From Paucibacter sp. TC2R-5 (lineage in GTDB: Bacteria; Pseudomonadota; Gammaproteobacteria; Burkholderiales; Burkholderiaceae_C), in the NCBI RefSeq assembly GCF_025717605.1, contig NZ_JAJIRQ010000007.1:186001-250000 (forward strand): a stretch of DNA of 64,000 nucleotides. Reading direction: 5' to 3'. The notes under the pieces were generated by a model. That model did not search any database and was not told the DNA's origin. It was given only the letters and a program-made list of their open reading frames with translations. Shown in pieces: positions 1 through 64,000 of this stretch; position 1 is the first letter of the stretch, and the number at the start of each line of letters is the position of its first letter. The translations under genes were made by a program, and so were the position numbers.

Positions 1-188
1 TCGGCTTCCTGAAGGCGCGCGGCATTGGTGTCTTGATCACCGACCACAATGTGCGCGAGACGCTGGGCATCTGTGACCGCGCCTACATCATCAGCGAAGG
101 TTCGGTGTTGGCCGAGGGCACACCGGCCGAAATCATCGAGAACGCCGACGTGCGCAAGGTCTATCTCGGCGAAAACTTCCGCATGTGA
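1..188 (+). CDS. lptB: LPS export ABC transporter ATP-binding protein LptB, C-terminal end (partial)
   Basis: The frame is open from base 3 and ends at the TGA at 186-188, so only about the last 61 residues are present. The visible part reads [20 protein letters not shown] followed by a GTPAEI stretch. That is the H-loop (switch His in TDHNVRET) and C-terminal end typical of LptB, the ATPase that drives lipopolysaccharide extraction from the inner membrane through LptFGC. The next gene is rpoN, 15 bases downstream on the same strand. The lptB-rpoN order is conserved in proteobacteria and supports the call. The 5' part lies outside the window. Confidence 0.93.
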
Positions 189-203
189 TCTGGTTAGCGG
201 CGA

Positions 204-1727
204 ATGAAACCCTCTTTGCAGCTACGGCTGAGCCAGCACCTCTCGTTAACGCCGCAGTTGCAGCAGTCAATCCGGCTGCTGCAACTCTCGACCCTGGAGT
301 TGAACCAAGAAGTCGAGCAGATGCTGGCGCAGAACCCGCTGCTGGAAACCGAGGAGGATTTCAGCGTCGCGGCGCCCGAGTTGGCCGAGATGCGCGCCAG
401 CATCAGCGAAGCGACCGCCGCTGAGGACAGCGGCGCCGATATGGAGCTGGGCGGCGGTGGCGAGGCCACGGCCGAGTTGCAGGCCGAGGACTTCGGCGCC
501 GTCGAGCGCGAAGACTGGGAAAACGGCACCGAGCGCGATGACTTTGACGGCATCCGCGAGTTGCCGGCCAACAGCCCTGGCAGCAACTCAGGCAGCGGCG
601 ATGACGACGGCGAACATGCCGATCAATCGACGGGCGAAATCAGCCTGCAAGAGCACCTAACTCAGCAAATGGCCGGCATGGGCCTGTCGGATACCGACCG
701 CATGGCCTTGCATGTGCTGATCGAATCATTGAATGAAGACGGCTATCTGGAAGACAGCCTTGAAGAAATCTCAGAGGCGCTGTCCGAGGACATCGACGAA
801 CGCGAAGACCTGCTGGACCATCTGCGCATCGCGCTGAAATGGCTGAAGAACATGACGCCCACCGGCGTCGGTGCGAAAGATTTGGCCGAATGCCTGGAGT
901 TGCAGTTGCGCGCCCTGCCGCGCAGCGCGGCGCAGATGATCGCCATCATGATCTGCCAAAAGCACCTGGAGCTGCTGGCCCGGCGTGACTACAAGAGGCT
1001 GTCGGCCCTGACCGGTGCCGACGATGAGCTCTTGCGTGAGGCGCAGGCGCTGATTGTTTCACTGGAGCCCAAGCCGGGCCGCGCTTTTGCACGCGGCATG
1101 GCCGCAGCGGTAATCCCGGACGTGATCGTGCGCAAGGTTGGGCGCGAGTTGCGCGTCATCATCAACCCCGAGGTGGCCCCGAAGCTGCGCATCAACGAGC
1201 TGTATGCCAACGCGCTGCGCCAAACGCGCGGCGGCATAACGAACAGTCCGCTCGGCGGCCAGCTGCAGGAAGCACGCTGGTTCATCAAGAATATTCAGCA
1301 GCGCTTTGATACGATTTTGCGCGTCTCGCAGGCCATCGTGGAGCGCCAAAAAGCCTTCTTCACCCATGGCGCTTTGGCGATGAAGCCGCTGGTGCTGCGC
1401 GAGATTGCTGATGAGTTGGGTCTGCATGAGTCAACCATCTCGCGCGTCACCACGGCCAAATACATGGCCACCGTGTTCGGCACTTTTGAGTTGAAATACT
1501 TCTTCGGCTCGGGGCTCAGCACCGAGGCCGGCGGCAATGCGTCGAGCACCGCTGTGCGCGCCTTGATCAAGCAATTCATCGACGCCGAGAACCCAGCCAA
1601 GCCACTGTCCGACAGCGCGCTGGCCGAAATGCTGGACGAGCAAGGCATACAGGTCGCGCGCCGCACCGTGGCCAAGTACCGCGAAGGCATGAAAATCGGC
1701 ACGACCACGATGCGGCGGGTCAACTAA
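204..1727 (+). CDS. rpoN: RNA polymerase sigma-54 factor RpoN
   Basis: 507 residues, normal length for RpoN. The start reads MKPSLQLRLSQHLSLTPQLQ, the glutamine/leucine-rich region I that contacts bacterial enhancer-binding proteins. Residues about 55-135 are a very acidic region II linker. The core-binding domain follows (about 150-330), then a helix-turn-helix near 390-420 (HESTISRVTTAKYM). The RpoN box ARRTVAKYRE at residues 485-494 matches the canonical -24 promoter recognition motif exactly. It directs transcription from -24/-12 promoters and needs an activator ATPase. It follows lptB by 15 bases and is probably co-transcribed with it. The usual downstream hpf/raiA gene is replaced here by a BamE-like lipoprotein gene. 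Confidence 0.97.
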   Translation: MKPSLQLRLSQHLSLTPQLQQSIRLLQLSTLELNQEVEQMLAQNPLLETEEDFSVAAPELAEMRASISEATAAEDSGADMELGGGGEATAELQAEDFGAVEREDWENGTERDDFDGIRELPANSPGSNSGSGDDDGEHADQSTGEISLQEHLTQQMAGMGLSDTDRMALHVLIESLNEDGYLEDSLEEISEALSEDIDEREDLLDHLRIALKWLKNMTPTGVGAKDLAECLELQLRALPRSAAQMIAIMICQKHLELLARRDYKRLSALTGADDELLREAQALIVSLEPKPGRAFARGMAAAVIPDVIVRKVGRELRVIINPEVAPKLRINELYANALRQTRGGITNSPLGGQLQEARWFIKNIQQRFDTILRVSQAIVERQKAFFTHGALAMKPLVLREIADELGLHESTISRVTTAKYMATVFGTFELKYFFGSGLSTEAGGNASSTAVRALIKQFIDAENPAKPLSDSALAEMLDEQGIQVARRTVAKYREGMKIGTTTMRRVN

Positions 1728-1741
1728 GGAGCAAAGACCTC

Positions 1742-2251
1742 ATGTCCACTCTCAAAAAGATCGCCCTTGCGAGCCTCTTGTGCCTGAGCCTCGCCGCTTG
1801 TGTCAGCGTGCCCAGCCCGCGCAGCGTCAGCCCCGGCATGAGTGCGGCCGCCGTGCTGGCCCAATATGGTCAGCCGACGCAGATCTGGCCCGACCTTGAC
1901 GGCAAAGGCGGCAAGACCTTGGAGTATTCGCAGCAACCCATGGGCAAGAGCGCGCTGATGATCCGCGTCGACGCCGATGGCAAAGTCATCAGCATCGAGG
2001 ACACCTTGCAGCCCGCCGTGCGGGCCCGCGTGCAACCGGGCTGGACGCCCGATCAGGTCAGCCGCCTGCTGGGCAAGGAACGCACGCGCGTGACTTTCAG
2101 ATTCAGCGGCGAAGAAGTCTGGGACTGGACCGTGCCCGATGAAATGATGGGTCAGCGCCAGCGTTTCAATGTGCATTTCAAGGACGGCGTCGTGCTGCGC
2201 ACCACCCACAGCATGATCTTCGACGACGAGCGCATGTTCCCGGGGCGCTGA
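1742..2251 (+). CDS. BamE/SmpA-like outer-membrane lipoprotein
   Basis: 169 residues starting at an ATG 14 bases after rpoN, preceded by an AAGGAGC-type ribosome binding site. A lipoprotein signal peptide ends in LSLAAC, with the lipidated cysteine at residue 20. The mature part has two short repeats of the BamE-type alpha/beta fold (SPGMSAAAVLAQYGQPTQIW near 31-50 and GWTPDQVSRLLGKERTRV near 100-117), each a helix followed by a Gly-Lys/Gln turn as in SmpA/OmlA proteins. BamE stabilises the BAM complex that inserts beta-barrel proteins. This protein is longer and more divergent than classic BamE, so it may be a paralog with another envelope role. It is probably co-transcribed with rpoN. Confidence 0.75.
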   Translation: MSTLKKIALASLLCLSLAACVSVPSPRSVSPGMSAAAVLAQYGQPTQIWPDLDGKGGKTLEYSQQPMGKSALMIRVDADGKVISIEDTLQPAVRARVQPGWTPDQVSRLLGKERTRVTFRFSGEEVWDWTVPDEMMGQRQRFNVHFKDGVVLRTTHSMIFDDERMFPGR

Positions 2252-2259
2252 ACCCGGCA

Positions 2260-3033
2260 TCAAGGAGGGCTCGTCATCTTTTCCGCCTCAAGCCAATAAC
2301 GCTCAAACAAGCCTTCCGCCTTCATCTGTTTCAAGGTGGCGGCAAATACCGGTACCAGGGCCGCGTGCCGCTTGTGCAGATAGGGGCTCAGCGCAACCTT
2401 GCCGCCGAGGTCAAACAATTTGTGCGGCTGCAAGCCCTTGCGACCGGCCTCCGCCTTCAAGGCATTCAGCATGCCAGTGCTGGAATCGCAAAAGAAGTCC
2501 GCATGGCCGATGGCGAGCATGCCCAGGCCGTTCTTGGCCGCCGGCACCGCCGTCAGCCGATTCGGCGCGAACATCGGTTGCAACACGTTCTCGCAGCCGA
2601 TGACGCCGCGCGTGTAGGCGCCCTGCAAATTGCCCTTATCGCGCAGGTCTTCGATGCGGCCGATGCCCGGCATGGGCTTGGCCGTGTAAATGCTGAAGGT
2701 CGCCTCCATCAGCATCACGTCCACCAGCAGCATTTCCGGATGTGCGGCGCCGTAGGCCGGCGCGCGGGAGAGTTCACCGTCAATGGCGCCCTGCTCGGCC
2801 ATCAAACTGATACGTTTGAGCGGCGCCTGCGTAAACTCCATTGGCACTTGCATGCGTCGAAACGCTTCCCTATGGATCATGCGGGTCCAGCTGCCGATAT
2901 AGCTGCTCTCGTCGGAGTTGGCCCCCATGATCAAGGGTGCGGCGGGCTTCGAGTTGGCCGCAGGTGCAAAAACCGGCAGCAAGGCCAAAGACAGGCAGTG
3001 CAGGCAGCGGCTCAAAAAGCGAAGACGGGCCAT
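2260..3033 (-). CDS. Periplasmic amino-acid-type substrate-binding protein (PBPb), copy 2 of a tandem pair
   Basis: I prefer the ATG at 3033 (257 residues, MARLRFLSRC) over the upstream ATG at 3069. It gives a clean signal peptide ending near APAANS and starts four bases after the stop of the upstream paralog. The mature part has the fold of SBP_bac_3/PBPb proteins, as in ABC-transporter binding proteins and signalling sensor domains. Conserved points include PLKRISLM, IDGELSRAPAYG and two cysteines (GCENVLQP and FFCDSS) that may form a disulfide. It is strongly similar along its length to the protein encoded just upstream. No permease or ATPase lies nearby, so a stand-alone sensing or scavenging role is possible. 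The ligand cannot be told from sequence. Confidence 0.8.
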   Translation of the reverse strand: MARLRFLSRCLHCLSLALLPVFAPAANSKPAAPLIMGANSDESSYIGSWTRMIHREAFRRMQVPMEFTQAPLKRISLMAEQGAIDGELSRAPAYGAAHPEMLLVDVMLMEATFSIYTAKPMPGIGRIEDLRDKGNLQGAYTRGVIGCENVLQPMFAPNRLTAVPAAKNGLGMLAIGHADFFCDSSTGMLNALKAEAGRKGLQPHKLFDLGGKVALSPYLHKRHAALVPVFAATLKQMKAEGLFERYWLEAEKMTSPP

Positions 3034-3037
3034 CGCC

Positions 3038-3829
3038 TCAGTTGCCCATGGTTTGCTTCTCGGCTTCAAGCCAGTATTTCTCGAACAGCCCTTCCTCTTT
3101 CATCTGCTTCAAGGTGGCGGCCAAGATAGGCACCAGCGCCGCATGTTTTTTTTGCACATAGGCGCGCAGCGGCACCTTGGGGCCCAGATCAAACAATTTA
3201 TAGGGTTGCGGCGCTTTGCGAGCCTCGGCCGAATTCAGTATGTTCATCATGCTCGAGCTGACATCGCAATAAAAGTCCGCGTGGCCAACCGCCAGCATCG
3301 CAAGCCCATTCTTGGCCGAAGCCACCGCGGTCAGCCGGCCAGCCGGAAACAGCGGCTGCAACACGTTTTCACAGCCGAGCGCGCCGCGCGCATACGTGCC
3401 CCTCAGCTTGCTGTCACGCAGGTCTTCAATGCTCGCCAGGCCCGGCATCGGCTTGGCCGCGTAAATGCTGAACACCACATCCATCAGCGGGAAGTCCACC
3501 ACCAGCATCTCCGGGTGGGCCGCGCCATAGGCGGGGGCCCGGCCCGGTTCCCCATCGATCAGGCCCTGCTCCGACATCATGGTGATGCGCTTGAGCGGCG
3601 CCACCGTGAACTTCAAAGGCACATGCATGCGCCGAAACGCTTCCTGGTGAATCATGGTCTGCCAGAGCGCCACATAGTTTGTGTTGTCCGCACTGGCCCC
3701 CATCACGAACACCGCCGGCGGCTCTGCCCTGGCCGGCGTGGCACCCGATGCCAGCAGCATCAGACACAAGCCCCGCGCCAAGGGGCGGCGCCAGAGGGGT
3801 TGCAAAAACCAGAATGCCGTCATGGCCAT
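3038..3829 (-). CDS. Periplasmic amino-acid-type substrate-binding protein (PBPb), copy 1 of a tandem pair
   Basis: The frame is open to 3910, but the signal peptide (RGLCLMLLASGATPARA) fits a start at 3829 (263 residues) or 3823 (261). It is the closest relative of the gene immediately downstream. Shared blocks include EAFRRM, PLKRI, APAYGAAHPEML, AKPMPG, GCENVLQP and KKHAALVPILAATLKQMK. The last ends in the same C-terminal pattern (EGLFE/RYWLEAEK). The family binds small polar solutes in a two-lobed periplasmic fold. The two genes are nearly contiguous and form a transcription unit created by tandem duplication. Function beyond binding is not known. Confidence 0.8.
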   Translation of the reverse strand: MAMTAFWFLQPLWRRPLARGLCLMLLASGATPARAEPPAVFVMGASADNTNYVALWQTMIHQEAFRRMHVPLKFTVAPLKRITMMSEQGLIDGEPGRAPAYGAAHPEMLVVDFPLMDVVFSIYAAKPMPGLASIEDLRDSKLRGTYARGALGCENVLQPLFPAGRLTAVASAKNGLAMLAVGHADFYCDVSSSMMNILNSAEARKAPQPYKLFDLGPKVPLRAYVQKKHAALVPILAATLKQMKEEGLFEKYWLEAEKQTMGN

Positions 3830-3920
3830 GATCCTAAAGGCAAACGCAGCGCATGGTGGTCTGTTTAAGCCGCCCACGCCGTGGCAATCACCCGCGACAT
3901 TGCCGCGCAATCACTTGGAC

Positions 3921-4331
3921 TCACTCAGGATAAAGCACCATCTGCGTGCAGCGGAACAGCGCCAATGTCTTGCCGGTCTGCCGATGTGTGACCACGGCAT
4001 CCCAGACCTGGGTTGTGCGGCCCAGATGCACCGGGCGGGCTTTGCACTCGATCACGCCGTCGCGGGCCGTGCCCAGGTGGTTGGACTTCAGCTCGATGGT
4101 GGTGAAGCCACTGGCGCCGGCCGGCAAATTGGCGATGCAGCCATAGCCCGCGCAAGTGTCGGCCAGGCTCACAATGCTGCCGGCATGCAAATAGCCGTTC
4201 GGCGCCATCACGACGGGACGCACCGGCAACTCGGCATGCACCTCGTCCAGGCCGGCCTGCAAAATCACGATGCCCAACAAGCCAGGCAAGCCGGAGGCAC
4301 CGAACTGAGTCAATTGGTCGGAAGTAAGCAT
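3921..4331 (-). CDS. PaaI-type hotdog thioesterase
   Basis: 136 residues, normal for PaaI/YbgC-like hotdog thioesterases. The motif GYLHAGSIVSLADTCAGYGC (residues about 46-65) matches the PaaI signature HxG...D that forms the acyl-CoA thioester hydrolysis site in a tetramer of hotdog folds. The second half (TIELKSNHLGTARDG and a VWDAVVT strand) fits the central sheet. Likely cytoplasmic hydrolysis of acyl- or aryl-CoA thioesters; the substrate is not visible. It is divergently oriented to the RNA methyltransferase gene at 4400 and follows no obvious operon. Confidence 0.88.
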   Translation of the reverse strand: MLTSDQLTQFGASGLPGLLGIVILQAGLDEVHAELPVRPVVMAPNGYLHAGSIVSLADTCAGYGCIANLPAGASGFTTIELKSNHLGTARDGVIECKARPVHLGRTTQVWDAVVTHRQTGKTLALFRCTQMVLYPE

Positions 4332-4399
4332 CAGGTCCAGGATGTAAAAGTAAATGAGGGCAGTTTAGGTCGCGGCGCTGTTGCTGGGACAATAGCGTC

Positions 4400-5683
4400 A
4401 TGGCCGCCAAAGAATCCCCAAAAACCGTACACCAGCTTTTTCTCTCTTGTGCCTCCGGCGTGGAGCGCTTGCTGGACGAAGAAGTTCGCCTGATCCTGCC
4501 CAAGACGCATATCGAGGTCTTGCGCGGCGGCATCGCGCTGAAGAGCGATCTCGAGGGCGTGATGAAGCTCAACCTCGAATGTCGGCTGGCGCAGCGCGTC
4601 ATGATCGAGCTGACTTCAGGCGGCTACCGCCATGAGGACGATATCTACGCCTTGGCTCGCACGATTGACTGGACCGAGTGGATCACGCCGGCCGAGACGA
4701 TTCGGGTCGACACCGTCGCGCGCCATTCGCCGCTGCGCAGCCTCAACTTCGCCACGCTGCGCGTGAAGGATGCCATCTGCGACGTACTGCGCGACGCCAC
4801 CGGCGAGCGCCCCAGCGTCGACACCCGTTTCCCCGATTTGCCCATCATCTTGCACCTGAGCGAGTTCGACGCGACCCTCTATGTCGACACCTCGGGCGAG
4901 CCGCTGTTCAAGCGCGGCTGGCGCGAGGACAAAGGCGACGCGCCGCTGAAGGAAACGCTGGCCGCCGCGATGTTGGCCGCCGCCGGCTGGAAGGGCACGC
5001 CCGAGACCGGCGGCGCGCTGCACGACCCCTGCTGCGGCTCGGGCACCATCGCGGTCGAAGCGGCGCAAATCGCCTGCGGCATGGCCGCCGGCATGCAGCG
5101 CCGCTTTGCTTTCGAGAAGCAATTGCCCTTTGTGCCGCTGCGCGGCCGCTGGCAGGCGATCAAGCAGGCCGCCAAGGACCGTGAACACGCGCCGGCGGTG
5201 CCGATCTTTTGCAGCGATGTGGCCTTCCGGATGGTGGACTTTGCCCGCCGCAATGCCGAGCGTGCCGGCGTCGCCCAGTACATCCAGTTCAACGGCGGCG
5301 ATGCGCTGGAGCGGCCCGCGCCCGAGTTGCCCGAGGGCATGCCCGGCACCATCATGATGAACCCGCCTTATGGCGAGCGGATCGAGGTGCGCGGCAAGGC
5401 CGCACATTACCGCGATGCCGGCGGCTCCGAGGCCCGCGACGCCGGGGACGATTTCTTCCCGCGCCTGGCCGCGCATTGGAAGCGCGCCTACACGCAAAAC
5501 CCGGCCGGCTGGACCGCCTGGCTGCTCTGCCCGGATATGAAGTTACCCCAGCAGATGCGGCTGAAAGAATCGCGCCGCTTCCCGATGTGGAACGGCCCGA
5601 TCGAATGCCGGATGTTCCGCTTTGATCTGGTCGCCGGCTCGGCCCGGACGCCAAAACCTGGCGCCGAGATTCAGCCAGAGTGA
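4400..5683 (+). CDS. THUMP-domain class I SAM-dependent RNA methyltransferase (RlmL-N-like)
   Basis: 427 residues. An N-terminal ferredoxin-like/THUMP RNA-binding region (about 10-165) includes LRGGIALKSDLEGVMKLNL. A Rossmann methyltransferase follows, with the SAM loop DPCCGSGT at 209-216 and the catalytic NPPYGE motif at 321-326, typical of N2-guanine methyltransferases. It corresponds to the N-terminal half of E. coli RlmKL, which methylates G2445 of 23S rRNA. It lacks the C-terminal RlmK half, as usual in betaproteobacteria. It could act on 23S rRNA or a tRNA. The gene stands alone, with its own divergent promoter region shared with the thioesterase gene. Confidence 0.88.
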   Translation: MAAKESPKTVHQLFLSCASGVERLLDEEVRLILPKTHIEVLRGGIALKSDLEGVMKLNLECRLAQRVMIELTSGGYRHEDDIYALARTIDWTEWITPAETIRVDTVARHSPLRSLNFATLRVKDAICDVLRDATGERPSVDTRFPDLPIILHLSEFDATLYVDTSGEPLFKRGWREDKGDAPLKETLAAAMLAAAGWKGTPETGGALHDPCCGSGTIAVEAAQIACGMAAGMQRRFAFEKQLPFVPLRGRWQAIKQAAKDREHAPAVPIFCSDVAFRMVDFARRNAERAGVAQYIQFNGGDALERPAPELPEGMPGTIMMNPPYGERIEVRGKAAHYRDAGGSEARDAGDDFFPRLAAHWKRAYTQNPAGWTAWLLCPDMKLPQQMRLKESRRFPMWNGPIECRMFRFDLVAGSARTPKPGAEIQPE

Positions 5684-5728
5684 TCTGGCCTTGGTGCATA
5701 AGCTGCTGCGGCTAGGCCGCCCCACTCG

Positions 5729-6424
5729 ATGAAGAAGACGTCCGCCACAGTGGCATTGCGATTTCTACGGCTCGTGCTCCTGCTGCTGTGCCTGAGCCCT
5801 ATTCAAGCGGCGCAGGCCTGCTCCTGCCCCGTTCCGAGGCAGAACCCGGACGAAGGCTTCGAGAAAATAAGTATGGTCTTCAGCGGCAAGCTGATCTCCA
5901 CCCGTCGTGTTGAGGGCTGGACGGGCACCCAAATTCGAAGTCGCTGGTTGGTGACGCAATCGATCAAGGGCCTGGCCTTGACCGAGGTGGAGATCGACTC
6001 ACCACCGGACAGCGCCCAATGCGGGCTGCCAGATCTGCGCATCGGCATGCACGTCACCCTCGCTGCGCGGGGCTCGCTGCGCCAAGGCTTCCGCAGCGAT
6101 TCTTGCACCTGGAACCAGATTTACTGGCCCCGGCTGACCCGCTACCAGGCCGAGCGCCAAGAACTGCAAACACAGCTGCAGAACAATCCAGAAAATACCA
6201 CCGCGCTGATGGCGCAGGGGGAGCTGTTTCTGAGCGCGGGCGAGTTTGATGACGCGATCAAGAGTTTCACGGCGCTGTTAAAACTGGCGCCCGATATGAA
6301 CGAAGCACGCCTGGGTCGGGCAAAAGCGCTCAGGGCCGTCGGCGCGGCAGAAGCCGCCCGCTTGGATGAAGTGGCGGAGAAGGCCAAGCAGGACCAAGTT
6401 CGGCCGACCAGCGGCAAAAATTGA
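5729..6424 (+). CDS. Exported protein with TIMP-like N-terminal module and TPR-like tail
   Basis: 231 residues. A signal peptide (hydrophobic RLVLLLLCLSPIQA) would be cleaved at AQA/C, making a cysteine the first mature residue in a CSC motif (Cys31, Cys33). Two further cysteines occur at 98 and 126. The spacing (31-98, 33-126) is close to the C1-C70 and C3-C99 disulfides of tissue inhibitors of metalloproteases (TIMP/netrin-like fold). The motif VFSGKLISTRR fits the first strands. Residues about 135-215 form helical TPR-like repeats. The site is not a good lipobox (AQAC), so a free N-terminal cysteine is plausible. The next gene encodes a larger relative. Function is unknown; metalloprotease inhibition is only a structural analogy. 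Confidence 0.7.
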   Translation: MKKTSATVALRFLRLVLLLLCLSPIQAAQACSCPVPRQNPDEGFEKISMVFSGKLISTRRVEGWTGTQIRSRWLVTQSIKGLALTEVEIDSPPDSAQCGLPDLRIGMHVTLAARGSLRQGFRSDSCTWNQIYWPRLTRYQAERQELQTQLQNNPENTTALMAQGELFLSAGEFDDAIKSFTALLKLAPDMNEARLGRAKALRAVGAAEAARLDEVAEKAKQDQVRPTSGKN

Positions 6425-6567
6425 ACTGCCGCACGCGCAGCCAAGTAGCGTCGCAGGTTTAGCCCGTAGGACTTGCAGTATCGAAAATCAGCACTCGGGC
6501 GACGGCGTGCAAAAAGCCCGGCGTTTTGCTTTAGCATCCGCCCGCACAAAGTCCGGAGCGCCGCAGA
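6425..6567. other. Intergenic gap between the two TIMP-like genes
   Basis: 143 bases without a convincing gene. Near 6507-6534 a short inverted repeat (GCAAAA...TTTTGC around a GC-rich loop) could be a weak terminator or attenuator, but it lacks a clear U-tract. A second promoter for the downstream gene may lie here; none is obvious. Confidence 0.3.
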
Positions 6568-8457
6568 ATGTCCCCATCCACGTCCCGCCCAAGCTTAGGG
6601 CCGCCCTGTTGGCTGATGACCCTAGGCCTGCTATTGATTGCCCTGCATGGCCAGGCCCAAGCCTGTCTTTGCATCAGCGAAAGCAGCTCCGAACAGCATT
6701 TTCTTGACGCCAGCCTGTTGTTTCGCGGCGAGCTGATCTCGCTGCGCCGACTCAGCGAGGCCGAGCGCGGGCGAGATCACAATCGACCGCTGCGGGGGCG
6801 CTATCGCCTGCTGGAATCCTTCAAAGGGCCGACGGATCAGACCATCATCGAGGTGGACAGCCCGGCCGACAGCTGTGGCTTCAACGACCGCGTCGGCGCA
6901 ATCCGGCTGATGGTCGCTAAGGGAGACGCCAGCGCCGGCTACACCAGTGATCTTTGCCACTTCGCCCCCGACCCCGCGTCGATGCAGCTTCAGCAGCGCA
7001 AGCGGGCCGAAATGGACTTGCTGCTGCAGCAGCACCCCGGCGACATACAAAGCCATTCAGCACGCGCCCGCTATTTTCTCGAATCCCATGCCTTCGAGCA
7101 GGCCATCACGGCCTATCAGGCCTTACTGAAGCTCTGGCCGAGCGATACCAAAGCCTTGCTGGCGCTGGCACAGGCGCAGATGGGCCTGCATCGCTATGAG
7201 GCGGCCCTGGCCGGATTCGACACCTTGCTGGCCATGCAAGCGGAGCAAGCCCATGCCATGCGGGGGCGGCAAGACGCCTTGATGCGCTTGAATCGCCATG
7301 CCGAACTGGCTCGTCCGGGGCTCGATTTACGCGGCTACCGGGCCGGGCCGAGTGAGCAAGGCAACTTCGCCGATGCCAATCTGCAAGGCGCCCAGTTCCA
7401 GAATGCGCAACTGAACGGCTTTGACTTCAGTCGCGCCGACCTGCGCGAGAGCGATTTTCGCGGAGCCAAGCTGGATAGGGCCAACTTCAGTGCGGCCCGC
7501 TTGGACCGCGCACGTTTTGGCGTCGACACCCAGCTCGGCGCCGAAGCCCGCACGACCTTGGTGGGTGCCGATTTCAGCGACACCGTGCTGCATGGCGCCA
7601 ACTTTTCCAACGTCGACCTGGCCGGCGCCAAGTTCCGACAGGCCCATTTGAAGGATGTCAACTTCAGCGGATCTCGTCTGCGCGGGCTCGATTTGCAAGA
7701 TGCGCGGATCGAAAATGTCGACCTGAGTGGCCATCAATTGGATTCAGCCAAGCTGCGCGGCGCCGTGTTCGTCAACAGCTCGCTGCGCGGCGCGAGTTTT
7801 TCCGACCCCTCGCCCTATATGCAGGGCAATTTCGCTCCGATCGATTTACGCGGCACCGATCTGTCCGGCGCAGTACTGACCGACCTCATTTGGGTCCCGG
7901 CCTTGATCGATTGCCGCACCGTCATGCCGGCCGGCACGGACTGGACCAAGCTGCCGCTGCTGCCGCTCTGGGTCAACTGCCCTGGCCGCCCACCCGTCAC
8001 GGCCTTGAGTGCCGGCTACCCGTTCAAGCCGACCCCGCACTCCAAAAGTATTTGGGGCTACGAGTCGGGCCAAGGCTTCCGTCTGCACGGCATCGATGGT
8101 CGCGGCAGCCAGATGCAAGACATGAATCTGGAAGGCTATTCCATCTCTGACGGGCGCTTCGAAGGCAGCAATTTCAACCGGGCCAAGCTGCAGCAGTTGT
8201 GGATCAATCGTGGTTCCTTCGACGGTGCCGATTTCCGTCAGGCCGATCTGCGCAAAGCGCGTCTTTGGGCCGTCAGCCTGAAAGAGGCCGATTTCCGCGG
8301 CGCCGATCTGCGCGGCGCCTTGCTGCTGGAACTGGATCTCAGCCAGACCATGCTGCAAGGGGCCAACTTGCAAGGTGCTTGCTACGGCATCGGCACTCGC
8401 TGGCCAGCGGGCATGCAGCTCGGCAAGGCCGGTGTAACGCGCTGCCCCGCGCAATAA
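6568..8457 (+). CDS. Exported TIMP-like / TPR / pentapeptide-repeat protein
   Basis: 629 residues. A signal peptide ends GQAQA/C, so the mature protein would begin with a CLC motif (Cys33, Cys35). Partner cysteines at 103 and 130 give almost the TIMP spacing (70 and 95). Residues about 145-240 are TPR-like helices (repeated A-x-A-x-Y/F pattern). From about 250 to 410 and again about 510-605 there are pentapeptide repeats A(D/N)Lxx / A(N/D)Fxx such as ANLQGAQFQNAQLNGFDF. These form a right-handed quadrilateral beta-helix. The two helix blocks are separated by a loop with two cysteines. It is a larger relative of the preceding gene. The pentapeptide part often serves as a scaffold or DNA/protein mimic; here it should sit in the periplasm or outside. 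Function unknown. Confidence 0.75.
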   Translation: MSPSTSRPSLGPPCWLMTLGLLLIALHGQAQACLCISESSSEQHFLDASLLFRGELISLRRLSEAERGRDHNRPLRGRYRLLESFKGPTDQTIIEVDSPADSCGFNDRVGAIRLMVAKGDASAGYTSDLCHFAPDPASMQLQQRKRAEMDLLLQQHPGDIQSHSARARYFLESHAFEQAITAYQALLKLWPSDTKALLALAQAQMGLHRYEAALAGFDTLLAMQAEQAHAMRGRQDALMRLNRHAELARPGLDLRGYRAGPSEQGNFADANLQGAQFQNAQLNGFDFSRADLRESDFRGAKLDRANFSAARLDRARFGVDTQLGAEARTTLVGADFSDTVLHGANFSNVDLAGAKFRQAHLKDVNFSGSRLRGLDLQDARIENVDLSGHQLDSAKLRGAVFVNSSLRGASFSDPSPYMQGNFAPIDLRGTDLSGAVLTDLIWVPALIDCRTVMPAGTDWTKLPLLPLWVNCPGRPPVTALSAGYPFKPTPHSKSIWGYESGQGFRLHGIDGRGSQMQDMNLEGYSISDGRFEGSNFNRAKLQQLWINRGSFDGADFRQADLRKARLWAVSLKEADFRGADLRGALLLELDLSQTMLQGANLQGACYGIGTRWPAGMQLGKAGVTRCPAQ

Positions 8458-8473
8458 AGCCGCTTCGCCCGGT

Positions 8474-9656
8474 TCAGGACGCAGCAGGCAAGGTCGCCGC
8501 CGGGCGTCCGGCCAACCAGATCAGCGCAGCCGCCGTGCAGGCCAAGGGCAGCAAGGAGGCCCAGTTCATCCAGCTCCAGCCACCGGTAGTGACCAAGGCG
8601 CCGCTTGAAAACGAAGTCAGGGTCATGGTGCTGTAGATACAGAAGTCCATCGCCGCCTGCGCGGTGGTCTTCTCCTCGGGTCGGTAGGCCTGCGTGAACA
8701 GCGTTGTGCCGCCAATGAACAAGAAATTCCAGCCCACGCCAAGCGTCAGCAACGCGGCGAGGAAATGCATCAGGTCGATGCCCGACAAGGCAATGCCGAC
8801 GCAAATCAGATTCAAGAGCACGCCGACGCCCATCACCGGCAAGGCGCCGAAACGCTTTATCAGGCTGCCGGTGAAGAAGCTCGGCACAAACATGCCCAGC
8901 ACATGCCATTCCAGCACCAGGGCGGTCTTGTCAAAGGGCAGCGAGCATTGCGCCATTGCAATCGGCGTGGCGGCCATCAACAGATTCATCACGCCATAGC
9001 CGAGCGCACAAGCGGCGATCGCCACGACAAAGACCGGCTGGCGCGCCAACTCGCGCAGCGGCCGTCCATGGGGTGAGGCACCCGAAGCCACCGGCAGCGG
9101 CGGGAAGCGGATGAAGCTCATCACCGCCAAAGCCAGGGCGGCCACACCGATCAAGACCAGATATGCGCCGGCAAAGGGCTGCGTCAGCAGGCCGCGGCTG
9201 GCATTGGCCAGGTTGGGGCCTATCACCGCGCCCATGATGCCGCCGGCCAAAACCCAAGAAATCGCCCGCTCCTTGTGCGATGGGGCCACCAGTTCGGTCG
9301 CGGCAAAACGGTAGAGCCCGGCATTGGCATTGAAGTAACCCGCCAACAAGGTGGCGATCACCACCCACCAGAACTGCTTTTCGCTGACCGCCCAGGCGGC
9401 CATCGCACAACTCAGAATTGCCACGACCAAACCTAACTGAAAGGCCCGTCGGCGCCCCAGCGCGCGCTGATGCTTGGCCACCAGCGGCGCAAACATCGCA
9501 CCGCCTGCCACATAGGCACAGATCGGCAGCGTGGCCATCCAGGCCACCGGCGCCAGCGCCAAGCCCACAAGTCCGTTGATGGCAATGAAAGTGACGTTAT
9601 TGGTCGGCCAGAAACAGCCCTTGGCAAATGGTCAGCAGCAGTAACTGAATATTCAT
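8474..9656 (-). pseudogene. MFS transporter gene with a frameshift near its 5' end
   Basis: The main frame (9568 down to 8474) encodes most of a major facilitator with about eleven membrane segments and the loop LGRRRAFQLG after the second helix. The first helix is missing from this frame. It is found in another frame starting at an ATG at 9656 (MNIQLLLLTICQGLFLA), which hits a stop at 9597-9599. Joining the two at about 9605-9609 (a single extra base in GCCG) restores LFLA-TNNVTFIAINGLVG, a normal first MFS helix. It is either a recent frameshift or an assembly error. A shortened product from an internal start cannot be excluded. It lies 10 bases after rsmE in the same direction, probably in one operon. 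The substrate is unknown. Confidence 0.7.
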
Positions 9657-9665
9657 GAGGGAATT

Positions 9666-10409
9666 TCAAAGACACTGCAAAGCCAGCCAGCCCAGAACGG
9701 CCAGCGGCGCGGTGTCGGCGCGCAGAATGCGGGGCCCAAGTTGGGCCGCGAGGAAGCCCCGCTCGCGTGCCGCCTGCTCCTCGGCAGGGCTCAAGCCCCC
9801 CTCGGGGCCGCTCAGCACCAAAGTCTGCCGAGCCGTGGCTTCGTTCAATGACTTCAAGGGCTGGGCCGCAGTGGGGCTGAGCAGCCAACGGCGTTGCTCG
9901 GTCGTCGGTGCCGGCAACTCCGCCAACCAGGCCGCCAGGGTCTTGACGGCAGCGATTTTCGGCACGCAGCTGCGGCCACTTTGCTCGCAGGCGGCGATGG
10001 CCACACCCGTCCAATGCGCCTGCTTTTTGTCAGCGCGCTCACCGTTGAGCCGCAACACCGAGCGCTCGCTCATCAGCGGTTGAATGCAGCTCACACCCAA
10101 CTCAGTGGCCTTCTCAACCAAGCCGTCCATGCGGTCATTGGCCGGCATCACCACGGCCAGGGTCACCTCTTGCGTCAGCTCTCGCTGCACCAGCTGGCGC
10201 GCTTGCAGATGCACGCGCACCTCGCTGCGCCCCATCGCCACGACTTCGGCCTGCCATTCAGGGCCGGAGCCATCAAACAAGGTCAGCGGGCTGCCAGGCT
10301 GCAGGCGCAAGACCTGCACATGGCGGGCGGCCGAGGGTGGCAAAAGCAAATCTGTGCCGCTGAGGTCCGGCTTGCTCAGGGGGGTATCGACAAAAAAACG
10401 CGGGGGCAT
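9666..10409 (-). CDS. rsmE: 16S rRNA (uracil-1498-N3)-methyltransferase RsmE
   Basis: 247 residues from the ATG at 10409 (MPPRFFVDTPL); an upstream ATG at 10436 would only add nine unusual residues. The N-terminal PUA-like domain contains RHVQVLRLQPGSPLTLFDG. The C-terminal SPOUT trefoil-knot methyltransferase has VMPANDRMDGLVEKATELGV, the RSV motif in SERSVLR and the knot LVLSGPEGGLSPAEEQAA. RsmE methylates U1498 in the decoding region of the 30S subunit. Length and motif order are those of the family. It is flanked by a hypothetical gene upstream and the damaged MFS gene downstream, all on the minus strand. Confidence 0.95.
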   Translation of the reverse strand: MPPRFFVDTPLSKPDLSGTDLLLPPSAARHVQVLRLQPGSPLTLFDGSGPEWQAEVVAMGRSEVRVHLQARQLVQRELTQEVTLAVVMPANDRMDGLVEKATELGVSCIQPLMSERSVLRLNGERADKKQAHWTGVAIAACEQSGRSCVPKIAAVKTLAAWLAELPAPTTEQRRWLLSPTAAQPLKSLNEATARQTLVLSGPEGGLSPAEEQAARERGFLAAQLGPRILRADTAPLAVLGWLALQCL

Positions 10410-10468
10410 GATGGTGGCTGGCTCTGCTTCAAACAAGCCTGCAGTGTGCCAGCAAGTTCAAGCCAGAT

Positions 10469-10933
10469 TCATGGATTGCGGATGATGGACATGGCCCGCC
10501 GCACCTGATCGGCCACCACTTCGCCCTGTGCTTGCTGCACCTCGGCCACAAAGCGCTGGCCCAGAGCACGCAAGGCCGCCAGATCGCCGCAGCGCTCCAC
10601 TTCCAGCACCATCTTGTAGCCCTTCATCAGGCCCAGATACTGCTTGGCATGGCGGGTCAAAAAGCCATACAGCTGCGCATAGTCCAGCGGCGAGACATCC
10701 ACCTCGACCGGGATGTCCACCGCGCTCGGCCGGGCATCGGCAATCAAGCCCTGCGCCATCAAATACTCCAGGTCGGCCAGGACCGTGCCCTGTACCAGGC
10801 TTAGCCATTGAGCGGCTGTCTTGCCGCCGTCAATCATCAGCAAGAGATTGCGCATGCTGCGCGACATGGTCAGGCCGCGCGCTTTGATTTCCGCCCGACC
10901 TGCCTCGGTCTTGACGTAAGTCCGGTCCAGCAT
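10469..10933 (-). CDS. Conserved hypothetical protein, 154 residues
   Basis: A soluble, helix-rich protein without a signal peptide or membrane segment. It begins MLDRTYVKTEAGRAEIKARG and contains a winged-helix-like stretch (RNLLLMIDGGKTAAQWLSLV, then DLEYLMAQGLI). A second helical part holds YGFLTRHAKQYLGLMKGYK and QQAQGEVVADQVRRAMSI. Similar short proteins occur in Burkholderiales with no assigned function. The first half resembles a small DNA-binding fold, but no recognition residues can be pointed out. It precedes rsmE by 59 bases and may be co-transcribed with it. Confidence 0.75.
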   Translation of the reverse strand: MLDRTYVKTEAGRAEIKARGLTMSRSMRNLLLMIDGGKTAAQWLSLVQGTVLADLEYLMAQGLIADARPSAVDIPVEVDVSPLDYAQLYGFLTRHAKQYLGLMKGYKMVLEVERCGDLAALRALGQRFVAEVQQAQGEVVADQVRRAMSIIRNP

Positions 10934-11010
10934 TGTTGCCTCCCCCTCAGAATAAGGTCGACTCTAAACGGGACCGGGCTGCTGCGCGCACACCCTCAAG
11001 GCACGAGGAC

Positions 11011-12696
11011 TCAGGTCTTGTCGCGTAGTTCACGCCGCAGGATCTTGCCGACCGGCGTCTTGGGCAACTCATCGCGGAACTCGACCACCTTGGGGCGCTT
11101 ATAGCCGGTCAGGTTGGCCTCGCAATAGGCGCGCACATCGGCCTCGGTGATGGGGTTGACGGTCGGGTTCTTGCGCACGATCACGACCTTGACGGCCTCG
11201 CCGGCCTTGGCGTCGGGGATGCCCACCGACGCGCATTCCAGCACGCCCTCCATCTGCGTCAACACATCCTCAATCTCATTGGGGTAGACGTTGAAGCCGC
11301 TGACCAGAATCATGTCCTTCTTGCGATCAACGATGCGGAAGAAACCGCGCTCGTCCATGGTGCCGACGTCGCCGGTGCGGAAGAAACCATCGGCCGTCAT
11401 CACCTGCGCGGTTTCGTCCGGACGCTGCCAATAACCCGCCATCACCTGTGGGCCGCGGATGGCGATCTCGCCCCGCTCGCCATTGGCCACCGGTTGACCC
11501 AAATCATCCAGCAGCAAGATCTCGGTGCTGGGCATGGGCAGGCCGATGGAGCCGGTATAGGCGGTGCTGTCGGTCGGGTTGCAACTGGCAATCGGCGAGG
11601 TTTCGCTCAGGCCGTAACCTTCGCAGATGGGGCAGCCGGTTTTCTCCAGCCAGAGCTTGGCTGTTGCATGCTGCACCGCCATGCCGCCGCCGACCGCGAT
11701 CACCAAACTGCTCCAGTCAACGGTATTGAAGTCCTTGTGGTTGGCCATGGCCATGAACAAGGTGTTGACCGCCGGCAGGCTGTGAAAGCGATGCTGGCTG
11801 AGCTCCTTGAACATGCCCGGAATATCCCGCGGATTGGGGATCAAGACATTGCAGCCGCCCACATGCATGGACAGCATCATGTTCGTGGTGAAACCGAAGA
11901 TGTGATACAGCGGCAGCGCACAAATGCTGACCAATTGCTCGCCGGCCGGCACCTTTTTGAGGGCGGGCTGATACCAGGCCTCGGCCTGCATCACATTGGC
12001 GACCAAGTTGCGATGCAAGAGCACCGCGCCCTTGGAGACGCCGGTGGTGCCGCCGGTGTATTGCAGCACGGCGATATCGTTTGGCCCGACGCTGGGCGCC
12101 TTGTAGCTGAGCGAGCGGCCTTTTGCGACCGCGTCATTGAAAGCCACCGCGCCGGGCAACTCGTAGGCCGGCACCAACTTTTTGACCTTGCGCACCACGT
12201 AGTTGACGATCAGCCCCTTGGGGAAACCCAGCATGTCTCCCATGGACGCCAGCACGACATGCTTGGTCGGTACCGACTTGAGCACTTGCTGCAAGGTGGT
12301 CGCAAAGTTCTCCAGGATCACGATCGCCTTGGCGCCAGAGTCCTTCAGCTGATGCTCCAGCTCGCGCGGCGTGTAGAGCGGGTTGACGTTGACAACCACG
12401 AAACCGGCCCGCAAGACGGCGGCGACGGCGACCGGATACTGCATCACATTGGGCATCATCAAGGCGACCCGGTCGCCCTTCTCTAGCCCCAGGCTTTGCA
12501 AATAGGCGGCCAGCGCCTGCGAGCTCTCATCGAGCTGGCCGAAACTGATCTGTCGGCCCATCATCTTGTAAGCCGGCTGTTGCGGGAACTTCTTGAACGC
12601 CGACGTCATCAACTCGACCAGCGACGGGTACAACTCCGCATGAATCTCGGCGGGCACGCCGTCGGGGTAATTCTTCAGCCAAGTCTTCTGCAGCAT
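11011..12696 (-). CDS. fadD: Long-chain fatty acid-CoA ligase
   Basis: 561 residues, the same length as E. coli FadD, and similar through the whole chain. The AMP-binding P-loop YTGGTTGVSKG is at 213-223. The adenylate core EGYGLSETSP and the FACS signature region with GYWQRPDET and FFRTGDVG follow. The C-terminal lid carries the catalytic lysine in TPVGKILRRELR. It activates fatty acids to acyl-CoA with ATP for beta-oxidation or phospholipid synthesis, at the inner face of the membrane. It stands downstream of the pnt operon on the same strand, with a 125-base gap. A second, distinct acyl-CoA synthetase is encoded at 40582-42282. Confidence 0.93.
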   Translation of the reverse strand: MLQKTWLKNYPDGVPAEIHAELYPSLVELMTSAFKKFPQQPAYKMMGRQISFGQLDESSQALAAYLQSLGLEKGDRVALMMPNVMQYPVAVAAVLRAGFVVVNVNPLYTPRELEHQLKDSGAKAIVILENFATTLQQVLKSVPTKHVVLASMGDMLGFPKGLIVNYVVRKVKKLVPAYELPGAVAFNDAVAKGRSLSYKAPSVGPNDIAVLQYTGGTTGVSKGAVLLHRNLVANVMQAEAWYQPALKKVPAGEQLVSICALPLYHIFGFTTNMMLSMHVGGCNVLIPNPRDIPGMFKELSQHRFHSLPAVNTLFMAMANHKDFNTVDWSSLVIAVGGGMAVQHATAKLWLEKTGCPICEGYGLSETSPIASCNPTDSTAYTGSIGLPMPSTEILLLDDLGQPVANGERGEIAIRGPQVMAGYWQRPDETAQVMTADGFFRTGDVGTMDERGFFRIVDRKKDMILVSGFNVYPNEIEDVLTQMEGVLECASVGIPDAKAGEAVKVVIVRKNPTVNPITEADVRAYCEANLTGYKRPKVVEFRDELPKTPVGKILRRELRDKT

Positions 12697-12806
12697 GGTT
12701 TTTTACGTCTCCGTTCGAATGAGCTGGATTCTCCCCGATGGGAGGGGTCTGGCGCATAGGGGGAAGCGATAGCGCCGGCCGTCTAGTGACAGCTACCCAA
12801 AATCCC

Positions 12807-12834
12807 TTCACTCCACCGCTTTCACTCCACCGCC
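12807..12834. repeat. Two-copy 14-bp tandem repeat at the pntB stop codon
   Basis: TTCACTCCACCGCT occurs at 12807-12820 and again, with the last base changed, at 12821-12834. The second copy holds the pntB stop codon (minus-strand GTGGAGTGA), so the first copy repeats the last codons and the stop downstream of the gene. It is probably a small slippage duplication with no functional effect. Confidence 0.6.
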
Positions 12835-14249
12835 TTCAACATATCCTCCACCACCTTCTTCGCGTCGCCGAACACCATCATCGTCTTGTCCATATAGAAC
12901 AACTCGTTGTCCAGGCCCGCATAACCCGCCGCCATCGAGCGCTTGTTGACGATGATGGTCTTGGCCTTGTAGGCCTCCAGGATAGGCATGCCGTAGATCG
13001 CACTGCCCTTGACATGGGCGGCCGGGTTCACCACGTCATTGGCGCCCAGGATGATGGCCACGTCGGCCTGCGCGAACTCGGCGTTGATGTCTTCCATCTC
13101 GAAGACCTGGTCATAAGGCACTTCGGCCTCGGCCAACAGCACATTCATGTGGCCGGGCATGCGGCCCGCCACCGGATGGATCGCGTACTTGACCTTGACG
13201 CCGCGCTCGGTCAGCTTGTGCGCCAACTCCTTGACCGCATGCTGGGCGCGCGCCACGGCCAGGCCGTAGCCCGGCACGATGATGACGGTCTCGGCATTGC
13301 CCATGATGAAGGCCGCGTCGTCGGCACTGCCGCTCTTGACCGAGCGCTGCACCGCACCACCGGCCGCCGCAGCGGTCGCATCGCCACCAAAGCCGCCCAA
13401 GATCACATTGAAAAAGCTGCGGTTCATCGCCTTGCACATGATGTAGCTCAGGATCGCGCCCGATGAACCCACCAGCGAGCCGGCAATGATCAGCATCGAG
13501 TTATTGAGTGAAAAGCCGATACCGGCCGCCGCCCAACCCGAGTAGCTGTTCAGCATAGACACCACCACCGGCATATCGGCGCCGCCGATCGGGATGATCA
13601 GCAAGACACCGAGCGCAAAACCCAGCACCAAGATGGTATTGAATGCCGCCCAAGACTGGGTTTCCCAAAAGCCGTAGCAGCTGATCACTGCCGCCAGCCC
13701 CAAAGCCAAATTGAGCTTGTGCTGGCCGGCAAAAGACACCGGCGCGCCCTGAAAGAGGCGGAATTTGTACTTGCCGGACAGCTTGCCGAAGGCGATCACC
13801 GAACCGCTGAAGGTGACCGCGCCGATGAAGGCGCCCAGCGCCAGCTCGATGCGATTGCCTCCCGGGATCTCAACGCTACCCGCTGAAGTAATGCCAAAGG
13901 CCGCCGGCTCCAACACCGCCGTGGCCGCAATGAACACGGCCGCCAGGCCGATCATGCTGTGCATAAAGGCCACCAACTCGGGCATCTTGGTCATCTCGAC
14001 CTTTTGCGCCATATAAGCACCCAGGCCACCGCCAATCACCAGGCCGGCCAGCACATAAGTCAGGCCGAACAGCTCGCCATGCGCGAGCTTGACGATCAAG
14101 GCGGCGGTGGTCACGGCGGCGATCAGCATGCCGACCATGCCGAAGATATTGCCGCGAATCGAGCTGGTCGGGTGCGACAAGCCCTTCAGCGCTTGGATAA
14201 AGAAGACGCTGGCGAACAGGTACAAGAGGGTGACGAGATTCATGCTCAT
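12822..14249 (-). CDS. pntB: NAD(P) transhydrogenase subunit beta PntB
   Basis: 475 residues. The N-terminal half carries about eight to nine membrane helices (for example [37 protein letters not shown]) of the proton channel. The C-terminal half is the NADP(H)-binding domain III with [31 protein letters not shown] and [10 protein letters not shown]. With PntA1 and PntA2 it couples hydride transfer from NADH to NADP+ to proton entry, supplying NADPH. The ATG at 14249 overlaps the stop of pntA2 by four bases, indicating translational coupling in a pntA1-pntA2-pntB operon. Confidence 0.96.
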
Positions 14250-14563
14250 TTCTTCACCTCCGTATTCTTCTTGTCCTTCTTTTTGAACATCTCCAGCATC
14301 CGCCGCGTAACCAGAAAGCCGCCAAAGACGTTCACCGCGGCCAAGGCCACAGCCAGCGTGCCCATGAACTTGCCGAGATCGGTGACAGTCAGAGCGGCCG
14401 CCATCATGGCGCCGACGATCACGATGGCCGAGATCGCGTTGGTGACGGCCATCAGCGGCGTGTGCAGCGCTGGAGTTACCGTCCAGACGACGTGGTAGCC
14501 GACGTAGATCGCCAGCACAAAGATGATCAGATTGGTGACCGTTGGGTTAACGAGTTGTTCCAT
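14246..14563 (-). CDS. pntAB: NAD(P) transhydrogenase subunit alpha part 2 PntA2
   Basis: 105 residues from the ATG at 14563 ([20 protein letters not shown]). This start lies four bases after the pntA1 stop and is preferable to the in-frame ATG at 14593, which would overlap pntA1. It has three to four membrane helices, with [20 protein letters not shown] as the conserved block of the alpha-subunit membrane domain, and a lysine-rich cytoplasmic tail. It completes the proton channel with PntB. The split alpha subunit (PntA1 plus PntA2) is the usual arrangement in many alpha- and betaproteobacteria, unlike E. coli. Confidence 0.94.
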
Positions 14564-14567
14564 GGCT

Positions 14568-15689
14568 TCAGCTCTTCTTTCTCTTGACTTCACCGGCCTG
14601 CGTCATCAGGCAGGCGCTAACGATGTCGTCATCCATCGGGACCTGGAACACGCCTTCTTTGCTGATCACCAGCTTCAAGAAATCCAGGATATTGCGGGCA
14701 TACAGTGCCGACGCATCGGCCGCCACCAGGGCCGGCAGATTGGTCTCACCGACCAGCGTCACGCCATGCTTGATGACGGTTCTGCCGGCTTCGGTGAGCG
14801 GGCAGTTGCCCCCATTGGCTGCGGCCAGGTCGACGATCACCGAGCCCGGCTTCATGCTCTTGACCATCTCCTCGCTGACCAGCACCGGTGCGGCGCGGCC
14901 GGGGATCAAGGCCGTGGTGATCACCACATCGGCCTGCGCCACCCGCTTGGCGACTTCGGCCCGCTGGCGGTCCAGCCAGCTCTGCGGCATCGCTTTGGCG
15001 TAACCGCCCACGCCGACGGCGGCCTCTTTCTCCTCGTCGGTGTCGTAAGACACATCGATGAACTTGGCGCCCAACGATTCAACTTGTTCCTTGACGGCGG
15101 GCCGCACATCCGAAGCCTCGATCACCGCGCCCAGGCGCTTGGCCGTGGCAATCGCTTGCAAGCCCGCCACGCCGACGCCCAGGACGACGACGCGCGCTGC
15201 CTTGACCGTGCCGGCCGCCGTCATCAGCATCGGGAAAAAGCGCTGATAGCGATCGGCTGCAATCATCACCGCCTTGTAGCCGGCGATATTGGCTTGGCTG
15301 GACAGCACGTCCATGCTCTGCGCCCGCGAGGTACGCGGTGCCGCTTCCAAAGCGAAGCTGGTCAGGCCGGCCGCCGCCAGCGCTTGCAGACCGTCGGCGT
15401 CAAAGGGGTTGAGCATGCCGACCAGGGCAGCGCCCGATTTGACCAGCGCTAACTCCTCGGTCGATGGGCTGCGCACCTTCAGCAGCAAATCGGCAGCGAA
15501 AGCCGCAGCGCGGTCGACGATCTCGGCGCCTGCGGCCTGGTAGGCCTCGTCAAGGACGCTGGCGCCCAGGCCAGCGCCGCTCTCGACGCGCAAGGTATGA
15601 CCCTGGGCCTTCAACTTCTTGGCGGTCTCGGGCGTGATGGCCACGCGCGTTTCCCCGACTGCGCTCTCGCGCGGAACACCTATCAGCAT
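14568..15689 (-). CDS. pntAA: NAD(P) transhydrogenase subunit alpha part 1 PntA1
   Basis: 373 residues from the ATG at 15689 ([20 protein letters not shown]), preceded by a strong GGAGGGG ribosome binding site; the longer frame to 15725 adds non-homologous residues. It is the soluble NAD(H)-binding domain I. The N-terminal alanine dehydrogenase/PNT lobe carries PRE...E.RVA. The Rossmann lobe has [20 protein letters not shown], and the loop [13 protein letters not shown] is characteristic of transhydrogenase. It is first in the pntA1-pntA2-pntB operon. The region just upstream (15690-15805) is shared with the divergent Nudix gene. Confidence 0.95.
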
Positions 15690-15805
15690 GAATTTTCCCC
15701 TCCAGAGCCCGCACCGGGCACTCACCGGGTGCTAAGCCGTGCGGAGCTTACACAATAGATGCTCTTGATGACACCCGGACATGCCTGGGTACAACGGAGT
15801 TAGAG

Positions 15806-16306
15806 ATGTCCACCAAGAATGAGCGTTGGAAGCCGGCGGTGACGGTCGCGGCGGTTATAGAGCAAGGCGGCCGCTATTTGCTGGTCGAAGAAGAAACGCC
15901 CGAAGGCCTGCAGTTGAACAACCCGGCCGGGCATCTGGATCCGGGCGAATCACCGCTGGAGGGCGTGGTGCGCGAGGCGCTGGAAGAAACCGCCCGCGAC
16001 TTTGTGCCCGAGTCCTTGCTGGGCCTCTATATGGCGCGCTTTGTACGCGGCAAGCTCGGCGAGGATGTCACCTATATTCGGCTGGCTTTCAGCGGCAGCG
16101 TGGGCGAGGTGATCCAAGGCCGCACGCTGGATCACGGCATCCATCGCACGCTGTGGATGACGGTGGACGAGATTCGCGCCAGCGCCACTCGCCACCGCAG
16201 CCCCTTGGTGCTGCGCTGCATAGAAGATCACTTGGCCGGCAAGCGATTGCCCTTGGATGCCATTCATATTGACCCCTCGCTCTACTCACCGCTGATCAAG
16301 GGCTGA
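15806..16306 (+). CDS. Nudix hydrolase, NudJ-like phosphatase
   Basis: 166 residues. The Nudix box lies at about residues 42-64: GHLDPGES, then [10 protein letters not shown], matching Gx5Ex7REUxEExGU except that the last glycine region reads ARDF. This helix-loop binds the Mg ions for cleaving nucleoside di- or triphosphates linked to another moiety. The length and the early sequence ([21 protein letters not shown]) fit the NudJ/YmfB group, which acts on thiamine pyrophosphate intermediates and other pyrophosphates. It lies 23 bases upstream of mnmA on the same strand. The NudJ-MnmA (YmfB-TrmU) neighbourhood is also seen in E. coli and supports the call. Confidence 0.9.
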
Positions 16307-16329
16307 CAGCTTGCGGGACAATCGCCCAC

Positions 16330-17463
16330 ATGACTCAGAAGCAAAGAATCGTCGTCGGTCTCTCAGGCGGGGTGGACTCCGCCGTCACCGCCTATCTGCT
16401 CAAACAGCAGGGCCATGAGGTGATCGGCATCTTCATGAAGAACTGGGAAGACGACGACAGCGATGACGAAAACGGCAAATACTGTTCGTCGAACATCGAC
16501 TTCGTCGACGCGGCGGCCGTGGCCGATGTGATCGGCATCGAGATCGAGCATGTCAACTTCGCTGCCGACTACAAAGACCGCGTCTTTGCGACCTTTTTGC
16601 GCGAATACGAGGCCGGCCGCACGCCTAACCCCGACATCCTGTGCAATGCCGAGATCAAGTTCAAGGCCTTTTTGGACCATGCGATGCGGCTGGGCGCGGA
16701 GAAAATTGCAACGGGTCACTACGCCAGGGTTCGCGAGTTGAATGGGCAAGTGCAGTTGCTCAAAGGCGTCGACAACAGCAAGGATCAAAGCTATTTCCTG
16801 CACCGCCTGAACCAGGCTCAATTGGCCAAGACGCTGTTCCCGGTCGGCGAGTTGCACAAGACCGAGGTGAGGCGCATCGCCGACGAGATCAAACTGCCCA
16901 ACGCCCGCAAAAAGGATTCGACCGGCATCTGCTTCATCGGCGAGCGGCCGTTCCGGGAGTTCTTGAATCGCTACCTGGCCCATCAACCCGGCCCCATCAA
17001 GGACGAGCGCGGCCGCAAGATTGGCGAGCATGTGGGTCTGTCTTTCTACACCTTGGGCCAGCGCCAGGGTTTGGGCATCGGCGGGCTGAAAGACAAGGGT
17101 GCGCCGCGCGGTGGCGGCGACCATGAGCCCTGGTTTGTGGCCAAAAAAGACATGGCCAACAACACGCTGTATGCCGTGCAAGGCCATCAACACCCTTGGC
17201 TGCTCAGCCACACGCTGACCGCCGACGACATCAGTTGGACCAGCGCGCAGCCCCCCGGTCGCGGCCACGTCGCCGCCAAGACCCGCTACCGGCAAAGCGA
17301 TGCAGCCTGCGAGTTCATGCCGTCAAACCCCGATGCGGCACATTTCAAGCTGCAGTTCGAGCAGGCGCAGTGGGCGGTCACGCCAGGCCAGAGCGCGGTG
17401 CTCTACGACGGCGAGGTTTGCCTGGGCGGCGGCGTGATTGCGCAAGTCATCGCCCAGCCATGA
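16330..17463 (+). CDS. mnmA: tRNA-specific 2-thiouridylase MnmA
   Basis: 377 residues. The PP-loop SGGVDSAV at about 10-17 binds ATP. The catalytic cysteines lie in [13 protein letters not shown] and [12 protein letters not shown]. The central and C-terminal domains contain [14 protein letters not shown] and [17 protein letters not shown]. MnmA adenylates U34 of tRNA-Lys, -Glu and -Gln, then inserts sulfur relayed from a cysteine desulfurase to form s2U34. It follows the Nudix gene. Its stop overlaps the start of the next gene (ATGA at 17460-17463), so the sensor kinase gene is translationally coupled to it. Confidence 0.97.
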
Positions 17464-18806
17464 CCAAGGACACGGGGCAAGCTCGCCGTCCTGTGTCAAC
17501 CTTGCGCCCTTTTGCAGAAATCGGCCCCCACTTGAATACCTTTGACCGCTTGCTCGCGCGCTTCGCCCAGCCCAGCGTGGCGCTGCGCGTCGCCGTATTG
17601 GCTGTCTGCTTACTGGAGCTGGCCGCCACGGTTGCGGCCCTGCTGGGCTTTCAAACCGATGCCTATGACGGCGCGGTTGCCGCCTTGTATATGCGCTTGG
17701 GCGGCGCCAGCAATGATGCGCTGCTGCTGATCGGCTGCTTTTTCTTGGTGCTCTTGTTCGCCTGGGCCTACTGGTGCTTGGCCCGCGACGCCAGCGCCGA
17801 CCAGCCGCCCCGCCATGCTTTGGCGCGGCTGATTGTGGTCAATCTTTTAGCCATCAGCGTGACGCCTGGCTTGCCGTTTTTGGTCACCGCCCTGGCGGCG
17901 GTCTTGCTGCGCGCCCGCCCGGCTTTCTTGTTTGCCCTGGCGCAAATTGCCATCAACCTGGCCCTTTACCGCTTGCTGCCGCTGCCCGCCTTGGTACAGC
18001 CTGACAGCGCCGTACCCGCTTGGTTGGACAGTTTGGGCCTGCTGATGGCGATGGTGGCCCTGCACGGCATGGCTTTTGGCCTGGGCCGCATGGTGGCCGC
18101 CGAGGCCGAAAAGCGCCGTTGGTTGCAGGTGATGTTGGCCGAGCGCCTGAGCGGCGAGCAGTTGCAGGCCGAACAGCTGCGCTATAGCGAGCGGGCCATG
18201 ATGGCGCGCGAGTTGCACGATGTGGTCGGCCATCACCTGACGGCCTTGAACCTGCAGCTGCAACTGGGCAGCGCCTTGCTGCAGCGCCACGACACGGGTG
18301 GCGCGCTGCTGGCGGTAGACAAGGCGCGCGAGAACGCCGCCGGCCTGCTGGCCGATGTGCGCGACGCAGTGTCCCAGCAGCGCAGCGCGCCGCGCATCGA
18401 CCTCACGACCGCGCTGCAAGCGCTGGCCGAAGGCATCGCCAGCACCCGCATCGAACTCGACATCGCCCCGGCCGCGCGCGACCTTGGCCCGCGCGTGGCC
18501 CATGCGCTCTTGCGCTGCGTGCAGGAGGCCGTCACCAACAGCGTGCGGCACGCCCGCGCCGCCACGGTGCGCATCAGCCTGAGTTTGCAAGCCGACCTCA
18601 CACCAGGTGAAGAAAACCCGGAGGTATGCGTCAGCATCGACGATGATGGCCGCGGCGCGCCGCAGCACAAAGCCGGCAACGGCCTGCAAGGCATGAACGA
18701 ACGAATGCAAGAATTGGGCGGACGGATGGACGTGACCCGCAGCAGCCCCGGCTTCAGAATTGAGCTGCGCTGCCCACGCGACCCCAAGATGAATCCCTCG
18801 TCCTGA
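17460..18806 (+). CDS. NarL-type sensor histidine kinase (HisKA_3), membrane-anchored
   Basis: 448 residues from the ATG at 17460, which overlaps the mnmA stop. The frame is open upstream to 17196, but that part lies inside mnmA. About five membrane helices cover residues 35-220. A coiled segment then leads to the HisKA_3 box [20 protein letters not shown] with the phospho-acceptor His. The HATPase_c domain shows [13 protein letters not shown] (N box), IDDDGRGAP (G1) and [16 protein letters not shown] (G2). No extracytoplasmic sensor domain is visible, so it probably senses a membrane or intramembrane cue, as in DesK-type kinases. Its partner is the response regulator 36 bases downstream. Confidence 0.92.
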
Positions 18807-18842
18807 GCGCAGGCGACTCCTTGAATTTACTGGAAGGACGGT

Positions 18843-19508
18843 ATGAGTAAACCGCTGATCAAACTCTTGCTGGTCGAAGACCAGCAGCTCGTGCGCGAGG
18901 CGCTCAAAGGGCTGTTGGCCCTGAGCGACGAAATCCGCATCGTCGGCGAGGCCAGCGACGGCGCCGAGGCGCTGGACATGATCGCCGCCCAAGGGCTGGA
19001 GCAAACGCCCGACATCGTGCTGTCGGACATGCGCATGCCCAGGCTGGACGGGCTGGGCCTGATCCGTGCGCTGGCGGCGCGCGGGCTCAACATCCCCGTC
19101 GTCTTGCTGACCACCTTTGACGACGCCGGTATTTTTGACGAAGCGGTGCGCTCCGGCGCGCGCGGCTTTTTGCTCAAGGCCATCAGCCCCGACACCTTGC
19201 TGGCTTCGCTGCGCGAGGTGATGAACGGCGGCACCGCGCTGCGGCCCTCGCTGACGGCACGCATGGAGCGGCCGGTCGCGGCGGCCGAGCGCTCTTTTGT
19301 CGCGACAGAGCAGCCCGACCCGCTGTCACCGAAGGAGTTGCAAGTGCTGCGCCTGGTGGCCAGCGGGCGCAGCAATACCGAGATCGCCGCGCTGCTGGGC
19401 AATAGCGAGGGCGTGATCAAGAACCACTGCTCCTCGGTGTTCTCCAAGATGGGTGTGCGCGACCGCACGCAAGCGGTGCTGCGCGCAATTGACCTGGGCT
19501 GGATTTAG
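18843..19508 (+). CDS. NarL/LuxR-family response regulator
   Basis: 221 residues. The receiver domain (about 5-125) has the acidic pair EDQQ, the phospho-acceptor aspartate in VLSDMRMP, and the conserved Thr and Lys in LLTTFDD and FLLKAIS. A linker follows, then a LuxR-type helix-turn-helix: LSPKELQVLRLVASGRSNTE and KNHCSSVFSKMGVRDRTQAV. It is the cognate regulator of the kinase encoded immediately upstream. The regulon cannot be read from the window. The downstream MacAB-like operon, beyond a convergent CAP gene, is a possible but unproven target. Confidence 0.94.
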   Translation: MSKPLIKLLLVEDQQLVREALKGLLALSDEIRIVGEASDGAEALDMIAAQGLEQTPDIVLSDMRMPRLDGLGLIRALAARGLNIPVVLLTTFDDAGIFDEAVRSGARGFLLKAISPDTLLASLREVMNGGTALRPSLTARMERPVAAAERSFVATEQPDPLSPKELQVLRLVASGRSNTEIAALLGNSEGVIKNHCSSVFSKMGVRDRTQAVLRAIDLGWI

Positions 19509-19517
19509 AACCTAGCC

Positions 19518-20027
19518 TCACTCGCTGATGCTGCGGCCCAGATTCAGCACCCAGTAATTCCCATATTTGCCGGGCCCGCTAGCGCAAGCCAGCGCGACGT
19601 CTCGAAAGTCGGCCTGCATGATGTTTTCGCAATGCTTGGTGCTGACGATCCAGGTCTGCAGCACTTCGTCCAGGCTCTCTTGGCCTGCGGCCAGGTTTTC
19701 GCCCACACGGTAGGCCAGGTAGCCGCTTGCACGCAGCCGCTCCCGCAGCGTGCGGCCATTGGTCGACCGGTGGTTGAGCTGCTCGCCCTGCGCCAGCTCG
19801 GTCGCATGGCTTTGTGCCGCCTGCGCCAGCCGGCCCTCCCAGCGCAGCGGGCCGGCCGGCCCAAAGTCCTGCGACCCACAGCTGCGAGGCTGGGCTCGAA
19901 AAGCGTTCAGATCTTGTATCACTTGCTCGACCGGAACCTTGTTTTGGCAGCCGAGCTCAGCCTCTTGACCACAGGCCGGCGTAGCCCCAAGAGCCACAAG
20001 CAGCGCAAACAAAGTTCTCGAAAACAT
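19518..20027 (-). CDS. Secreted CAP-domain (SCP/PR1-like) protein
   Basis: 169 residues with a signal peptide (MFSRTLFALLVALGATPACG). The CAP/SCP domain shows LNAFRAQPRSCG, LRWEGRLAQAAQSHATEL, then GENLAAGQESLDEVLQTWIVS and HCENIMQADFRDVALACA. It also carries the late strand GKYGNYWVLNLG. Histidine and glutamate residues of the CAP cavity (SHATEL, GENLA, HCENIM) are present. Four to five cysteines probably form disulfides. Such proteins are exported and bind lipids, metals or proteins; bacterial functions are poorly known. It converges with the response regulator gene, nine bases apart. Confidence 0.88.
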   Translation of the reverse strand: MFSRTLFALLVALGATPACGQEAELGCQNKVPVEQVIQDLNAFRAQPRSCGSQDFGPAGPLRWEGRLAQAAQSHATELAQGEQLNHRSTNGRTLRERLRASGYLAYRVGENLAAGQESLDEVLQTWIVSTKHCENIMQADFRDVALACASGPGKYGNYWVLNLGRSISE

Positions 20028-20193
20028 GGACGGGGCAAACAGGGCTGGTGCGGTAGAGCGCGAATCCTAACCGCCCATCCGCCAAAGTCGCCACTCGCGC
20101 CGGCCCGAGGCCTTTCATCTCTTGGCACAGCAAAACCCCGGCGCGCATGGCAAGATCCGCTCCGTTCATTCAAATTGAGACATCACTCCCACT

Positions 20194-21465
20194 ATGGCTG
20201 ACGCAACTTCCGCATCTTTGGGTCAATTGAAGATTGACCGCCAGGCGCCTACGGCCAAGAGCAAGCGGCCACGCAAGACCTGGCCCTGGGTCTTGGGCGG
20301 CGCCCTGGCCTTGGGCGCGACGGCGATGTTCTTGATGCCGTCCAAGCCCGAAGTCCAAGCCAGCACCGTGCTGCAGAGCTACCCCTCGCAGCAATACCTG
20401 CAGCTGACGGCCTCCGGCTACGTGGTCGCGCAACGCCGCGCGGCCGTGGCCTCCAAGGGCAGCGGCCGACTGATCGAGCTGAATGTGCGCGAGGGCAGCC
20501 TGCTCAAAAAGGGCGATCTGATCGCGCGCCTCGACGCCAGCGATGTGCAAGCCTCGATTGGCACGGCCTTGGCCGGCGTGCGCCAGGCCGAAGCGGGCCT
20601 GCGCCAAGCGCAGGCGCAGGCACAACAAGCCGGCGTTGAACTCGGCAATGCCGAGGCCGAAATGCAGCGCAGCAAAAGCTTGCAGGCTCAGGGCTTTGTC
20701 TCGGCTCAAGCACTGGACGCCAACCAGCGCCGGCTTGACGCCGCCCGCGCCGGCGTGGCCGCAGCACAGGCCAGCGTGGGTCAGGCGCAGGCCAGCCAGG
20801 GCCAGGCGCAGGCCTTGCTGGCGGTGCAAAACGTCGCTCGTGACTACACCGAGATCCGCGCGCCTTTTGACGGCGTGGTGCTGAACAAGAACGCCAATGT
20901 CGGCGACATGATCACGCCCTTCTCCAATGCCTCTGGCTCGCAAGGCGCGGTCGTCACCATGGCCGACCTGAGCACGCTAGAGGTCGAGGCCGATGTGTCC
21001 GAAGGCAGCCTCGCCAAAGCGACCAAAGGCCAGCCGGTCGAGATCACGCTGGACGCGCTGCCCGACATGCGCTTCACCGGCCAGGTTGCCGGCATTGTGC
21101 CGACGGTGGACCGCGCCAAGGCCACGGTGATGACCAAGATCCGCTTCGACAAACTCGACCCGCGCATCCTGCCCGAGATGAGCGCCAAGGTCAGCTTTCT
21201 GTCCAAGGCACCGAAACCGGCCGAGCAGCAGCCGGTCTTGGCCGTCAACCCCAAGACCTTGCTGGACAAAGACGGCAAGCAATGGCTGCTGCGCATCAAG
21301 CGCGACGGTGACAAAGAGTTGCTTGAGGCGGTCGAGGTCAAGGTCGGCCGCAAGCTCGGCGATGTGGTGGAAGTGACAGGCGCCGTCAAATCGGGCGACC
21401 GGATTGTGCTGGCGCCCAGCGCCAAGCTCAAAGACGGCGGCCAAGTGACGCTGGCGGCGAAGTAA
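20194..21465 (+). CDS. Periplasmic adaptor (membrane fusion) protein of a MacAB-like exporter
   Basis: 423 residues. A single N-terminal membrane anchor (WVLGGALALGATAMFLMPSK, about 30-50) follows a basic cytoplasmic tail. The order of a HlyD/MacA adaptor follows. There is a lipoyl half-motif (GSGRLIELNVREGSLLKKGD), a long alanine/glutamine-rich alpha-hairpin coiled coil (about 120-225) and the second lipoyl half (FDGVVLNKNANVGDMI). The beta-barrel contains VEADVSEGSLAKATKGQPVE. Acting with the ABC proteins encoded next, it would bridge the inner membrane to a TolC-like outer-membrane channel, which is not in this window. It is the first gene of a four-gene operon. Confidence 0.92.
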   Translation: MADATSASLGQLKIDRQAPTAKSKRPRKTWPWVLGGALALGATAMFLMPSKPEVQASTVLQSYPSQQYLQLTASGYVVAQRRAAVASKGSGRLIELNVREGSLLKKGDLIARLDASDVQASIGTALAGVRQAEAGLRQAQAQAQQAGVELGNAEAEMQRSKSLQAQGFVSAQALDANQRRLDAARAGVAAAQASVGQAQASQGQAQALLAVQNVARDYTEIRAPFDGVVLNKNANVGDMITPFSNASGSQGAVVTMADLSTLEVEADVSEGSLAKATKGQPVEITLDALPDMRFTGQVAGIVPTVDRAKATVMTKIRFDKLDPRILPEMSAKVSFLSKAPKPAEQQPVLAVNPKTLLDKDGKQWLLRIKRDGDKELLEAVEVKVGRKLGDVVEVTGAVKSGDRIVLAPSAKLKDGGQVTLAAK

Positions 21466-21471
21466 AGCGCC

Positions 21472-22182
21472 ATGAGTGCAGACCAAGAAGCGCTGATCCG
21501 CATCCGCGACCTGTCCAAGTCTTATCAACGCGGTGGACAAGAGATTCCCGTCCTGCTGGACATACAGCTTGACGTGGTGGCCGGTGACTTTGTCGCCTTG
21601 ATGGGCCCGAGCGGCTCGGGCAAAAGCACCTTGCTGAATTTGATCGCCGGCATTGACCAGCCCAGCAGCGGGCGCATCGAGATCGGCGGCATCGACATTG
21701 CCACGCTCAGCGAGGGCCAATTGGCCAACTGGCGCGCCGCCCATGTCGGCTTCATCTTTCAGTTCTACAACCTGCTGCCGGTCTTAACCGCCTTCGAAAA
21801 CGTCGAGCTGCCTTTGCTGCTGACCGGGCTCTCGGCCCGGCAGCGCCGTGAGCATGCGCTGGCGGCGCTGGAAATGGTGAAACTGTCCGATCGAATGGAT
21901 CATTACCCGAACGAACTCTCGGGCGGCCAGCAGCAACGCGTCGCGATTGCCCGCGCGCTCGTCAGTGACCCGACCTTGATCGTCGCCGATGAGCCCACCG
22001 GTGACCTCGACCGCGTCACCGGCTCCGAGGTCCTGGACTTACTGCAGCAGCTGAACCGAGATCTGGGCAAGACCATCGTGATGGTCACCCACGACCCCAA
22101 AGCAGCAGCAAGGGCGCGCCGCATGGTGCATCTGGAAAAAGGCGTCTTGGTCAGCGAAGCCGAAATGAACGCCCAGGCCTGA
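21472..22182 (+). CDS. ABC transporter ATP-binding protein (MacB/LolD type)
   Basis: 236 residues. The nucleotide-binding domain is complete: Walker [10 protein letters not shown] (about residues 45-53), Q-loop [10 protein letters not shown], signature [15 protein letters not shown], Walker [13 protein letters not shown] and H-loop MVTHD. The family (MacB, LolD, FtsE) powers mechanotransmission rather than classic transport. It starts six bases after the adaptor gene and is followed by two permease genes, so the MacB ATPase and permease are on separate chains here. Probable role: export of a peptide, lipid or small molecule. Confidence 0.95.
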
Positions 22183-22201
22183 AGCCTCAGCAAAAGCCGC
22201 C

Positions 22202-23359
22202 ATGTTCATCTTCAAGCTCCTGCTCAAGAACGCTTTTCGCCACAAGCTGCGCACGCTGCTGACCATGGTCGGTCTGGTGGTCGCGATCTGTGCGTTTGGG
22301 CTCTTGCGCACCATCATCAGCGCCTGGTATGCCGGCGTCGAAGGTTCAAGCAGCACGCGCCTGGTGACGCGCAGCGCGATCTCCTTGACCTTCCCGCTGC
22401 CGATGAACTACGCGCAGCGGCTCAAGGGTGTGGACGGGGTCAGCAGCATTTCCTGGTCAAACTGGTTCGGCGGCGTCTACCTGACCGAGCGCAATTTCTT
22501 CCCGCAGTTTGCCGTCGAGCCGGCCAGTTACTTGGCGCTCTACCCGGAGTACCGGCTCAGCGATGCGGAACGGCTGGCCTTTTTGCGCGACCGCCAAGGC
22601 GCCATCGTCGGGCGCAAGCTGGCCGATAAATACGGCTGGAAGGTCGGCGACCAGATCCCCATTCGCGGCACCATTTATCCGGGTACCTGGACCTTCACGC
22701 TGCGCGGCATCTGGGACGGCGCCGAGGCCAAGACGGACGAAAGCCAGCTGCTGTTTCACTGGGCCTTTCTGAATGAGTCGATCCGCAAGCTGGCACCCAA
22801 ACGGGCCGATGCGGTGGGCGTCTACATCATCGGCATCAAGGACCCGCAAAACGCTGCGCTGATCTCGCAGCGGGTCGACGCCGGCTTCAAGAACTCGCTG
22901 GCCGAAACGCTGACCGAAACCGAGTCGGCCTTCCAGCTCAGCTTTGTGTCGATGAGCGAGGCGATTTTGCTGGCGATCGAAGCGGTCAGCTACATCATCG
23001 TCGTCATCATCATGGCGGTGATGGCCAACACCATGACCATGACCGCCCGCGAACGCCTGGCCGAATACGCCACGCTCAAGGCCTTGGGCTTCGCGCCCAG
23101 CTTTGTCGTCAAGCTCTTGTTCGGTGAGAGTCTTTTGATCGCGCTGCTAGGTGGCCTAGCCGGTTTGTTGCTGACGCTGCCGCTGGCGGCAGGCTTCGGC
23201 AAAGCCATAGGCACGCTGCTGCCGGCCTTTCATGTCTCGGGCCTAACGATGAGCTTGCAGATGCTGGCGGCCTTGGTCGTCGGCGCGGTGGCTGCGGCCT
23301 GGCCGGCTTGGAAAATGAGCCGAATTGATATTGTTCAAGGGCTGAGGCACGTCGCGTGA
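22202..23359 (+). CDS. MacB/FtsX-type ABC transporter permease 1
   Basis: 385 residues. One N-terminal helix ([20 protein letters not shown]) is followed by a large periplasmic domain (about 45-265). Three C-terminal helices end the FtsX fold: [39 protein letters not shown] and [17 protein letters not shown]. The cytoplasmic coupling element [14 protein letters not shown] is typical of FtsX-like permeases. It forms a likely heterodimer with the next protein. Its stop overlaps the next start by four bases (GTGA), giving translational coupling. Confidence 0.93.
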
Positions 23360-24525
23360 AACAGATTCCCCTCAGTTACATCGCCCGCAACCTTTGGGTG
23401 CGCCGTGTCACCACGCTGCTGACGGCCGGCGGCATGGCCTTGGTCGTCTATGTGTTCGCCACCGTCTTGATGATGAGCGAAGGCATACGCGCGACCCTGG
23501 TCGCCACCGGCCAGCCCGACAACGTGATTGCCCTGCGCAAGGGCGCGGGCGCCGAGATCAATAGCGGCATCGACCGCATCCAGGCCAGCATTCTCGAAAG
23601 CCTGCCCGGCATCGCCACCGACGCCGCCGGCCAGCCGCTGATCACCAAGGAGCCGGTGGTGCTGAACAATTTACCTAAGCGCGGCAGCGGCAAACCCAGC
23701 AATGTGACCGTGCGGGGCACCAGCGAGCGCGGCCTGCAACTGCGCCCGCAGGTGCAAATGATAGAAGGCCGCATGTTCAGACCCGGCACCTCGGAGATCG
23801 TCACCGGCAAAGCGATTGCGCAGGGCTTTCAAGGCGCGGGCTTGGGCGAGACGTTGCGCTTCGCCGGCCGCGACTGGACGGTGGTCGGCGTGTTCGACGC
23901 CGGCCGCACCGGCTTTGACTCCGAAATTTGGGGCGATGCCGAGCAAATGCTGCAGGCCTTCCGGCGCGGCGCCTTCTCCAGCGTGGTGTTCAGACTCGCC
24001 GACGCGAGCCAGTTCGAGGCCATCAAGGCCAAGCTCGCCGACGACCCGCGCCTGACAGTCGAGCTCAAACGCGAGGCGGTGTTTTATGCCGAACAGAGTG
24101 AGGCGCTGGCCAAGTTCATCAGCATCCTCGGCACGGCGCTGTCGGTGATTTTCTCGGTCGGCGCCATCGTCGGCGCGATGATCACGATGTTCGCGGCGGT
24201 GGCCTCGCGCGTCGGTGAGATCGGCACCTTGCGGGCCTTGGGCTTCCAGCGCGGCGCGGTGCTCTTGGCCTTTATGCTGGAGTCGCTGCTCTTGGCCTTG
24301 GTTGGCGGCTTGATTGGACTCGCCGCCGCCTCGCTGATGCAAACGGTCAATATCTCGACCACCAATTTCCAGACCTTCTCGGAGCTGGCCTTTCAGTTCA
24401 AGCTAACCCCAGCCATCGTCTGGCAAACGCTGCTGTTCTCCCTGTTCATGGGCTTTGTCGGCGGCTTCATCCCGGCCTGGGGGGCGGCGCGGATGAAGAT
24501 AGTGGATTGCTTACGGGCTGCTTGA
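23356..24525 (+). CDS. MacB/FtsX-type ABC transporter permease 2
   Basis: 389 residues starting at a GTG at 23356 that overlaps the preceding stop. The topology matches permease 1: an N-terminal helix (VTTLLTAGGMALVVYVFATV), a periplasmic domain (about 45-255) and three C-terminal helices. The coupling motif is VGEIGTLRALGFQRGAVLL. It is homologous to but clearly diverged from permease 1, so the transporter is probably an asymmetric heterodimer served by two copies of the ATPase encoded at 21472. It is the last gene of the operon; no obvious terminator follows. Confidence 0.93.
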   Translation: MKQIPLSYIARNLWVRRVTTLLTAGGMALVVYVFATVLMMSEGIRATLVATGQPDNVIALRKGAGAEINSGIDRIQASILESLPGIATDAAGQPLITKEPVVLNNLPKRGSGKPSNVTVRGTSERGLQLRPQVQMIEGRMFRPGTSEIVTGKAIAQGFQGAGLGETLRFAGRDWTVVGVFDAGRTGFDSEIWGDAEQMLQAFRRGAFSSVVFRLADASQFEAIKAKLADDPRLTVELKREAVFYAEQSEALAKFISILGTALSVIFSVGAIVGAMITMFAAVASRVGEIGTLRALGFQRGAVLLAFMLESLLLALVGGLIGLAAASLMQTVNISTTNFQTFSELAFQFKLTPAIVWQTLLFSLFMGFVGGFIPAWGAARMKIVDCLRAA

Positions 24526-24676
24526 ATTGACCTCGGGCAGTGCGCCGCCCAGCGTCGAAGACACACTTGTGAGCACTTGCGATCAATACGAATCAAGGCC
24601 TGCGTTTACCTAGCGCAACATCCCAGCACCTTGCACAACTACGCTTTCGGGCGAGTCAGTCTGACGTTTCCGCTTG

Positions 24677-24817
24677 GTGGGCCAATTTGCGAGCACATCT
24701 GCCGGCGGCCTGGCCGAAAACTATTACCTTTTCAGCAAGTGCGAAGACTTCATGGCCATCAAGACGGTGCCCTGGCACCAATACAAGCGCATCTATCGCA
24801 GTTTCCATACCACATGA
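24677..24817 (+). pseudogene. Short coding-like relic of unknown origin
   Basis: Between the export operon and the convergent metalloprotease gene, one frame reads ENYYLFSKCEDFMAIKTVPW and on to a TGA at 24815-24817. It is rich in aromatic residues and has G or C at most third codon positions, as in real genes here. It is open only from a stop near 24666, with GTG (24677) or TTG as possible starts and no clear ribosome binding site. At 46 residues it looks like the C-terminal remnant of a lost gene; a small protein is possible. I do not recognise the family. Apart from the terminator at 24820-24850, the rest of 24526-24901 holds nothing I can identify. Confidence 0.35.
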
Positions 24818-24850
24818 AAAAGCCAGGGTTGCCGCAACAAACCCTGGCTT
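24816..24850 (-). terminator. Rho-independent terminator of the metalloprotease gene
   Basis: A perfect 11-bp inverted repeat, AAGCCAGGGTT (24820-24830) and AACCCTGGCTT (24840-24850), has a 9-base loop. On the minus strand it is followed by a run of T residues (CTTTTTC). It lies about 50 bases beyond the stop of the gene at 24902-26197, which it should terminate. Confidence 0.85.
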
Positions 24851-24901
24851 CAGACCACTCGGCAAACGCCGCAAATCACGGCCCTAGTAAAGGGCGAAAG
24901 A

Positions 24902-26197
24902 TTAGCCTTGGCGGCGACGCGCGCGCAGCGAAGCAGCTAGCAGCATCAGGCCAAGACCCAGTTGGGCATAGGTAGAAGGCTCTGGTACTGCCATAGCCAA
25001 ACCACTCATCTTGTAAATCGCAGCGGTGTCGACGCTATAGGCCTTGTCAGCAAGTGCATCGATGTTGGTATTCCAGCCCAGCGCATCAAAAGCTGCGATG
25101 TCATTGCGGCTGACGCTGCCGGCCGTGCAAGGCGACATGGTCGGATCCATGATGCCGATCGCGCGCGTGCTCTGAATACATGCGCCACCCGAATCCGGAT
25201 CAACGAACGCGACGTTGTCTTTCCAATGGGAGGCTTGTTGACCGTCGCCGGTATAACGACCCGTCGAGAAAGTGGCCGCTTCCTGATTGCTGGCATCGCC
25301 AATGCTGAAGACATTATTGCCGTCGACCGAGAAGAAGGCTGCGCGGTTGGCCGACCACTGCAGCGTTGCGTGCTTACCGTCCGGATCAAGTGCGTTGCCA
25401 TAACGGAACAGATCCAAGGTGCTGCCAATGGCCCAATCTGTAATGTTTTTGGTGCCAAAATCGCCATTTTCGAAAGCGGAGGCATAAGGCCCCTTGCCAT
25501 GTGTCACCAGGTCAAATGTATCGACACCGCTCACAAAACCCAGCGCATGACCGAGTTCGTGAACAGCCACCGAAGTAAAGTCATAGCTGCCAGCAGTAAC
25601 GCCATTCGTGGGGTCAAAGTCGAAGGCAAACTGGTTGCTGAAAGTAATGCTGGCATCGTATTTTGACAGCGGAGCGACCTTGGAAGTCAAACCCAGCGCC
25701 TTGATTACCGACTGGTTGACGTCTAGGTAATTGTTGATGTTCAGGTTGCCGCTGCGCAAGGTCGTGATGTTGTCTGCAACGCCAATTTTGTTGGCCACGT
25801 CATAGAACTGATTGGTGCGCATACTCACGCCGCCGCCCGCATTCAACTTGGACAGATTAGCCACGGCAATAGCATCCAGTGCGGTCGTTCCTGTTGCGGC
25901 CAAGCCAGCGTATACGTCAGCGGTCGAGACGACGCGGCTTTCGCTGCCAGCTTGACCCAGCACGCCGGGATTCAATGCTTTGAAGCCAATTTCGATATTG
26001 ACGGTGACGTTGTTGGTTAACGTCTGGTTCCAGTAATTGGCAGCCTTCTGGAACGCAAACAATGCTGCGGCACCATTCGGCGAGCTCGAGAAGCTGTTGC
26101 TGCTGTCAATCAACACGATGTTGGCGGCGCCAGCAGGCAACACACATGCAGCGGCGGCTGCTGCTGCCACCAAATTAAGGAAGTGAGTCTTTTTCAT
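24902..26197 (-). CDS. PEP-CTERM NF038122-type zinc metalloprotease
   Basis: 431 residues from the ATG at 26197, with a GGAG ribosome binding site eight bases upstream. The signal peptide runs to about residue 25 (alanine-rich, ending PAGAA). The extended metzincin-like motif HELGHALGFVSGVD begins at residue 213 and gives the Zn ligands H213 and H217 and the catalytic E214. The C-terminus has a VPEP motif, a hydrophobic helix (LGLGLMLLAASL) and a basic end (RARRRQG). That is a PEP-CTERM tail for XrtA-type exosortase sorting to the cell surface. The exosortase is not in this window. The layout matches NF038122-family metalloproteases. It is a single gene with its own terminator. Confidence 0.9.
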   Translation of the reverse strand: MKKTHFLNLVAAAAAAACVLPAGAANIVLIDSSNSFSSSPNGAAALFAFQKAANYWNQTLTNNVTVNIEIGFKALNPGVLGQAGSESRVVSTADVYAGLAATGTTALDAIAVANLSKLNAGGGVSMRTNQFYDVANKIGVADNITTLRSGNLNINNYLDVNQSVIKALGLTSKVAPLSKYDASITFSNQFAFDFDPTNGVTAGSYDFTSVAVHELGHALGFVSGVDTFDLVTHGKGPYASAFENGDFGTKNITDWAIGSTLDLFRYGNALDPDGKHATLQWSANRAAFFSVDGNNVFSIGDASNQEAATFSTGRYTGDGQQASHWKDNVAFVDPDSGGACIQSTRAIGIMDPTMSPCTAGSVSRNDIAAFDALGWNTNIDALADKAYSVDTAAIYKMSGLAMAVPEPSTYAQLGLGLMLLAASLRARRRQG

Positions 26198-26233
26198 GCT
26201 TTCTCCAATCCTTTGAGCTTGAGCGCCGAACAT

Positions 26234-26511
26234 TCAGGCGATTTATCAACTTATCGATCTAATGAGATACCGAACAAACTTCAGCGAGCCTTCTATGCCA
26301 ACTGAGGCAATTGAGTCCGGCAGTGGTTTGAATCGCGTCCGAGGCCTACTCCTCCGACGTGACTAAGCATAGACAAATTATTGGGCCGAGACATAAGGAC
26401 ATCCCCCTCCCCCTTATTCAAAGGGAGTAATTACCCGAACATTCGAACCTGCATTGCTTCGTCGGCGAGCCCAAGGCATCAGTTGGACAGAACGTCGAGC
26501 AGGAGATCCAC
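26234..26511. other. AT-richer intergenic region upstream of the metalloprotease gene
   Basis: About 280 bases of lower GC than the surroundings, probably carrying the promoter of the minus-strand metalloprotease. I searched for a -24/-12 sigma-54 element and found none convincing. Near its right end (26431-26511) one plus-strand frame has coding-like base use continuing into the relic below. Confidence 0.3.
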
Positions 26512-26859
26512 ATGAACGTGACGCAGGCATTTTCCGCAGATCAGCAGTGAGCCTCAGCGCTTCGTCGAATACAAAACTGCGCCAGCGGCAGCTTCAGCAG
26601 CCCCTTGCACCTGGACACAGATGGCCGCTTTGTGGTGGCCGGTCAATTCATTCAACACCAGCCCGGGCCCGATCTTGCCGACGCTAACCCCGCAGCTGCC
26701 GGAGCCACCAAGGGTGCCGACAACAAGGCCCGCTACGCGGGCGAAGTCAAACCCGATGGCTTGAGCATGACCCTGTCCATTCAGACTGCCCGCGCCGCAG
26801 CACCAGAGATCTTCAGCTTGCGCAAAGGCGTCAAGATCAAACTGATTCGCTGCCTTTAA
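26512..26859 (+). pseudogene. Disrupted gene for a small exported or lipoprotein-like protein
   Basis: An ATG at 26512 follows AGGAGATCCAC, a good ribosome binding site, but the frame is cut by a TGA at 26548-26550. The same frame then continues to a TAA at 26857-26859. The last 85 residues look like genuine coding sequence with high GC at third positions: LHLDTDGRFVVAGQFIQHQP, EVKPDGLSMTLSIQT, ending LRKGVKIKLIRCL. The pattern fits the C-terminal beta-rich part of small bacterial lipoproteins. Frame is uncertain around 26550-26580. It is best read as a gene relic; the C-terminal half is better supported than the start. Its end overlaps the convergent CHASE2 gene by 23 bases. Confidence 0.45.
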
Positions 26860-28528
26860 GGGCCGGCCCGGGCCGCGTCCGGCTGAGCAAGAACCCCAAG
26901 CTCCAGGCCAGCAAAAAACCACCGAACATCGCCCAGACTGCCCAAGCCTCATGGCCATGGGCATGACTCATGGCCAGCCACAGCGCGGCCAACTTGATCA
27001 GCAGCCAAAACAGGCGAGCGACCAAGTCCAGCAGGCTTTCGGGGTGCGGATCTTGATGACCATGCGCTGACACGTGCGCGGAGCCAGGCGTGGGCGCGGT
27101 CGCATCGATGCGCGCAATCAGCAGGCCAAAGGCGACTCCCGCCGTCAAACAGGCGAGCCAGGATTCGCCGTGCAGCAGGGTCAAGCCTAGAAGCGCCGCG
27201 CCGCTGCCCCAGGCCAGGATATAGACCCAGAAACGCCGGCCACTCGCGCCCCCTTCCTGCCTATCTTCCTCGCCATGCTCGGTTTCCAAATAGCCCTCAT
27301 GTGCAGACAGAAAACTATCCGCCGCCGCCGACAGAATCATCCCGGCTGTGCCCAGCACGACGCCGAATTCAGCCAGGCGTGCCGTCGTCATCACCCAAGC
27401 CAAGGGCAGGATCAAAGCGCCGCCTAAAAAGCAGAGGTAGTAGAAGGAGCGGCGAGCAAAAGAATGGCGGCTGCGCACGATGGCGGCCCAGACTGCTGCG
27501 AAATACAGGCCCGACAACAAGCCCACCAAGACCTCGATCACCAACTCCGCCACCTTGGGCGGCTCAAACAAGGGCGCCAGCTCGGTCGCAGCGACCCAGG
27601 CATGCAGGCCGACGCCATAGAAGGACTCACTTTGCCCGCGCAGCAGGAATTGGTCTCCAGTGCCCCATTTGCCACCCAACAAGACCAGGCGCCCGGCCAA
27701 GGCCTCGGGTTTGAGCAGCGCTTGGCTGAAATTCAGGCTTTCGACCGCAGCCGGGCGAATCACGCGCAGCTCTGGGCCATGGGCCGAGACGCGTGCGCCA
27801 AGACAGGCCGCATGCCAGTCCTTGGCCTCGCCGCGCTGGGCCTGTATGGGCTCACGGCTCAGCTCGGCCGCCGCCACACCCAAGGGGGTCAGGCCTTGCC
27901 CGCGGTCGAAGTAGAGGCCGTTCTCGCTCAGATCCGGCGAAGCGAATTGAACCTCGCTGCCAAACAGCGCCAGCCAATCTTGATCCAAAGCGCCGGGGTC
28001 GCCGCCCGTATAGCCTTGCGGGCAGACCATCACCAGCTGGGTCAGGCGCGAAAGTCTTTGCAAGCTGTCAAACAAGCGGCGCCGCGCCGGCCATTCATCC
28101 GGTGCGGCCGGCGACAAGTCGAGATCGATCGCCAGCACCTTGGGCGGCGCGCTCTGCAGCGCATCGAACAGCTCGCGCAGCTTGTCGGGGTCGAGCGGCG
28201 AGCGCTGCTGAAAGATATTGCGATGCTCGGCATCGTCAATGCCGATGACCGAAATGCAGTCCAAGGTTCGGCCCGCGCACACAGGCGGCAGCTTGTCTGC
28301 ATGACCCAGCCGCGCCAGCAAGCTCATCTGCACATTGGCGTCGACGAACTCGCGCACGCCGGTCTCGAAAGGCTTCAGGCAAAACGCGACGATGGCCGAC
28401 ATCAGCACCGCATTGAGGATGCGCGCGCCCCAGAGCGACCAGAACTCGTCGGGTACGCGCAAAAGCAACAAAAAGCCGCTTAGGCGCTGCTGTAAACGAC
28501 CCGTCAGGCCTGCAGGAGAAGATTTCAT
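26837..28528 (-). CDS. CHASE2-domain multipass membrane protein with His-rich loops
   Basis: 563 residues from the ATG at 28528 (MKSSPAGLTG). The first helix (ILNAVLMSAIVAFCLKP) leads into an extracytoplasmic CHASE2 sensor domain (about 60-330), recognisable by ISVIGIDD, RELFDALQSAPPKVLAIDLD and RLVLLGG. The C-terminal part has about seven more helices rather than the usual kinase, cyclase or CHAT output domain. Two loops are rich in histidine (HVSAHGHQDPHP and SHAHGHE) and could bind metal. It is divergent from the caspase-like lipoprotein gene, 113 bases away. CHASE2 proteins next to caspase/CHAT-type genes recur in bacteria, suggesting a shared envelope pathway, but its signal and output are unknown. 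Confidence 0.85.
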   Translation of the reverse strand: MKSSPAGLTGRLQQRLSGFLLLLRVPDEFWSLWGARILNAVLMSAIVAFCLKPFETGVREFVDANVQMSLLARLGHADKLPPVCAGRTLDCISVIGIDDAEHRNIFQQRSPLDPDKLRELFDALQSAPPKVLAIDLDLSPAAPDEWPARRRLFDSLQRLSRLTQLVMVCPQGYTGGDPGALDQDWLALFGSEVQFASPDLSENGLYFDRGQGLTPLGVAAAELSREPIQAQRGEAKDWHAACLGARVSAHGPELRVIRPAAVESLNFSQALLKPEALAGRLVLLGGKWGTGDQFLLRGQSESFYGVGLHAWVAATELAPLFEPPKVAELVIEVLVGLLSGLYFAAVWAAIVRSRHSFARRSFYYLCFLGGALILPLAWVMTTARLAEFGVVLGTAGMILSAAADSFLSAHEGYLETEHGEEDRQEGGASGRRFWVYILAWGSGAALLGLTLLHGESWLACLTAGVAFGLLIARIDATAPTPGSAHVSAHGHQDPHPESLLDLVARLFWLLIKLAALWLAMSHAHGHEAWAVWAMFGGFLLAWSLGFLLSRTRPGPALKGSESV

Positions 28529-28641
28529 CTTGATAAGCCGGTTCAATGGCGGCACTATGCCATCAAGCCGTCATAACTTGCGGTTACGCGTCAAGATCAA
28601 CGTGACATTCCGTCAGCCGTCTGCAACATCAGGATTCCCGC
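28529..28641. promoter_or_regulatory. Divergent promoter region between CHASE2 and caspase-like genes
   Basis: 113 bases between two divergent start codons must hold promoters for both transcripts. It is less GC-rich than the genes. I could not assign -35/-10 boxes with confidence. Confidence 0.4.
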
Positions 28642-30465
28642 ATGCATCGTCATCAGTCTCGTCTGCCTATCGCACAAGTTCGACGGGCCGCCAGGCTGAC
28701 GCCGGCTCTCTTGTTAGTCGGTTTGTTCGCCACCTTGTTGGCCGGTTGCTTGGCGACCGTGAGCACGGCTGTCAACGACATGGGTCAAACCTTGAGCGAC
28801 GCGGTGGCGCCCAAGATCACCTTTTTGCTGCCGCCCAAGAACGCCGACGCAGGCAGCCTGAGGTCGGTGTTGATTCTGTCGGACGGCAATGAAGTCTCGG
28901 CCCATATCGCGATGGATCTGGAAAGCGCGATGAGCAAGCTGCGCATCGCGGAGCGGCCGTTTTACAGCAAGGTGCAGATGGGCGGCCGCATCAACGGCAC
29001 ACCGTCTGACGCGCAGTTGGCCGAGCTGGCCGCCAAGGCCGGTGCCGAGGCCTTGGTCCTGGTAAGCGGCGGCGTCAGCGAAGTACGCAGCAGCAACTCG
29101 ACCGAAGAGCGCAGCACCTGCGCGGTGCAGACCAAATTCTTGAAAGCCTGCCCGAAGGAGCAAGTACGCAGCACACGCGTCACTTGCATAGAGACGCGCG
29201 GCCTGGCTGCTGCCCGCATCAAGGTGTTCCGCAGCAGCGACAAGCGCAGCATCTTCACCGACAGCGTCGGCGGCGAGAGCGCGCAACGCCTGTGCTCCGA
29301 CGAGACCAATGTGGCACGTGTCGACCCCAAGCAATTGACCGCCAATGCAGTGCAGAACACCGGCGCCAATGTGATGCGGGTGCTGGCGCCGTCCTATGAG
29401 CTGCGGCCGCTTGACTTGATGAGCGCCGATGCAGGCCTGCCGGCCGCGCAGCGCAAGGACTTTGACGCGGCGGTCAAGTTCGCCGAGGCCAAGCGCATGG
29501 ACGAAGCCTGCCGGCGTTTCGAGGAGCTTTACCTCGATCACAAGGAGTCCCCGGCGCTGACCTTCAACAACGCTTTTTGCGCCGAAGTTCGCGGCGACCT
29601 GCTGCGCGCCTCTCAGGGCTACCGGCGTGCGTCGGAGTTGATCAATGCGCCTAACTCGCAAATAGACCGGCGCATTGCCATCACCGAAAAAGCCATCCGC
29701 GAGAACCCGGTCGCCTTCATGCCGGCCGATCTGGCCGGCACGCAGCTGAGCAAAGCGCCCGCCATCAAGGGCGACGGCCGGCGCGTCGCCTTGGTGATCG
29801 GCAACGCACGTTATCAACGCAGCGCGCTGGTCAACCCGGTCAACGATGCCCGCTTGGTGGGCGACAAACTGACCCGCATCGGCTTTGATGTGCTGACCCT
29901 AGAGAACGTCGATTCGGCCCGCTTTGCCACCGCGACACGCGACTTCGCCAAGCGCGCCAAGGGTGCCGACATCGCGCTGTTCTATTACGCCGGCCACGCC
30001 ATCCAGGCCGACGGCGAGAACTTCCTGATGCCGGTGGACAACGCCAAGATGCGCTCGATCGACGATGTGCGCGATCAAGGCAGCGTGCAGCTGGCCGACA
30101 TCGTGGCCCAGCTCGAAGTGGCCGCTCCGGCCGTCAAGCTCTTGGTCATCGACGCTTGCCGCGACAACCCGCTGCCGGCCACCAGCCGCAGCTTGGCCGG
30201 CGGCGGCCTGGCCGACATCAAGCAAGTACCACAGGGCGGCCTGATCGCGTTTGCCACCTCCCCCGGCAGCACGGCCGAGGACGGGACTGCCCGCAACAGC
30301 GTCTTCAGCAAGCATTTCGCCGCGCAGCTCAGTGTGCCTAACCAAAGTATTGAGCAGACTTTCAAAAAGGTCCGCGAAGCCGTCAAGGCGGAGACCAAGA
30401 ACAAGCAGGTGCCCATGGAAAAGAGCGATTTGACCGGTGACGTTTTCCTGGTGCGTGCCAAATGA
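28642..30465 (+). CDS. Caspase-family (C14) lipoprotein
   Basis: 607 residues. A lipoprotein signal ends LLAGC (Cys36). An N-terminal region (about 60-260) with paired cysteines resembles a small alpha/beta domain. A helical TPR-like segment follows (about 275-345). The caspase-like domain runs from about 375: RVALVIGNARYQ, the catalytic His452 in FYYAGHA, then Cys506 in IDACRDNP. That is the metacaspase/paracaspase-like dyad, with AFATSPG and an SVFSKHF end. Family members cleave after basic or other residues or act as scaffolds. The lipid anchor places it in the periplasm, unusual for a caspase fold. It is translationally coupled (ATGA) to the next gene. Confidence 0.88.
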   Translation: MHRHQSRLPIAQVRRAARLTPALLLVGLFATLLAGCLATVSTAVNDMGQTLSDAVAPKITFLLPPKNADAGSLRSVLILSDGNEVSAHIAMDLESAMSKLRIAERPFYSKVQMGGRINGTPSDAQLAELAAKAGAEALVLVSGGVSEVRSSNSTEERSTCAVQTKFLKACPKEQVRSTRVTCIETRGLAAARIKVFRSSDKRSIFTDSVGGESAQRLCSDETNVARVDPKQLTANAVQNTGANVMRVLAPSYELRPLDLMSADAGLPAAQRKDFDAAVKFAEAKRMDEACRRFEELYLDHKESPALTFNNAFCAEVRGDLLRASQGYRRASELINAPNSQIDRRIAITEKAIRENPVAFMPADLAGTQLSKAPAIKGDGRRVALVIGNARYQRSALVNPVNDARLVGDKLTRIGFDVLTLENVDSARFATATRDFAKRAKGADIALFYYAGHAIQADGENFLMPVDNAKMRSIDDVRDQGSVQLADIVAQLEVAAPAVKLLVIDACRDNPLPATSRSLAGGGLADIKQVPQGGLIAFATSPGSTAEDGTARNSVFSKHFAAQLSVPNQSIEQTFKKVREAVKAETKNKQVPMEKSDLTGDVFLVRAK

Positions 30466-31262
30466 AGCGGGTGAACAATCGCCGCCTGCTGGCCAGCCTG
30501 TTCTTGAGTCTGCCGGCGCTGGCCAGCGCCTCGGCCTGCTTGTACAAGGGCGCGGACGCGACGGCGCGTGTCATCAACCGCTCCGGCGAAATCACCACAC
30601 CCTTCCCCGAGCCGCTGTCATCGCCCGACTGCCGCCGCCTGCGCGTCGCCACCGGCGAGGTGGCGGTGTATGCCTTGGCTGCCTCCCAAGCCGCGCCCGA
30701 GATGCGCCGCGTCAGCAGCGGCGCCTTGATCGTCGGCGCCGGCAACGCACCGACCGATGCCGGTGGCGTGCCGCAGCTGATGCAGCAGATCAAAAGCGTC
30801 TTGGACGGCGGTCAGCGCCTGCGCAGCGGCTCCTCGCGCGGCGCCAACGAGGACTACATCCTGACGGCGATTCCGAGCGGACGACTGGCCGAGCCGCTGG
30901 CCGACCTCTTGGTGCCGCTGGGCCAGACGGCCGATGCCGATCTGGCCAGCTTCGAGCTCAGTCTGAAGGGCAAAGTTGTGCACCGCCAACAAGGTCCAGC
31001 GCAAGAGCTGCGCCTGCCCGCAGCACATCTGAAGCTCGGCAACACGCTGCAATGGACGCTCAACTACGCGGGCCAGCGTCACCAGGGGCAAATCGTGGTC
31101 GAGGACCCAGCGCTGCTCGCGCAGCGCAAGCAAGAGTTGCTACAGCTCAGCCAGGCCGAGCCCGACCCGCTGCTGCGCCAGCTGCGCTTGGCCGCTGCAC
31201 TGGTGGACGAGGGCCAGGTATGGGCCGCACGCGAGATCATTCGCGCCGGTCTGACGCCCTGA
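30462..31262 (+). CDS. Exported protein of unknown function, partner of the caspase-like gene
   Basis: 266 residues; the ATG overlaps the caspase gene stop by four bases. A signal peptide (LLASLFLSLPALASASA) precedes a beta-rich domain (about 30-100) with two cysteines. After a variable middle comes a region resembling a periplasmic Ig-like or DUF928-like strand set (FELSLKGKVVHRQQG, LKLGNTLQWTLNYAGQRHQG). The C-terminal helices (about 215-266) include DPLLRQLRLAAALVDEGQVW. I do not recognise a named family. The arrangement (CHASE2, protease-like protein, small exported helical/beta protein) resembles the cyanobacterial CHASE2/CHAT/DUF928 neighbourhood, so a common complex is a reasonable guess. 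Confidence 0.75.
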   Translation: MKRVNNRRLLASLFLSLPALASASACLYKGADATARVINRSGEITTPFPEPLSSPDCRRLRVATGEVAVYALAASQAAPEMRRVSSGALIVGAGNAPTDAGGVPQLMQQIKSVLDGGQRLRSGSSRGANEDYILTAIPSGRLAEPLADLLVPLGQTADADLASFELSLKGKVVHRQQGPAQELRLPAAHLKLGNTLQWTLNYAGQRHQGQIVVEDPALLAQRKQELLQLSQAEPDPLLRQLRLAAALVDEGQVWAAREIIRAGLTP

Positions 31263-31896
31263 AACAAGGGCGCTCAAACCAGAGCGCCCGCAAAAATGAA
31301 TGCACCCCTGCCGTCACATCAACCGCCGAGGTAATGCCCCACAAGGCCGAGGTCGAATCCGTCACATGGCCACGGAACAAAGCGCCACCGCTATCGCCCC
31401 CTTGCACATAGGGGGCCGCATTGCCAGGGCTGACCGCCTGCAGGTAATTGACGGTCGCGAGGTCATTGATACTGTTGTCTGTGACGTCCAACTGGGGGAT
31501 GAAATCCACCATCTGCGTAAACCCATAGCCACGAGGGCTGTGGTTCTCGCCGCTGACGATGGTGGCATCCTGCCCTGAATACCAAGAACCCACAGGAGCC
31601 GGCGCCAGACTATCGGCCCACAAATCCAGCTGCGGGCCTGCGATCGAAGATGTCAGCCGCAAAAGCGCCAGATCATCCGACAGCTGGACGCCGTTGCCCG
31701 CGTTGTAACGCGCCGCCACCACACTGTTGCCCAAGCCGTTGCTGAAGCTCGACCCAATGCCCAGTCCGACATGGCGCGCCGTCAACACCCAGTTCGGCGC
31801 AAGCCCCCTATAGCGTGGGACTGTGAATTTGCACAAGGCCCGCAAATTGATTGAACTCAAGAACGATCGCTGCCCGGTCAGCATTTGGGTCTGCAA
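31237..31896 (-). pseudogene. Trypsin-like serine protease relic, truncated at both ends
   Basis: The frame holds the full S1 triad context: NWVLTARHVG (His), DDLALLRL (Asp) and GGDSGGALF (Ser). There is no signal peptide or normal N-terminal strand set before NWVLTARH. The upstream part of the frame is non-homologous and starts against the M4 terminator. At the other end, after TAGVHSFL, the frame runs through the caspase-operon terminator and into that gene's 3' end, losing the usual last strand and helix. About 150 residues of protease core remain. The intact version was probably exported, like its neighbours. A functional product is unlikely. Confidence 0.65.
31263..31290. terminator. Hairpin at the end of the caspase operon
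   Basis: GGGCGCTC (31268-31275) and GAGCGCCC (31282-31289) form a perfect 8-bp stem with a 6-base loop. It begins six bases after the stop of the gene at 30462-31262. The T-rich flank is on the minus strand (TTGTTTC), so it may serve both directions. It lies inside the reading frame of the trypsin relic. Confidence 0.65.
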
Positions 31897-31898
31897 TG

Positions 31899-31928
31899 AA
31901 AAAAGGGCTCCCTGTTATGGAAGCCCTT
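31899..31928 (-). terminator. Rho-independent terminator of the M4 protease gene
   Basis: On the minus strand AAGGGCTTCC...GGGAGCCCTT forms a stem of about ten pairs with one mismatch and a 6-base loop, followed by six T residues. It lies about 60 bases after the stop of the gene at 31989-34832. Confidence 0.88.
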
Positions 31929-31988
31929 CGTCGAACTCAAGCCAGTGAAGCATGCCCTGAGCCGGCTTCGAGCCGACTCAGGTGTGAC

Positions 31989-34832
31989 TTATGGTTTGCA
32001 GCTGTAAACCATCACATCGTCCAGGAACCAACCGATGGCGCCGCCGCAGCCGTCGTTCGCTGCTTCAAAGCGCAGCTTGACCTTGGCGCCAGTCGTCACG
32101 CCAGACAGCGCCGAAAGGTTGACGATCGAGCGACCCCATGACCCAGCCAACTGACCGCCGTCTGTGCCCGAGAAGCCCGGCTCTCCGGCCAAGGGGCTGT
32201 CGCTGCCATCAGCCGGACTTAACATTGCGGCCATGTTGTACGGGTTGTAGATAAAGGCCGATGCGGGGACCACTGTCCATGCGCCACCATTCACGCTGTA
32301 CTTGATATTGCCGCCGTCGTAGCCGGCTTCTGTCGCTACATAGTGATCGAAGCTGAGCTTTGCACCGTTGGCAGGGACCGTCACTTCCGGGCTCTCCAGG
32401 CGCTGCAAGCCTGCCTGGTTATCGCCGACCGCACATTTACCAATGTTTGCGTCGGCAGCAAAGAGCGCAGACCCGGCGCGCCCGCCCAGCAGATTATTGA
32501 CAACCTTCCAGGTACGCGGCGTGAACTCTGGGTTGTTGCCGGCATAGCTGACCAACCAATTGGCACCGCCGCGACGGCCGCCCTCAAAGTTGTCCGACAG
32601 CAGCGAGGAAGGATTGCCGCTTGGGCACAGCGCCGGCGGTGTCTTGGCCAGCATCGGACCGTAACCGCATTGCTCAACTGGCTTACGCAACTCGACGGCC
32701 AAGGCCATCTTCTCGACTTGCGCGCAATCCGCTGCACTGATCACTTCGCCCGACACGGCGCCGGTCTTCAGGTGGTTCAGGCTCTTGCCGGTCAGGTCGC
32801 TGCACGACATCTTCAAAGCATCGGCATGGTCGGCAAAACTGCTGACCGGATTTTGATAGATGTTCTGTGCGCGGAAGTAGATATGCGCCGCCTTGGTCAG
32901 GCCGATACCGTTCACGGTTTGGCCGTTGTAAGTGCCGCCATCCACCAACAAGGCGTAGCCATGGTTTGGCACGCCGGAGTTGTTGTGCACACCGCCCCAG
33001 TCACCGGCTTGGGTGTTCGGCGCGCAAGAGTATTGAGCGTCGGAAACTTTGCCTGGGTTGCCATAGCAAGTTGGGGTGTACATATCACGCAGCGCGCCAA
33101 CCAGACCCACAGCAGTCGAGTCTTCGCCAACCAACCAGCTGACAGAGTTGTCACTGCCGGGTCCGCGGGCCAGCGTGGCGCTTACGCCATTGACCAATTG
33201 GGCTTTGATGGCCGTACCGTCGTTTTGAGACACCGTCAGCGAGGGGATCGTGATGGTGGCGTCGTCCCCGGTAAAGTTGGGAGCAACTGTGGCACCTTGG
33301 TTGTTACCAATAATGACACCGATAGCCCCTGCGTTTTGCGCATTCTTGACCTTGATGCTTGCGGCGCAGGTGCCGCGATCGATATAGGCGATCTTGCCGG
33401 TCAGTGAGCCGGCGACAAGGTCGACTCCACCAGAAAAGCCCGAACCGCATGCCGACACAATAGCATTTCCAGCATTAGCATTAACCAATCCGACTTGTAC
33501 GCCAACCACGCTACCGGGCTGATTGAACACTTGCGGGCCGAATGTCGTCGTACCAGTCAATTTGACGCCAGCAACTGCCGCCGGTGCAGCGATAGAGACT
33601 TGCGCGACCTTTGTAGAAGCCGTACAAGCTCCCGCTGTACGCGCCGAGTTTGGTGCATCGCCGCCGCGTCCATTGATGCGGTCAACCGTTTCACCCCAGA
33701 TGTCCGAATAGGCTTCATTGAGGGCGCCCGACTGATACGCGTAAATCAGCCCATGGGTGTACTGGGTATAGGCATGCGCCCACTCGTGCGCGGTCACGTC
33801 GTCGGTGGTAATCCCTGGGCAGAACGAGATCAAGGTGCCATTCCAAGAGGCGTTCGGGCACGCACCAGCACCGCCACGGTTGAACACGGCGTGCATGGTG
33901 GCGCCATTGCCGTCAAAGGAATCACGGCCGAAGGCGTTCTTGAAAAACTTGTAAGTATCCTCGGAGGCATAGATCATATTGTCGGCCTCGGTGTTCTGCG
34001 TCGGTAGTTGATCGCCCTCCTTCCAGAACGGATTGTTTGGATAGTTAGGGCCAGGCGTTGCTACACCAGCGCCGTCATAGGCGCGGCGATTCATAGCGTC
34101 GTGAATGCCGGTGATGCGCTCGACCAACTTGCCGGTGTGCGCGTCAACAAAAACGAACTCACGCACGTCCACGCCGTTGCCTACTTCAACCTGCCACACC
34201 AGGTAGTTGGCGCCAACGACACCCTTGGCCAGGCCATCGCGGAAGACCATCAGCTCCGGCTTGCCGGCGGTCAACTTCTTGCCTGCGCGCTCGGCGGAAG
34301 CAATAGCCAAGGCCGTTGCGCTGGCCTGCTTGGCTGCTTTCGTGGGTGTCACATTGAGTTCAATGCCTGGGACGAAGGTGCCATTGATGGCAGTCAAATT
34401 GTGCCCAGCGTCAAAGTGGGTCTTCAACTCGGCGCCAAAGACTGGCACGCCCTTGTAGAACTGCTTGTGGGTCAAGTGGGTGCCACCCAGACGATCGGAT
34501 TGAACGCGCGCGGCGCCCAACTCACTCGAAGCATTGCTGATGCCGAACAGGCCGGCATATTCGCTCAAGACCTGAATCGAACTGGCCTCGTTGGCGACCG
34601 GTGCGATCGCGCGCAGGCCGGAGGCGGCGCTGAGCTTGGATGCGGGCGCCACGCGGACAAACCGGGCCGCCCCAGTGGCTGTGTGAATCGCTACTTCGGT
34701 ACCGTTGCCGGTGTTGGCGGTAAGGCGAGCAATGGCTTCGTTTTGCCCCTTCAAGCTGGTTTGAGCCTGGGCGGACATGGCCATGCCGACGGCAAGCGTC
34801 ATCAGCGAAACACGGAATTTGGTTCTGGACAT
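31989..34832 (-). CDS. Secreted M4 (thermolysin-family) metalloprotease with inserted PA domain
   Basis: 947 residues from the ATG at 34832 (MSRTKFRVSL, with AAGGAAAC upstream). Order: signal peptide to about 24; FTP/PepSY propeptide (about 60-230); M4 catalytic domain with HEWAH at 349-353 and Glu373 in NEAYSD (20 residues after the second His, as in thermolysin). A protease-associated (PA) domain is inserted at about 405-565 (GSLTGKIAYIDRGTCAASIK). The M4 helical domain then resumes, with the active-site GVHNNSGVPNHGYALL. A C-terminal beta-sandwich (about 735-947) resembles immune-inhibitor-A/MAM-like modules (GWFLDDVMVYSC). It is an exported protein-degrading enzyme activated by propeptide removal. 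It is much longer than thermolysin because of the PA and C-terminal modules. Confidence 0.93.
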   Translation of the reverse strand: MSRTKFRVSLMTLAVGMAMSAQAQTSLKGQNEAIARLTANTGNGTEVAIHTATGAARFVRVAPASKLSAASGLRAIAPVANEASSIQVLSEYAGLFGISNASSELGAARVQSDRLGGTHLTHKQFYKGVPVFGAELKTHFDAGHNLTAINGTFVPGIELNVTPTKAAKQASATALAIASAERAGKKLTAGKPELMVFRDGLAKGVVGANYLVWQVEVGNGVDVREFVFVDAHTGKLVERITGIHDAMNRRAYDGAGVATPGPNYPNNPFWKEGDQLPTQNTEADNMIYASEDTYKFFKNAFGRDSFDGNGATMHAVFNRGGAGACPNASWNGTLISFCPGITTDDVTAHEWAHAYTQYTHGLIYAYQSGALNEAYSDIWGETVDRINGRGGDAPNSARTAGACTASTKVAQVSIAAPAAVAGVKLTGTTTFGPQVFNQPGSVVGVQVGLVNANAGNAIVSACGSGFSGGVDLVAGSLTGKIAYIDRGTCAASIKVKNAQNAGAIGVIIGNNQGATVAPNFTGDDATITIPSLTVSQNDGTAIKAQLVNGVSATLARGPGSDNSVSWLVGEDSTAVGLVGALRDMYTPTCYGNPGKVSDAQYSCAPNTQAGDWGGVHNNSGVPNHGYALLVDGGTYNGQTVNGIGLTKAAHIYFRAQNIYQNPVSSFADHADALKMSCSDLTGKSLNHLKTGAVSGEVISAADCAQVEKMALAVELRKPVEQCGYGPMLAKTPPALCPSGNPSSLLSDNFEGGRRGGANWLVSYAGNNPEFTPRTWKVVNNLLGGRAGSALFAADANIGKCAVGDNQAGLQRLESPEVTVPANGAKLSFDHYVATEAGYDGGNIKYSVNGGAWTVVPASAFIYNPYNMAAMLSPADGSDSPLAGEPGFSGTDGGQLAGSWGRSIVNLSALSGVTTGAKVKLRFEAANDGCGGAIGWFLDDVMVYSCKP

Positions 34833-34951
34833 AATGTTTCCTTGTACAGCATCTGTGCTGCACTTCAATGGTTGAGGGCGCAAGCGCCAATAACTACCGG
34901 GCCTAGCCCCAGACGAGGAGTACGCCTCTATCCGCTAAAGCCCGTCAACGA

Positions 34952-35560
34952 TCAGATAGAGCGGCGGCGAACCAGCAAAAAGCTAGTCAGGCCGAGTCCC
35001 AGCAAAGCCAGGCTGCTTGGCTCGGGAACGGCGCTCACACCCACGGTCAGGTTGTCAATATTGCCGTAGCTCGCCGCACCGGGGCCACTCACGACCAGCG
35101 ATGTAATGGCAAGGTCCGAAGTGAAACCACGATAGCTGTCGAGCATTGAACTAGGCTGGAAGCTTGTCACCGTGCCGTCGCTCAGAGTTAGCGTCAGCGA
35201 CAAGCTCTGGATTTGTCCGGCATCGTCAGTGGCGAAGAAGTTGCCACCAACAGCGGTCACATTGGCGCCGCCGAACGTGATCGTCAAAGCCTTGTTGTAG
35301 TTGCTGGTGCCCAAGGCTCCACCAGAAGCAAACAGGTCACCAAACGCCGAGACGTCGTAAGAGAAACCCCCAGCGCTGAAATTTACCGGCCCCAAGGGCA
35401 GCGAGCCTTGATCGACCGCGTCGAAGTTTTCGGTATAGGCACCCGCGGAGACATGGCCGAGAAACGATGCCGAGGAGGTGTGAACCGTGGTCGTCGCGAA
35501 CGACGCCGCGGACATGGAAGCCAGCGCGGCGGCCACATAGAGACGGAATTTGGGCTGCAT
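34952..35560 (-). CDS. PEP-CTERM exported protein
   Basis: 202 residues. The signal peptide ends near ASFA (residue 22). The middle is a beta-sandwich (about 30-175) rich in Ser, Thr and Gly (YTENFDAVDQGSLPLGP; GGNFFATDDAGQ), of the type often found in PEP-CTERM proteins. The tail VPEPSSLALLGLGLTSFLLV followed by RRRSI is a complete PEP-CTERM signal: VPEP, helix, basic end. It should be cleaved by an exosortase and placed on the cell surface or in biofilm matrix. It lies upstream of the M4 protease gene in the same direction with a 119-base gap. Function unknown. Confidence 0.88.
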   Translation of the reverse strand: MQPKFRLYVAAALASMSAASFATTTVHTSSASFLGHVSAGAYTENFDAVDQGSLPLGPVNFSAGGFSYDVSAFGDLFASGGALGTSNYNKALTITFGGANVTAVGGNFFATDDAGQIQSLSLTLTLSDGTVTSFQPSSMLDSYRGFTSDLAITSLVVSGPGAASYGNIDNLTVGVSAVPEPSSLALLGLGLTSFLLVRRRSI

Positions 35561-35973
35561 AGAGAAACCTTTGTGGGGGTTGATAGAGAAACACGGTTCG
35601 GAATCCTGATCGGACTTCGTAACCGGATGTTTCCATTATTCCTGCCGCTTGAGCACCCCGAGCCTGCGGGAAGGGTATGTCATGAGAGGGGAAATACGGC
35701 GGGGAAACTCTCTATGTGCCGCACAAGAAAAATGCGGTTTAATGGATTAAACGAAAGTCGAAACTGATGCGAGCTTTCGTTTCATAACGCGACAAACCAG
35801 CGCCACCCAAAGCGGGACGGACAAGCAACGCTGTAGGTCCCAAGAACGGCCATATCCCACGGCCAAAGTCAAAGCAGCAGCAATCAAAGCTAGCTATTTT
35901 TTCAAGGCTTTGTTGATGTTGTCTCGGTGCGTAAATTGGCAGTCATCAGCATGACGCCCCTGCCAATGGTCCG
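35561..35973. other. 413-base intergenic region with one hairpin
   Basis: No convincing gene. It has lower GC than the genes and probably holds the promoter of the PEP-CTERM gene. AACGAAAG (35750-35757) and CTTTCGTT (35774-35781) form an 8-bp inverted repeat around a 16-base loop; neither side has a clear T-tract, so it may be an operator or a weak terminator. Confidence 0.35.
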
Positions 35974-36459
35974 TTAGCGCTCTGTGCTTGTGGACTCGCC
36001 TCGCCGCAGCTTCAAGGTGAGCACATAGTCACCGGCCGCGATGGGCTTGCCCGACACCGGGTAGGGCGCCAAGCTCAACAGGCGCAATGCATAACCATAG
36101 GCATAGGCGGTTTGTGCCGGGCCTTCGGCGGCATTGAGTTCGCGCAACTCCTTTGGCCCAGTCCCTTGTTGCAGCCAGACCCGCACGGTCGCATCACCAG
36201 CCCACATGCACTGCTCGCCTTTTGGGCAGCGAGAGTCAGCGCTGACGCCCTCAAAGCCGATGCGCAGGCCAGCCCATTCCGTGGCCGTGCCAGCGCTGCC
36301 CTCCAAAGCGTCGGTAGCTTGGACGACTTCACCAGGCCTGAGGCTGAAACTCTGGCCCAGTTCGATCTGCGCTGGGCGGGCCGACTTGTCCATGCTGCAA
36401 GCACTCCCGGCCAATGACGCAAAGGCAAGCAAGGCGCTCAAAGTTACAGCGAGTTTCAT
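35974..36459 (-). CDS. Small exported (probably lipo-) protein of unknown function
   Basis: 161 residues from the ATG at 36459 (MKLAVTLSALLAFASLAGSA). The open frame reaches 36789, but that part opposes the neighbouring gene and lacks a signal. A cysteine follows at residue 21 and could be lipidated, though the box is not ideal. The mature domain is beta-rich, with a conserved-looking RCPKGEQCMWAGDATVRVWL block (two cysteines around a Trp). It ends in a strand typical of small secreted beta-sandwich proteins (AAGDYVLTLKL). I know this CP-x-C-x-WAG pattern from uncharacterised exported proteins. Divergent from the next gene. Confidence 0.72.
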   Translation of the reverse strand: MKLAVTLSALLAFASLAGSACSMDKSARPAQIELGQSFSLRPGEVVQATDALEGSAGTATEWAGLRIGFEGVSADSRCPKGEQCMWAGDATVRVWLQQGTGPKELRELNAAEGPAQTAYAYGYALRLLSLAPYPVSGKPIAAGDYVLTLKLRRGESTSTER

Positions 36460-36619
36460 TGCATAGCTCCTGCCAAACTGATCGAACCCCTCGGTCGGGG
36501 CCAAGCCCGAGGCCCGCTTGGAAGGCCCCGCTGTGTCCCTAGCAGTATCACACGCGCATTTTGGGTTGAGCGCAAGGTTGGTGCTTGCAGCCCGGGCGAG
36601 TCTGCGCGAGTATGGGGAC

Positions 36620-37114
36620 ATGAAGCCACACACATCGCTCAACCTTGCAACCCAGCTCTGCTGCGCACTGCCGCTGCACAGCCAATTTGGCGGGCGCTGC
36701 CGCGCTGGCCTACTGTTGACGCTTGCCATCATGGGCACTGCATGTGCCCTGCCTCCCGAACCCGCTGCCTCAAGATCAAACAGCGTCACGCTGCTGCGGC
36801 AAATTCAAACCGAGATCGGCGAAGCCAGCTGTGACGGGCCACAGCAATGCCACAGCAGCGCCGTGGGTGCCAAACCCTGCGGCGGGCCAGACAGCTATCT
36901 AGCCTGGTCGAGCAAAAGCACCGACGCCACAAAGCTGCAGTCACTGCTTGAGCAACACCGCGCAACGCGCCTGGCCGAGAACCTGCACAGCAGCACTTCA
37001 TCCAACTGCGCCATCGTCACCGACCCTGGTGCTCACTGCATCGCCAAACCCAAAGGCCCAGGACTGATGTGCGTCTTGCACGATCGCCAGAACGGCGGTC
37101 AATCGGCGATTTGA
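36620..37114 (+). CDS. Cysteine-rich exported protein of unknown function
   Basis: 164 residues from the ATG at 36620 (MKPHTSLNLATQL), preceded by GGGGAC. The open frame extends to 36518 without a better start. A hydrophobic segment (GLLLTLAIMGTACA) acts as signal peptide. The mature domain has a cysteine framework: ASCDGPQQCHSSAVGAKPCG, then GPDSYLAWSSKSTDATKLQS and two late cysteine pairs (SNCAIV, HCIAKP, LMCVL). The GxxPCGGPxxYLAWS pattern marks a family of small secreted proteins without known function. At least six cysteines suggest disulfides. It is divergent from the gene at 35974-36459. Confidence 0.72.
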   Translation: MKPHTSLNLATQLCCALPLHSQFGGRCRAGLLLTLAIMGTACALPPEPAASRSNSVTLLRQIQTEIGEASCDGPQQCHSSAVGAKPCGGPDSYLAWSSKSTDATKLQSLLEQHRATRLAENLHSSTSSNCAIVTDPGAHCIAKPKGPGLMCVLHDRQNGGQSAI

Positions 37115-37685
37115 GGGCAGCCGCCCCGACCCGAGCGACTCGGTAAAACAGAAAAATCGGGGGTTTCAAAGTCCCAGTTCAGCGTTAGACGCCGGACTGG
37201 GCACACGAGCCTCTTGCTCTGGCGCGGGATCCTTGGGGTGCTGCTTTGCTGGCGTTCCGCCGCAAAGACCCAATCTTTGGCCACACCAATTGCCGTGCCT
37301 TCGCTGCTATTTTGGCGCAGCAAGGGCTGCTCGGAGCGGCTGTGCACCGAACGAAGGTCTGGGGGTTGGCGGCAATGCCCGCATCGCAGAACCTGCGTCT
37401 CCTAGGCTTCAAGCTGAATCCGAACCTCCTGGCCTAGCAGTTTCAGCGCAACAACACAGAAGCCCTCCCGGAAACTGAGCCAACTTGTATCCTTGTGCAT
37501 AGAGCGGTGCTCTCGAAAGGTTGATGATTGGTCGCACAACCATCTTCTCCGAGCTTCACCGCTCTACCTGTTTACGCCCCGACATTCCGTGAAGAACCAG
37601 AAATCAGGACGCCGACCCTTTCACCGTCTGTTCTGCTGACCTGCGGGGCTCCAGGAATTTTTGAACTTGGAAGACCGCGGATCGG
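37115..37685. other. 570-base intergenic region with two hairpins and a coding-like stretch
   Basis: No gene I can name. Three things stand out. A 29-base hairpin lies at 37173-37201 (CCCAGTTC...GGACTGGG around GCGT/ACGC). An open frame at 37189-37437 has coding-like composition (for example AFRRKDPIFGHTNCRAFAAI, ending LGFKLNPNLLA) but no start codon with a ribosome binding site. A 65-base structured element lies at 37501-37565. The region may be the debris of a lost gene, an untranslated RNA, or both. Confidence 0.35.
37501..37565. ncRNA. Candidate structured RNA or long hairpin
   Basis: AGAGCGGTG (37501-37509) pairs perfectly with CACCGCTCT (37557-37565). A shorter inner stem can form (GATGATTG with CAACCATC, one mismatch, around GTCGCA). 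The two stems are separated by asymmetric internal loops. No T-tract follows on either strand, so it does not look like a terminator. Strand and expression are unknown; it could also be a protein-binding site. Confidence 0.3.
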
Positions 37686-38078
37686 TTAGACCGATTCCAG
37701 CATCGCCAGCATCACCCCGATCAGACCCGCCACCAGCAAAACCACAATGGGAATCAGACTGAGCAAAAAACCCAGGCCTCGGCTGTCCGGTTCCCGGATA
37801 TAGCTGCGCGCATAAAGGGTGCGGCCCAACAAATAGACCGCCCCGATGGCGGCCATCCCATTGGGCGACCAGAACTGAGCAGCCAGCCACAAGGCCGGCA
37901 GATAGGCCACCAGCAGTTCCAGCGTGTTCATCTGCACCCGGTAGTAACGCTCGAACTGTTCATGACCGGTGATGGCCGGCGCCTTGATGCCATAGGCCGA
38001 ACGGGCTCGGCCAACCAGGGCCGTGAGGCTCATGTATTGCGCAACAGCCAGCAGGCTGACAAAAATAACGGCGTTCAT
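37686..38078 (-). CDS. MAPEG-family membrane protein
   Basis: 130 residues from the ATG at 38078 (MNAVIFVSLLAVAQYMSLTA). Four membrane helices fit the MAPEG fold (membrane-associated eicosanoid/glutathione metabolism). The conserved block EQFERYYRVQMNTLELLVAY contains the ER...N.E signature after helix 1. The later RTLYARSYIREPDSRGLGF matches the GR..Y..GY segment. Relatives are glutathione transferases or peroxidases, or have unknown roles in bacteria. Length is normal for the family. It lies downstream of a hydrolase gene on the same strand. Confidence 0.9.
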   Translation of the reverse strand: MNAVIFVSLLAVAQYMSLTALVGRARSAYGIKAPAITGHEQFERYYRVQMNTLELLVAYLPALWLAAQFWSPNGMAAIGAVYLLGRTLYARSYIREPDSRGLGFLLSLIPIVVLLVAGLIGVMLAMLESV

Positions 38079-38129
38079 AGGCGGATTGAAGCAAAGGGTT
38101 GCCCGCATTCTGGGGCCAGTTGGCCCATT

Positions 38130-39272
38130 TCAAAACAAATGCCGAATGAAAAAATCGGCGATCAAGCGGTCAAGCGCGGGCAAGGATGCCCGCTCGAAAC
38201 CAGGCGGATCATTCAGCAGTTCACCCAACAAGCCGCTCAAGTCAGGCGGCAGCGGCGACAGCAAAGCGCCATGCCCGGCTTGGGGCAGATCGGCCAGCCA
38301 TTCACAAGAAAGGGATGGGCCGCCCCGACCTTTCTTGATCCCCTCGGGGGACGGACGACGTAGGTCGTCGGCCTGGGGGCGCTCAAATTCACTGCCGCAA
38401 GCCTCGAGCACCGCGTCGCTATGCCATTGCGGATGCAACCAGCGGTCTTGCCGCGCTGTCACCAAGGCCAACGGAATGAGCGGCCGCGCAAAGCTGCTCA
38501 TGTCAAAGTCAGCGGCCGCCGGCACCGCCGCGACCACGGCCGCAATGCGCGGGTCGCTATAGGCCTGCGGCTGGGCGTCGGCAAACTTGACAGCAATCAC
38601 TTGGCGCGCCAGCCACTGCTTGAGGCCATCCAGCCAACCCCCATTCAGCTGGGTCGTCAAGCCAACGCAGGCCTGAAAATCCGCTTCCAGATGAGCCTCG
38701 CAATGGGCTCTGAAGCCCGCCGGCGACCAGCGCCCGCCGGCCAGACTCAGCACGGTATGGCCTCCGGCCGACATGCCGTAAGCGCCGACCTTGTCCAGCT
38801 TCAGCCAGGGCGCAAAGCGTGCATCAGCCGCCACCGCATCAATCGCCCGCGACATCTCGGCCGGCCTCAACTTCCAGGAATCCGGGCCGGGCCGACTCGG
38901 GTCTTTGTAGTTGTCGGCCCGGTGCTCGGGCATGGCGACGACAAAGCCGGCCTCGACCAGCGCCCGCGCCAGATCGGAATGCACGATGGGCGAACCACCC
39001 GAACCATGCGAGAGCAGCACCAGCCGCCCATTGCCCTGCAGAGGCGCCGCACCGGCCGCAACGCGCATGCTCATTCGGCCAAAGGCCAGCGTCTGCTCGA
39101 GCGCGAGCGTCGGATAAAAGAGCGTGACCGGCCCGACCAACTCCGCAGCCACAGGCCCGGCAGGGACTGCGATCTCGGTCATACCCATATTGGCCAAGGC
39201 CGGAAGCTGGATCAAGCCCAGCCCCAAGCTCACCCACAAGCATTTCAGTTTGACCACATCAAGCAGCTTCAT
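38130..39272 (-). CDS. Exported alpha/beta hydrolase (dienelactone hydrolase/PAF-AH-like) with an in-frame insertion
   Basis: 380 residues from the ATG at 39272 (MKLLDVVKLKCLWVSLGLGL), giving a signal peptide ending ALA. The hydrolase core shows the oxyanion strand LVLLSHGSGGSP, the nucleophile elbow AYGMSAGGHT, a probable acid in TARQDRWLHP and the catalytic His in QAGHGALLSP. Between the acid and the His, about 30 residues (from roughly SEFERPQADDLRRPSPEGIK to GGPSLS) are Arg/Pro/Gly-rich and unlike the fold. They are encoded by a palindromic element (see the repeat at 38310-38400). Such proteins hydrolyse small esters or oxidised lipids. The insertion lies in a surface loop and may be tolerated. 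Confidence 0.83.
   Translation of the reverse strand: MKLLDVVKLKCLWVSLGLGLIQLPALANMGMTEIAVPAGPVAAELVGPVTLFYPTLALEQTLAFGRMSMRVAAGAAPLQGNGRLVLLSHGSGGSPIVHSDLARALVEAGFVVAMPEHRADNYKDPSRPGPDSWKLRPAEMSRAIDAVAADARFAPWLKLDKVGAYGMSAGGHTVLSLAGGRWSPAGFRAHCEAHLEADFQACVGLTTQLNGGWLDGLKQWLARQVIAVKFADAQPQAYSDPRIAAVVAAVPAAADFDMSSFARPLIPLALVTARQDRWLHPQWHSDAVLEACGSEFERPQADDLRRPSPEGIKKGRGGPSLSCEWLADLPQAGHGALLSPLPPDLSGLLGELLNDPPGFERASLPALDRLIADFFIRHLF
38310..38400. repeat. Palindromic repeat-like element inserted in the hydrolase gene
   Basis: Two short hairpins lie close together: CCCC-TCG-GGGG at 38340-38350 and GACGAC-GTAG-GTCGTC at 38354-38369. They are flanked by G/C runs. The stretch encodes residues foreign to the hydrolase fold but keeps the frame. 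It resembles dispersed palindromic (REP-like) sequences of Burkholderiales. I see only one copy in this window, so the repeat status is inference. Confidence 0.5.
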
Positions 39273-39394
39273 CCCCACTCCCCACATTGCCATATCCAAG
39301 GCGCCCGCCTTCGGACTTATGGCCCGCAGCATGCGCAGAGTGGGCGCGCCCGTCTGGCCGAAAGCCGCGATTGCAGCTTTCGCACAGGCCGATT

Positions 39395-40546
39395 TCAGGA
39401 ATCGGCCAGCGCTTGTTGGCGGTACTCGCTGGGCGTCAGGCCGGTGGCGACCTTGAAGGCGCGGTTGAAGGGGCCGATGGATTGAAAGCCCGCCTCCAAA
39501 GCGATGGTCAGCACCGGGGTCGAACGCCGCGCCGGCGCCGCCAAAGCCGCACGGGCCTCATCCAAGCGGTAGCTGTTGACGAAACTGCTGAAGTTGCGCT
39601 GACCCAAGCCTTGATTGATCAGACGGCGCAGCCGGTACTCGGGCAATTGCATGCGCTCGGCCAAGCGGGCAAGGGTCAGGTCTTCACTGCGATAGAAACG
39701 CTCCTCCAGCATCAGCCGCTGCAAACGCGCGAGCAAGTCCTGCTCGGCCTGATCGGGACCCTCCTTCACGGCGGGCGCCTTTTTGACATCGGCCAAGGGC
39801 GACGCGAGCGAAGCTTCGCCCGAATTCGCCTGCACCGCCTGCGCCGCCAGCAAGCCCGTCACCGGCAAGCGCAACAAGCCCCATGCGAGCACGAGCACGA
39901 TCAGCAGCAATCCGGCCATGTCCAGGCTGGCCGACAGACCCGAAAGCCTGCCCTGCGGCGCCTGCAGACGCACCGCCACCATCGCCGCCATATACAGGCC
40001 ACCGGCGATCACAACGAAGGCCCGCAGGCGCCGCCGCCGCTCGACCAAATCGCCCTGCCAATGGCGCAGCGCCGTCAGCCCAATCAAAACGCCGAACAAG
40101 AGCGGCAGGAGTCGCTGCAGCATCACGGCAGCGGCGGCCAGCGGCCAATGCTGGGTTTGGCCGGCCAACCAGGCGCAGTTTAGAAAGCTCAGGCCCGCCA
40201 CCGCCAACCAAAGCAAGCCATGCCTGGGGCGCAAGACAAACTCGTCATCAAACAATGCGCGGCAAAACATCCAGAACAGCGGCGCATTGCCAACCGACAC
40301 CGCAACCCAGGGCGCCTGCCCCAAGCCGGACACCCCGACTTCAAACAGCGGCGAAGAGCTGATGGCCTGCACGATCAGACCCAAGGCCAGCAAAGCGCCT
40401 AAAACCGCCGCTGCGCTGCGGCGGGCGGCCGATTCACGCAGCAGATTGGCGCCCAGCAAGCCCAAGCAAATCACCAAGCCGCCGCGCAAAGCTCCGTCAA
40501 TCGTTGCAGTTACGAGCTCAGCGGACGGCGCGGGTTGGATGGGCAT
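39395..40546 (-). CDS. AraC-family regulator with N-terminal membrane domain
   Basis: 383 residues. Seven hydrophobic helices fill residues about 20-230 (for example GLVICLGLLGANLL, LLLIVLVLAWGLL). A charged linker leads to an AraC-type double helix-turn-helix (about 270-380): LTLARLAERMQLPEYRLRRL and ALEAGFQSIGPFNRAFKVAT, followed by TGLTPSEYR. Membrane-bound AraC regulators of this layout sense an unknown ligand in the membrane or periplasm and act on DNA at the membrane. The neighbouring hydrolase gene downstream and acyl-CoA synthetase gene upstream, on the same strand, are candidate targets; no site was identified. Confidence 0.9.
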   Translation of the reverse strand: MPIQPAPSAELVTATIDGALRGGLVICLGLLGANLLRESAARRSAAAVLGALLALGLIVQAISSSPLFEVGVSGLGQAPWVAVSVGNAPLFWMFCRALFDDEFVLRPRHGLLWLAVAGLSFLNCAWLAGQTQHWPLAAAAVMLQRLLPLLFGVLIGLTALRHWQGDLVERRRRLRAFVVIAGGLYMAAMVAVRLQAPQGRLSGLSASLDMAGLLLIVLVLAWGLLRLPVTGLLAAQAVQANSGEASLASPLADVKKAPAVKEGPDQAEQDLLARLQRLMLEERFYRSEDLTLARLAERMQLPEYRLRRLINQGLGQRNFSSFVNSYRLDEARAALAAPARRSTPVLTIALEAGFQSIGPFNRAFKVATGLTPSEYRQQALADS

Positions 40547-40581
40547 GGCGCGATGATAAAACGCCGCCCGGCGCTCGCCGC

Positions 40582-42282
40582 TCAGTCACCAAACACAATC
40601 TTCTTGCGCTCGCCGACCCAGCCCTCGAGCTGCGGCCCGTACACCTCTTCGACCCGGTTGCGCTTGATCTTGAAGGTCGGGGTGATGAAGCCGTTGTCGA
40701 CCGTCCATGGTGTCTTAATGACGACCAGGCAGTCGAGCTGCTCATGCGGGTCGAGCCCGGCGTTGATCTCGTCCAGATGGGCGCTCAGCTGGGTGCTGAG
40801 TGCGTCACGCTCGGCTGCGGTGCCGCTATGCCCGGCTGCACCGGGCGACAGCATCACCACACCGACCGGTTGCCCCATGCTGGCACCCGTCACCACGCAG
40901 GCTTCGACAGAAGGATGCTGACCCAAGCGATCCTCAATCGGCGCCGGCGCCACATATTTGCCCTTGCTGGTTTTGAACAAGTCCTTGACCCGGCCGGTGA
41001 TGCGCAACAAGCCCTGGGCATCGATTTGCCCCTTGTCGCCGGTGCGCAGCCAGCCGTCTGGAGTGATCACCTCGGCGGTCAGCTCCGGCTGCTTGTAATA
41101 ACCCAACATCAAAGCGGGGCTGCGCATCAGCAGCTCGCCATTGGCCGGGTCGACGCGCGTCTCTATGCCCTCATAAGCCGGGCCGACGGTGCCGATTTGA
41201 TCGGCACCCGGCAGGGTGATGTGCGAGACGGCCAGGTTCTCGGTCATGCCGTAGCCTTCGCAGATGTTCAAGCCGAGCTTGCGGTACCACTGCAGCAAGG
41301 CGACCGGCATGGGCGCGGCGCCGCCGGCGGCGATCCGGCATTGGTCCAGACCCAGCGCCTTCATGATCTTGCGGCGCACCAAGCCGCCGATGATGGGCAA
41401 GGAGAGCAGGAAATCGAGCTTCTTCTGCGGCATTTTGGCCTGCACACCCTGCTGGAACTTCACCCACAGGCGCGGCACCGAGAAGAAGATGGTCGGGCGG
41501 GCGCGCTGCAGGTCGGCGGCAAAGGTGTCCAGGCTGTCGGCAAAGTAGACGGCAAAGCCGGTGCGCAACCAACCATGCTCCACCAAGACGCGCTCCACCA
41601 CATGGGCGAGCGGCAGGTAAGAGAGCATGCGGTCATCGGCGCTCATCGGAATGCGCTTGAGCGCGGCACTGAGCGCCCAGGCGAAGGATCCAAAGGAATG
41701 CATCACGCCCTTTGGCGCGCCGGTGGTGCCCGAGGTGTAGATCAGCGTGGCCAAGTCGTCGGCCTGGCGCATGGGCTCGCCCGCCAGCGGCTCATTGCGC
41801 GCGCAGATCGCGTCCCAGCTTTCGTAAGACTTCTTCGCATCGTCGGGCGAGAGCGGATAGCTGATGCAAGGGAGCCCGTCGGGGACGCCGGGCTTCATGC
41901 CGGCCCAGCCATCGAGTTTGCCGATAAAACAGGCCTTGGCCTCGCTGTGCGTCAAGATCTGCCGAATGGTCTCGGGCGCCAAGGTAGGGTAGAGCGGCAC
42001 CGAGACATAACCGGCCATCCAGATGGCCAGATCGCTCATCAACCACCAGGCGCAGTTTTTGGACAGGATCGCCACCTTGGCGCCGGGCCCCCAACCCTGT
42101 GCCTCGCCCTGCGCCTTCAGGTGCGTGGCCATGCGCCGCACTTGGTCGCCAACTTGGCTCCAGGTCAGCTCCTGCACCGCCCCACCACCCATAGGCTGAG
42201 TCAAGGCAACACGGGGGCCCAGGCTGCGCTCCCAATGGTAGAAACGCTGCAGGGCCAGGCTGTCGGCGGGAATGGTCGGCAT
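40582..42282 (-). CDS. AMP-dependent long-chain acyl-CoA synthetase
   Basis: 566 residues. The AMP-binding motif YTSGTTGAPKGVMHS, the adenylate core EGYGMTENLA and the domain-swivel region GWLRTGDKGQIDAQG are all present. The C-terminal lid FKTSKGKYVAPAPIED carries the conserved Lys. The organisation is of the FAA1/FadD15 type (long-chain acyl-CoA synthetases related to eukaryotic ACSL), distinct from the FadD at 11011-12696. It activates fatty acids for degradation, storage or lipid synthesis. It lies between trpS and the AraC-type regulator on the minus strand. Confidence 0.92.
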   Translation of the reverse strand: MPTIPADSLALQRFYHWERSLGPRVALTQPMGGGAVQELTWSQVGDQVRRMATHLKAQGEAQGWGPGAKVAILSKNCAWWLMSDLAIWMAGYVSVPLYPTLAPETIRQILTHSEAKACFIGKLDGWAGMKPGVPDGLPCISYPLSPDDAKKSYESWDAICARNEPLAGEPMRQADDLATLIYTSGTTGAPKGVMHSFGSFAWALSAALKRIPMSADDRMLSYLPLAHVVERVLVEHGWLRTGFAVYFADSLDTFAADLQRARPTIFFSVPRLWVKFQQGVQAKMPQKKLDFLLSLPIIGGLVRRKIMKALGLDQCRIAAGGAAPMPVALLQWYRKLGLNICEGYGMTENLAVSHITLPGADQIGTVGPAYEGIETRVDPANGELLMRSPALMLGYYKQPELTAEVITPDGWLRTGDKGQIDAQGLLRITGRVKDLFKTSKGKYVAPAPIEDRLGQHPSVEACVVTGASMGQPVGVVMLSPGAAGHSGTAAERDALSTQLSAHLDEINAGLDPHEQLDCLVVIKTPWTVDNGFITPTFKIKRNRVEEVYGPQLEGWVGERKKIVFGD

Positions 42283-42419
42283 GATTTTCTGTCTCCGTTG
42301 AATTTATGACATTCAGGGTTTGAGACTAGCCAAGGTCACGCAAGCAGCCTAGCGGGTTTATGCGGGGATGTGGCGCTTCAGAGTCACGGCTCTAGTTCCA
42401 GTTCCATGGCTCGCAAGAC

Positions 42420-43751
42420 TCACTCGGCTTCGGCCGCTTGCAGCGCTTTCAGGGCTTCGGCCACCTGTTGATGGGCTACGCCGGCGGCCAGATGCACAGG
42501 CGCGCCCGTCAGCGCGGCCGCGCCTTCGCGCTTCAGCCGCGCCACCCATTGACCGGCATCGCGCCCGCCGGCGAAGCCCGCGCTTTGCAGCAAGGGGCTG
42601 CCGTCGGCCGCATTGAGCTTGAAATAGAACTGCCCATCGCTTTCGCGGAACTGCTTGAACACGGGCAATGCCACTTTGAGGCTCTTGACCGGCGCGGCCA
42701 CCACGGCCGGCGCCGAGAAATTACGCAAACCAACCGCTTGGCGCAGCTCGGCCAACAGAGGTGCTGCAATCGCGCGCGCTTTGGCCGCGCCCTCTTGCAG
42801 CGTCGCCTCGATCAACTCGGGTTGCGCCATCAAGGCCTCATAGCGGCTGCGCAGCGGTGCGATCTCGGCATCAATCAGTTCGAACAATTGCTGCTTGGCC
42901 TCGCCCCAGGCCAGGCCGGCGCGCAGCTCGGCGCGGAACTGCTCGCGCTGCGCTGGCGTCGCGAAGGCATCGTAAATCGTCACCAGGGTCTGACCTTCCG
43001 GATCTTTGGCTTCGCCGGGCAGCTTGGAGTCGGTGACGATGTGGGCGATGGCATCTTTCAGGCCCTTGGCGCCGCCTTCGAACAGCGGAATGCTGTTGTC
43101 ATAGCTCTTGCTCATCTTGCGGCCGTCCAGCCCCGGCAGCAGGGCCACGTCCTCTTCGACATTGGCTTCGGGCAAGACAAAGAACTCCTTACCTTGGCCA
43201 AACAGATGATTGAAGCGCTGCGCCACGTCACGCGCCATCTCGATGTGCTGAACCTGATCGCGGCCAACCGGCACGCGGTGCGCGTTGAACATCAAAATAT
43301 CGGCCGCCATCAGGATGGGATAGCTGTACAAGCCCATGGTGATGCCGGCATCCGGGTCCTCGCCGGCGGCCACATTGGCGTCCACCGCGCCTTTGTAAGC
43401 ATGGGCGCGATTCATCTGACCCTTGGACGTGACGCAGGTCAGCAGCCAGGTCAACTCGGGGATCTCGGGGATGTCGCTCTGGCGATAGAAGGTCACGCGC
43501 GAAGTGTCCAGTCCGGCGGCCAGCCAGACGGCGGCAATTTCCAGGCGCGAGCGGTTGATGCGCTCGGGGTCATCGCATTTGATCAGCGCGTGATAGTCGG
43601 CCATGAAGAAAAAACTCTCCACACCGGCCTCCTGGCTGGCGGCGATCGCGGGGCGCACTGCGCCGACATAGTTGCCCAAATGCAGGGTGCCGGTGGTGGT
43701 GATGCCGGTCAGTACGCGTTGAAGGGCGGGAGAATTTGTGCTTTGAGTCAT
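42420..43751 (-). CDS. trpS: Tryptophanyl-tRNA synthetase with a YegP-like C-terminal extension
   Basis: 443 residues from the ATG at 43751 ([18 protein letters not shown]); the ATG at 43769 would add six residues. Class I signatures: TLHLGN (HIGH-like) near residue 20 and [10 protein letters not shown] (KMSKS). The catalytic domain is complete with [17 protein letters not shown] and the Rossmann core. About 330 residues suffice for standard TrpS; the remaining residues hold a linker and a domain at about 364-413 ([20 protein letters not shown], then [12 protein letters not shown]) of the YegP/DUF1508 type. An alanine-rich helical end follows. Similar long TrpS proteins occur in related Burkholderiales. 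The role of the tail is unknown. Confidence 0.94.
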
Positions 43752-43948
43752 GGTCGGATCAACTGGCAAATCAATGAGCAGCCCGGCCTGCGGGTGACGC
43801 AGCGCGAGGGCGAAACAGGTCAGACATTGTCACAGCATGACGTTGCGCCGCTCACCCACGCAATTATTGGCGTGCCAAGCCTGCCATGAACGGCTAGCAT
43901 CAAGCCTCATCAGCAATTGAGCGAAGGCCGGACAAACCGCTAGCCGCC

Positions 43949-46261
43949 ATGACCTTGCTACTCCTGATCAGCGCCGGCCTCAACGTGATGTTCGGCATCG
44001 GCCTGCTGCTGCTTTGGCAGCAAGATCGGCGCTTCGCCTATGTGCGCTGGTGGGGCTTCAGCTGGATGCTTTTAGGCTGCGGCCTTAGCTTGGGCCCGGT
44101 CTTGCATGGCGTCATTGCAGCCGGCCCGGCCCAGGATATTCAGTCCCTGCTCGCCTCGATGGCTTTGATGGCCTCGCAACTGCTCCAGGTCGCGGGCGCC
44201 TTCGACTACCGGGGCCGAACGCTGCGCTGGGGTCGGGCGCTGCCGGTGTTCGCAACGACCATGCTGGTTTTGGCCGTCCTGGGCTCGCGTGACTTTCGCA
44301 GTGCACTGCTCTTCGGCGCCACCGTGATGGCCTTGGGTTGCCTGACCAGTGCTTTTTTGCTGTGGCGGCGCGGTCGACGCTCCGAGCGCTGGGTGAGCCT
44401 GGGCTTTTTGGCATTGGCGCTGGTTCATTTCAGCGCGCCTTGGCTAGAGCCGCAAGCCAGGTCCATGATCACCTATGTCAGCGGCCTGCTGGTGCAAACC
44501 ACGCTCTCCCTCGGCCTGATCTTGCTCTCCGTCGCCCGTGCGCACGCCGAAACCCGGCGCCAAACCGAGCGCTTCAGCAAGCTCGCCGAGCATTCGCTGC
44601 AAGGCCTGGTGGTGCTGCAGAACCACCAGGTGGTCTACGCCAACCCGGCCGCGAGAGATATTTTTGGCTTTGCCCCCGGCAGCAGCGAGCAGCCCGAAGA
44701 CTTGGTCAACGCCTTGGTGCCGCAGGAACTGCGTAACGCCGCACGGGAGCGGCATCAGCGTGCCCTGAGCAACCCCGAAGCGCGCATCGAGTGGGAGGCG
44801 ACCCGCCTCGATATGCAAGGCCGCCCTTTGCTCATCCGTGGGCTTTCAAGCCATTTGGAGTGGGACGGTGCACCCGCCGAATTGATGGTCATGGTGGACG
44901 ACAGCTCACGCCAACGCGCTGTGGATGCCTTGCGCCGCCAGGCCTTGCACGATGAATTGACCGATCTGCCGAATCGAAATTTCGCGCTCGAACGCCTGCG
45001 CGAAATGACCTATCTGGGCGCACCGCCGTTCGCGCTGATCTCGGCCGATCTGGACCGTTTTCAGCTGGTCAATGAGAGCCTGGGTCACGCGGTGGGCGAT
45101 GCCTTGCTGAAAGCAGTCGCGCGGCGCCTGTGCAACCGTCTGCCGCCGCAGGCACAGCTGACCCGGCTCGGCGAGGATCAGTTTCTGGTCTTGCTTGAAG
45201 GCGAGGCCGACAGCGCCAGCGTGCAGGTGCTGGCCGATCAAATGCTCGCCTTGCTGGACACACCCTTTGCCGTCGAAGGGGCCGAGCTGTTTGTGCATAT
45301 GTCGCTGGGCGCGGCGCTGTTCCCGCAAGACGGCGGCGATGGTGCCAGCTTGTTGCGCGCGGCCGACTCGGCCATGCACCGGGCCAAAGGCAGTGCCGGC
45401 GCGTCCTTTATGTTCTTTGACATCGCGATGAACGGCGCCTCGCGTGCCCGACTTGATGCCGAGCAGTCCTTGGGCAAAGCGATCACCGAGCGCGAGTTCT
45501 TGCTCGAGTACCAACCCAAGTTCCGCGCCGGCAGCCGCCAGCTCTGCGGCTTCGAAGCGCTGGTGCGCTGGGAGCGGCCGGGCAAGGGCCGGGTCAGCCC
45601 GGCCGATTTTGTGCCGGCGGCCGAGCGCACCGGTCAGATCAAGGCGCTGGGCGAGCTGATCCTGGACATCGCCACCGCCCAGCTGCGCGCATGGCTGGAC
45701 GCCGAGGGTCAGGTCTTGCCGGTGGCAGTCAATGTGTCACCGCTTCAGTTCGGCGACGCCGGCTTCGCCAGCCGGCTGCTCGCATTGCTCGACGAGCGCC
45801 ACCTGCCGCATGACGCGCTGGAGGTGGAAATCACCGAGACCGCCGCAATCGGCCATGTGGACCGCGTGCTGCCGCAGCTGCACCGGCTGCGCGAGGCCGG
45901 CGTGCTGTGCTCGCTGGACGACTTCGGCACCGGTCAATCGTCGCTGACGATGCTGCGCAATTTGCCGATCAGCACAATGAAGCTGGACCGCAGCATGATT
46001 GACCCGCTGCCCGAGGCCCAAGCCAGCGCCGTGGTCAGGGCGACCTGCGTGCTCGGCCACTCCTTACAGCTGGAGATCGTCGCCGAGGGCGTCGAGACCG
46101 AGGTGCAGGCGCAGGCCGCCGAGGCGCTGGGTTGCACGCAGTTGCAGGGTTATCACCTCGGCCGACCCTTGTCTGCAGCAGCTGCAGGAGTCTTGCTGGC
46201 CGCCGCCCTCGGTGTTCAGCTGCGCACCGACTCGATGCCCACCCAGCCGCCCTCGGTATAG
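43949..46261 (+). CDS. Membrane PAS-GGDEF-EAL protein, probable c-di-GMP phosphodiesterase
   Basis: 770 residues. About six to seven membrane helices (1-200) are followed by a PAS domain (about 205-330, YANPAARDIFGF). The GGDEF domain (about 335-500) has its signature changed to GEDQF at 408-412, so cyclase activity is unlikely and no I-site (RxxD) is seen. The EAL domain (about 515-760) keeps the catalytic set: EALVRW at 536, NVSP, EITET, DDFGTG, KLDRS and EGVETE. It should hydrolyse c-di-GMP, with the degenerate GGDEF perhaps binding GTP as a regulator. The 3' end overlaps the convergent aldo/keto reductase gene by 46 bases. Confidence 0.93.
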   Translation: MTLLLLISAGLNVMFGIGLLLLWQQDRRFAYVRWWGFSWMLLGCGLSLGPVLHGVIAAGPAQDIQSLLASMALMASQLLQVAGAFDYRGRTLRWGRALPVFATTMLVLAVLGSRDFRSALLFGATVMALGCLTSAFLLWRRGRRSERWVSLGFLALALVHFSAPWLEPQARSMITYVSGLLVQTTLSLGLILLSVARAHAETRRQTERFSKLAEHSLQGLVVLQNHQVVYANPAARDIFGFAPGSSEQPEDLVNALVPQELRNAARERHQRALSNPEARIEWEATRLDMQGRPLLIRGLSSHLEWDGAPAELMVMVDDSSRQRAVDALRRQALHDELTDLPNRNFALERLREMTYLGAPPFALISADLDRFQLVNESLGHAVGDALLKAVARRLCNRLPPQAQLTRLGEDQFLVLLEGEADSASVQVLADQMLALLDTPFAVEGAELFVHMSLGAALFPQDGGDGASLLRAADSAMHRAKGSAGASFMFFDIAMNGASRARLDAEQSLGKAITEREFLLEYQPKFRAGSRQLCGFEALVRWERPGKGRVSPADFVPAAERTGQIKALGELILDIATAQLRAWLDAEGQVLPVAVNVSPLQFGDAGFASRLLALLDERHLPHDALEVEITETAAIGHVDRVLPQLHRLREAGVLCSLDDFGTGQSSLTMLRNLPISTMKLDRSMIDPLPEAQASAVVRATCVLGHSLQLEIVAEGVETEVQAQAAEALGCTQLQGYHLGRPLSAAAAGVLLAAALGVQLRTDSMPTQPPSV

Positions 46262-47223
46262 CGCTCTCCGGCCACCGCACCGGCCGCGAACAAGGCATCC
46301 AAGGCGTCCACTTGCACGGCGTTCAAGTCGATTTGTCCGGCCGACCAGTTGCTGCCCAGATGGGTCTGCCGACGCGTACCCGGAATCACCAACACATGCG
46401 GATGCTTGTTCAATATCCAGGCCAAGGCCAATTGCGAGGGCGGCATTCCCCAAGCAGCGGCCAGCTCAGCAAGACGCGCCACCAAAGCCCGGTTGTGCGC
46501 ACCGGCTGCGCCGTTAAAGCGCGGCAGCATGCGGCGAAAATCATCCGGGGCCAGGTCTTGCGTAGCCGGCATCGTCGCGCTCAGCAGCGCCCGACCGAGC
46601 GGGCTGTAGGCCACAAAAGCCACGCCCAGCGCGGCGCATGTCGGCAGCATCTCTTGCTCGGCTGCTCGCTCCCAGAGCGAATACTCGCTCTGCAAGGCCG
46701 CCACCGGATGCACCGCATGGGCACGCCGCAAAGTCTGGGCACTGACCTCGGACAGGCCGATCGCCGCAATCTTGCCCTCGGCCTTCAACGCCACCAAGCT
46801 GTCCATCACCGCCTCGATAGGCCTGACCGGGTCGCGCCGGTGGACGTAGTAAAGGCCAAGCTGTTCCACCCCGAGCCGCTTGAGCGAGTCCTCGCAGGCG
46901 GCGCGGATATAGGCGGGCGAGTTATCGATATGGCGCTCGTAAGTGCCGGGCGGGCGGTTAATGCCGAACTTGGTCGCAATCAGCAACTCGGCACGCTGCG
47001 CGGGCTTGAGCTCGGCCACAAAACGCCCCAGCAATTGCTCGTTATGACCAGCGCCATAGGTGTCAGCGGTGTCGAGATGGCGCACCCCGAGCTCAAAGGC
47101 AGCATGCAAGGTAGCCAGCGACTCGCCGTCATCATGCGCGCCGTAAAACTCGCTCATGCCCATCAGGCCCAGGCCTATGGCGGGAACATCCTGGCCAGCA
47201 AGACGGCGGATGGACTGCGTCAT
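46216..47223 (-). CDS. Aldo/keto reductase
   Basis: 335 residues. A TIM-barrel reductase with the catalytic tetrad: Asp in DTADTYG, Tyr in the same loop (Y-GAGHNEQLLG), Lys in IATKFG and His in YYVHRRD. NADPH-binding motifs are present near the C-terminal end (VIPGTRRQTHLGSN). The MGMSEFYG start is typical of the AKR13/YhdN-like group. It reduces aldehydes and ketones; the natural substrate is not visible. It begins at the stop of the phzF gene with a 4-base overlap (47220-47223), so the pair is one operon. The end overlaps the EAL gene convergently. Confidence 0.93.
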   Translation of the reverse strand: MTQSIRRLAGQDVPAIGLGLMGMSEFYGAHDDGESLATLHAAFELGVRHLDTADTYGAGHNEQLLGRFVAELKPAQRAELLIATKFGINRPPGTYERHIDNSPAYIRAACEDSLKRLGVEQLGLYYVHRRDPVRPIEAVMDSLVALKAEGKIAAIGLSEVSAQTLRRAHAVHPVAALQSEYSLWERAAEQEMLPTCAALGVAFVAYSPLGRALLSATMPATQDLAPDDFRRMLPRFNGAAGAHNRALVARLAELAAAWGMPPSQLALAWILNKHPHVLVIPGTRRQTHLGSNWSAGQIDLNAVQVDALDALFAAGAVAGERYTEGGWVGIESVRS

Positions 47224-48059
47224 GGCAACACTCTCGCCGTCCCGGAGACCCGGATGGAACTGCCAACCGCCGCGGGTATCTCGGCGCGCAACAAGGAGCG
47301 CAAGCCCATGTCTTCGCCTTGCACGAGGTCGATCACGCCGCCATGCGGCCAGCCCAAGTCGCGCAAATAGCCAGCCAGCGCAGCGGTAGCCGCGCCGGTG
47401 GCCGGGTCCTCCAGCACACCGCCGCAGGCGAAGGCATTGCGGGTGTGAAAGAGCTGCGGCGTTTCAATATAGGCCAGCAAGATAGTGGTCAAGCCGGCAG
47501 CAAGCATCAGCTTTCGGCCCTCGGCCAAGTCATAGTTCATGGCGGCCAGCGTTGCGCGCGACTTCAAGGCCAGGACCAGGTGGTCGGCGCCCGCATGGGC
47601 CAGCCCCGGCGGCAAACGGGGGTCGAGATCGTCCATCTGCAGGCCGAAGAGCGCCAGCGCCGCCGTCAGCAAGGCCGGCTCGGCAGGCGCACTGCGCGTT
47701 GGTGGTGACTGCAGCGCGGCAGCAAACAGCGCGCCGGCGCGCCGCCCTTCCACGCTGATCTTGGCATTGTTCAGGATCAGTTCGAACTTGCCTTCACCTT
47801 GCTGCTGCGCCAGCGCAGCACCCAAAGCGATGGTGGCATGGCCGCAAAACGGCACTTCGTTTTCGGGCGAGAAGTAGCGCACACGCCAGGCCTCGCCCTG
47901 AGGCTGAGCAAACACCGTCTCAGAAAATCCCAGGTCGGCAGCAATGCGCTGCATCTCGGCGTCAGCAGGCAGCTGCGGCGCGATGAGAACGCCAGCCGGG
48001 TTGCCGCCGGCTTGACCGTCGGAGAAGGCAGAAATCTTTAGAAGAACATTTGGGTGCAT
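47220..48059 (-). CDS. PhzF-family isomerase
   Basis: 279 residues from the ATG at 48059 (MHPNVLLKISAFSDGQAGGN); the open frame to 48386 runs through the divergent regulator gene and is not used. The two-lobed diaminopimelate-epimerase-like fold is clear: DGQAGGNPAGVL, the catalytic Glu47 in DLGFSETVF, FCGHATIALG in the N lobe and EDPATGAATAALAGYL in the C lobe. Most members are isomerases or epimerases of unknown substrate. No phenazine biosynthesis genes are nearby, so the PhzF label is family only. It is transcribed with the aldo/keto reductase gene. The divergent LysR gene at 48189 is its probable regulator. Confidence 0.9.
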   Translation of the reverse strand: MHPNVLLKISAFSDGQAGGNPAGVLIAPQLPADAEMQRIAADLGFSETVFAQPQGEAWRVRYFSPENEVPFCGHATIALGAALAQQQGEGKFELILNNAKISVEGRRAGALFAAALQSPPTRSAPAEPALLTAALALFGLQMDDLDPRLPPGLAHAGADHLVLALKSRATLAAMNYDLAEGRKLMLAAGLTTILLAYIETPQLFHTRNAFACGGVLEDPATGAATAALAGYLRDLGWPHGGVIDLVQGEDMGLRSLLRAEIPAAVGSSIRVSGTARVLP

Positions 48060-48188
48060 ATCAAGAGCCGCTTGGGATGGAATAGCTGCGTATCTTGCGC
48101 GCTCGCGAGCGGGCCCGCCAGCCTCGCCGGCATGCACGGCCCGTGCAGCCGCACTGAACAATGCAATGCCCCCGACAATATCGCCATC
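48060..48188. promoter_or_regulatory. phzF/LysR divergent promoter region with two dyads
   Basis: 129 bases separate the two divergent start codons. It holds a perfect 12-bp palindrome CGCTCGCGAGCG (48100-48111) and a perfect 15-bp dyad TGCACGGCCCGTGCA (48133-48147). The second has the size and symmetry of a LysR-type operator (T-Nx-A). LysR regulators usually control the divergent gene and their own, so this is the likely binding site. Confidence 0.55.
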
Positions 48189-49085
48189 ATGGCCGAGCCC
48201 GACTTCCAGCATCTTCGTATCTTCCTCGCCGTTGCCGAGGCTCGCAGCTTTCGCGCCGCTGCGCTGAATCTGGGGCTTAGCCCCTCGGCTGTCAGCCAAG
48301 CGATGCGGCGACTGGAGCAAGAGATCGGCGTCACGCTTTTGGCACGCAGCACCCGCAGTGTGGCGCTGACTGCGGCCGGCCAACAATTGCTGACGCAGGC
48401 CGAACCAGCACTGCGGAGCCTGAGGCAGTCCTATGCAGATCTGAGCCAGCTGGGCGGCGAGATCAAGGGCTGCTTGCGCTTGTCGGTGCCGCGCAGCGCG
48501 GCGCGGCTGGTGCTGGCGCCACTCGTGGCGCGCTTTTTAGCCGCGCATCCTGCGGTGGAGGTGGAACTGCACACACAGGACGTGATGGTCGACATCGTCG
48601 CCCTGGGCTTCGACGCTGGTGTGCGCTTTGCCGAGCGCCTGCCGCTGGACATGGTGGCGATTCCGCTGGGTGGTGCGCAGCGCTTCATCGTCGTCGGCGC
48701 GCCGGCCTTGCTGGCGCGTACGCTGGTGCCGGCTCATCCCCGCGACCTGCTGCAAGCGCCTTGCGTGCGCCAACGCTTCGCCAGTGGTGCGATGTTTCGC
48801 TGGGAGTTCGAATGTGGGGCCGAACAGCTAACTTTAGATGTCAGCGGCCCCTTGCTGGTGGACGACCAAAGCGTGGCCTTGGCGGCGGCGCTGGAGGGAG
48901 CAGGTTTTGCCTATGTCTACGAGTGCGCGGCACGCGAGCATCTGCTGGCCGGCCGCTTGATTCAGGTCTTGGTCGACTGGTGCCCAGCGGGTACCGGCTT
49001 TTCGCTCTACTACCCCGGCCGCAGCCAAGCCGGCCCAGCGCTGCGGGCCTTTATTGCAATGCTAAAGGCGCAAGCGACGGTCTGA
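48189..49085 (+). CDS. LysR-family transcriptional regulator
   Basis: 298 residues from the ATG at 48189 (MAEPDFQHLRIFLAVAEARS), which restores the standard LysR start; the frame is open upstream to 48054. The winged helix-turn-helix (about 8-65) includes FRAAALNLGLSPSAVSQAMR and RLEQEIGVTLLARSTRSVAL. The co-inducer domain (about 90-295) has the two-lobed periplasmic-binding fold (DIVALGFDAGVRFAERLPLD; GFSLYYPGR). It probably regulates the divergent phzF/aldo-keto reductase operon. Confidence 0.93.
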   Translation: MAEPDFQHLRIFLAVAEARSFRAAALNLGLSPSAVSQAMRRLEQEIGVTLLARSTRSVALTAAGQQLLTQAEPALRSLRQSYADLSQLGGEIKGCLRLSVPRSAARLVLAPLVARFLAAHPAVEVELHTQDVMVDIVALGFDAGVRFAERLPLDMVAIPLGGAQRFIVVGAPALLARTLVPAHPRDLLQAPCVRQRFASGAMFRWEFECGAEQLTLDVSGPLLVDDQSVALAAALEGAGFAYVYECAAREHLLAGRLIQVLVDWCPAGTGFSLYYPGRSQAGPALRAFIAMLKAQATV

Positions 49086-49345
49086 TTCCAATGGCATTCA
49101 AGGGCTCCAGTGTGACCATCACCGACATTCGATGCCCAAACCCTCGGCGCCCAAGTCCGCAACCTCCACTTGCGATGCCTACGAATGATGGCGTCATGCA
49201 ATCAATCGGCAATGCCGTGACCGGCGTCACGGATCGCCGGCCACCCCCCTCGATTCGCGGGGATGTGGGCTAGCCAGTGGGTCGGAATAATTCATTCCAT
49301 CGAATCGCAATCCAGCGACTCACCAAGAGACTCCAGGACCCACCC

Positions 49346-49966
49346 ATGAAAAAGCTTCTCATCGCCGCACTGATCGCCGCACCTGCACTGGCCTTCGCGG
49401 ATACGAACCTGATCAAAAACGGCAGCTTCGAAGCCAACGTACTGGCTACGGGCTCCTGGAATATCTATCAGAACCTGGACAACTGGACCGGTGCCCCCTA
49501 CAGTGGTTCGCCGCGAAGCGGAATTGAACTGCGTAACCAAGTGGCAGGAAACACAATCTTCGGTTCACAGTACGTTGAACTCGATACCGATAAGAACAGC
49601 TGGATGACCCAGACGTTCGACACCACGGCCAACAAGACCTATGAGCTGAGTTTCTGGGTCGCTCAGCGTGATGGCCAAAAGGGTCTGGCCAGCAATGGTT
49701 TGAGCTGGAGCGTCAACGGCTTGAACTTCACTGAAGTGGCCAAGGACGAGAACAAGGAATGGCAGAAGGTCACCGGCAGCTTCGTCGCAACCGCAGGCAC
49801 CACCACACTGACGTTCAAGGCCATCGGTAATAGTGACAGCTATGGCACATCCCTCGACCTGGTGTCAGTCACCGCCGCCGTGCCGGAACCAGAAACCTAT
49901 GCCCTGATGCTAGCCGGTCTGGGTGCGATTGGCTTTGTGGCCCGTCGCCGCAGCAAGCAGCAGTAA
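49346..49966 (+). CDS. PEP-CTERM exported protein with carbohydrate-binding-like domain
   Basis: 206 residues from the ATG at 49346 (MKKLLIAALIAAPALAFA), with an AGGA sequence nine bases upstream. After the signal peptide the mature start DTNLIKNGSFEANVLATGSW and the jelly-roll strands (GSQYVELDTDKNSWMTQTFD, ANKTYELSFWVAQRDG) fit the DUF642/galactose-binding-like fold of PEP-CTERM proteins. The tail VPEPETYALMLAGLGAIGFV then ARRRSKQQ is a full PEP-CTERM sorting signal. It is probably a surface or biofilm-matrix protein handled by an exosortase encoded elsewhere. It is a single gene with a terminator 27 bases downstream. Confidence 0.9.
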   Translation: MKKLLIAALIAAPALAFADTNLIKNGSFEANVLATGSWNIYQNLDNWTGAPYSGSPRSGIELRNQVAGNTIFGSQYVELDTDKNSWMTQTFDTTANKTYELSFWVAQRDGQKGLASNGLSWSVNGLNFTEVAKDENKEWQKVTGSFVATAGTTTLTFKAIGNSDSYGTSLDLVSVTAAVPEPETYALMLAGLGAIGFVARRRSKQQ

Positions 49967-49992
49967 GCAAAAGGCTTCGGCCTTCACAAGAG

Positions 49993-50017
49993 AACCGGCT
50001 GATGTGGCCGGTTTTTT
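49993..50017 (+). terminator. Rho-independent terminator of the PEP-CTERM gene
   Basis: AACCGGC (49993-49999) and GCCGGTT (50007-50013) form a 7-bp stem with a 7-base loop, followed by six T residues including the stem end. It is a classic intrinsic terminator. Confidence 0.9.
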
Positions 50018-50159
50018 CGCTTGTAGAGTGTGGCTGGCGGTTCTTGCATGTCGTCTTCGTGGTGCCAATTCCGTGCGACTGCTTCGGGCACTGAGAGGTC
50101 TTTACACAAGGTTTTACCCTCGCGTCGACCATCAAGTTTTCAGCGCTCCTTCAGCACTC

Positions 50160-51020
50160 TCAGCGATTCGCCATCGCCTCGCCCAGTTGCACCGCGCTAC
50201 CGGGCTGCCCCAGGTCCTCGCCGACCCATGCAGGGTTAAAGCTCCACGGCCCCTTGGGGAACAGCATCACAACGGTGGAGCCCAGCAAGAAGCGCCCCAT
50301 CTCCTCGCCCTTCTTGAGCTGGATCTGCTGATCCTGGTAATTCCACTCGACCACCTTGCCCGGCCGCGAAGGGTTGACCACGCCGTGCCAACTGGTGGCC
50401 ATGCTGCCAACGATGGTGGCCCCCACCAAGACCAGCACCCAGGGCCCGTGGATGCCCTCGAACACGCAGACCACACGCTCGTTGCGCGCGAACAGCCCCG
50501 GCACACCGCGCGCCGTCACCGGGTTGACCGAGAACAAATCACCCGGCACATAGATCATGCGCAAGAGCCGGCCGGCCGCCGGCATATGGATGCGGTGATA
50601 GTCGCGCGGGCTCAGATAGATGTTGGCGAAGATGCCATCGTCGAACTGCGCGGCCAAGGCCGCATCACCACCGACCAGGGCCGTGCTCGTGAATTCATGG
50701 CCCTTGGCCTGAAAAATCTGCTGGCCTTTGATGGCACCGACTTGGCTGATACGTCCGTCCACCGGGCACAGCAGCGTCGCATCGGCCAGCGGCCTAACAC
50801 CCGGCTTGAGCGCGCGGGTGAAGAACTCGTTGAAGCTGGGGTAGGCGGCGATATCCGGCTCGGCCGCTTCGGCCATATTGACTTGGTAGCGCGCCACAAA
50901 GCGGCGAATGATGCCGGTCGTGATCGCCCCCATGCGCGCCGAGGCGACAAGGCCGGCAAAACGAGTCATCGCCTGTTTGGGCATCAGGTATTGCAGCAGC
51001 ACGGCGGAGCGATCGGACAC
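50160..51020 (-). CDS. psd: Phosphatidylserine decarboxylase proenzyme
   Basis: 286 residues. It has the proenzyme layout: FNEFFTRALKPGVRPL, CPVDGRISQVGAI, then YLSPRDYHRIHMP with the catalytic histidines. The self-cleavage motif LGST is at residues 246-249. Cleavage before Ser248 generates the pyruvoyl cofactor on the small alpha chain. The enzyme makes phosphatidylethanolamine from phosphatidylserine at the inner membrane. Length is typical. It stands alone on the minus strand, convergent with the PEP-CTERM gene. Confidence 0.95.
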   Translation of the reverse strand: MSDRSAVLLQYLMPKQAMTRFAGLVASARMGAITTGIIRRFVARYQVNMAEAAEPDIAAYPSFNEFFTRALKPGVRPLADATLLCPVDGRISQVGAIKGQQIFQAKGHEFTSTALVGGDAALAAQFDDGIFANIYLSPRDYHRIHMPAAGRLLRMIYVPGDLFSVNPVTARGVPGLFARNERVVCVFEGIHGPWVLVLVGATIVGSMATSWHGVVNPSRPGKVVEWNYQDQQIQLKKGEEMGRFLLGSTVVMLFPKGPWSFNPAWVGEDLGQPGSAVQLGEAMANR

Positions 51021-51232
51021 GGATTTATCCCCTTGAAACCAAGGCTGCGGATTGTAACGAGGGGGCAGCGCCGCCTTGATTCTGCTGTTGTCGCGCAGTC
51101 CGGCAGTCGCCTAAGCGAGCGAGCAAGCTTGGCTGGCCAATGTTCGCCATCGCACAGACCGAGAACCAAAGTCAATAGATGCTTGCGCCACGCTCATCCG
51201 CCGCTGACCTCAAGACTGGACCAAGGCTATTT

Positions 51233-51607
51233 ATGAACAGCAAGCACCATGGATTTATCCCTTTTCTCTTCACCACCGCCTTCACCGTCTCAACGATGCT
51301 GGTGGGCGGCTGCAGCAAGCCGGCCGAAGTAGCGCCAACAGCGCCGCCTACGCCAGCTGCTGTTGCACAAGCAGCTTCAGCGGCGCCGGGCAATGTGGCG
51401 GATGCCGATGTGAGCGAGCATGTCGCGACAGTGCTGAATCAGAGCGACTCGCTCAAGACTTTTGACATCAAGGTTGTCACCCTCAAAGGCGATGTGCGTC
51501 TGATCGGGATACTCGACACCCAAGCCCAGATTGACACGGCACTCAAGCTCGCGCGCGAAGCGGAAGGTACCCACACCATTCACAACGAGCTCACGCTCAA
51601 GCAATAG
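51233..51607 (+). CDS. BON-domain lipoprotein
   Basis: 124 residues from the ATG at 51233 (MNSKHHGFIPFLFTTAFTVS). A lipoprotein signal ends MLVGGC (Cys27). A Pro/Ala-rich spacer (about 30-50) leads to one BON domain (about 55-124): FDIKVVTLKGDVRLIGILDT and ALKLAREAEGTHTIHNELTL. BON domains bind phospholipid and occur in envelope-stress proteins such as OsmY. The role is probably protection or organisation of the outer membrane. It is divergent from psd, with a 212-base gap, and convergent with the DUF2087 gene. Confidence 0.88.
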   Translation: MNSKHHGFIPFLFTTAFTVSTMLVGGCSKPAEVAPTAPPTPAAVAQAASAAPGNVADADVSEHVATVLNQSDSLKTFDIKVVTLKGDVRLIGILDTQAQIDTALKLAREAEGTHTIHNELTLKQ

Positions 51608-51615
51608 CGTGCCCG

Positions 51616-52224
51616 CTAGGCCGGCTGCAGGCTGCGCGAGCGCAACTCCCGCAGCAGCGGCAGCAAGTCATCCGCCGGGCGCGCCGCCAGCTTGCGGTAC
51701 TCGCGCCCGCCGTCGCTGCGCGCCAGCAACTTCATATTGACCAACTCGCGCCGCAAGGTGCAATGGTCGCCAAAGCCATGCTGCGCTTTCAGCACCTCAT
51801 TGACTTCCGCCTCGGTGTAAACACGCCGGCTGTCAAAGTGCAACCACAAGCCCCAGATGGCATAACGCTGAACCTGATGGCGGCTGGGCCAACGCATCAA
51901 GCGGCCCTGTGCGTCGAATTGGCGCAGGGCTCGGTCAGCCAATTCGCTCAATTCCGGATGACGCGGCCCGCGCGCCGGCGGGGCGTTATGCATCGTGAGC
52001 TTGCTGGGCAGCGCGCTTGCTGCCGCTGTTGACACAACACCGGCCCGCAAGGCCTGCAGATTGCGATGCCCGGCCGCGCGGGCCAGCATATTCAACAAGC
52101 TCAAATGACTGGGTGGCTCACGCGGATCCTCGCTTTGCGAGAGATGCTCGGCGAGTTGCTGGCGCAAGGACTTGGCGAAGGCCGAGATATCGTCGGCGTG
52201 CAGGGCAATAGATTCACGAGGCAT
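51616..52224 (-). CDS. DUF2087-domain protein
   Basis: 202 residues. A helical N-terminal part (SAFAKSLRQQLAEHL, then LSLLNMLARAAGHRNLQALR) resembles a glyoxalase-related regulatory module or the HTH of ArsR-like fusions. The C-terminal DUF2087 domain (about 105-200) shows RYAIWGLWLHFDSRRVYTEA, then EVNEVLKAQHGFGDHCTLRR and LLARSDGGREYR. This looks like a winged-helix fold. DUF2087 proteins are often transcription regulators, sometimes fused to metalloregulators. No enzyme residues are seen. It converges with the BON lipoprotein gene, nine bases apart. Confidence 0.85.
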   Translation of the reverse strand: MPRESIALHADDISAFAKSLRQQLAEHLSQSEDPREPPSHLSLLNMLARAAGHRNLQALRAGVVSTAAASALPSKLTMHNAPPARGPRHPELSELADRALRQFDAQGRLMRWPSRHQVQRYAIWGLWLHFDSRRVYTEAEVNEVLKAQHGFGDHCTLRRELVNMKLLARSDGGREYRKLAARPADDLLPLLRELRSRSLQPA

Positions 52225-52529
52225 GATTGAGAGATCTCCACATCACGCGTGTTGCTCATAGCCGCCACAGGAGGCGGTGCTGGTGCTTGCCGGCTTCCAG
52301 CTGGGCACACGCGAAACGGGGCTCAGCCTGGTGAAAACGAAATTCTCTTGCCTGGCAGGTTTAGCTCATGGTCAAACGCTTCAACGGTCTGCCATGCGGC
52401 AAGGCCTGGGTGTTCTGCCGACCCTCGCAGCAGTATAGATGATGGGTGCAGCGGGTACGATCGACACTTCGGCCAAACAAGCCCGCCCCCGCATTCACAC
52501 ATTTCAGCCAGCCACGAGCGGCCACCGCC
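52225..52529. promoter_or_regulatory. Divergent intergenic region before the desulfurase fusion gene
   Basis: 305 bases between the divergent DUF2087 and fusion genes. A short hairpin CCGCC-acagga-GGCGG lies at 52262-52277. No gene is supported; the open frame upstream of 52530 has no signal or family match. Promoters for both genes should lie here but are not obvious. Confidence 0.35.
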
Positions 52530-54584
52530 ATGGAAATCTATCTCGACGCCAATGCCACCACGCCGGTGCTGCCGCAGGCCAAGGCCGCGGCCATCCAGGC
52601 GATGGTGGAGGACTACGGCAACCCCAGCAGCGTGCACAGCACCGGCCTGAAGGCCAAGGCGCTGATCGACGGCGTTAGGGCGCGCGCCCAGCGCCTGCTC
52701 GACACCGGCGACGGTGCTTCGCTGCTCTTCACCAGCGGCGCCACCGAGGGGATTCAAACCGCCGTCTTGTCGGCGCTGAACTCCTTGCGCGGCAATTTGA
52801 AGATTGACTTGCTGCTCTATGGCGCGACCGAGCACAAGGCAGTGCCTGAGGCGCTCAAGCATTGGAATGAGGTGCTGGGGCTGAGGCTGCAGATCCTGGC
52901 GATCCCGGTTGACACCCAAGGCCGGCATGACCTCGCCTTTTTGCGTCAACACAGCGCCCGCGCGGGCCTGGTATGCACCATGGCCGCCAATAACGAGACC
53001 GGCGTCATCAGCGATCTGGACGGCATCGAGGCGGCGCTGGCCGGCAGCCCGGCGCTGTGGCTGGTGGACGGCGTGCAGGCGCTGGGCAAGCTGCCGCTGC
53101 GCTTGCAGGCCCGCCGCATCGACTACGCCCCGTTTTCTGGTCACAAGCTCTATGCGCCCAAAGGCATAGGCCTGCTTTATGTGCGAGCAGGTGCACCGTT
53201 CACGCCGCTGATGGCGGGCGGCGGGCAAGAGGGCTCGCTGCGTTCAGGCACCGAGAATATGTCAGGCATCGCTGCCTTGGGCGCCGTGTTGGCGGCGCTG
53301 GACGATGGCCAGACGCTGCGAGACGCGGCCACCATGCAGGGCTTTCGAGCGCGCTTGGGCGAAGCCCTGGTCGAAGCCTTCCCCGGACTGGTCTTCAATG
53401 CACCGCTGGACCTGAGCTTGCCGACGACCTTGAACTTTGCCGTGCCGGGTTTGAGCTCGCGCTTGTTGCAAGACCTGTTCGACGCCGCCGATGTGCGCGT
53501 CAGCGGTGGCTCTGCCTGCAGCGCTGCCAAGGCAGCACCGAGCTTTGTCTTGCAGGCCATGGGTTTGCCGGACTGGCAGGCGGCCGGCGCGGTGCGGCTG
53601 TCGATAGGCCCGGCCGTGGACGAGGCCTTTATCGATGAAGCCTGCGCGCGTATCCGCGCCTGCGGCGAGTCGCTGCGCCGGCATTGTTTGAGTCCCGCCA
53701 ACAATTTCCCGACCATCGGCGACGGCATCACCCGCTTCATGCAAGACGGCGCTTGCTGCTATCTGCTGGCCGACTCGGTCAGCAAATCCTGTGTCTTGAT
53801 CGACGCCCGCCCTGAGCAAGTCTGCCGGCTGGCACAGGCGCTGACTTGCCAAGCTTACCCGTTGCTGGCGGTCTTGAGCACGACCGGCGAAGCCGAGCAT
53901 GCCCAAGCTCGCGAGTTGCTGGCCGAGACTGTTCCCGAGCTGATGCCCAACAAGCCCGCTGACGCCCTGGGATGGCCTTTAGGCCAGGCGGCGATTACTC
54001 TCGGCGCGCAAGAGCTAACAAGAAAAATAGACGGTCAGGGTCAGGTTTTGCTGCTCGGAAAGGTGGCTTGCGCCACGCCAGTATTGGCGTTCATCGGCCT
54101 GAACGACGCTGAAAGCCTGAGCGCTTGGGTAGGCTCCGAGACCTTGCTGGCGCCGGCCCGCGACGAGGCGCAGCAACTGGCTCTTTTCCTGAAAAATGAA
54201 CGGCAAGCAGAAGAAGAGGAAGCTGCGGTCCAGCAGGTGCAAGGCGCGCAGCTGAAGGCGTTCATGAGCTACCACCCCGACGCGCTGCTGATCGATGTGC
54301 GCGAGCCCTACGAGCAGTTCCTCAGCCACACGCCCGAACTGCCGACTGCGCAGATGGAGGCGCTGCCCCTGTCGCGGATGCTCAACGCGATGCAAGCCTG
54401 GTTGTCCGAGCAGCCGCAGCGCCCTTTGCTATTCTTCTGCCGCACCGGTAACCGCAGCCGCCAAGCCGCATTGGCATTGACACGCCTCGGCCACGCCCAA
54501 GCCTGGACGCTGGCCGGTGGCTTGGCACTCTTGCCTTCGGCGGCCCGCCCCATGCATCAACCCGACCCCGCTCTGTATGTCTGA
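52530..54584 (+). CDS. Cysteine desulfurase / degenerate MBL-fold / rhodanese fusion
   Basis: 684 residues from the ATG at 52530 (MEIYLDANATTPVLPQAKAA). Residues 1-390 are a NifS/IscS-type desulfurase: EHKAV (His102), PLP lysine K206 in SGHKLYAP, and the persulfide cysteine Cys330 in SGGSACS. Residues about 400-545 resemble a persulfide dioxygenase/MBL fold (YLLADSVSKSCVLIDARPEQ), but the metal motif THxHxDH has become STTGEAEH, so it should not bind iron. Residues about 572-684 are a rhodanese with active loop CRTGNRS (Cys637). The layout suggests persulfide made on Cys330 is passed to Cys637 within one chain. Its stop overlaps the trhO start by eight bases. Confidence 0.88.
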   Translation: MEIYLDANATTPVLPQAKAAAIQAMVEDYGNPSSVHSTGLKAKALIDGVRARAQRLLDTGDGASLLFTSGATEGIQTAVLSALNSLRGNLKIDLLLYGATEHKAVPEALKHWNEVLGLRLQILAIPVDTQGRHDLAFLRQHSARAGLVCTMAANNETGVISDLDGIEAALAGSPALWLVDGVQALGKLPLRLQARRIDYAPFSGHKLYAPKGIGLLYVRAGAPFTPLMAGGGQEGSLRSGTENMSGIAALGAVLAALDDGQTLRDAATMQGFRARLGEALVEAFPGLVFNAPLDLSLPTTLNFAVPGLSSRLLQDLFDAADVRVSGGSACSAAKAAPSFVLQAMGLPDWQAAGAVRLSIGPAVDEAFIDEACARIRACGESLRRHCLSPANNFPTIGDGITRFMQDGACCYLLADSVSKSCVLIDARPEQVCRLAQALTCQAYPLLAVLSTTGEAEHAQARELLAETVPELMPNKPADALGWPLGQAAITLGAQELTRKIDGQGQVLLLGKVACATPVLAFIGLNDAESLSAWVGSETLLAPARDEAQQLALFLKNERQAEEEEAAVQQVQGAQLKAFMSYHPDALLIDVREPYEQFLSHTPELPTAQMEALPLSRMLNAMQAWLSEQPQRPLLFFCRTGNRSRQAALALTRLGHAQAWTLAGGLALLPSAARPMHQPDPALYV

Positions 54585-55428
54585 CCTCGACCCCACCCAA
54601 GCTCATATTCACTCGTCTTTCTACCGCTTTGTCGCTTTGGCCGAACCGGAAAGCGTGGCCGCGCGGCTGCGCGAACTGAGCCAACCGACGACCGGCATCG
54701 GCGGAAATATCCTGGTGGCGCCCGAAGGCATCAGCGCGGCGATCGCCGGCCCAGCCGGCGCACTCGCCGCCTTCGAGCAAGCCTTGCAGGACGACCCCTT
54801 GTTCGGCGGCGCCTTTGTCGGCATGGTGTTCAAGCACAGCGCTTGCACGACCAAGCCCTTCACGCTGATCAAGGTGCACACCAAGCCGGAGATCGTTGCC
54901 TTTGGCGTGCCCGGCGTTTCGGGCCTGCCAGACCCAGCCAAGCCCAACACCCATGTCTCACCGCAAGCATGGCGCGAGTTGATCAAGCAGCCCGACGTGC
55001 TGGTGCTGGACAACCGCAATAGCTTCGAGTTCAAGCTCGGGCATTTCGAGGGCGCGGTAGACCCCAAGGTGGCACATTTCCGCGACTTCCCCGCCTATGT
55101 GGCCGAGCATGCCGATGAGTGGAAGGCCAAGGGCCAACGCATCGCGATGTATTGCACGGGCGGCATACGCTGCGAGAAAACCAGCGCCTGGATGCAGGAC
55201 CAGGGCCTGGATGTCTACCAACTCGACGGCGGCATCGTCAGCTATTTCGAGGCCTTGCCCGATGCTGCGGCCGACTGGAAGGGCGAGTGCTTTGTGTTCG
55301 ACAAGCGCATCGCCATCGACACGCATCTGCAAGAGACGCCCACCACGGCCGAAGACGTTTATGCCGGCGAGCCGGACGAGGCCTGGCGTTTGGCCAGGGC
55401 ACGCCGACTCGATCCGAGCGGCAGTTAA
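54577..55428 (+). CDS. trhO: tRNA uridine(34) hydroxylase TrhO (rhodanese family)
   Basis: 283 residues from the ATG at 54577, overlapping the fusion gene stop by eight bases. The N-terminal acylphosphatase-like part contains GIGGNILVAPEGISAAIAGP. The rhodanese domain shows VLDNRNSFEFKLGHFEGAVD and the active loop YCTGGIRCEK (Cys193), followed by YQLDGGIVSYFE. This is the YceA/TrhO pattern. TrhO introduces oxygen at U34 of certain tRNAs to form 5-hydroxyuridine. The close link with a desulfurase-rhodanese fusion suggests a combined sulfur/tRNA wobble modification module. Confidence 0.93.
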   Translation: MSDLDPTQAHIHSSFYRFVALAEPESVAARLRELSQPTTGIGGNILVAPEGISAAIAGPAGALAAFEQALQDDPLFGGAFVGMVFKHSACTTKPFTLIKVHTKPEIVAFGVPGVSGLPDPAKPNTHVSPQAWRELIKQPDVLVLDNRNSFEFKLGHFEGAVDPKVAHFRDFPAYVAEHADEWKAKGQRIAMYCTGGIRCEKTSAWMQDQGLDVYQLDGGIVSYFEALPDAAADWKGECFVFDKRIAIDTHLQETPTTAEDVYAGEPDEAWRLARARRLDPSGS

Positions 55429-55429
55429 G

Positions 55430-57556
55430 TTACCAAATTTTGCAGCGCTTTGAATCCGGCTTGACCATCGCCTGACCGGGCTTACAGGCAAAGGCCTTTT
55501 CGAACTCCGGCATATTCACGGCCACACCGTTGATGCGGTAGCGGCCCGGTGAATGCGGGTTGGTCAAGGCCTGCACGCGCAGCGCCTCGGGGCGAGCGTT
55601 ATTGCAGTCCCATTGCGCAAAGCCGACGAAGAAGCGCTGCTCCGGCGTCAAGCCGTCGATGGGCTGCAGGTTCTGCCCGGCCACATGTTGCTTCCACGCG
55701 GTCAGCGCCAGCACCAGGCCGCCAAGGTCGGCCAGGTCTTCACCCAGGGTCAGCTGGCTGTTGATCTTGATGTTGTCGACGATGGTGTAACCGGCATATT
55801 GCTGCGACACACAGGCGGCACGCTGCTCAAAGGCTTTGCCGTCTTTCTTCGTCCACCAGTCTTTCAAATTGCCTTTGGCGTCGAACTTGCGGCCTTCGTC
55901 ATCAAAGCCATGCACCAGCTCGTGGCCAATGGTGCCGCCGGTGTTGCCGTAGTTGGGTGCGGCATCCATCTTGGGGTCGTAGAGCGGCGGCTGAAGCACG
56001 GCGGCGGGGAAGTTGATGTCGTTCATCTGCGCGTCGTAATAGGCGTTGACGGTTTGCGGCGTCATGCCCCATTCACCCCGGTCCAGAGGCTGGCCAATCT
56101 TGGCCAGTTGCCGCTTGAATTCGAAGCTATGGCCCCGCTGCACATTGGCAATAAAGTTGCCCCGCTCAAGCGCCATGGCGCTGTAATCGCGCCAGCGTTC
56201 CGGGTAGCCGACCTTGTTGACGATGCTGCCAAGCTTGGCCAGCGCCTGCGTCTTGGTGGCCTCGCTCATCCAAGGCAGGGACTTGATGGAATCGGCCATC
56301 GCGACTTCGATCTCGGCCGTCATCTGTTGCGCTTGCTGCTTCAGCTCGGGGCTGAAGCTGCGCTGCACAAACTCCTCGCCGAGCGCCTCGCCGAGTTGCG
56401 CGTCGACCAGTTCGACACAGCGCTTCCAGCGCGGCTTGATCTGCGGCGTGCCCTGCAAGGTCTGGCCGAAGAAATCAAAATTGGCCTGCACCATCTCGGG
56501 CGCCAGATAGGCGGCGTGGCTGCTCAGTGCGGCCCAGCGCAGATAGGTCTTCAGCTCGGCCAGGCTGAGCGCTTGCAAGCGTTTGTCCATGGCCTTGAAG
56601 AAGCCCGGCTCGGTGACGTTATAGCTGGCCAGCGACTCCGGCAGACCCAGGCCGGCACGGTAAGCCGACCAGTCGAAATGCGGCGTTAGCGCTTGCAGCG
56701 CCTTGGCGTCAACCTTGTTGTAAGTCTTGTAGGGGTCGCGGCGCTGCACCTGCGTCAGCGTGGCTTGGGCCAGCGCGGTCTCGGTCGCCACAACGCTGCG
56801 AGCGGCCTTGGCTGCGGCTTGGGGCGTGTCGCCGGCCAGCTCGAAGATGCGCGCCACATGGGCCTCGAACTTCTTCAGCATGGCGCGCGATTTGGCGTCC
56901 TTGTTGACGTAGAAATCGCGGTCCGGCAGGCTCAGGCCCGCAGCCATTGCGAAGGCGATCACCTGGGTCGCGTCACCGAAGTCTTGGCCCGAGCCGAAAC
57001 GGAACAAAAAGCGCTCGTTATTGGTGGCCAGATGCAAAGCGGCCAGCAGCGCGGGCAACTGGCGCTTGTCGCTCAAGGCATCGATTTGCGCCAACAGCGG
57101 CTGCAGCGCTGCCAGGCCTTGGCTGCGGGCCGCGTCTTCGTTCATGCAGGCGGCGAAGTAGTCACCCATCTGCGCCTGCTTGGCGTTCAAAGCGGAGCGG
57201 TCCGGCGCGGTAGCCAGCTTGTCCAGAATGCCCCAGAGAAAGCGCTGATTCTCGTTCGCCATCTTGGCGTAAACCGACCAGCGCGACTGATCGGCGGGAA
57301 TCGGGTTGTTCTTGATCCAGCCGCCGCAAGCGAATTGGTAAAAGTCCTCGCAAGGGTCGACGGAGGTGTCCATCGACGGCCGGTCCAGACTCGGCGTGTA
57401 GGGCAGCGCGCTGAGGGGCTGCTCGGTCGACTGCCCAGCCAATTGATCAACAGGGGCGACTTGTGCCAGCGCGGCGGCAGCGCTGAGCAGCATCACAGCC
57501 GGGGCCAGGGCCAGGCCTTGGCCAAGATTCAAAAGGGTCGCTGAGGGCTTGCGCAT
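55430..57556 (-). CDS. Secreted M13-family (neprilysin-like) metalloprotease
   Basis: 708 residues from the ATG at 57556 (MRKPSATLLNLGQGLALAPA), with GAGAGA upstream. The signal peptide ends near AALA (residue 29). The M13 N domain begins SVDPCEDFYQFACGGWI. The catalytic domain has NYGNTGGTIGHELVHGFDDE with HELVH at 545-549 and the third Zn ligand in GEDLADLGG. The last residues RCKIW match the C-terminal CxxW of M13 proteases. Members cleave peptides up to about 40 residues in the periplasm or outside. It converges with trhO with one base between the stops. Confidence 0.94.
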   Translation of the reverse strand: MRKPSATLLNLGQGLALAPAVMLLSAAAALAQVAPVDQLAGQSTEQPLSALPYTPSLDRPSMDTSVDPCEDFYQFACGGWIKNNPIPADQSRWSVYAKMANENQRFLWGILDKLATAPDRSALNAKQAQMGDYFAACMNEDAARSQGLAALQPLLAQIDALSDKRQLPALLAALHLATNNERFLFRFGSGQDFGDATQVIAFAMAAGLSLPDRDFYVNKDAKSRAMLKKFEAHVARIFELAGDTPQAAAKAARSVVATETALAQATLTQVQRRDPYKTYNKVDAKALQALTPHFDWSAYRAGLGLPESLASYNVTEPGFFKAMDKRLQALSLAELKTYLRWAALSSHAAYLAPEMVQANFDFFGQTLQGTPQIKPRWKRCVELVDAQLGEALGEEFVQRSFSPELKQQAQQMTAEIEVAMADSIKSLPWMSEATKTQALAKLGSIVNKVGYPERWRDYSAMALERGNFIANVQRGHSFEFKRQLAKIGQPLDRGEWGMTPQTVNAYYDAQMNDINFPAAVLQPPLYDPKMDAAPNYGNTGGTIGHELVHGFDDEGRKFDAKGNLKDWWTKKDGKAFEQRAACVSQQYAGYTIVDNIKINSQLTLGEDLADLGGLVLALTAWKQHVAGQNLQPIDGLTPEQRFFVGFAQWDCNNARPEALRVQALTNPHSPGRYRINGVAVNMPEFEKAFACKPGQAMVKPDSKRCKIW

Positions 57557-57643
57557 GGGATGTCTCTCTCTCGTGAAGAGTCGGCATTCTCGCCCATGGG
57601 CAGCTCGGCAAATCAAATCAAGCTGCCCCCATTTAAAAGGGCT

Positions 57644-59002
57644 TCAGCTGGGCAGTTTCTGCATCGCCAGCTTGAGTGCTTCGAAGCAGCGCGGGTCGAT
57701 TGCACTGCCGACCGTCTTGGCCATCATCGCCAGCGTCTGGTCGATGGGTACTGCGCCGCGATAAGGGCGTTCGGCGGTGATGGCATCGAAGATGTCGGCG
57801 GTCGTGATGATGCGGGTTTCCATCGCGATATCGTCTGCCTTCAAGCCGCGCGGATAACCGCCGCCGTCCAGCCGCTCGTGATGCGCGCCGGCGACCTTGG
57901 CCAACTCAGTGAAGGCGCCGATGCGACCCAGGATCTGCTCGGTCAACAGCGCATGCTGCTGCACCGCCTGCCACTCAAGGGCATCCAGCTTGCCCGCCTT
58001 GTCGAGCACCGCATTGCTCACGCCAAGCTTGCCCACATCGTGCAGCAAGGCGCCGCGCTTGAGCCAACGCCGCCGCGCCGCGTCCAGCCCCATGGACTCG
58101 GCAATCAGGTCGGTGTAGAGCGCCACGCGGGAGCTATGGCCGCTGGTATAGGGGCTTTTGGAGTCGACCACCTGGCCAAAAGCAGCGGCGATCGCGTCGA
58201 GGTAGTCTTCATCCAGCGGGACCTCAAAACTGCCCGGCTCCAGCGCCATCACATCTCGCTCGATGCTGGGCGAATTCAGCGTCGCCCAAAACTGCGGCCG
58301 CAGCGCCAGCGACTCCAGCGCCGCCACATGAGTGGGATCAAACCATTGCCCGGAACGGCCACGCACCTCGGCCAGCGCAGCTTGCATGCCTTCAGCGGTA
58401 TGAAACACATCGACCACCTGAGCCAGCAGCGCAATGCGCGCAAACACCGGGATGGCCTCGCCGCTCAAGCCAGCCGGCTTGCCCTGCCCGTTCCAATGCT
58501 CATCGAGGCTGTAGATGCCTTCCGCCACGGTCTCTGAAAAACGCAAAAGACGGGCAATTTCGGCGCCGCGCTGGCAGCGCGTCTGGATCAACTCCTGGGC
58601 GATCTCGCTGCCGTCGCGAAAGATATGCAAGACGCTGCGAAAGCGCTCGGCCAAGCCGGCTTTCAAGCCGGTGTGCTGCAAGACAAAGCGCACCACCTGG
58701 GGCAGGCTGTCACCTACGCGCTTGAAGTCGCGCTTGAACTGCAGGTCATCGGTCAGGTAGAGCTCGCAGATGCGCGCCGCATTGCTGCTGCAGCCCAGAT
58801 CCTTCAGCAGCAAGCAGTAATAGAGCTCCCACAGCTGCGCGTCCGGCAGGCCAAGTTCGCGCCCGATGTGCATGCCAATCCAGCAGCAGCGCACGCAATG
58901 GCCTTCGGGCTGGCCTTCGGTGATGTCCAGCGCATGGCTGAGTGCGCCCATCAGCTCAGACAATTTCAAGCCAGCGCTCAGAGGTTTGGGATCTAGTTTC
59001 AT
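57644..59002 (-). CDS. HD-GYP phosphodiesterase with a degenerate tandem HD-GYP domain
   Basis: 452 residues from the ATG at 59002 (MKLDPKPLSAGLKLSELMGA). The second half is a standard HD-GYP domain: HSSRVALYTDL, LLHDVGKLGV (His321-Asp322) and HHERLDGGGYP at 374-384, for hydrolysis of c-di-GMP. The first half (about 30-220) is a weaker copy. HCVRCCWIGMHIGRELGL and LLLKDLG replace the HD helix, and DEHWNGQGKPAGLSGEAIP stands where HHE..dG.GYP should be. Key metal ligands are lost there, so it is probably a regulatory or dimerisation domain. No membrane segment is seen. Confidence 0.92.
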   Translation of the reverse strand: MKLDPKPLSAGLKLSELMGALSHALDITEGQPEGHCVRCCWIGMHIGRELGLPDAQLWELYYCLLLKDLGCSSNAARICELYLTDDLQFKRDFKRVGDSLPQVVRFVLQHTGLKAGLAERFRSVLHIFRDGSEIAQELIQTRCQRGAEIARLLRFSETVAEGIYSLDEHWNGQGKPAGLSGEAIPVFARIALLAQVVDVFHTAEGMQAALAEVRGRSGQWFDPTHVAALESLALRPQFWATLNSPSIERDVMALEPGSFEVPLDEDYLDAIAAAFGQVVDSKSPYTSGHSSRVALYTDLIAESMGLDAARRRWLKRGALLHDVGKLGVSNAVLDKAGKLDALEWQAVQQHALLTEQILGRIGAFTELAKVAGAHHERLDGGGYPRGLKADDIAMETRIITTADIFDAITAERPYRGAVPIDQTLAMMAKTVGSAIDPRCFEALKLAMQKLPS

Positions 59003-59185
59003 GAAACGTCCAGGCGGGCAGAGCCAGAGGGAAAATACCCCGCTCCGCACGAGTATCTCCGCTACAAGGGCAAACCCGCAGTCAGCCTTGTCGGCCTAGG
59101 CCCTAAAGCAACCATCGGCCACAACTAATTCACGAAACCAGCGCCGCCTCACCAGGCATGGCGATCAGGGCTAACTCAAGCCAGC

Positions 59186-60451
59186 TCAGGCGCTGACAGC
59201 CAGCTCCGGCTCGGGCAAGCTGACCTGGTTGTCGGTGCTGAACTGATAGTCCTTGAAGACATGTTCGGCGCTGAGCAACTGGTAGCTGCCGTCGGGGTTG
59301 CGGTGGGTGGTGTCTTTCAGGCGCCAGGTCAGCTGGCCGCAGGTCCAGATGTCGAAGTTGCGCATATGCGTACACAAACAGGTCTTGTCTGCGACCGAGA
59401 CGCGGCGCTCGCCCGGATGCGCGGCCACCTCGCGGTTGTAAGACGTGATGTAGGCGCATTTGCCATTGGCGTCGAGCAGATAACCATAGGCCTCGCAGTT
59501 AGGCCGAATGCCGTCGCCAATGCCGGGGCTGGCCTTGATCATGCGCATGGGGTAGCCGGTCGGCGAGATCTCGTTGACCTCGATGTCGGCCTCGCTGGCC
59601 TTGAAGTACTCCTGCTTGATGTCGTCCGGCAGGCCGCATTCGCGCGTGACGGTGAAGCGCGTCGCCACCTGCACGCCCGAGGCGCCCAGCTCCAGAAAGC
59701 GCACCGCATCGCTGCCGGTGAAAATGCCGCCGGCGGCGATCAGCGGGATGTCCAGCTTTTCGGTCAGCAGATATTGGTGAATCTCGGTGACGATTTTTTC
59801 CAGGTCGTACTCGGCCCAGTCCATGCCGAAGCCCAGGTGGCCGCCGGCCAGCGGGCCTTCGATCACCACGTAGTCGGGCAGGCGGTTAAGGCGGCTGTTC
59901 TTCTTCAGGAACAACTGCAGCGCACGCAGCGAGGACACGATGATGCCCAGCTTGGCTTCGCGAAAACGCGGGTGCTCGGCGATCAATGCGAAGGAGCCGA
60001 GGTGCAAACCCGCTGCCAGCGTGATGCCGTCGATACCGGCATCCAGCGCAGCATTCATGCGCACGCTGAGCGTTTCCTTGGGGCCGTTCATCGTCAACTT
60101 TTCCATGCAGTTGATGAAGATCAGGCCATTGCCCTGCTTGCGCGCCATGGTCGTTTCAACGTGCAGTTTTGTCGCCTCGGCCAGGTGCTCAAGATTGAAC
60201 TTGACCTCGCTCTTGTCCTCGGAGGCCACGTTGTACTGGAACTGCGCTTGCTTGGCCTTGGTGTATTTGGTCTTGTAGCGGCGATCGGTCAGGGTGTTGA
60301 CCATCGCGTCCGAGATATGGCCGACGCCGCCTAAGCGCGCAGCTTCCAGCGCCAGATCGGAGGAGGAAATATCAACTCCCATGCCGCCGATCACGATAGG
60401 CACCAACTCATGCCGCCCTAGGCGCAGTCGGAAATCATCCAGACGTTTCAT
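59186..60451 (-). CDS. Nitronate monooxygenase-like (2-nitropropane dioxygenase family) FMN enzyme
   Basis: 421 residues. The TIM-barrel NMO fold is clear: PIVIGGMGVDISSSDLALEA at the start, the catalytic-type histidine in GPLAGGHLGFGMDW, and the FMN-phosphate loop LIAAGGIFTGSDAVRFLELG followed by GVQVATRF. A C-terminal extension with about eight cysteines and histidines (TCLCTHMRNFDIWTCG) is unusual for NMO and resembles the PfaD-related branch. The reaction could be oxidation of nitronates or another flavin-dependent step; it is not certain. Single gene on the minus strand. Confidence 0.88.
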   Translation of the reverse strand: MKRLDDFRLRLGRHELVPIVIGGMGVDISSSDLALEAARLGGVGHISDAMVNTLTDRRYKTKYTKAKQAQFQYNVASEDKSEVKFNLEHLAEATKLHVETTMARKQGNGLIFINCMEKLTMNGPKETLSVRMNAALDAGIDGITLAAGLHLGSFALIAEHPRFREAKLGIIVSSLRALQLFLKKNSRLNRLPDYVVIEGPLAGGHLGFGMDWAEYDLEKIVTEIHQYLLTEKLDIPLIAAGGIFTGSDAVRFLELGASGVQVATRFTVTRECGLPDDIKQEYFKASEADIEVNEISPTGYPMRMIKASPGIGDGIRPNCEAYGYLLDANGKCAYITSYNREVAAHPGERRVSVADKTCLCTHMRNFDIWTCGQLTWRLKDTTHRNPDGSYQLLSAEHVFKDYQFSTDNQVSLPEPELAVSA

Positions 60452-60723
60452 TTTTCTATCTACTTTCGAAGTTTGGACTCGGCCACCAATGCCGAGGCTA
60501 GCAGCCCTGCCGCCAGATCAATTGCCGCGTGCGAGTGTGCCAAAAAATGACGCCCATTGTCTTGTCTTGTGACAAGACTTGAACACGCGCTTGTCTCTGG
60601 ACGCAAGTATCGCCGCCAATGCGTCAGCGGGTGGCGTCGCCCGCATGGATGTCCCTAAAACCGAGTGGCCTGTCTTGCCCAACTTGTTGACATGATCAAG
60701 CGCCTCTTTGAATAGGGTCAGGT
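60452..60723. other. Intergenic region between the 5-oxoprolinase and NMO-like genes
   Basis: 272 bases without a supported gene. A perfect inverted repeat GTCTTG-TGA-CAAGAC lies at 60564-60578 and could be an operator or a weak terminator for the 5-oxoprolinase transcript. Part of the stretch is open on the minus strand but has no start or homology I can recognise. Confidence 0.35.
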
Positions 60724-63700
60724 TCATTTGTTCTTTGACGCGGCGAGCCCAAAACCACCGCCGCCCGGTGTGCGGATCACAAACATATCGCCCGCCTGCA
60801 TCTCGGCTTGGCCGATATGGGGCAGCGGCTCGACGCGGCCATCCGCCCGCTCGACCCAGTTGCCGCCGGGCTTGCCGGCGCTGCCACCGGCCATGCCGAA
60901 AGCCCCTTGGTTGCGGCCGTTGCTCAGAATTGATGCCGTCATAGGCTCCAGAAAACGCAGGCACCGCTCGCCGCCATTGCCGCCCTGCCATTGCCCTTGA
61001 CCACCGGTTTCAGGAGCGATCTCGTAGGACTCAAGCCGCACCGGGAAGCGGAACTCCAAGACCTCGGGGTCGGTCATGCGCGAGTTGGTCATATGGGTTT
61101 GCACGACGCTGGTGCCATCAAATCCAGGCCCGGCACCGGAGCCGCCGGAGATGGTTTCGTAATACTGATGGCTGGCATTGCCAAAAGTGAAATTGTTCAT
61201 CGTGCATTGACTGGCGGCCATCACGCCCAAAGCACCGTAGAGCGCATTGGTGACGCAGCTCGACGTCTCCACATTGCCGGCCACCACGGCCGCGGGATAG
61301 CGCGGATTGAGCATGCAGCCCTCGGGCGCGATCACCTGCAGCGGCTTCAGGCAACCCGCATTGAGCGGGATCGCGTCGTCGACCAGGGTGCGAAACACAT
61401 ACAGAACAGCCGCCATCGTGATGGAGCGCGGTGCGTTGAAGTTATTGCTTAGCTGAGCGCTGCTGCCGCTGAAATCGATCACGGCGCTGCGCTCGGCCGC
61501 GTTGACGCGCACAGCCACCTGGATCTGTGCGCCGTTGTCCAGCGGCAAGGTGAAGGCGCCGTCTTTCAAGCGCGTGATGACGCGGCGCACCGACTCCTCG
61601 GCGTTGTCTTGCACATGCTGCATATAGGCGGCGACGGTTGCGCCGCCATACTGCGCCACCATCGCCCGCAACTCTTGTGCGCCCTTTTCATTCGCCGCGA
61701 TCTGGGCGCGCAGATCGGCCAGGTTCTGGGTCGGGTTGCGCGAGGGGTAAGGGCCGCTGTTCAGCAGTGCCAACATTTCCGCTTCGCGCAGCTGGCCGCC
61801 CTGGACCAGCAAAAAGTTGTCGATCAACACGCCCTCTTGCTCGATCGAACTGGAGAAGGGCGGCATCGAGCCCGGCGTGATGCCGCCGATATCGGCATGG
61901 TGGCCGCGGGACGCGACAAAGAAGCTGGGCTTGCTGGCGATCAAATCATCCAAAAATACGGGGGTCACGACCGTGATGTCCGGTAAGTGAGTCCCGCCGT
62001 GATAGGGGTCGTTGAGCACATAGACATCGCCCGGTGCCATCTGTGGGTTGCGTGCGATCACCGTGTGAATCGACTCGCTCATCGAGCCCAGATGCACGGG
62101 GATATGCGGCGCATTGGCGATCAAATCACCGGCGGCGCTGAACAGCGCGCAAGAGAAGTCCAACCGCTCCTTGATATTGACCGAGTGCGCCGTGTTCTGC
62201 AGGCGCAGGCCCATCTGCTCGGCGATGTTCATAAAGAGATTGTTGAAGATCTCCAACATCACCGGATCGGCCTGCGTGCCGATGGCGAAGGCCTGCGCAC
62301 GCGGCAGCACACGGCAAATTTCAAGCCGGCCATCGGCCATCAGGCGCGCCTGCCAGCCGGGGTCGATGACGGTGGTGGCATTGCGTTCGGCCAGAATGGC
62401 CGGGCCATCCAGCTGCGCGCCGGCTTGCAAACGCTCGCGCACAAACAGCGGCGCGGCGCGCCAGCCGGCTGACTTGTCATCAGCGGGGCAATACATGCTC
62501 AACTCGGCAGCGGGCTGAGGCCGGTGCGGCTCGGGTTCGACCGGGCTCTCGGCCTGCACCAGCGCCTCACCGGCCGCAATGCACTCGACGGTGACGGCTT
62601 CGATGACAAGCTCGCGGCCCGGCATCAAATAAGCAAAACGCTGGCGGTAGGCGGCCTCAAATGCCGCGCGCAGCTCGCTCGTGCTGCTGCCTTCAAGCAA
62701 GTCGCAACTCAGCGCGGTGTCGGTGCCTTGATAGCGCAGATGCAAGCGCATGGCGCTGCGCAGCGAAGCCAGGGCCGCGCCCTGCGCCAGCAGTTCGGCC
62801 CGGCCTGCCTCGGCCAATACACCTGCCTGTGCCCTCGCTGCAGCGAGGCCGGCCGCATCAAGGCTCAGCTCGACCGAGGCTTCGCGCATCGCCATGCGAT
62901 CGGCCAGGCCCATACCGTAGGCGCTCAAGACGCCGGCGAAGGGATGAACGAGTACGCGGCTCATGCCCAGCGCATCGGCGACCAGGCAAGCGGCCTGACC
63001 GCCGGCGCCGCCAAAGCATTGCAAGGTGTACTCCGTAACATCAAGCCCGCGCGCCACCGAGATGCGCTTGACCGCATTGGCCATGCTGCCCACCGCGATC
63101 TGCAAGGCGCCGCTGGCGACCTCTTCGGGCGCGACAGCTCGGCCAAAGGCGCGCGACATGTCGGCCGCCATGGCTGCAAAGCGCTGCGCAGCGGCACTAC
63201 GGTCCAGTGGCTGATCCGCCTGCGGTCCGAACAACTTGGGAAAAAAGTCCGGCTGTATGCGACCCAACATGACGTTGGCATCGGTCGTCGCCAAGGGGCC
63301 GCCACGTCGATAACTGGCCGGCCCAGGATTGGCGCCGGCCGACTCAGGCCCAACGCGCAAGCGCGCACCGTCAAAGCTGATCACGCTGCCGCCGCCTGCT
63401 GCCACCGTGTGAATGCTCAGCATCGGCGCACGCATGCGCACACCGGCGACTTCGGTGTCCAAGGTCTGCTCGAACTCGCCATTGAAATGGCTGACGTCGG
63501 TTGACGTGCCGCCCATATCAAAGCCGATCAGCTTGCTGTGGCCGGCGGCCAAGCCGGTGCGCACCATGCCCACGATGCCGCCGGCCGGGCCCGACAGAAT
63601 GGCGTCCTTGCCTTGAAAGTGATGCGCCTCGGTCAGGCCGCCCGAGCTTTGCATAAAGAGCAGGCTGACGCCCGGCATCTGCGCGGCGACCTGCTCGACA

Positions 63701-64000
63701 TAACGCCTCAAAATAGGTGACAGATACGCATCAACAACGGTGGTATCGCCGCGCGGCACCAGCTTCATCAAAGGGCTGACCCGGTGCGAGACCGAAATCT
63801 GAGTGAAGCCGATCTGCTGCGCCAAGGCTTTGGCCCGCAATTCATGAGCGGGGTAGCGATAGGCATGCATGAAGACGATGGCACAGGCGCGCAGGCCATC
63901 GTCAAACGCACGCTGCAGTTCCAGGCGCAGCGCGCCTTCGTCCAGCGGCTGCACGATGTCGCCCTGGGCGCCGTAGCGCTCCTGCGCCTCGATCACACGG
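60724..64000 (-). CDS. 5-oxoprolinase / hydantoinase A-B fusion (5' end outside the window)
   Basis: About 1,090 residues are visible and the frame is open to the window edge, so the N-terminal start is missing. Domain order: hydantoinase A/oxoprolinase actin-like ATPase (DTTVVDAYLSPILRRYVEQV, SGPAGGIVGMVRTGL, FDMGGTSTDVSHFNG), then a hydantoinase B domain from about residue 565 (FNNLFMNIAEQMGLRLQNTA, NDPYHGGTHLPDITVVTPVF, GHHADIGGITPGSMPPFS). The single-chain A+B layout is that of eukaryotic-type ATP-dependent 5-oxoprolinase (about 1,200 residues), which opens 5-oxo-L-proline to glutamate. Some members are acetone- or hydantoin-processing enzymes. ATP-binding and metal-binding loops are present. 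Confidence 0.92.
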   Translation of the reverse strand, partial: RVIEAQERYGAQGDIVQPLDEGALRLELQRAFDDGLRACAIVFMHAYRYPAHELRAKALAQQIGFTQISVSHRVSPLMKLVPRGDTTVVDAYLSPILRRYVEQVAAQMPGVSLLFMQSSGGLTEAHHFQGKDAILSGPAGGIVGMVRTGLAAGHSKLIGFDMGGTSTDVSHFNGEFEQTLDTEVAGVRMRAPMLSIHTVAAGGGSVISFDGARLRVGPESAGANPGPASYRRGGPLATTDANVMLGRIQPDFFPKLFGPQADQPLDRSAAAQRFAAMAADMSRAFGRAVAPEEVASGALQIAVGSMANAVKRISVARGLDVTEYTLQCFGGAGGQAACLVADALGMSRVLVHPFAGVLSAYGMGLADRMAMREASVELSLDAAGLAAARAQAGVLAEAGRAELLAQGAALASLRSAMRLHLRYQGTDTALSCDLLEGSSTSELRAAFEAAYRQRFAYLMPGRELVIEAVTVECIAAGEALVQAESPVEPEPHRPQPAAELSMYCPADDKSAGWRAAPLFVRERLQAGAQLDGPAILAERNATTVIDPGWQARLMADGRLEICRVLPRAQAFAIGTQADPVMLEIFNNLFMNIAEQMGLRLQNTAHSVNIKERLDFSCALFSAAGDLIANAPHIPVHLGSMSESIHTVIARNPQMAPGDVYVLNDPYHGGTHLPDITVVTPVFLDDLIASKPSFFVASRGHHADIGGITPGSMPPFSSSIEQEGVLIDNFLLVQGGQLREAEMLALLNSGPYPSRNPTQNLADLRAQIAANEKGAQELRAMVAQYGGATVAAYMQHVQDNAEESVRRVITRLKDGAFTLPLDNGAQIQVAVRVNAAERSAVIDFSGSSAQLSNNFNAPRSITMAAVLYVFRTLVDDAIPLNAGCLKPLQVIAPEGCMLNPRYPAAVVAGNVETSSCVTNALYGALGVMAASQCTMNNFTFGNASHQYYETISGGSGAGPGFDGTSVVQTHMTNSRMTDPEVLEFRFPVRLESYEIAPETGGQGQWQGGNGGERCLRFLEPMTASILSNGRNQGAFGMAGGSAGKPGGNWVERADGRVEPLPHIGQAEMQAGDMFVIRTPGGGGFGLAASKNK

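Follow-up and report, generated by a model that had tools for sequence, protein, structure and literature searches.

Exported TPR and pentapeptide-repeat proteins of Paucibacter with a putative TIMP-type N-terminal domain, and some relatives encoded next to matrixin-like proteases

TIMPs and their described bacterial counterparts

TIMPs have been studied as regulators of the animal extracellular matrix, and their structure includes a third disulfide in the N-domain as well as a C-terminal domain with three disulfides. Two genes of the window, by which we mean the whole stretch of 64,000 nucleotides of Paucibacter sp. TC2R-5 that was analysed, encode proteins P1 and P2 that share with animal TIMPs (PF00965) an N-terminal Cys-x-Cys and partner cysteines of similar spacing (1, 3, 72, and 101 in TIMP-2). 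Unlike animal TIMPs, P1 has only four cysteines, and both proteins lack the TIMP C-terminal domain and carry TPRs, in P2 together with pentapeptide repeats; an inhibitory function is putative. In P1, the third N-domain disulfide is missing as well, and a TPR region takes the place of the C-terminal domain. In the TIMP-2 complex, the zinc ligands are the terminal amine and the carbonyl of Cys1 (PMC3779175). This retains the Cys1 of the first-pass annotation, which had assigned zinc binding to the free N-terminal cysteine, but not a free thiol as the ligand.

In Listeria, as in the paired genomes described below, a TIMP-like gene adjoins the gene of a secreted metzincin, and according to the reported data this metzincin, Mtz, cleaves the lipoprotein Tim (PMC8235301). 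The two arrangements differ in that, by the same account, the Listeria protease gene comes first, Tim is a lipoprotein and is cleaved, its similarity to TIMPs comes from Phyre2 only, and the setting is a mobile element (PMC8235301), whereas in the paired genomes the TIMP-like gene comes first, its signal is of the signal peptidase I type, the similarity is found by sequence profiles, and the protease is of the LGF/PEP-CTERM type. The tim homologues of related Firmicutes are described there as having a signal peptidase I signal, as in P1 and P2 (PMC8235301). The Pseudomonas alkaline protease inhibitor, which we set beside P1 and P2 by description only, is an endogenous bacterial metzincin inhibitor with a TIMP-like protease contact but a structure unlike that of TIMPs, according to this source (PMC8235301).

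What is new is that at 4 of 24 loci a TIMP-like gene immediately precedes the gene of an exported, matrixin-like protease. Bacterial proteins that have the N-terminal chemistry of TIMPs in their sequence, and in some cases a collagenase-like protease encoded beside them, would offer a small and testable inhibitor–protease pair outside animals, would bear on the origin of the TIMP/NTR inhibitor, and would supply candidate single-domain scaffolds against zinc proteases. They may also reveal how bacteria protect their own surface against exported PEP-CTERM-type proteases.

Two exported proteins and their N-domains

The genes of P1 (5729-6424, plus strand) and P2 (6568-8457, plus strand) are open frames of 231 and 629 amino acids, respectively, and a promoter/terminator scan found neither a sigma-70-like site nor, on the coding strand, a terminator-like site. 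P1 and P2 are Sec-exported proteins of the predicted signal peptidase I type. The signal peptide of P1 (30 residues, 5729-5818, plus strand) ends in PIQAAQA before CSC and that of P2 (32 residues, 6568-6663, plus strand) in HGQAQA before CLC, with both predicted cuts following AQA, before Cys31 in P1 and before Cys33 in P2. The cleavage sites of P1, P2, and the relatives were placed by eye and not by a signal-peptide program. Counted from these sites, the cysteines 31, 33, 98, and 126 of P1, the only four of the mature protein, are mature residues 1, 3, 68, and 96 (codons beginning at 5819, 5825, 6020, and 6104), and the cysteines 33, 35, 103, and 130 of P2 are mature residues 1, 3, 71, and 98. 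With cleavage as predicted, the Cys-x-Cys start and the positions 31-98/33-126 and 33-103/35-130 that the first-pass annotation had given are confirmed. Mature residue 2 is Ser in P1 and Leu in P2, and the Leu of P2 was counted against reading the protein as an inhibitor.

The TIMP-like N-domain of P1 (5819-6130, plus strand), assigned with profiles A2, A6, and A11 against the PDB, is followed by a TPR region (6143-6364, plus strand; Pfam TPR_16, 3.2e-11) with two stretches, the best of which covers residues 162-214. In P2, the N-domain (6664-6975, plus strand) was assigned by PDB profile searches, paralogy to P1, and cysteine spacing, and it precedes a TPR region (6985-7300, plus strand; Pfam TPR_19, 2.6e-6, residues 171-230) and a pentapeptide-repeat region (7330-8454, plus strand; Pfam Pentapeptide, 2.3e-47, ten stretches). 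These matches bear out the TPRs of both proteins and the pentapeptide array of P2 that had been noticed in the first reading. P1 and P2 are paralogues (33% identity over 205 aligned columns, E 3e-22).

Judged from profile searches, the N-domains of P1, P2, and their relatives are very probably homologous to the TIMP N-domain. Profile A2 had TIMP-2 as its top match in the PDB (2.7e-7), and all four matches up to an E-value of 10 were TIMP-2; with profile A6, which was built from 15 bacterial N-domains, TIMP-2 again ranked first (1.5e-9) and TIMPs made up 15 of the 17 chains up to an E-value of 10. In the alignments of both profiles to TIMP-2, which cover about 100 residues, the mature Cys falls on TIMP residue 1, and with A2 the residues 68/96 of P1 and 71/98 of P2 align with Cys72 and Cys101. 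When all cysteines were masked, TIMP-2 still ranked first among PDB chains (8.7e-6), and when the profile was reversed, the TIMP match was gone from the PDB search. As the TIMP matches are in register, survive masking, and are lost on reversal, the cysteine pattern goes beyond chance, and the TIMP-like pattern proposed at first pass is upheld; a chance pattern was considered and judged unlikely.

A profile of P1 and P2 only reached a TIMP at 0.0052, ranked below two matches to designed TIM barrels without a passing stretch, and a profile of the four bare TIMP-like proteins reached a TIMP at 0.32 only. The Pfam TIMP model did not match P1 or P2 individually, the relatives L014 (19.2 bits) and L015 (16.3 bits) both stayed below its gathering cut-off of 23.1, and among the four members of A2, all under the cut-off as single sequences, the best E-value was 0.0007. 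Run over 229 genomes, this model gave no match, which proves no absence, since the control genomes gave none either.

Proteases next to the relatives and in the window

At 4 of 24 relative loci, the TIMP-like gene is followed immediately, on the same strand, by a gene for an exported HELGHxLGF protease; these four loci belong to three genera. The TIMP-like gene is the first of the two in 4/4 pairs, and the outer neighbours differ among the three genera; the four pairs may trace to a single event. No recognisable metalloprotease is an immediate neighbour at the other 20 of the 24 loci, and likewise none is found beside P1 and P2. Conversely, among 19 NF038122-type matches of a family sample that included two of the window, none had a TIMP-like gene within 1.5 kb.

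The four partner proteases matched Peptidase_M10 at 1.2e-6 to 1.3e-4, two of them above the cut-off, and the top matches of their profile were MMP-13 and MMP-1, which are vertebrate collagenases. With 48-51 bits, they remain below the cut-off of 80 for NF038122 (metallo_LGF) and are distant relatives of this family, to which the window protease clearly belongs. HELGHxLGF occurs in all five aligned proteases and contains the metzincin motif HExxHxxG, but in the LGF motif (HELGHVLGFGT) the third His is missing at the matrixin position, three residues past the Gly, where Thr or Ser is found. Farther along the chain are a His-Trp and a Met-Asp/Gly-Pro, which from the alignment may be the third ligand and the Met-turn; the His-Trp of the window protease lies in a different alignment column. 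The occurrence of a TIMP-like gene beside an animal-like protease gene in a few bacteria suggests that the inhibitor trick is perhaps not confined to animals.

Of the 8 genomes of the order sample that encode a close homologue of the partner protease, 4 had TIMP-like genes, compared with 2 of the other 292. Within the genus, 2 of the 4 genomes that carry the P1/P2 pair had NF038122 matches above the cut-off, and 0 of the 14 that lack it; G836 and G837 have kept the pair and have no NF038122 match, and two pair-less genomes have weak ones.

The several metalloproteases that the first-pass annotation had reported for the window were all found, namely an NF038122 (LGF) protease with PEP-CTERM (24902-26233, minus strand; NCBIfam, 5.5e-81), an M4-type protease with a PA domain (31989-34883), and an M13 protease (55430-57616). 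Of the link to P1 and P2 that had been suggested for all three types, the part concerning the NF038122 type is supported indirectly, through its distant relationship to the protease that adjoins TIMP-like genes in four other genomes; family scans revealed nothing that links the M4 and M13 enzymes to P1 and P2 as targets. The NF038122 protease matched Peptidase_M10 at 0.001, which is under the cut-off, and has 30% identity to the partner protease. It is a distant relative of the TIMP-adjacent enzyme and is located 16 kb from P1 and P2, not adjacent to them. By its sequence, it is a candidate for the putative target of P1 and P2.

Proposed zinc chelation and alternative readings

We give about even chances to the reading that a TIMP-like domain, carried on TPR and pentapeptide scaffolds, inhibits a metzincin by chelating its zinc through the N-terminus. 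P1 and P2 would be exported via Sec, and signal peptidase I would leave a relative of the TIMP N-domain at the N-terminus, in which periplasmic disulfides of the Cys1-Cys70 and Cys3-Cys99 types, as we infer, would hold the N-terminal segment against the connector loop. Through its free alpha-amino group and its carbonyl, Cys1 would chelate the zinc in the active site of a metzincin-type protease, and residue 2 would occupy the S1' pocket in the manner of MMP/TIMP complexes. Exported PEP-CTERM-type HELGHxLGF (NF038122-like) proteases would be the likeliest class of natural targets, and the TPRs, together with the pentapeptide array of P2, would be scaffold or docking parts that position the inhibitor.

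The structure models, calculated from two-row alignments of window sequences, were of low confidence for the N-domains of P1 and P2 (block pLDDT 27-59). The P1 model had helices in the TPR region, and the pentapeptide region of P2 reached a block pLDDT of 70-92 at its beginning and end and 34-59 in between. A Foldseek search with the first of two models yielded, among the 50 matches listed, TPR-type or designed helical proteins, none of them below an E-value of 0.001.

More tentatively, and with somewhat less than even chances, bacteria may carry genuine TIMP-type inhibitors, in which a free N-terminal Cys, made by signal peptidase I, would chelate the zinc of a collagenase-like protease that is exported as well. 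Such inhibitors would form two-gene inhibitor–protease modules in some genera and inhibitor heads on TPR and pentapeptide scaffolds in the genus of P1 and P2. If this is true, the TIMP/MMP pairing is not an animal invention.

Possible, though we doubt it more, is a TIMP/NTR-related binding module without inhibition, in which an exported OB-barrel would dock to a protein or glycan and present the TPR and pentapeptide repeats. The NTR domains of netrin, complement C3, and PCPE bind partners and are not known to inhibit proteases in doing so, and a binding role would suit the fusion of the N-domain to repeat scaffolds, the many loci without a recognisable protease as immediate neighbour, and the variability of mature residue 2, for which a count by eye over 27 proteins gave 17 with Ser or Thr and the rest with Leu, Glu, Arg, Asp, Lys, Ala, or Gln. 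It would also suit the P2 of G836, which has kept the architecture, with cysteines 3 and 99 present and 1 and 70 missing; as Cys1 is lost, Cys1-based inhibition is impossible for this copy. However, Cys-x-Cys directly at the predicted cleavage site would be unexpected if the barrel alone counted, and it was found in 27 of 28 proteins, a figure that is overstated because Cys-x-Cys itself helped to select which matches stayed, and in 28 of 32 when G675 and three dropped domain matches are added. Moreover, the two weak matches without cysteines 3 and 99, G753 and G1101, retain 1 and 70, and the TIMP-like domain adjoins matrixin-like proteases in four genomes, both of which speak for the inhibitory reading.

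The cysteine losses of the relatives mostly comprise both members of a TIMP-type pair. G675 shows three of the four cysteines on the sequence available; it was omitted from the 28-protein set because its contig stops near the gene end, yet it was included in the 24 loci. The locus counts leave out G006, an acyl-CoA dehydrogenase frame as judged by eye, G641, which has no cysteine pattern, and G753 and G1101, which have no Cys-x-Cys and keep the Cys1 and Cys70 types. A contig search with whole P1 gave eight matches, mostly if not entirely to the TPR region, a plasmid search gave no relative having the domain of P1, and a phage search with one bare relative gave a chance match only (E 0.4).

Improbable is the view that the bare TIMP-like proteins are a substrate, chaperone, or activator of the LGF protease and not its inhibitor, in analogy to Listeria Tim/Mtz. 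The uniform TIMP-first gene order of the pairs would agree with it, as would the Listeria data, which indicate that the metzincin cleaves and releases the TIMP-like lipoprotein (PMC8235301). Against it, the two genes stand in reverse order there and only structure prediction matches Tim to TIMPs (PMC8235301), whereas the proteins analysed here are matched by sequence profile.

That Cys1 is lipidated, and the TIMP-like pattern merely a lipoprotein Cys plus a second Cys, is highly improbable, for although a Cys right behind the signal is a lipoprotein mark too and the relative G801a fits the lipobox, 26 of 27 proteins do not, and the TIMP profile matches persist once the cysteines are masked. 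The signals were judged by the classical lipobox rule, and a lipobox is absent from P1 and P2, which fail this rule because of Gln at -2. Lipidation of the N-terminal Cys, which the first-pass annotation had named as speaking against its own proposal, is therefore unlikely from the signal sequences. The proteins of this count have Ala at -1 in 27/27, A-x-A in 20/27, and a lipobox in 1/27 (G801a), and G675, which is outside this count, has Ser at -1.

Two neighbouring exported proteins and their N-terminal domains

P1 (window 5729-6424, plus strand, 231 aa) and P2 (window 6568-8457, plus strand, 629 aa) are open frames separated by 143 bases, preceded by an RlmL/THUMP-type methyltransferase gene and followed by an MFS gene on the opposite strand. 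Judged by their sequences, they are paralogues (33% identity, E 3e-22). In both, the signal ends in AQA and is followed by Cys-x-Cys, with the mature cysteines at 1, 3, 68, and 96 in P1, which has no further cysteine, and at 1, 3, 71, and 98 in the P2 N-domain. This confirms the first-pass annotation, which had seen a TIMP-like N-terminal cysteine pattern in two adjacent exported proteins. Pfam recognized TPRs in P1 and P2 and a pentapeptide array in P2; in the N-domains, the Pfam scan matched no family. Upstream, on the minus strand (window 2260-3910), lies a tandem pair of similar exported proteins (269 and 290 aa, frames overlapping) that by eye look like periplasmic binding proteins and have no Pfam match up to E 0.01.

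The relationship to TIMPs became visible with profiles. The N-part of P1 alone found no convincing relative in the PDB, its sole match being at E 1.2. For a profile of four domains, namely those of P1, P2, and the relatives from genomes G174 and G255 with the full P2 architecture, every one of the four PDB matches up to E 10 was TIMP-2 (best 2.7e-7); the alignment starts with the mature cysteine opposite TIMP-2 residue 1, and all four cysteines line up. With 15 bacterial domains, TIMP-2 was matched at 1.5e-9, TIMP-3 at 8.8e-5, and TIMP-1 at 0.03-0.5; TIMPs made up 15 of the 17 chains up to E 10, and the remaining two were at 0.27 and 0.34. When all cysteines were masked in the profile, TIMP-2 still took the top four of five matches (best 8.7e-6), and the reversed profile retrieved no TIMP from the PDB, only a single match at E 0.6. 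The proposed TIMP likeness is thus strongly supported at the profile level, and we regard the N-domain as related to N-TIMP. Smaller subsets performed less well: the profile of P1 and P2 only ranked TIMP-2 (0.0052) below two designed TIM barrels, of which no stretch passes on its own, and that of the four bare protease-adjacent proteins described below reached only E 0.32, yet all four matches were TIMP-2. The Pfam TIMP model gave 19.2 bits for the G174 domain and 16.3 for the G255 domain (cut-off 23.1) and no match in P1 or P2. Because of these scores and the weak small-subset profiles, we call the proteins TIMP-like and not PF00965 members.

With the window sequences as the only input, AlphaFold modelled the TPR parts and the first and last pentapeptide parts of P2 well, and the N-domains had block pLDDT values of 27-59. 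Foldseek with the P1 model gave no match below E 0.001, the best 50 listed being TPR-type or designed helical proteins. Among the literature matches listed, one paper deals with a bacterial TIMP-like protein, Listeria Tim with the metzincin Mtz (PMC8235301); the open PMC literature listed, mostly without subscription journals, yielded no paper on the P1/P2 architecture or on the protease pair described below.

Distribution, cysteine pairs, and selection

Whole-genome counts are lower bounds, as in several searches candidates were scored in part, and each includes the window's own genome (G000) where matched. The P1 N-part matched at least 4 of 299 genomes in the family sample (one of them spurious); in the other samples, TIMP-like matches came from at least 6/300 in the order, at least 9/229 in the class (one dropped), at least 11/398 in the phylum (two dropped, two already found in other samples), and at least 4/18 in the genus; the families of G535 and G467 gave at least 2/22 and at least 1/10. 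Besides the window's genome, this amounts to at least 24 loci in 23 genomes. TIMP-like genes are thus rare and scattered, and mostly encode bare proteins of ~130-190 aa. Among the loci found, the TPR-pentapeptide architecture was confined to the window's genus, G174, and G255.

In all four positive genomes of the genus, two TIMP-like genes adjoin the same methyltransferase gene; P1 comes before P2 in the window, and P2 before P1 in G832, G836, and G837. The pair is separated by 5 bases in G836, and stop and start codons overlap in G837. The P1-like gene of G832 (locus L097, 9165-10349) keeps the TIMP-like domain followed by unrelated sequence with no TPR seen, and those of G836 and G837 encode the bare domain; of these four genomes, only the window's own thus has a P1 with a TPR. 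Elsewhere, the gene directly 5' of the TIMP-like gene of G1120 (L112 6213-7211) codes for a small exported protein that contains several YWxCRAxxxRxC-like units and for which Pfam gave no match.

In a set of 28 proteins, chosen partly by the Cys-x-Cys pattern itself, 27 have this motif at the predicted cleavage site, with alanine at -1 in 27/27, A-x-A in 20/27, and a lipobox fit in one (G801a). With G675, which has serine at -1 and three cysteines before its contig end, and the three dropped matches included, Cys-x-Cys is found in 28/32. The G836 P2 has lost Cys1, and therefore cannot work through it, together with the cysteine aligned with its TIMP partner, and has kept Cys3 and the fourth cysteine. 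The weak matches G1101 (E 1.0e-4) and G753 (E 5.6e-4), possible two-cysteine relatives (L109 and L110), have kept the first and third cysteines (Cys1 and Cys70 types) and lack the second and fourth. Such pairwise losses are expected from the TIMP pairing 1-70 and 3-99; G675 is an exception, and G641 lacks all four cysteines.

The TIMP domain is moderately constrained, with dN/dS at 0.39 in P1 (G000 vs. G832) and 0.375 in P2 (G836 vs. G837); the 0.92 obtained in P2 for G000 vs. G832 is based on very few changes. Synonymous divergence between P2 (window 6568-8457) and its G832 counterpart (L097 10292-12181) was 0.39 in the signal, 0.027 in the TIMP, 0.10 in the TPR, and 0.21 in the pentapeptide part, and this unevenness suggests recombination within the gene.

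A matrixin-like protease beside TIMP-like genes

We searched the flanks of the 24 loci for HExxH frames, up to ~10 kb either way and much less at contig ends (the G675 contig has 3.1 kb). In four of them (G326, G467, G535, and G564; three genera), the next same-strand gene downstream, at a distance of 144 to ~270 bases, encodes an exported HELGHxLGF protease of 308-325 aa with a VPLPA/PEP-CTERM-like tail scoring just under the cut-off. Identities to the G535 copies are 54-90% for the TIMP-like partners and 65-89% for the proteases; since the outer neighbours differ among the three genera, the pair is conserved and not the region. The partner proteases match Peptidase_M10 at 1.2e-6 to 1.3e-4, above the cut-off in two of four, and NF038122 with 48-51 bits (cut-off 80). 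When the four partners were combined with the window's NF038122 protease (24902-26233, minus strand) into one profile, its top PDB matches were MMP-13 (3.7e-4) and then MMP-1, and the best 60 of 66 matches up to E 1 were MMPs, karilysin, fragilysin/BFT, and one named metalloprotease only. A second exported PEP-CTERM protease, with the full matrixin motif HELGHSLGMGH, is encoded 5' of an LGF-type protease in G303 (L076 743-1492).

At the other 20 of 24 loci, the scan revealed no recognizable protease as immediate neighbour. Near cases are G837, with an HExxH protein ~3 kb from the pair, and G801 (L050 8949-10339), where the end of a frame that by eye resembles RHS repeats and contains VHEGIHRS is overlapped by a TIMP-like gene; G801 has a second TIMP-like gene at another place.

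Close partner homologues (39-100% identity over at least 135 residues, weaker ones in G000 and G507 left out) occur in 8 of the 300 order genomes. TIMP-like genes were found in four of these eight vs. two of the 292 others (hypergeometric 3.1e-6, kinship ignored; same genome handles in both searches as far as listed), and the four paired cases could go back to one ancestral event. Of the other four homologues, three lack a TIMP-like gene in the surrounding 1.5 kb, and the fourth runs into a contig end. Within the same distance, none was found at 19 NF038122-type matches (15/120 family genomes), the two of the window's genome included. In the genus, NF038122 scored above the cut-off in G000 and G832, which have the pair, not in G836 and G837, which also have it, and in 0/14 without it (one-sided 0.039; weak matches in G013 and G297, both without the pair).

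Proposed mechanism

In MMP-10/TIMP-2, according to PMC3779175, Cys1 coordinates the catalytic zinc through its amino group and carbonyl, Ser2 reaches into S1', and the non-primed side is occupied by the connector loop, which ends in Cys72. At the sequence level, P1 retains what this requires: an N-terminal Cys-Ser-Cys, a connector ending in Cys and, provided that signal peptidase I makes the cut, an unblocked amino group on Cys1. Residue 2 is serine in all four protease-paired proteins and leucine in P2. A putative inhibitor function of the TIMP-like proteins is plausible; for the domain itself, we infer zinc chelation, the disulfides, and the target. M4, M13, and NF038122-type proteases had been proposed as targets, and for two of these three no support was found. 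The window also encodes an M4-type exported metalloprotease (31989-34883) whose HExxH region is followed by an inserted PA domain; its top NCBIfam matches, to M36 families, score far under the cut-offs.
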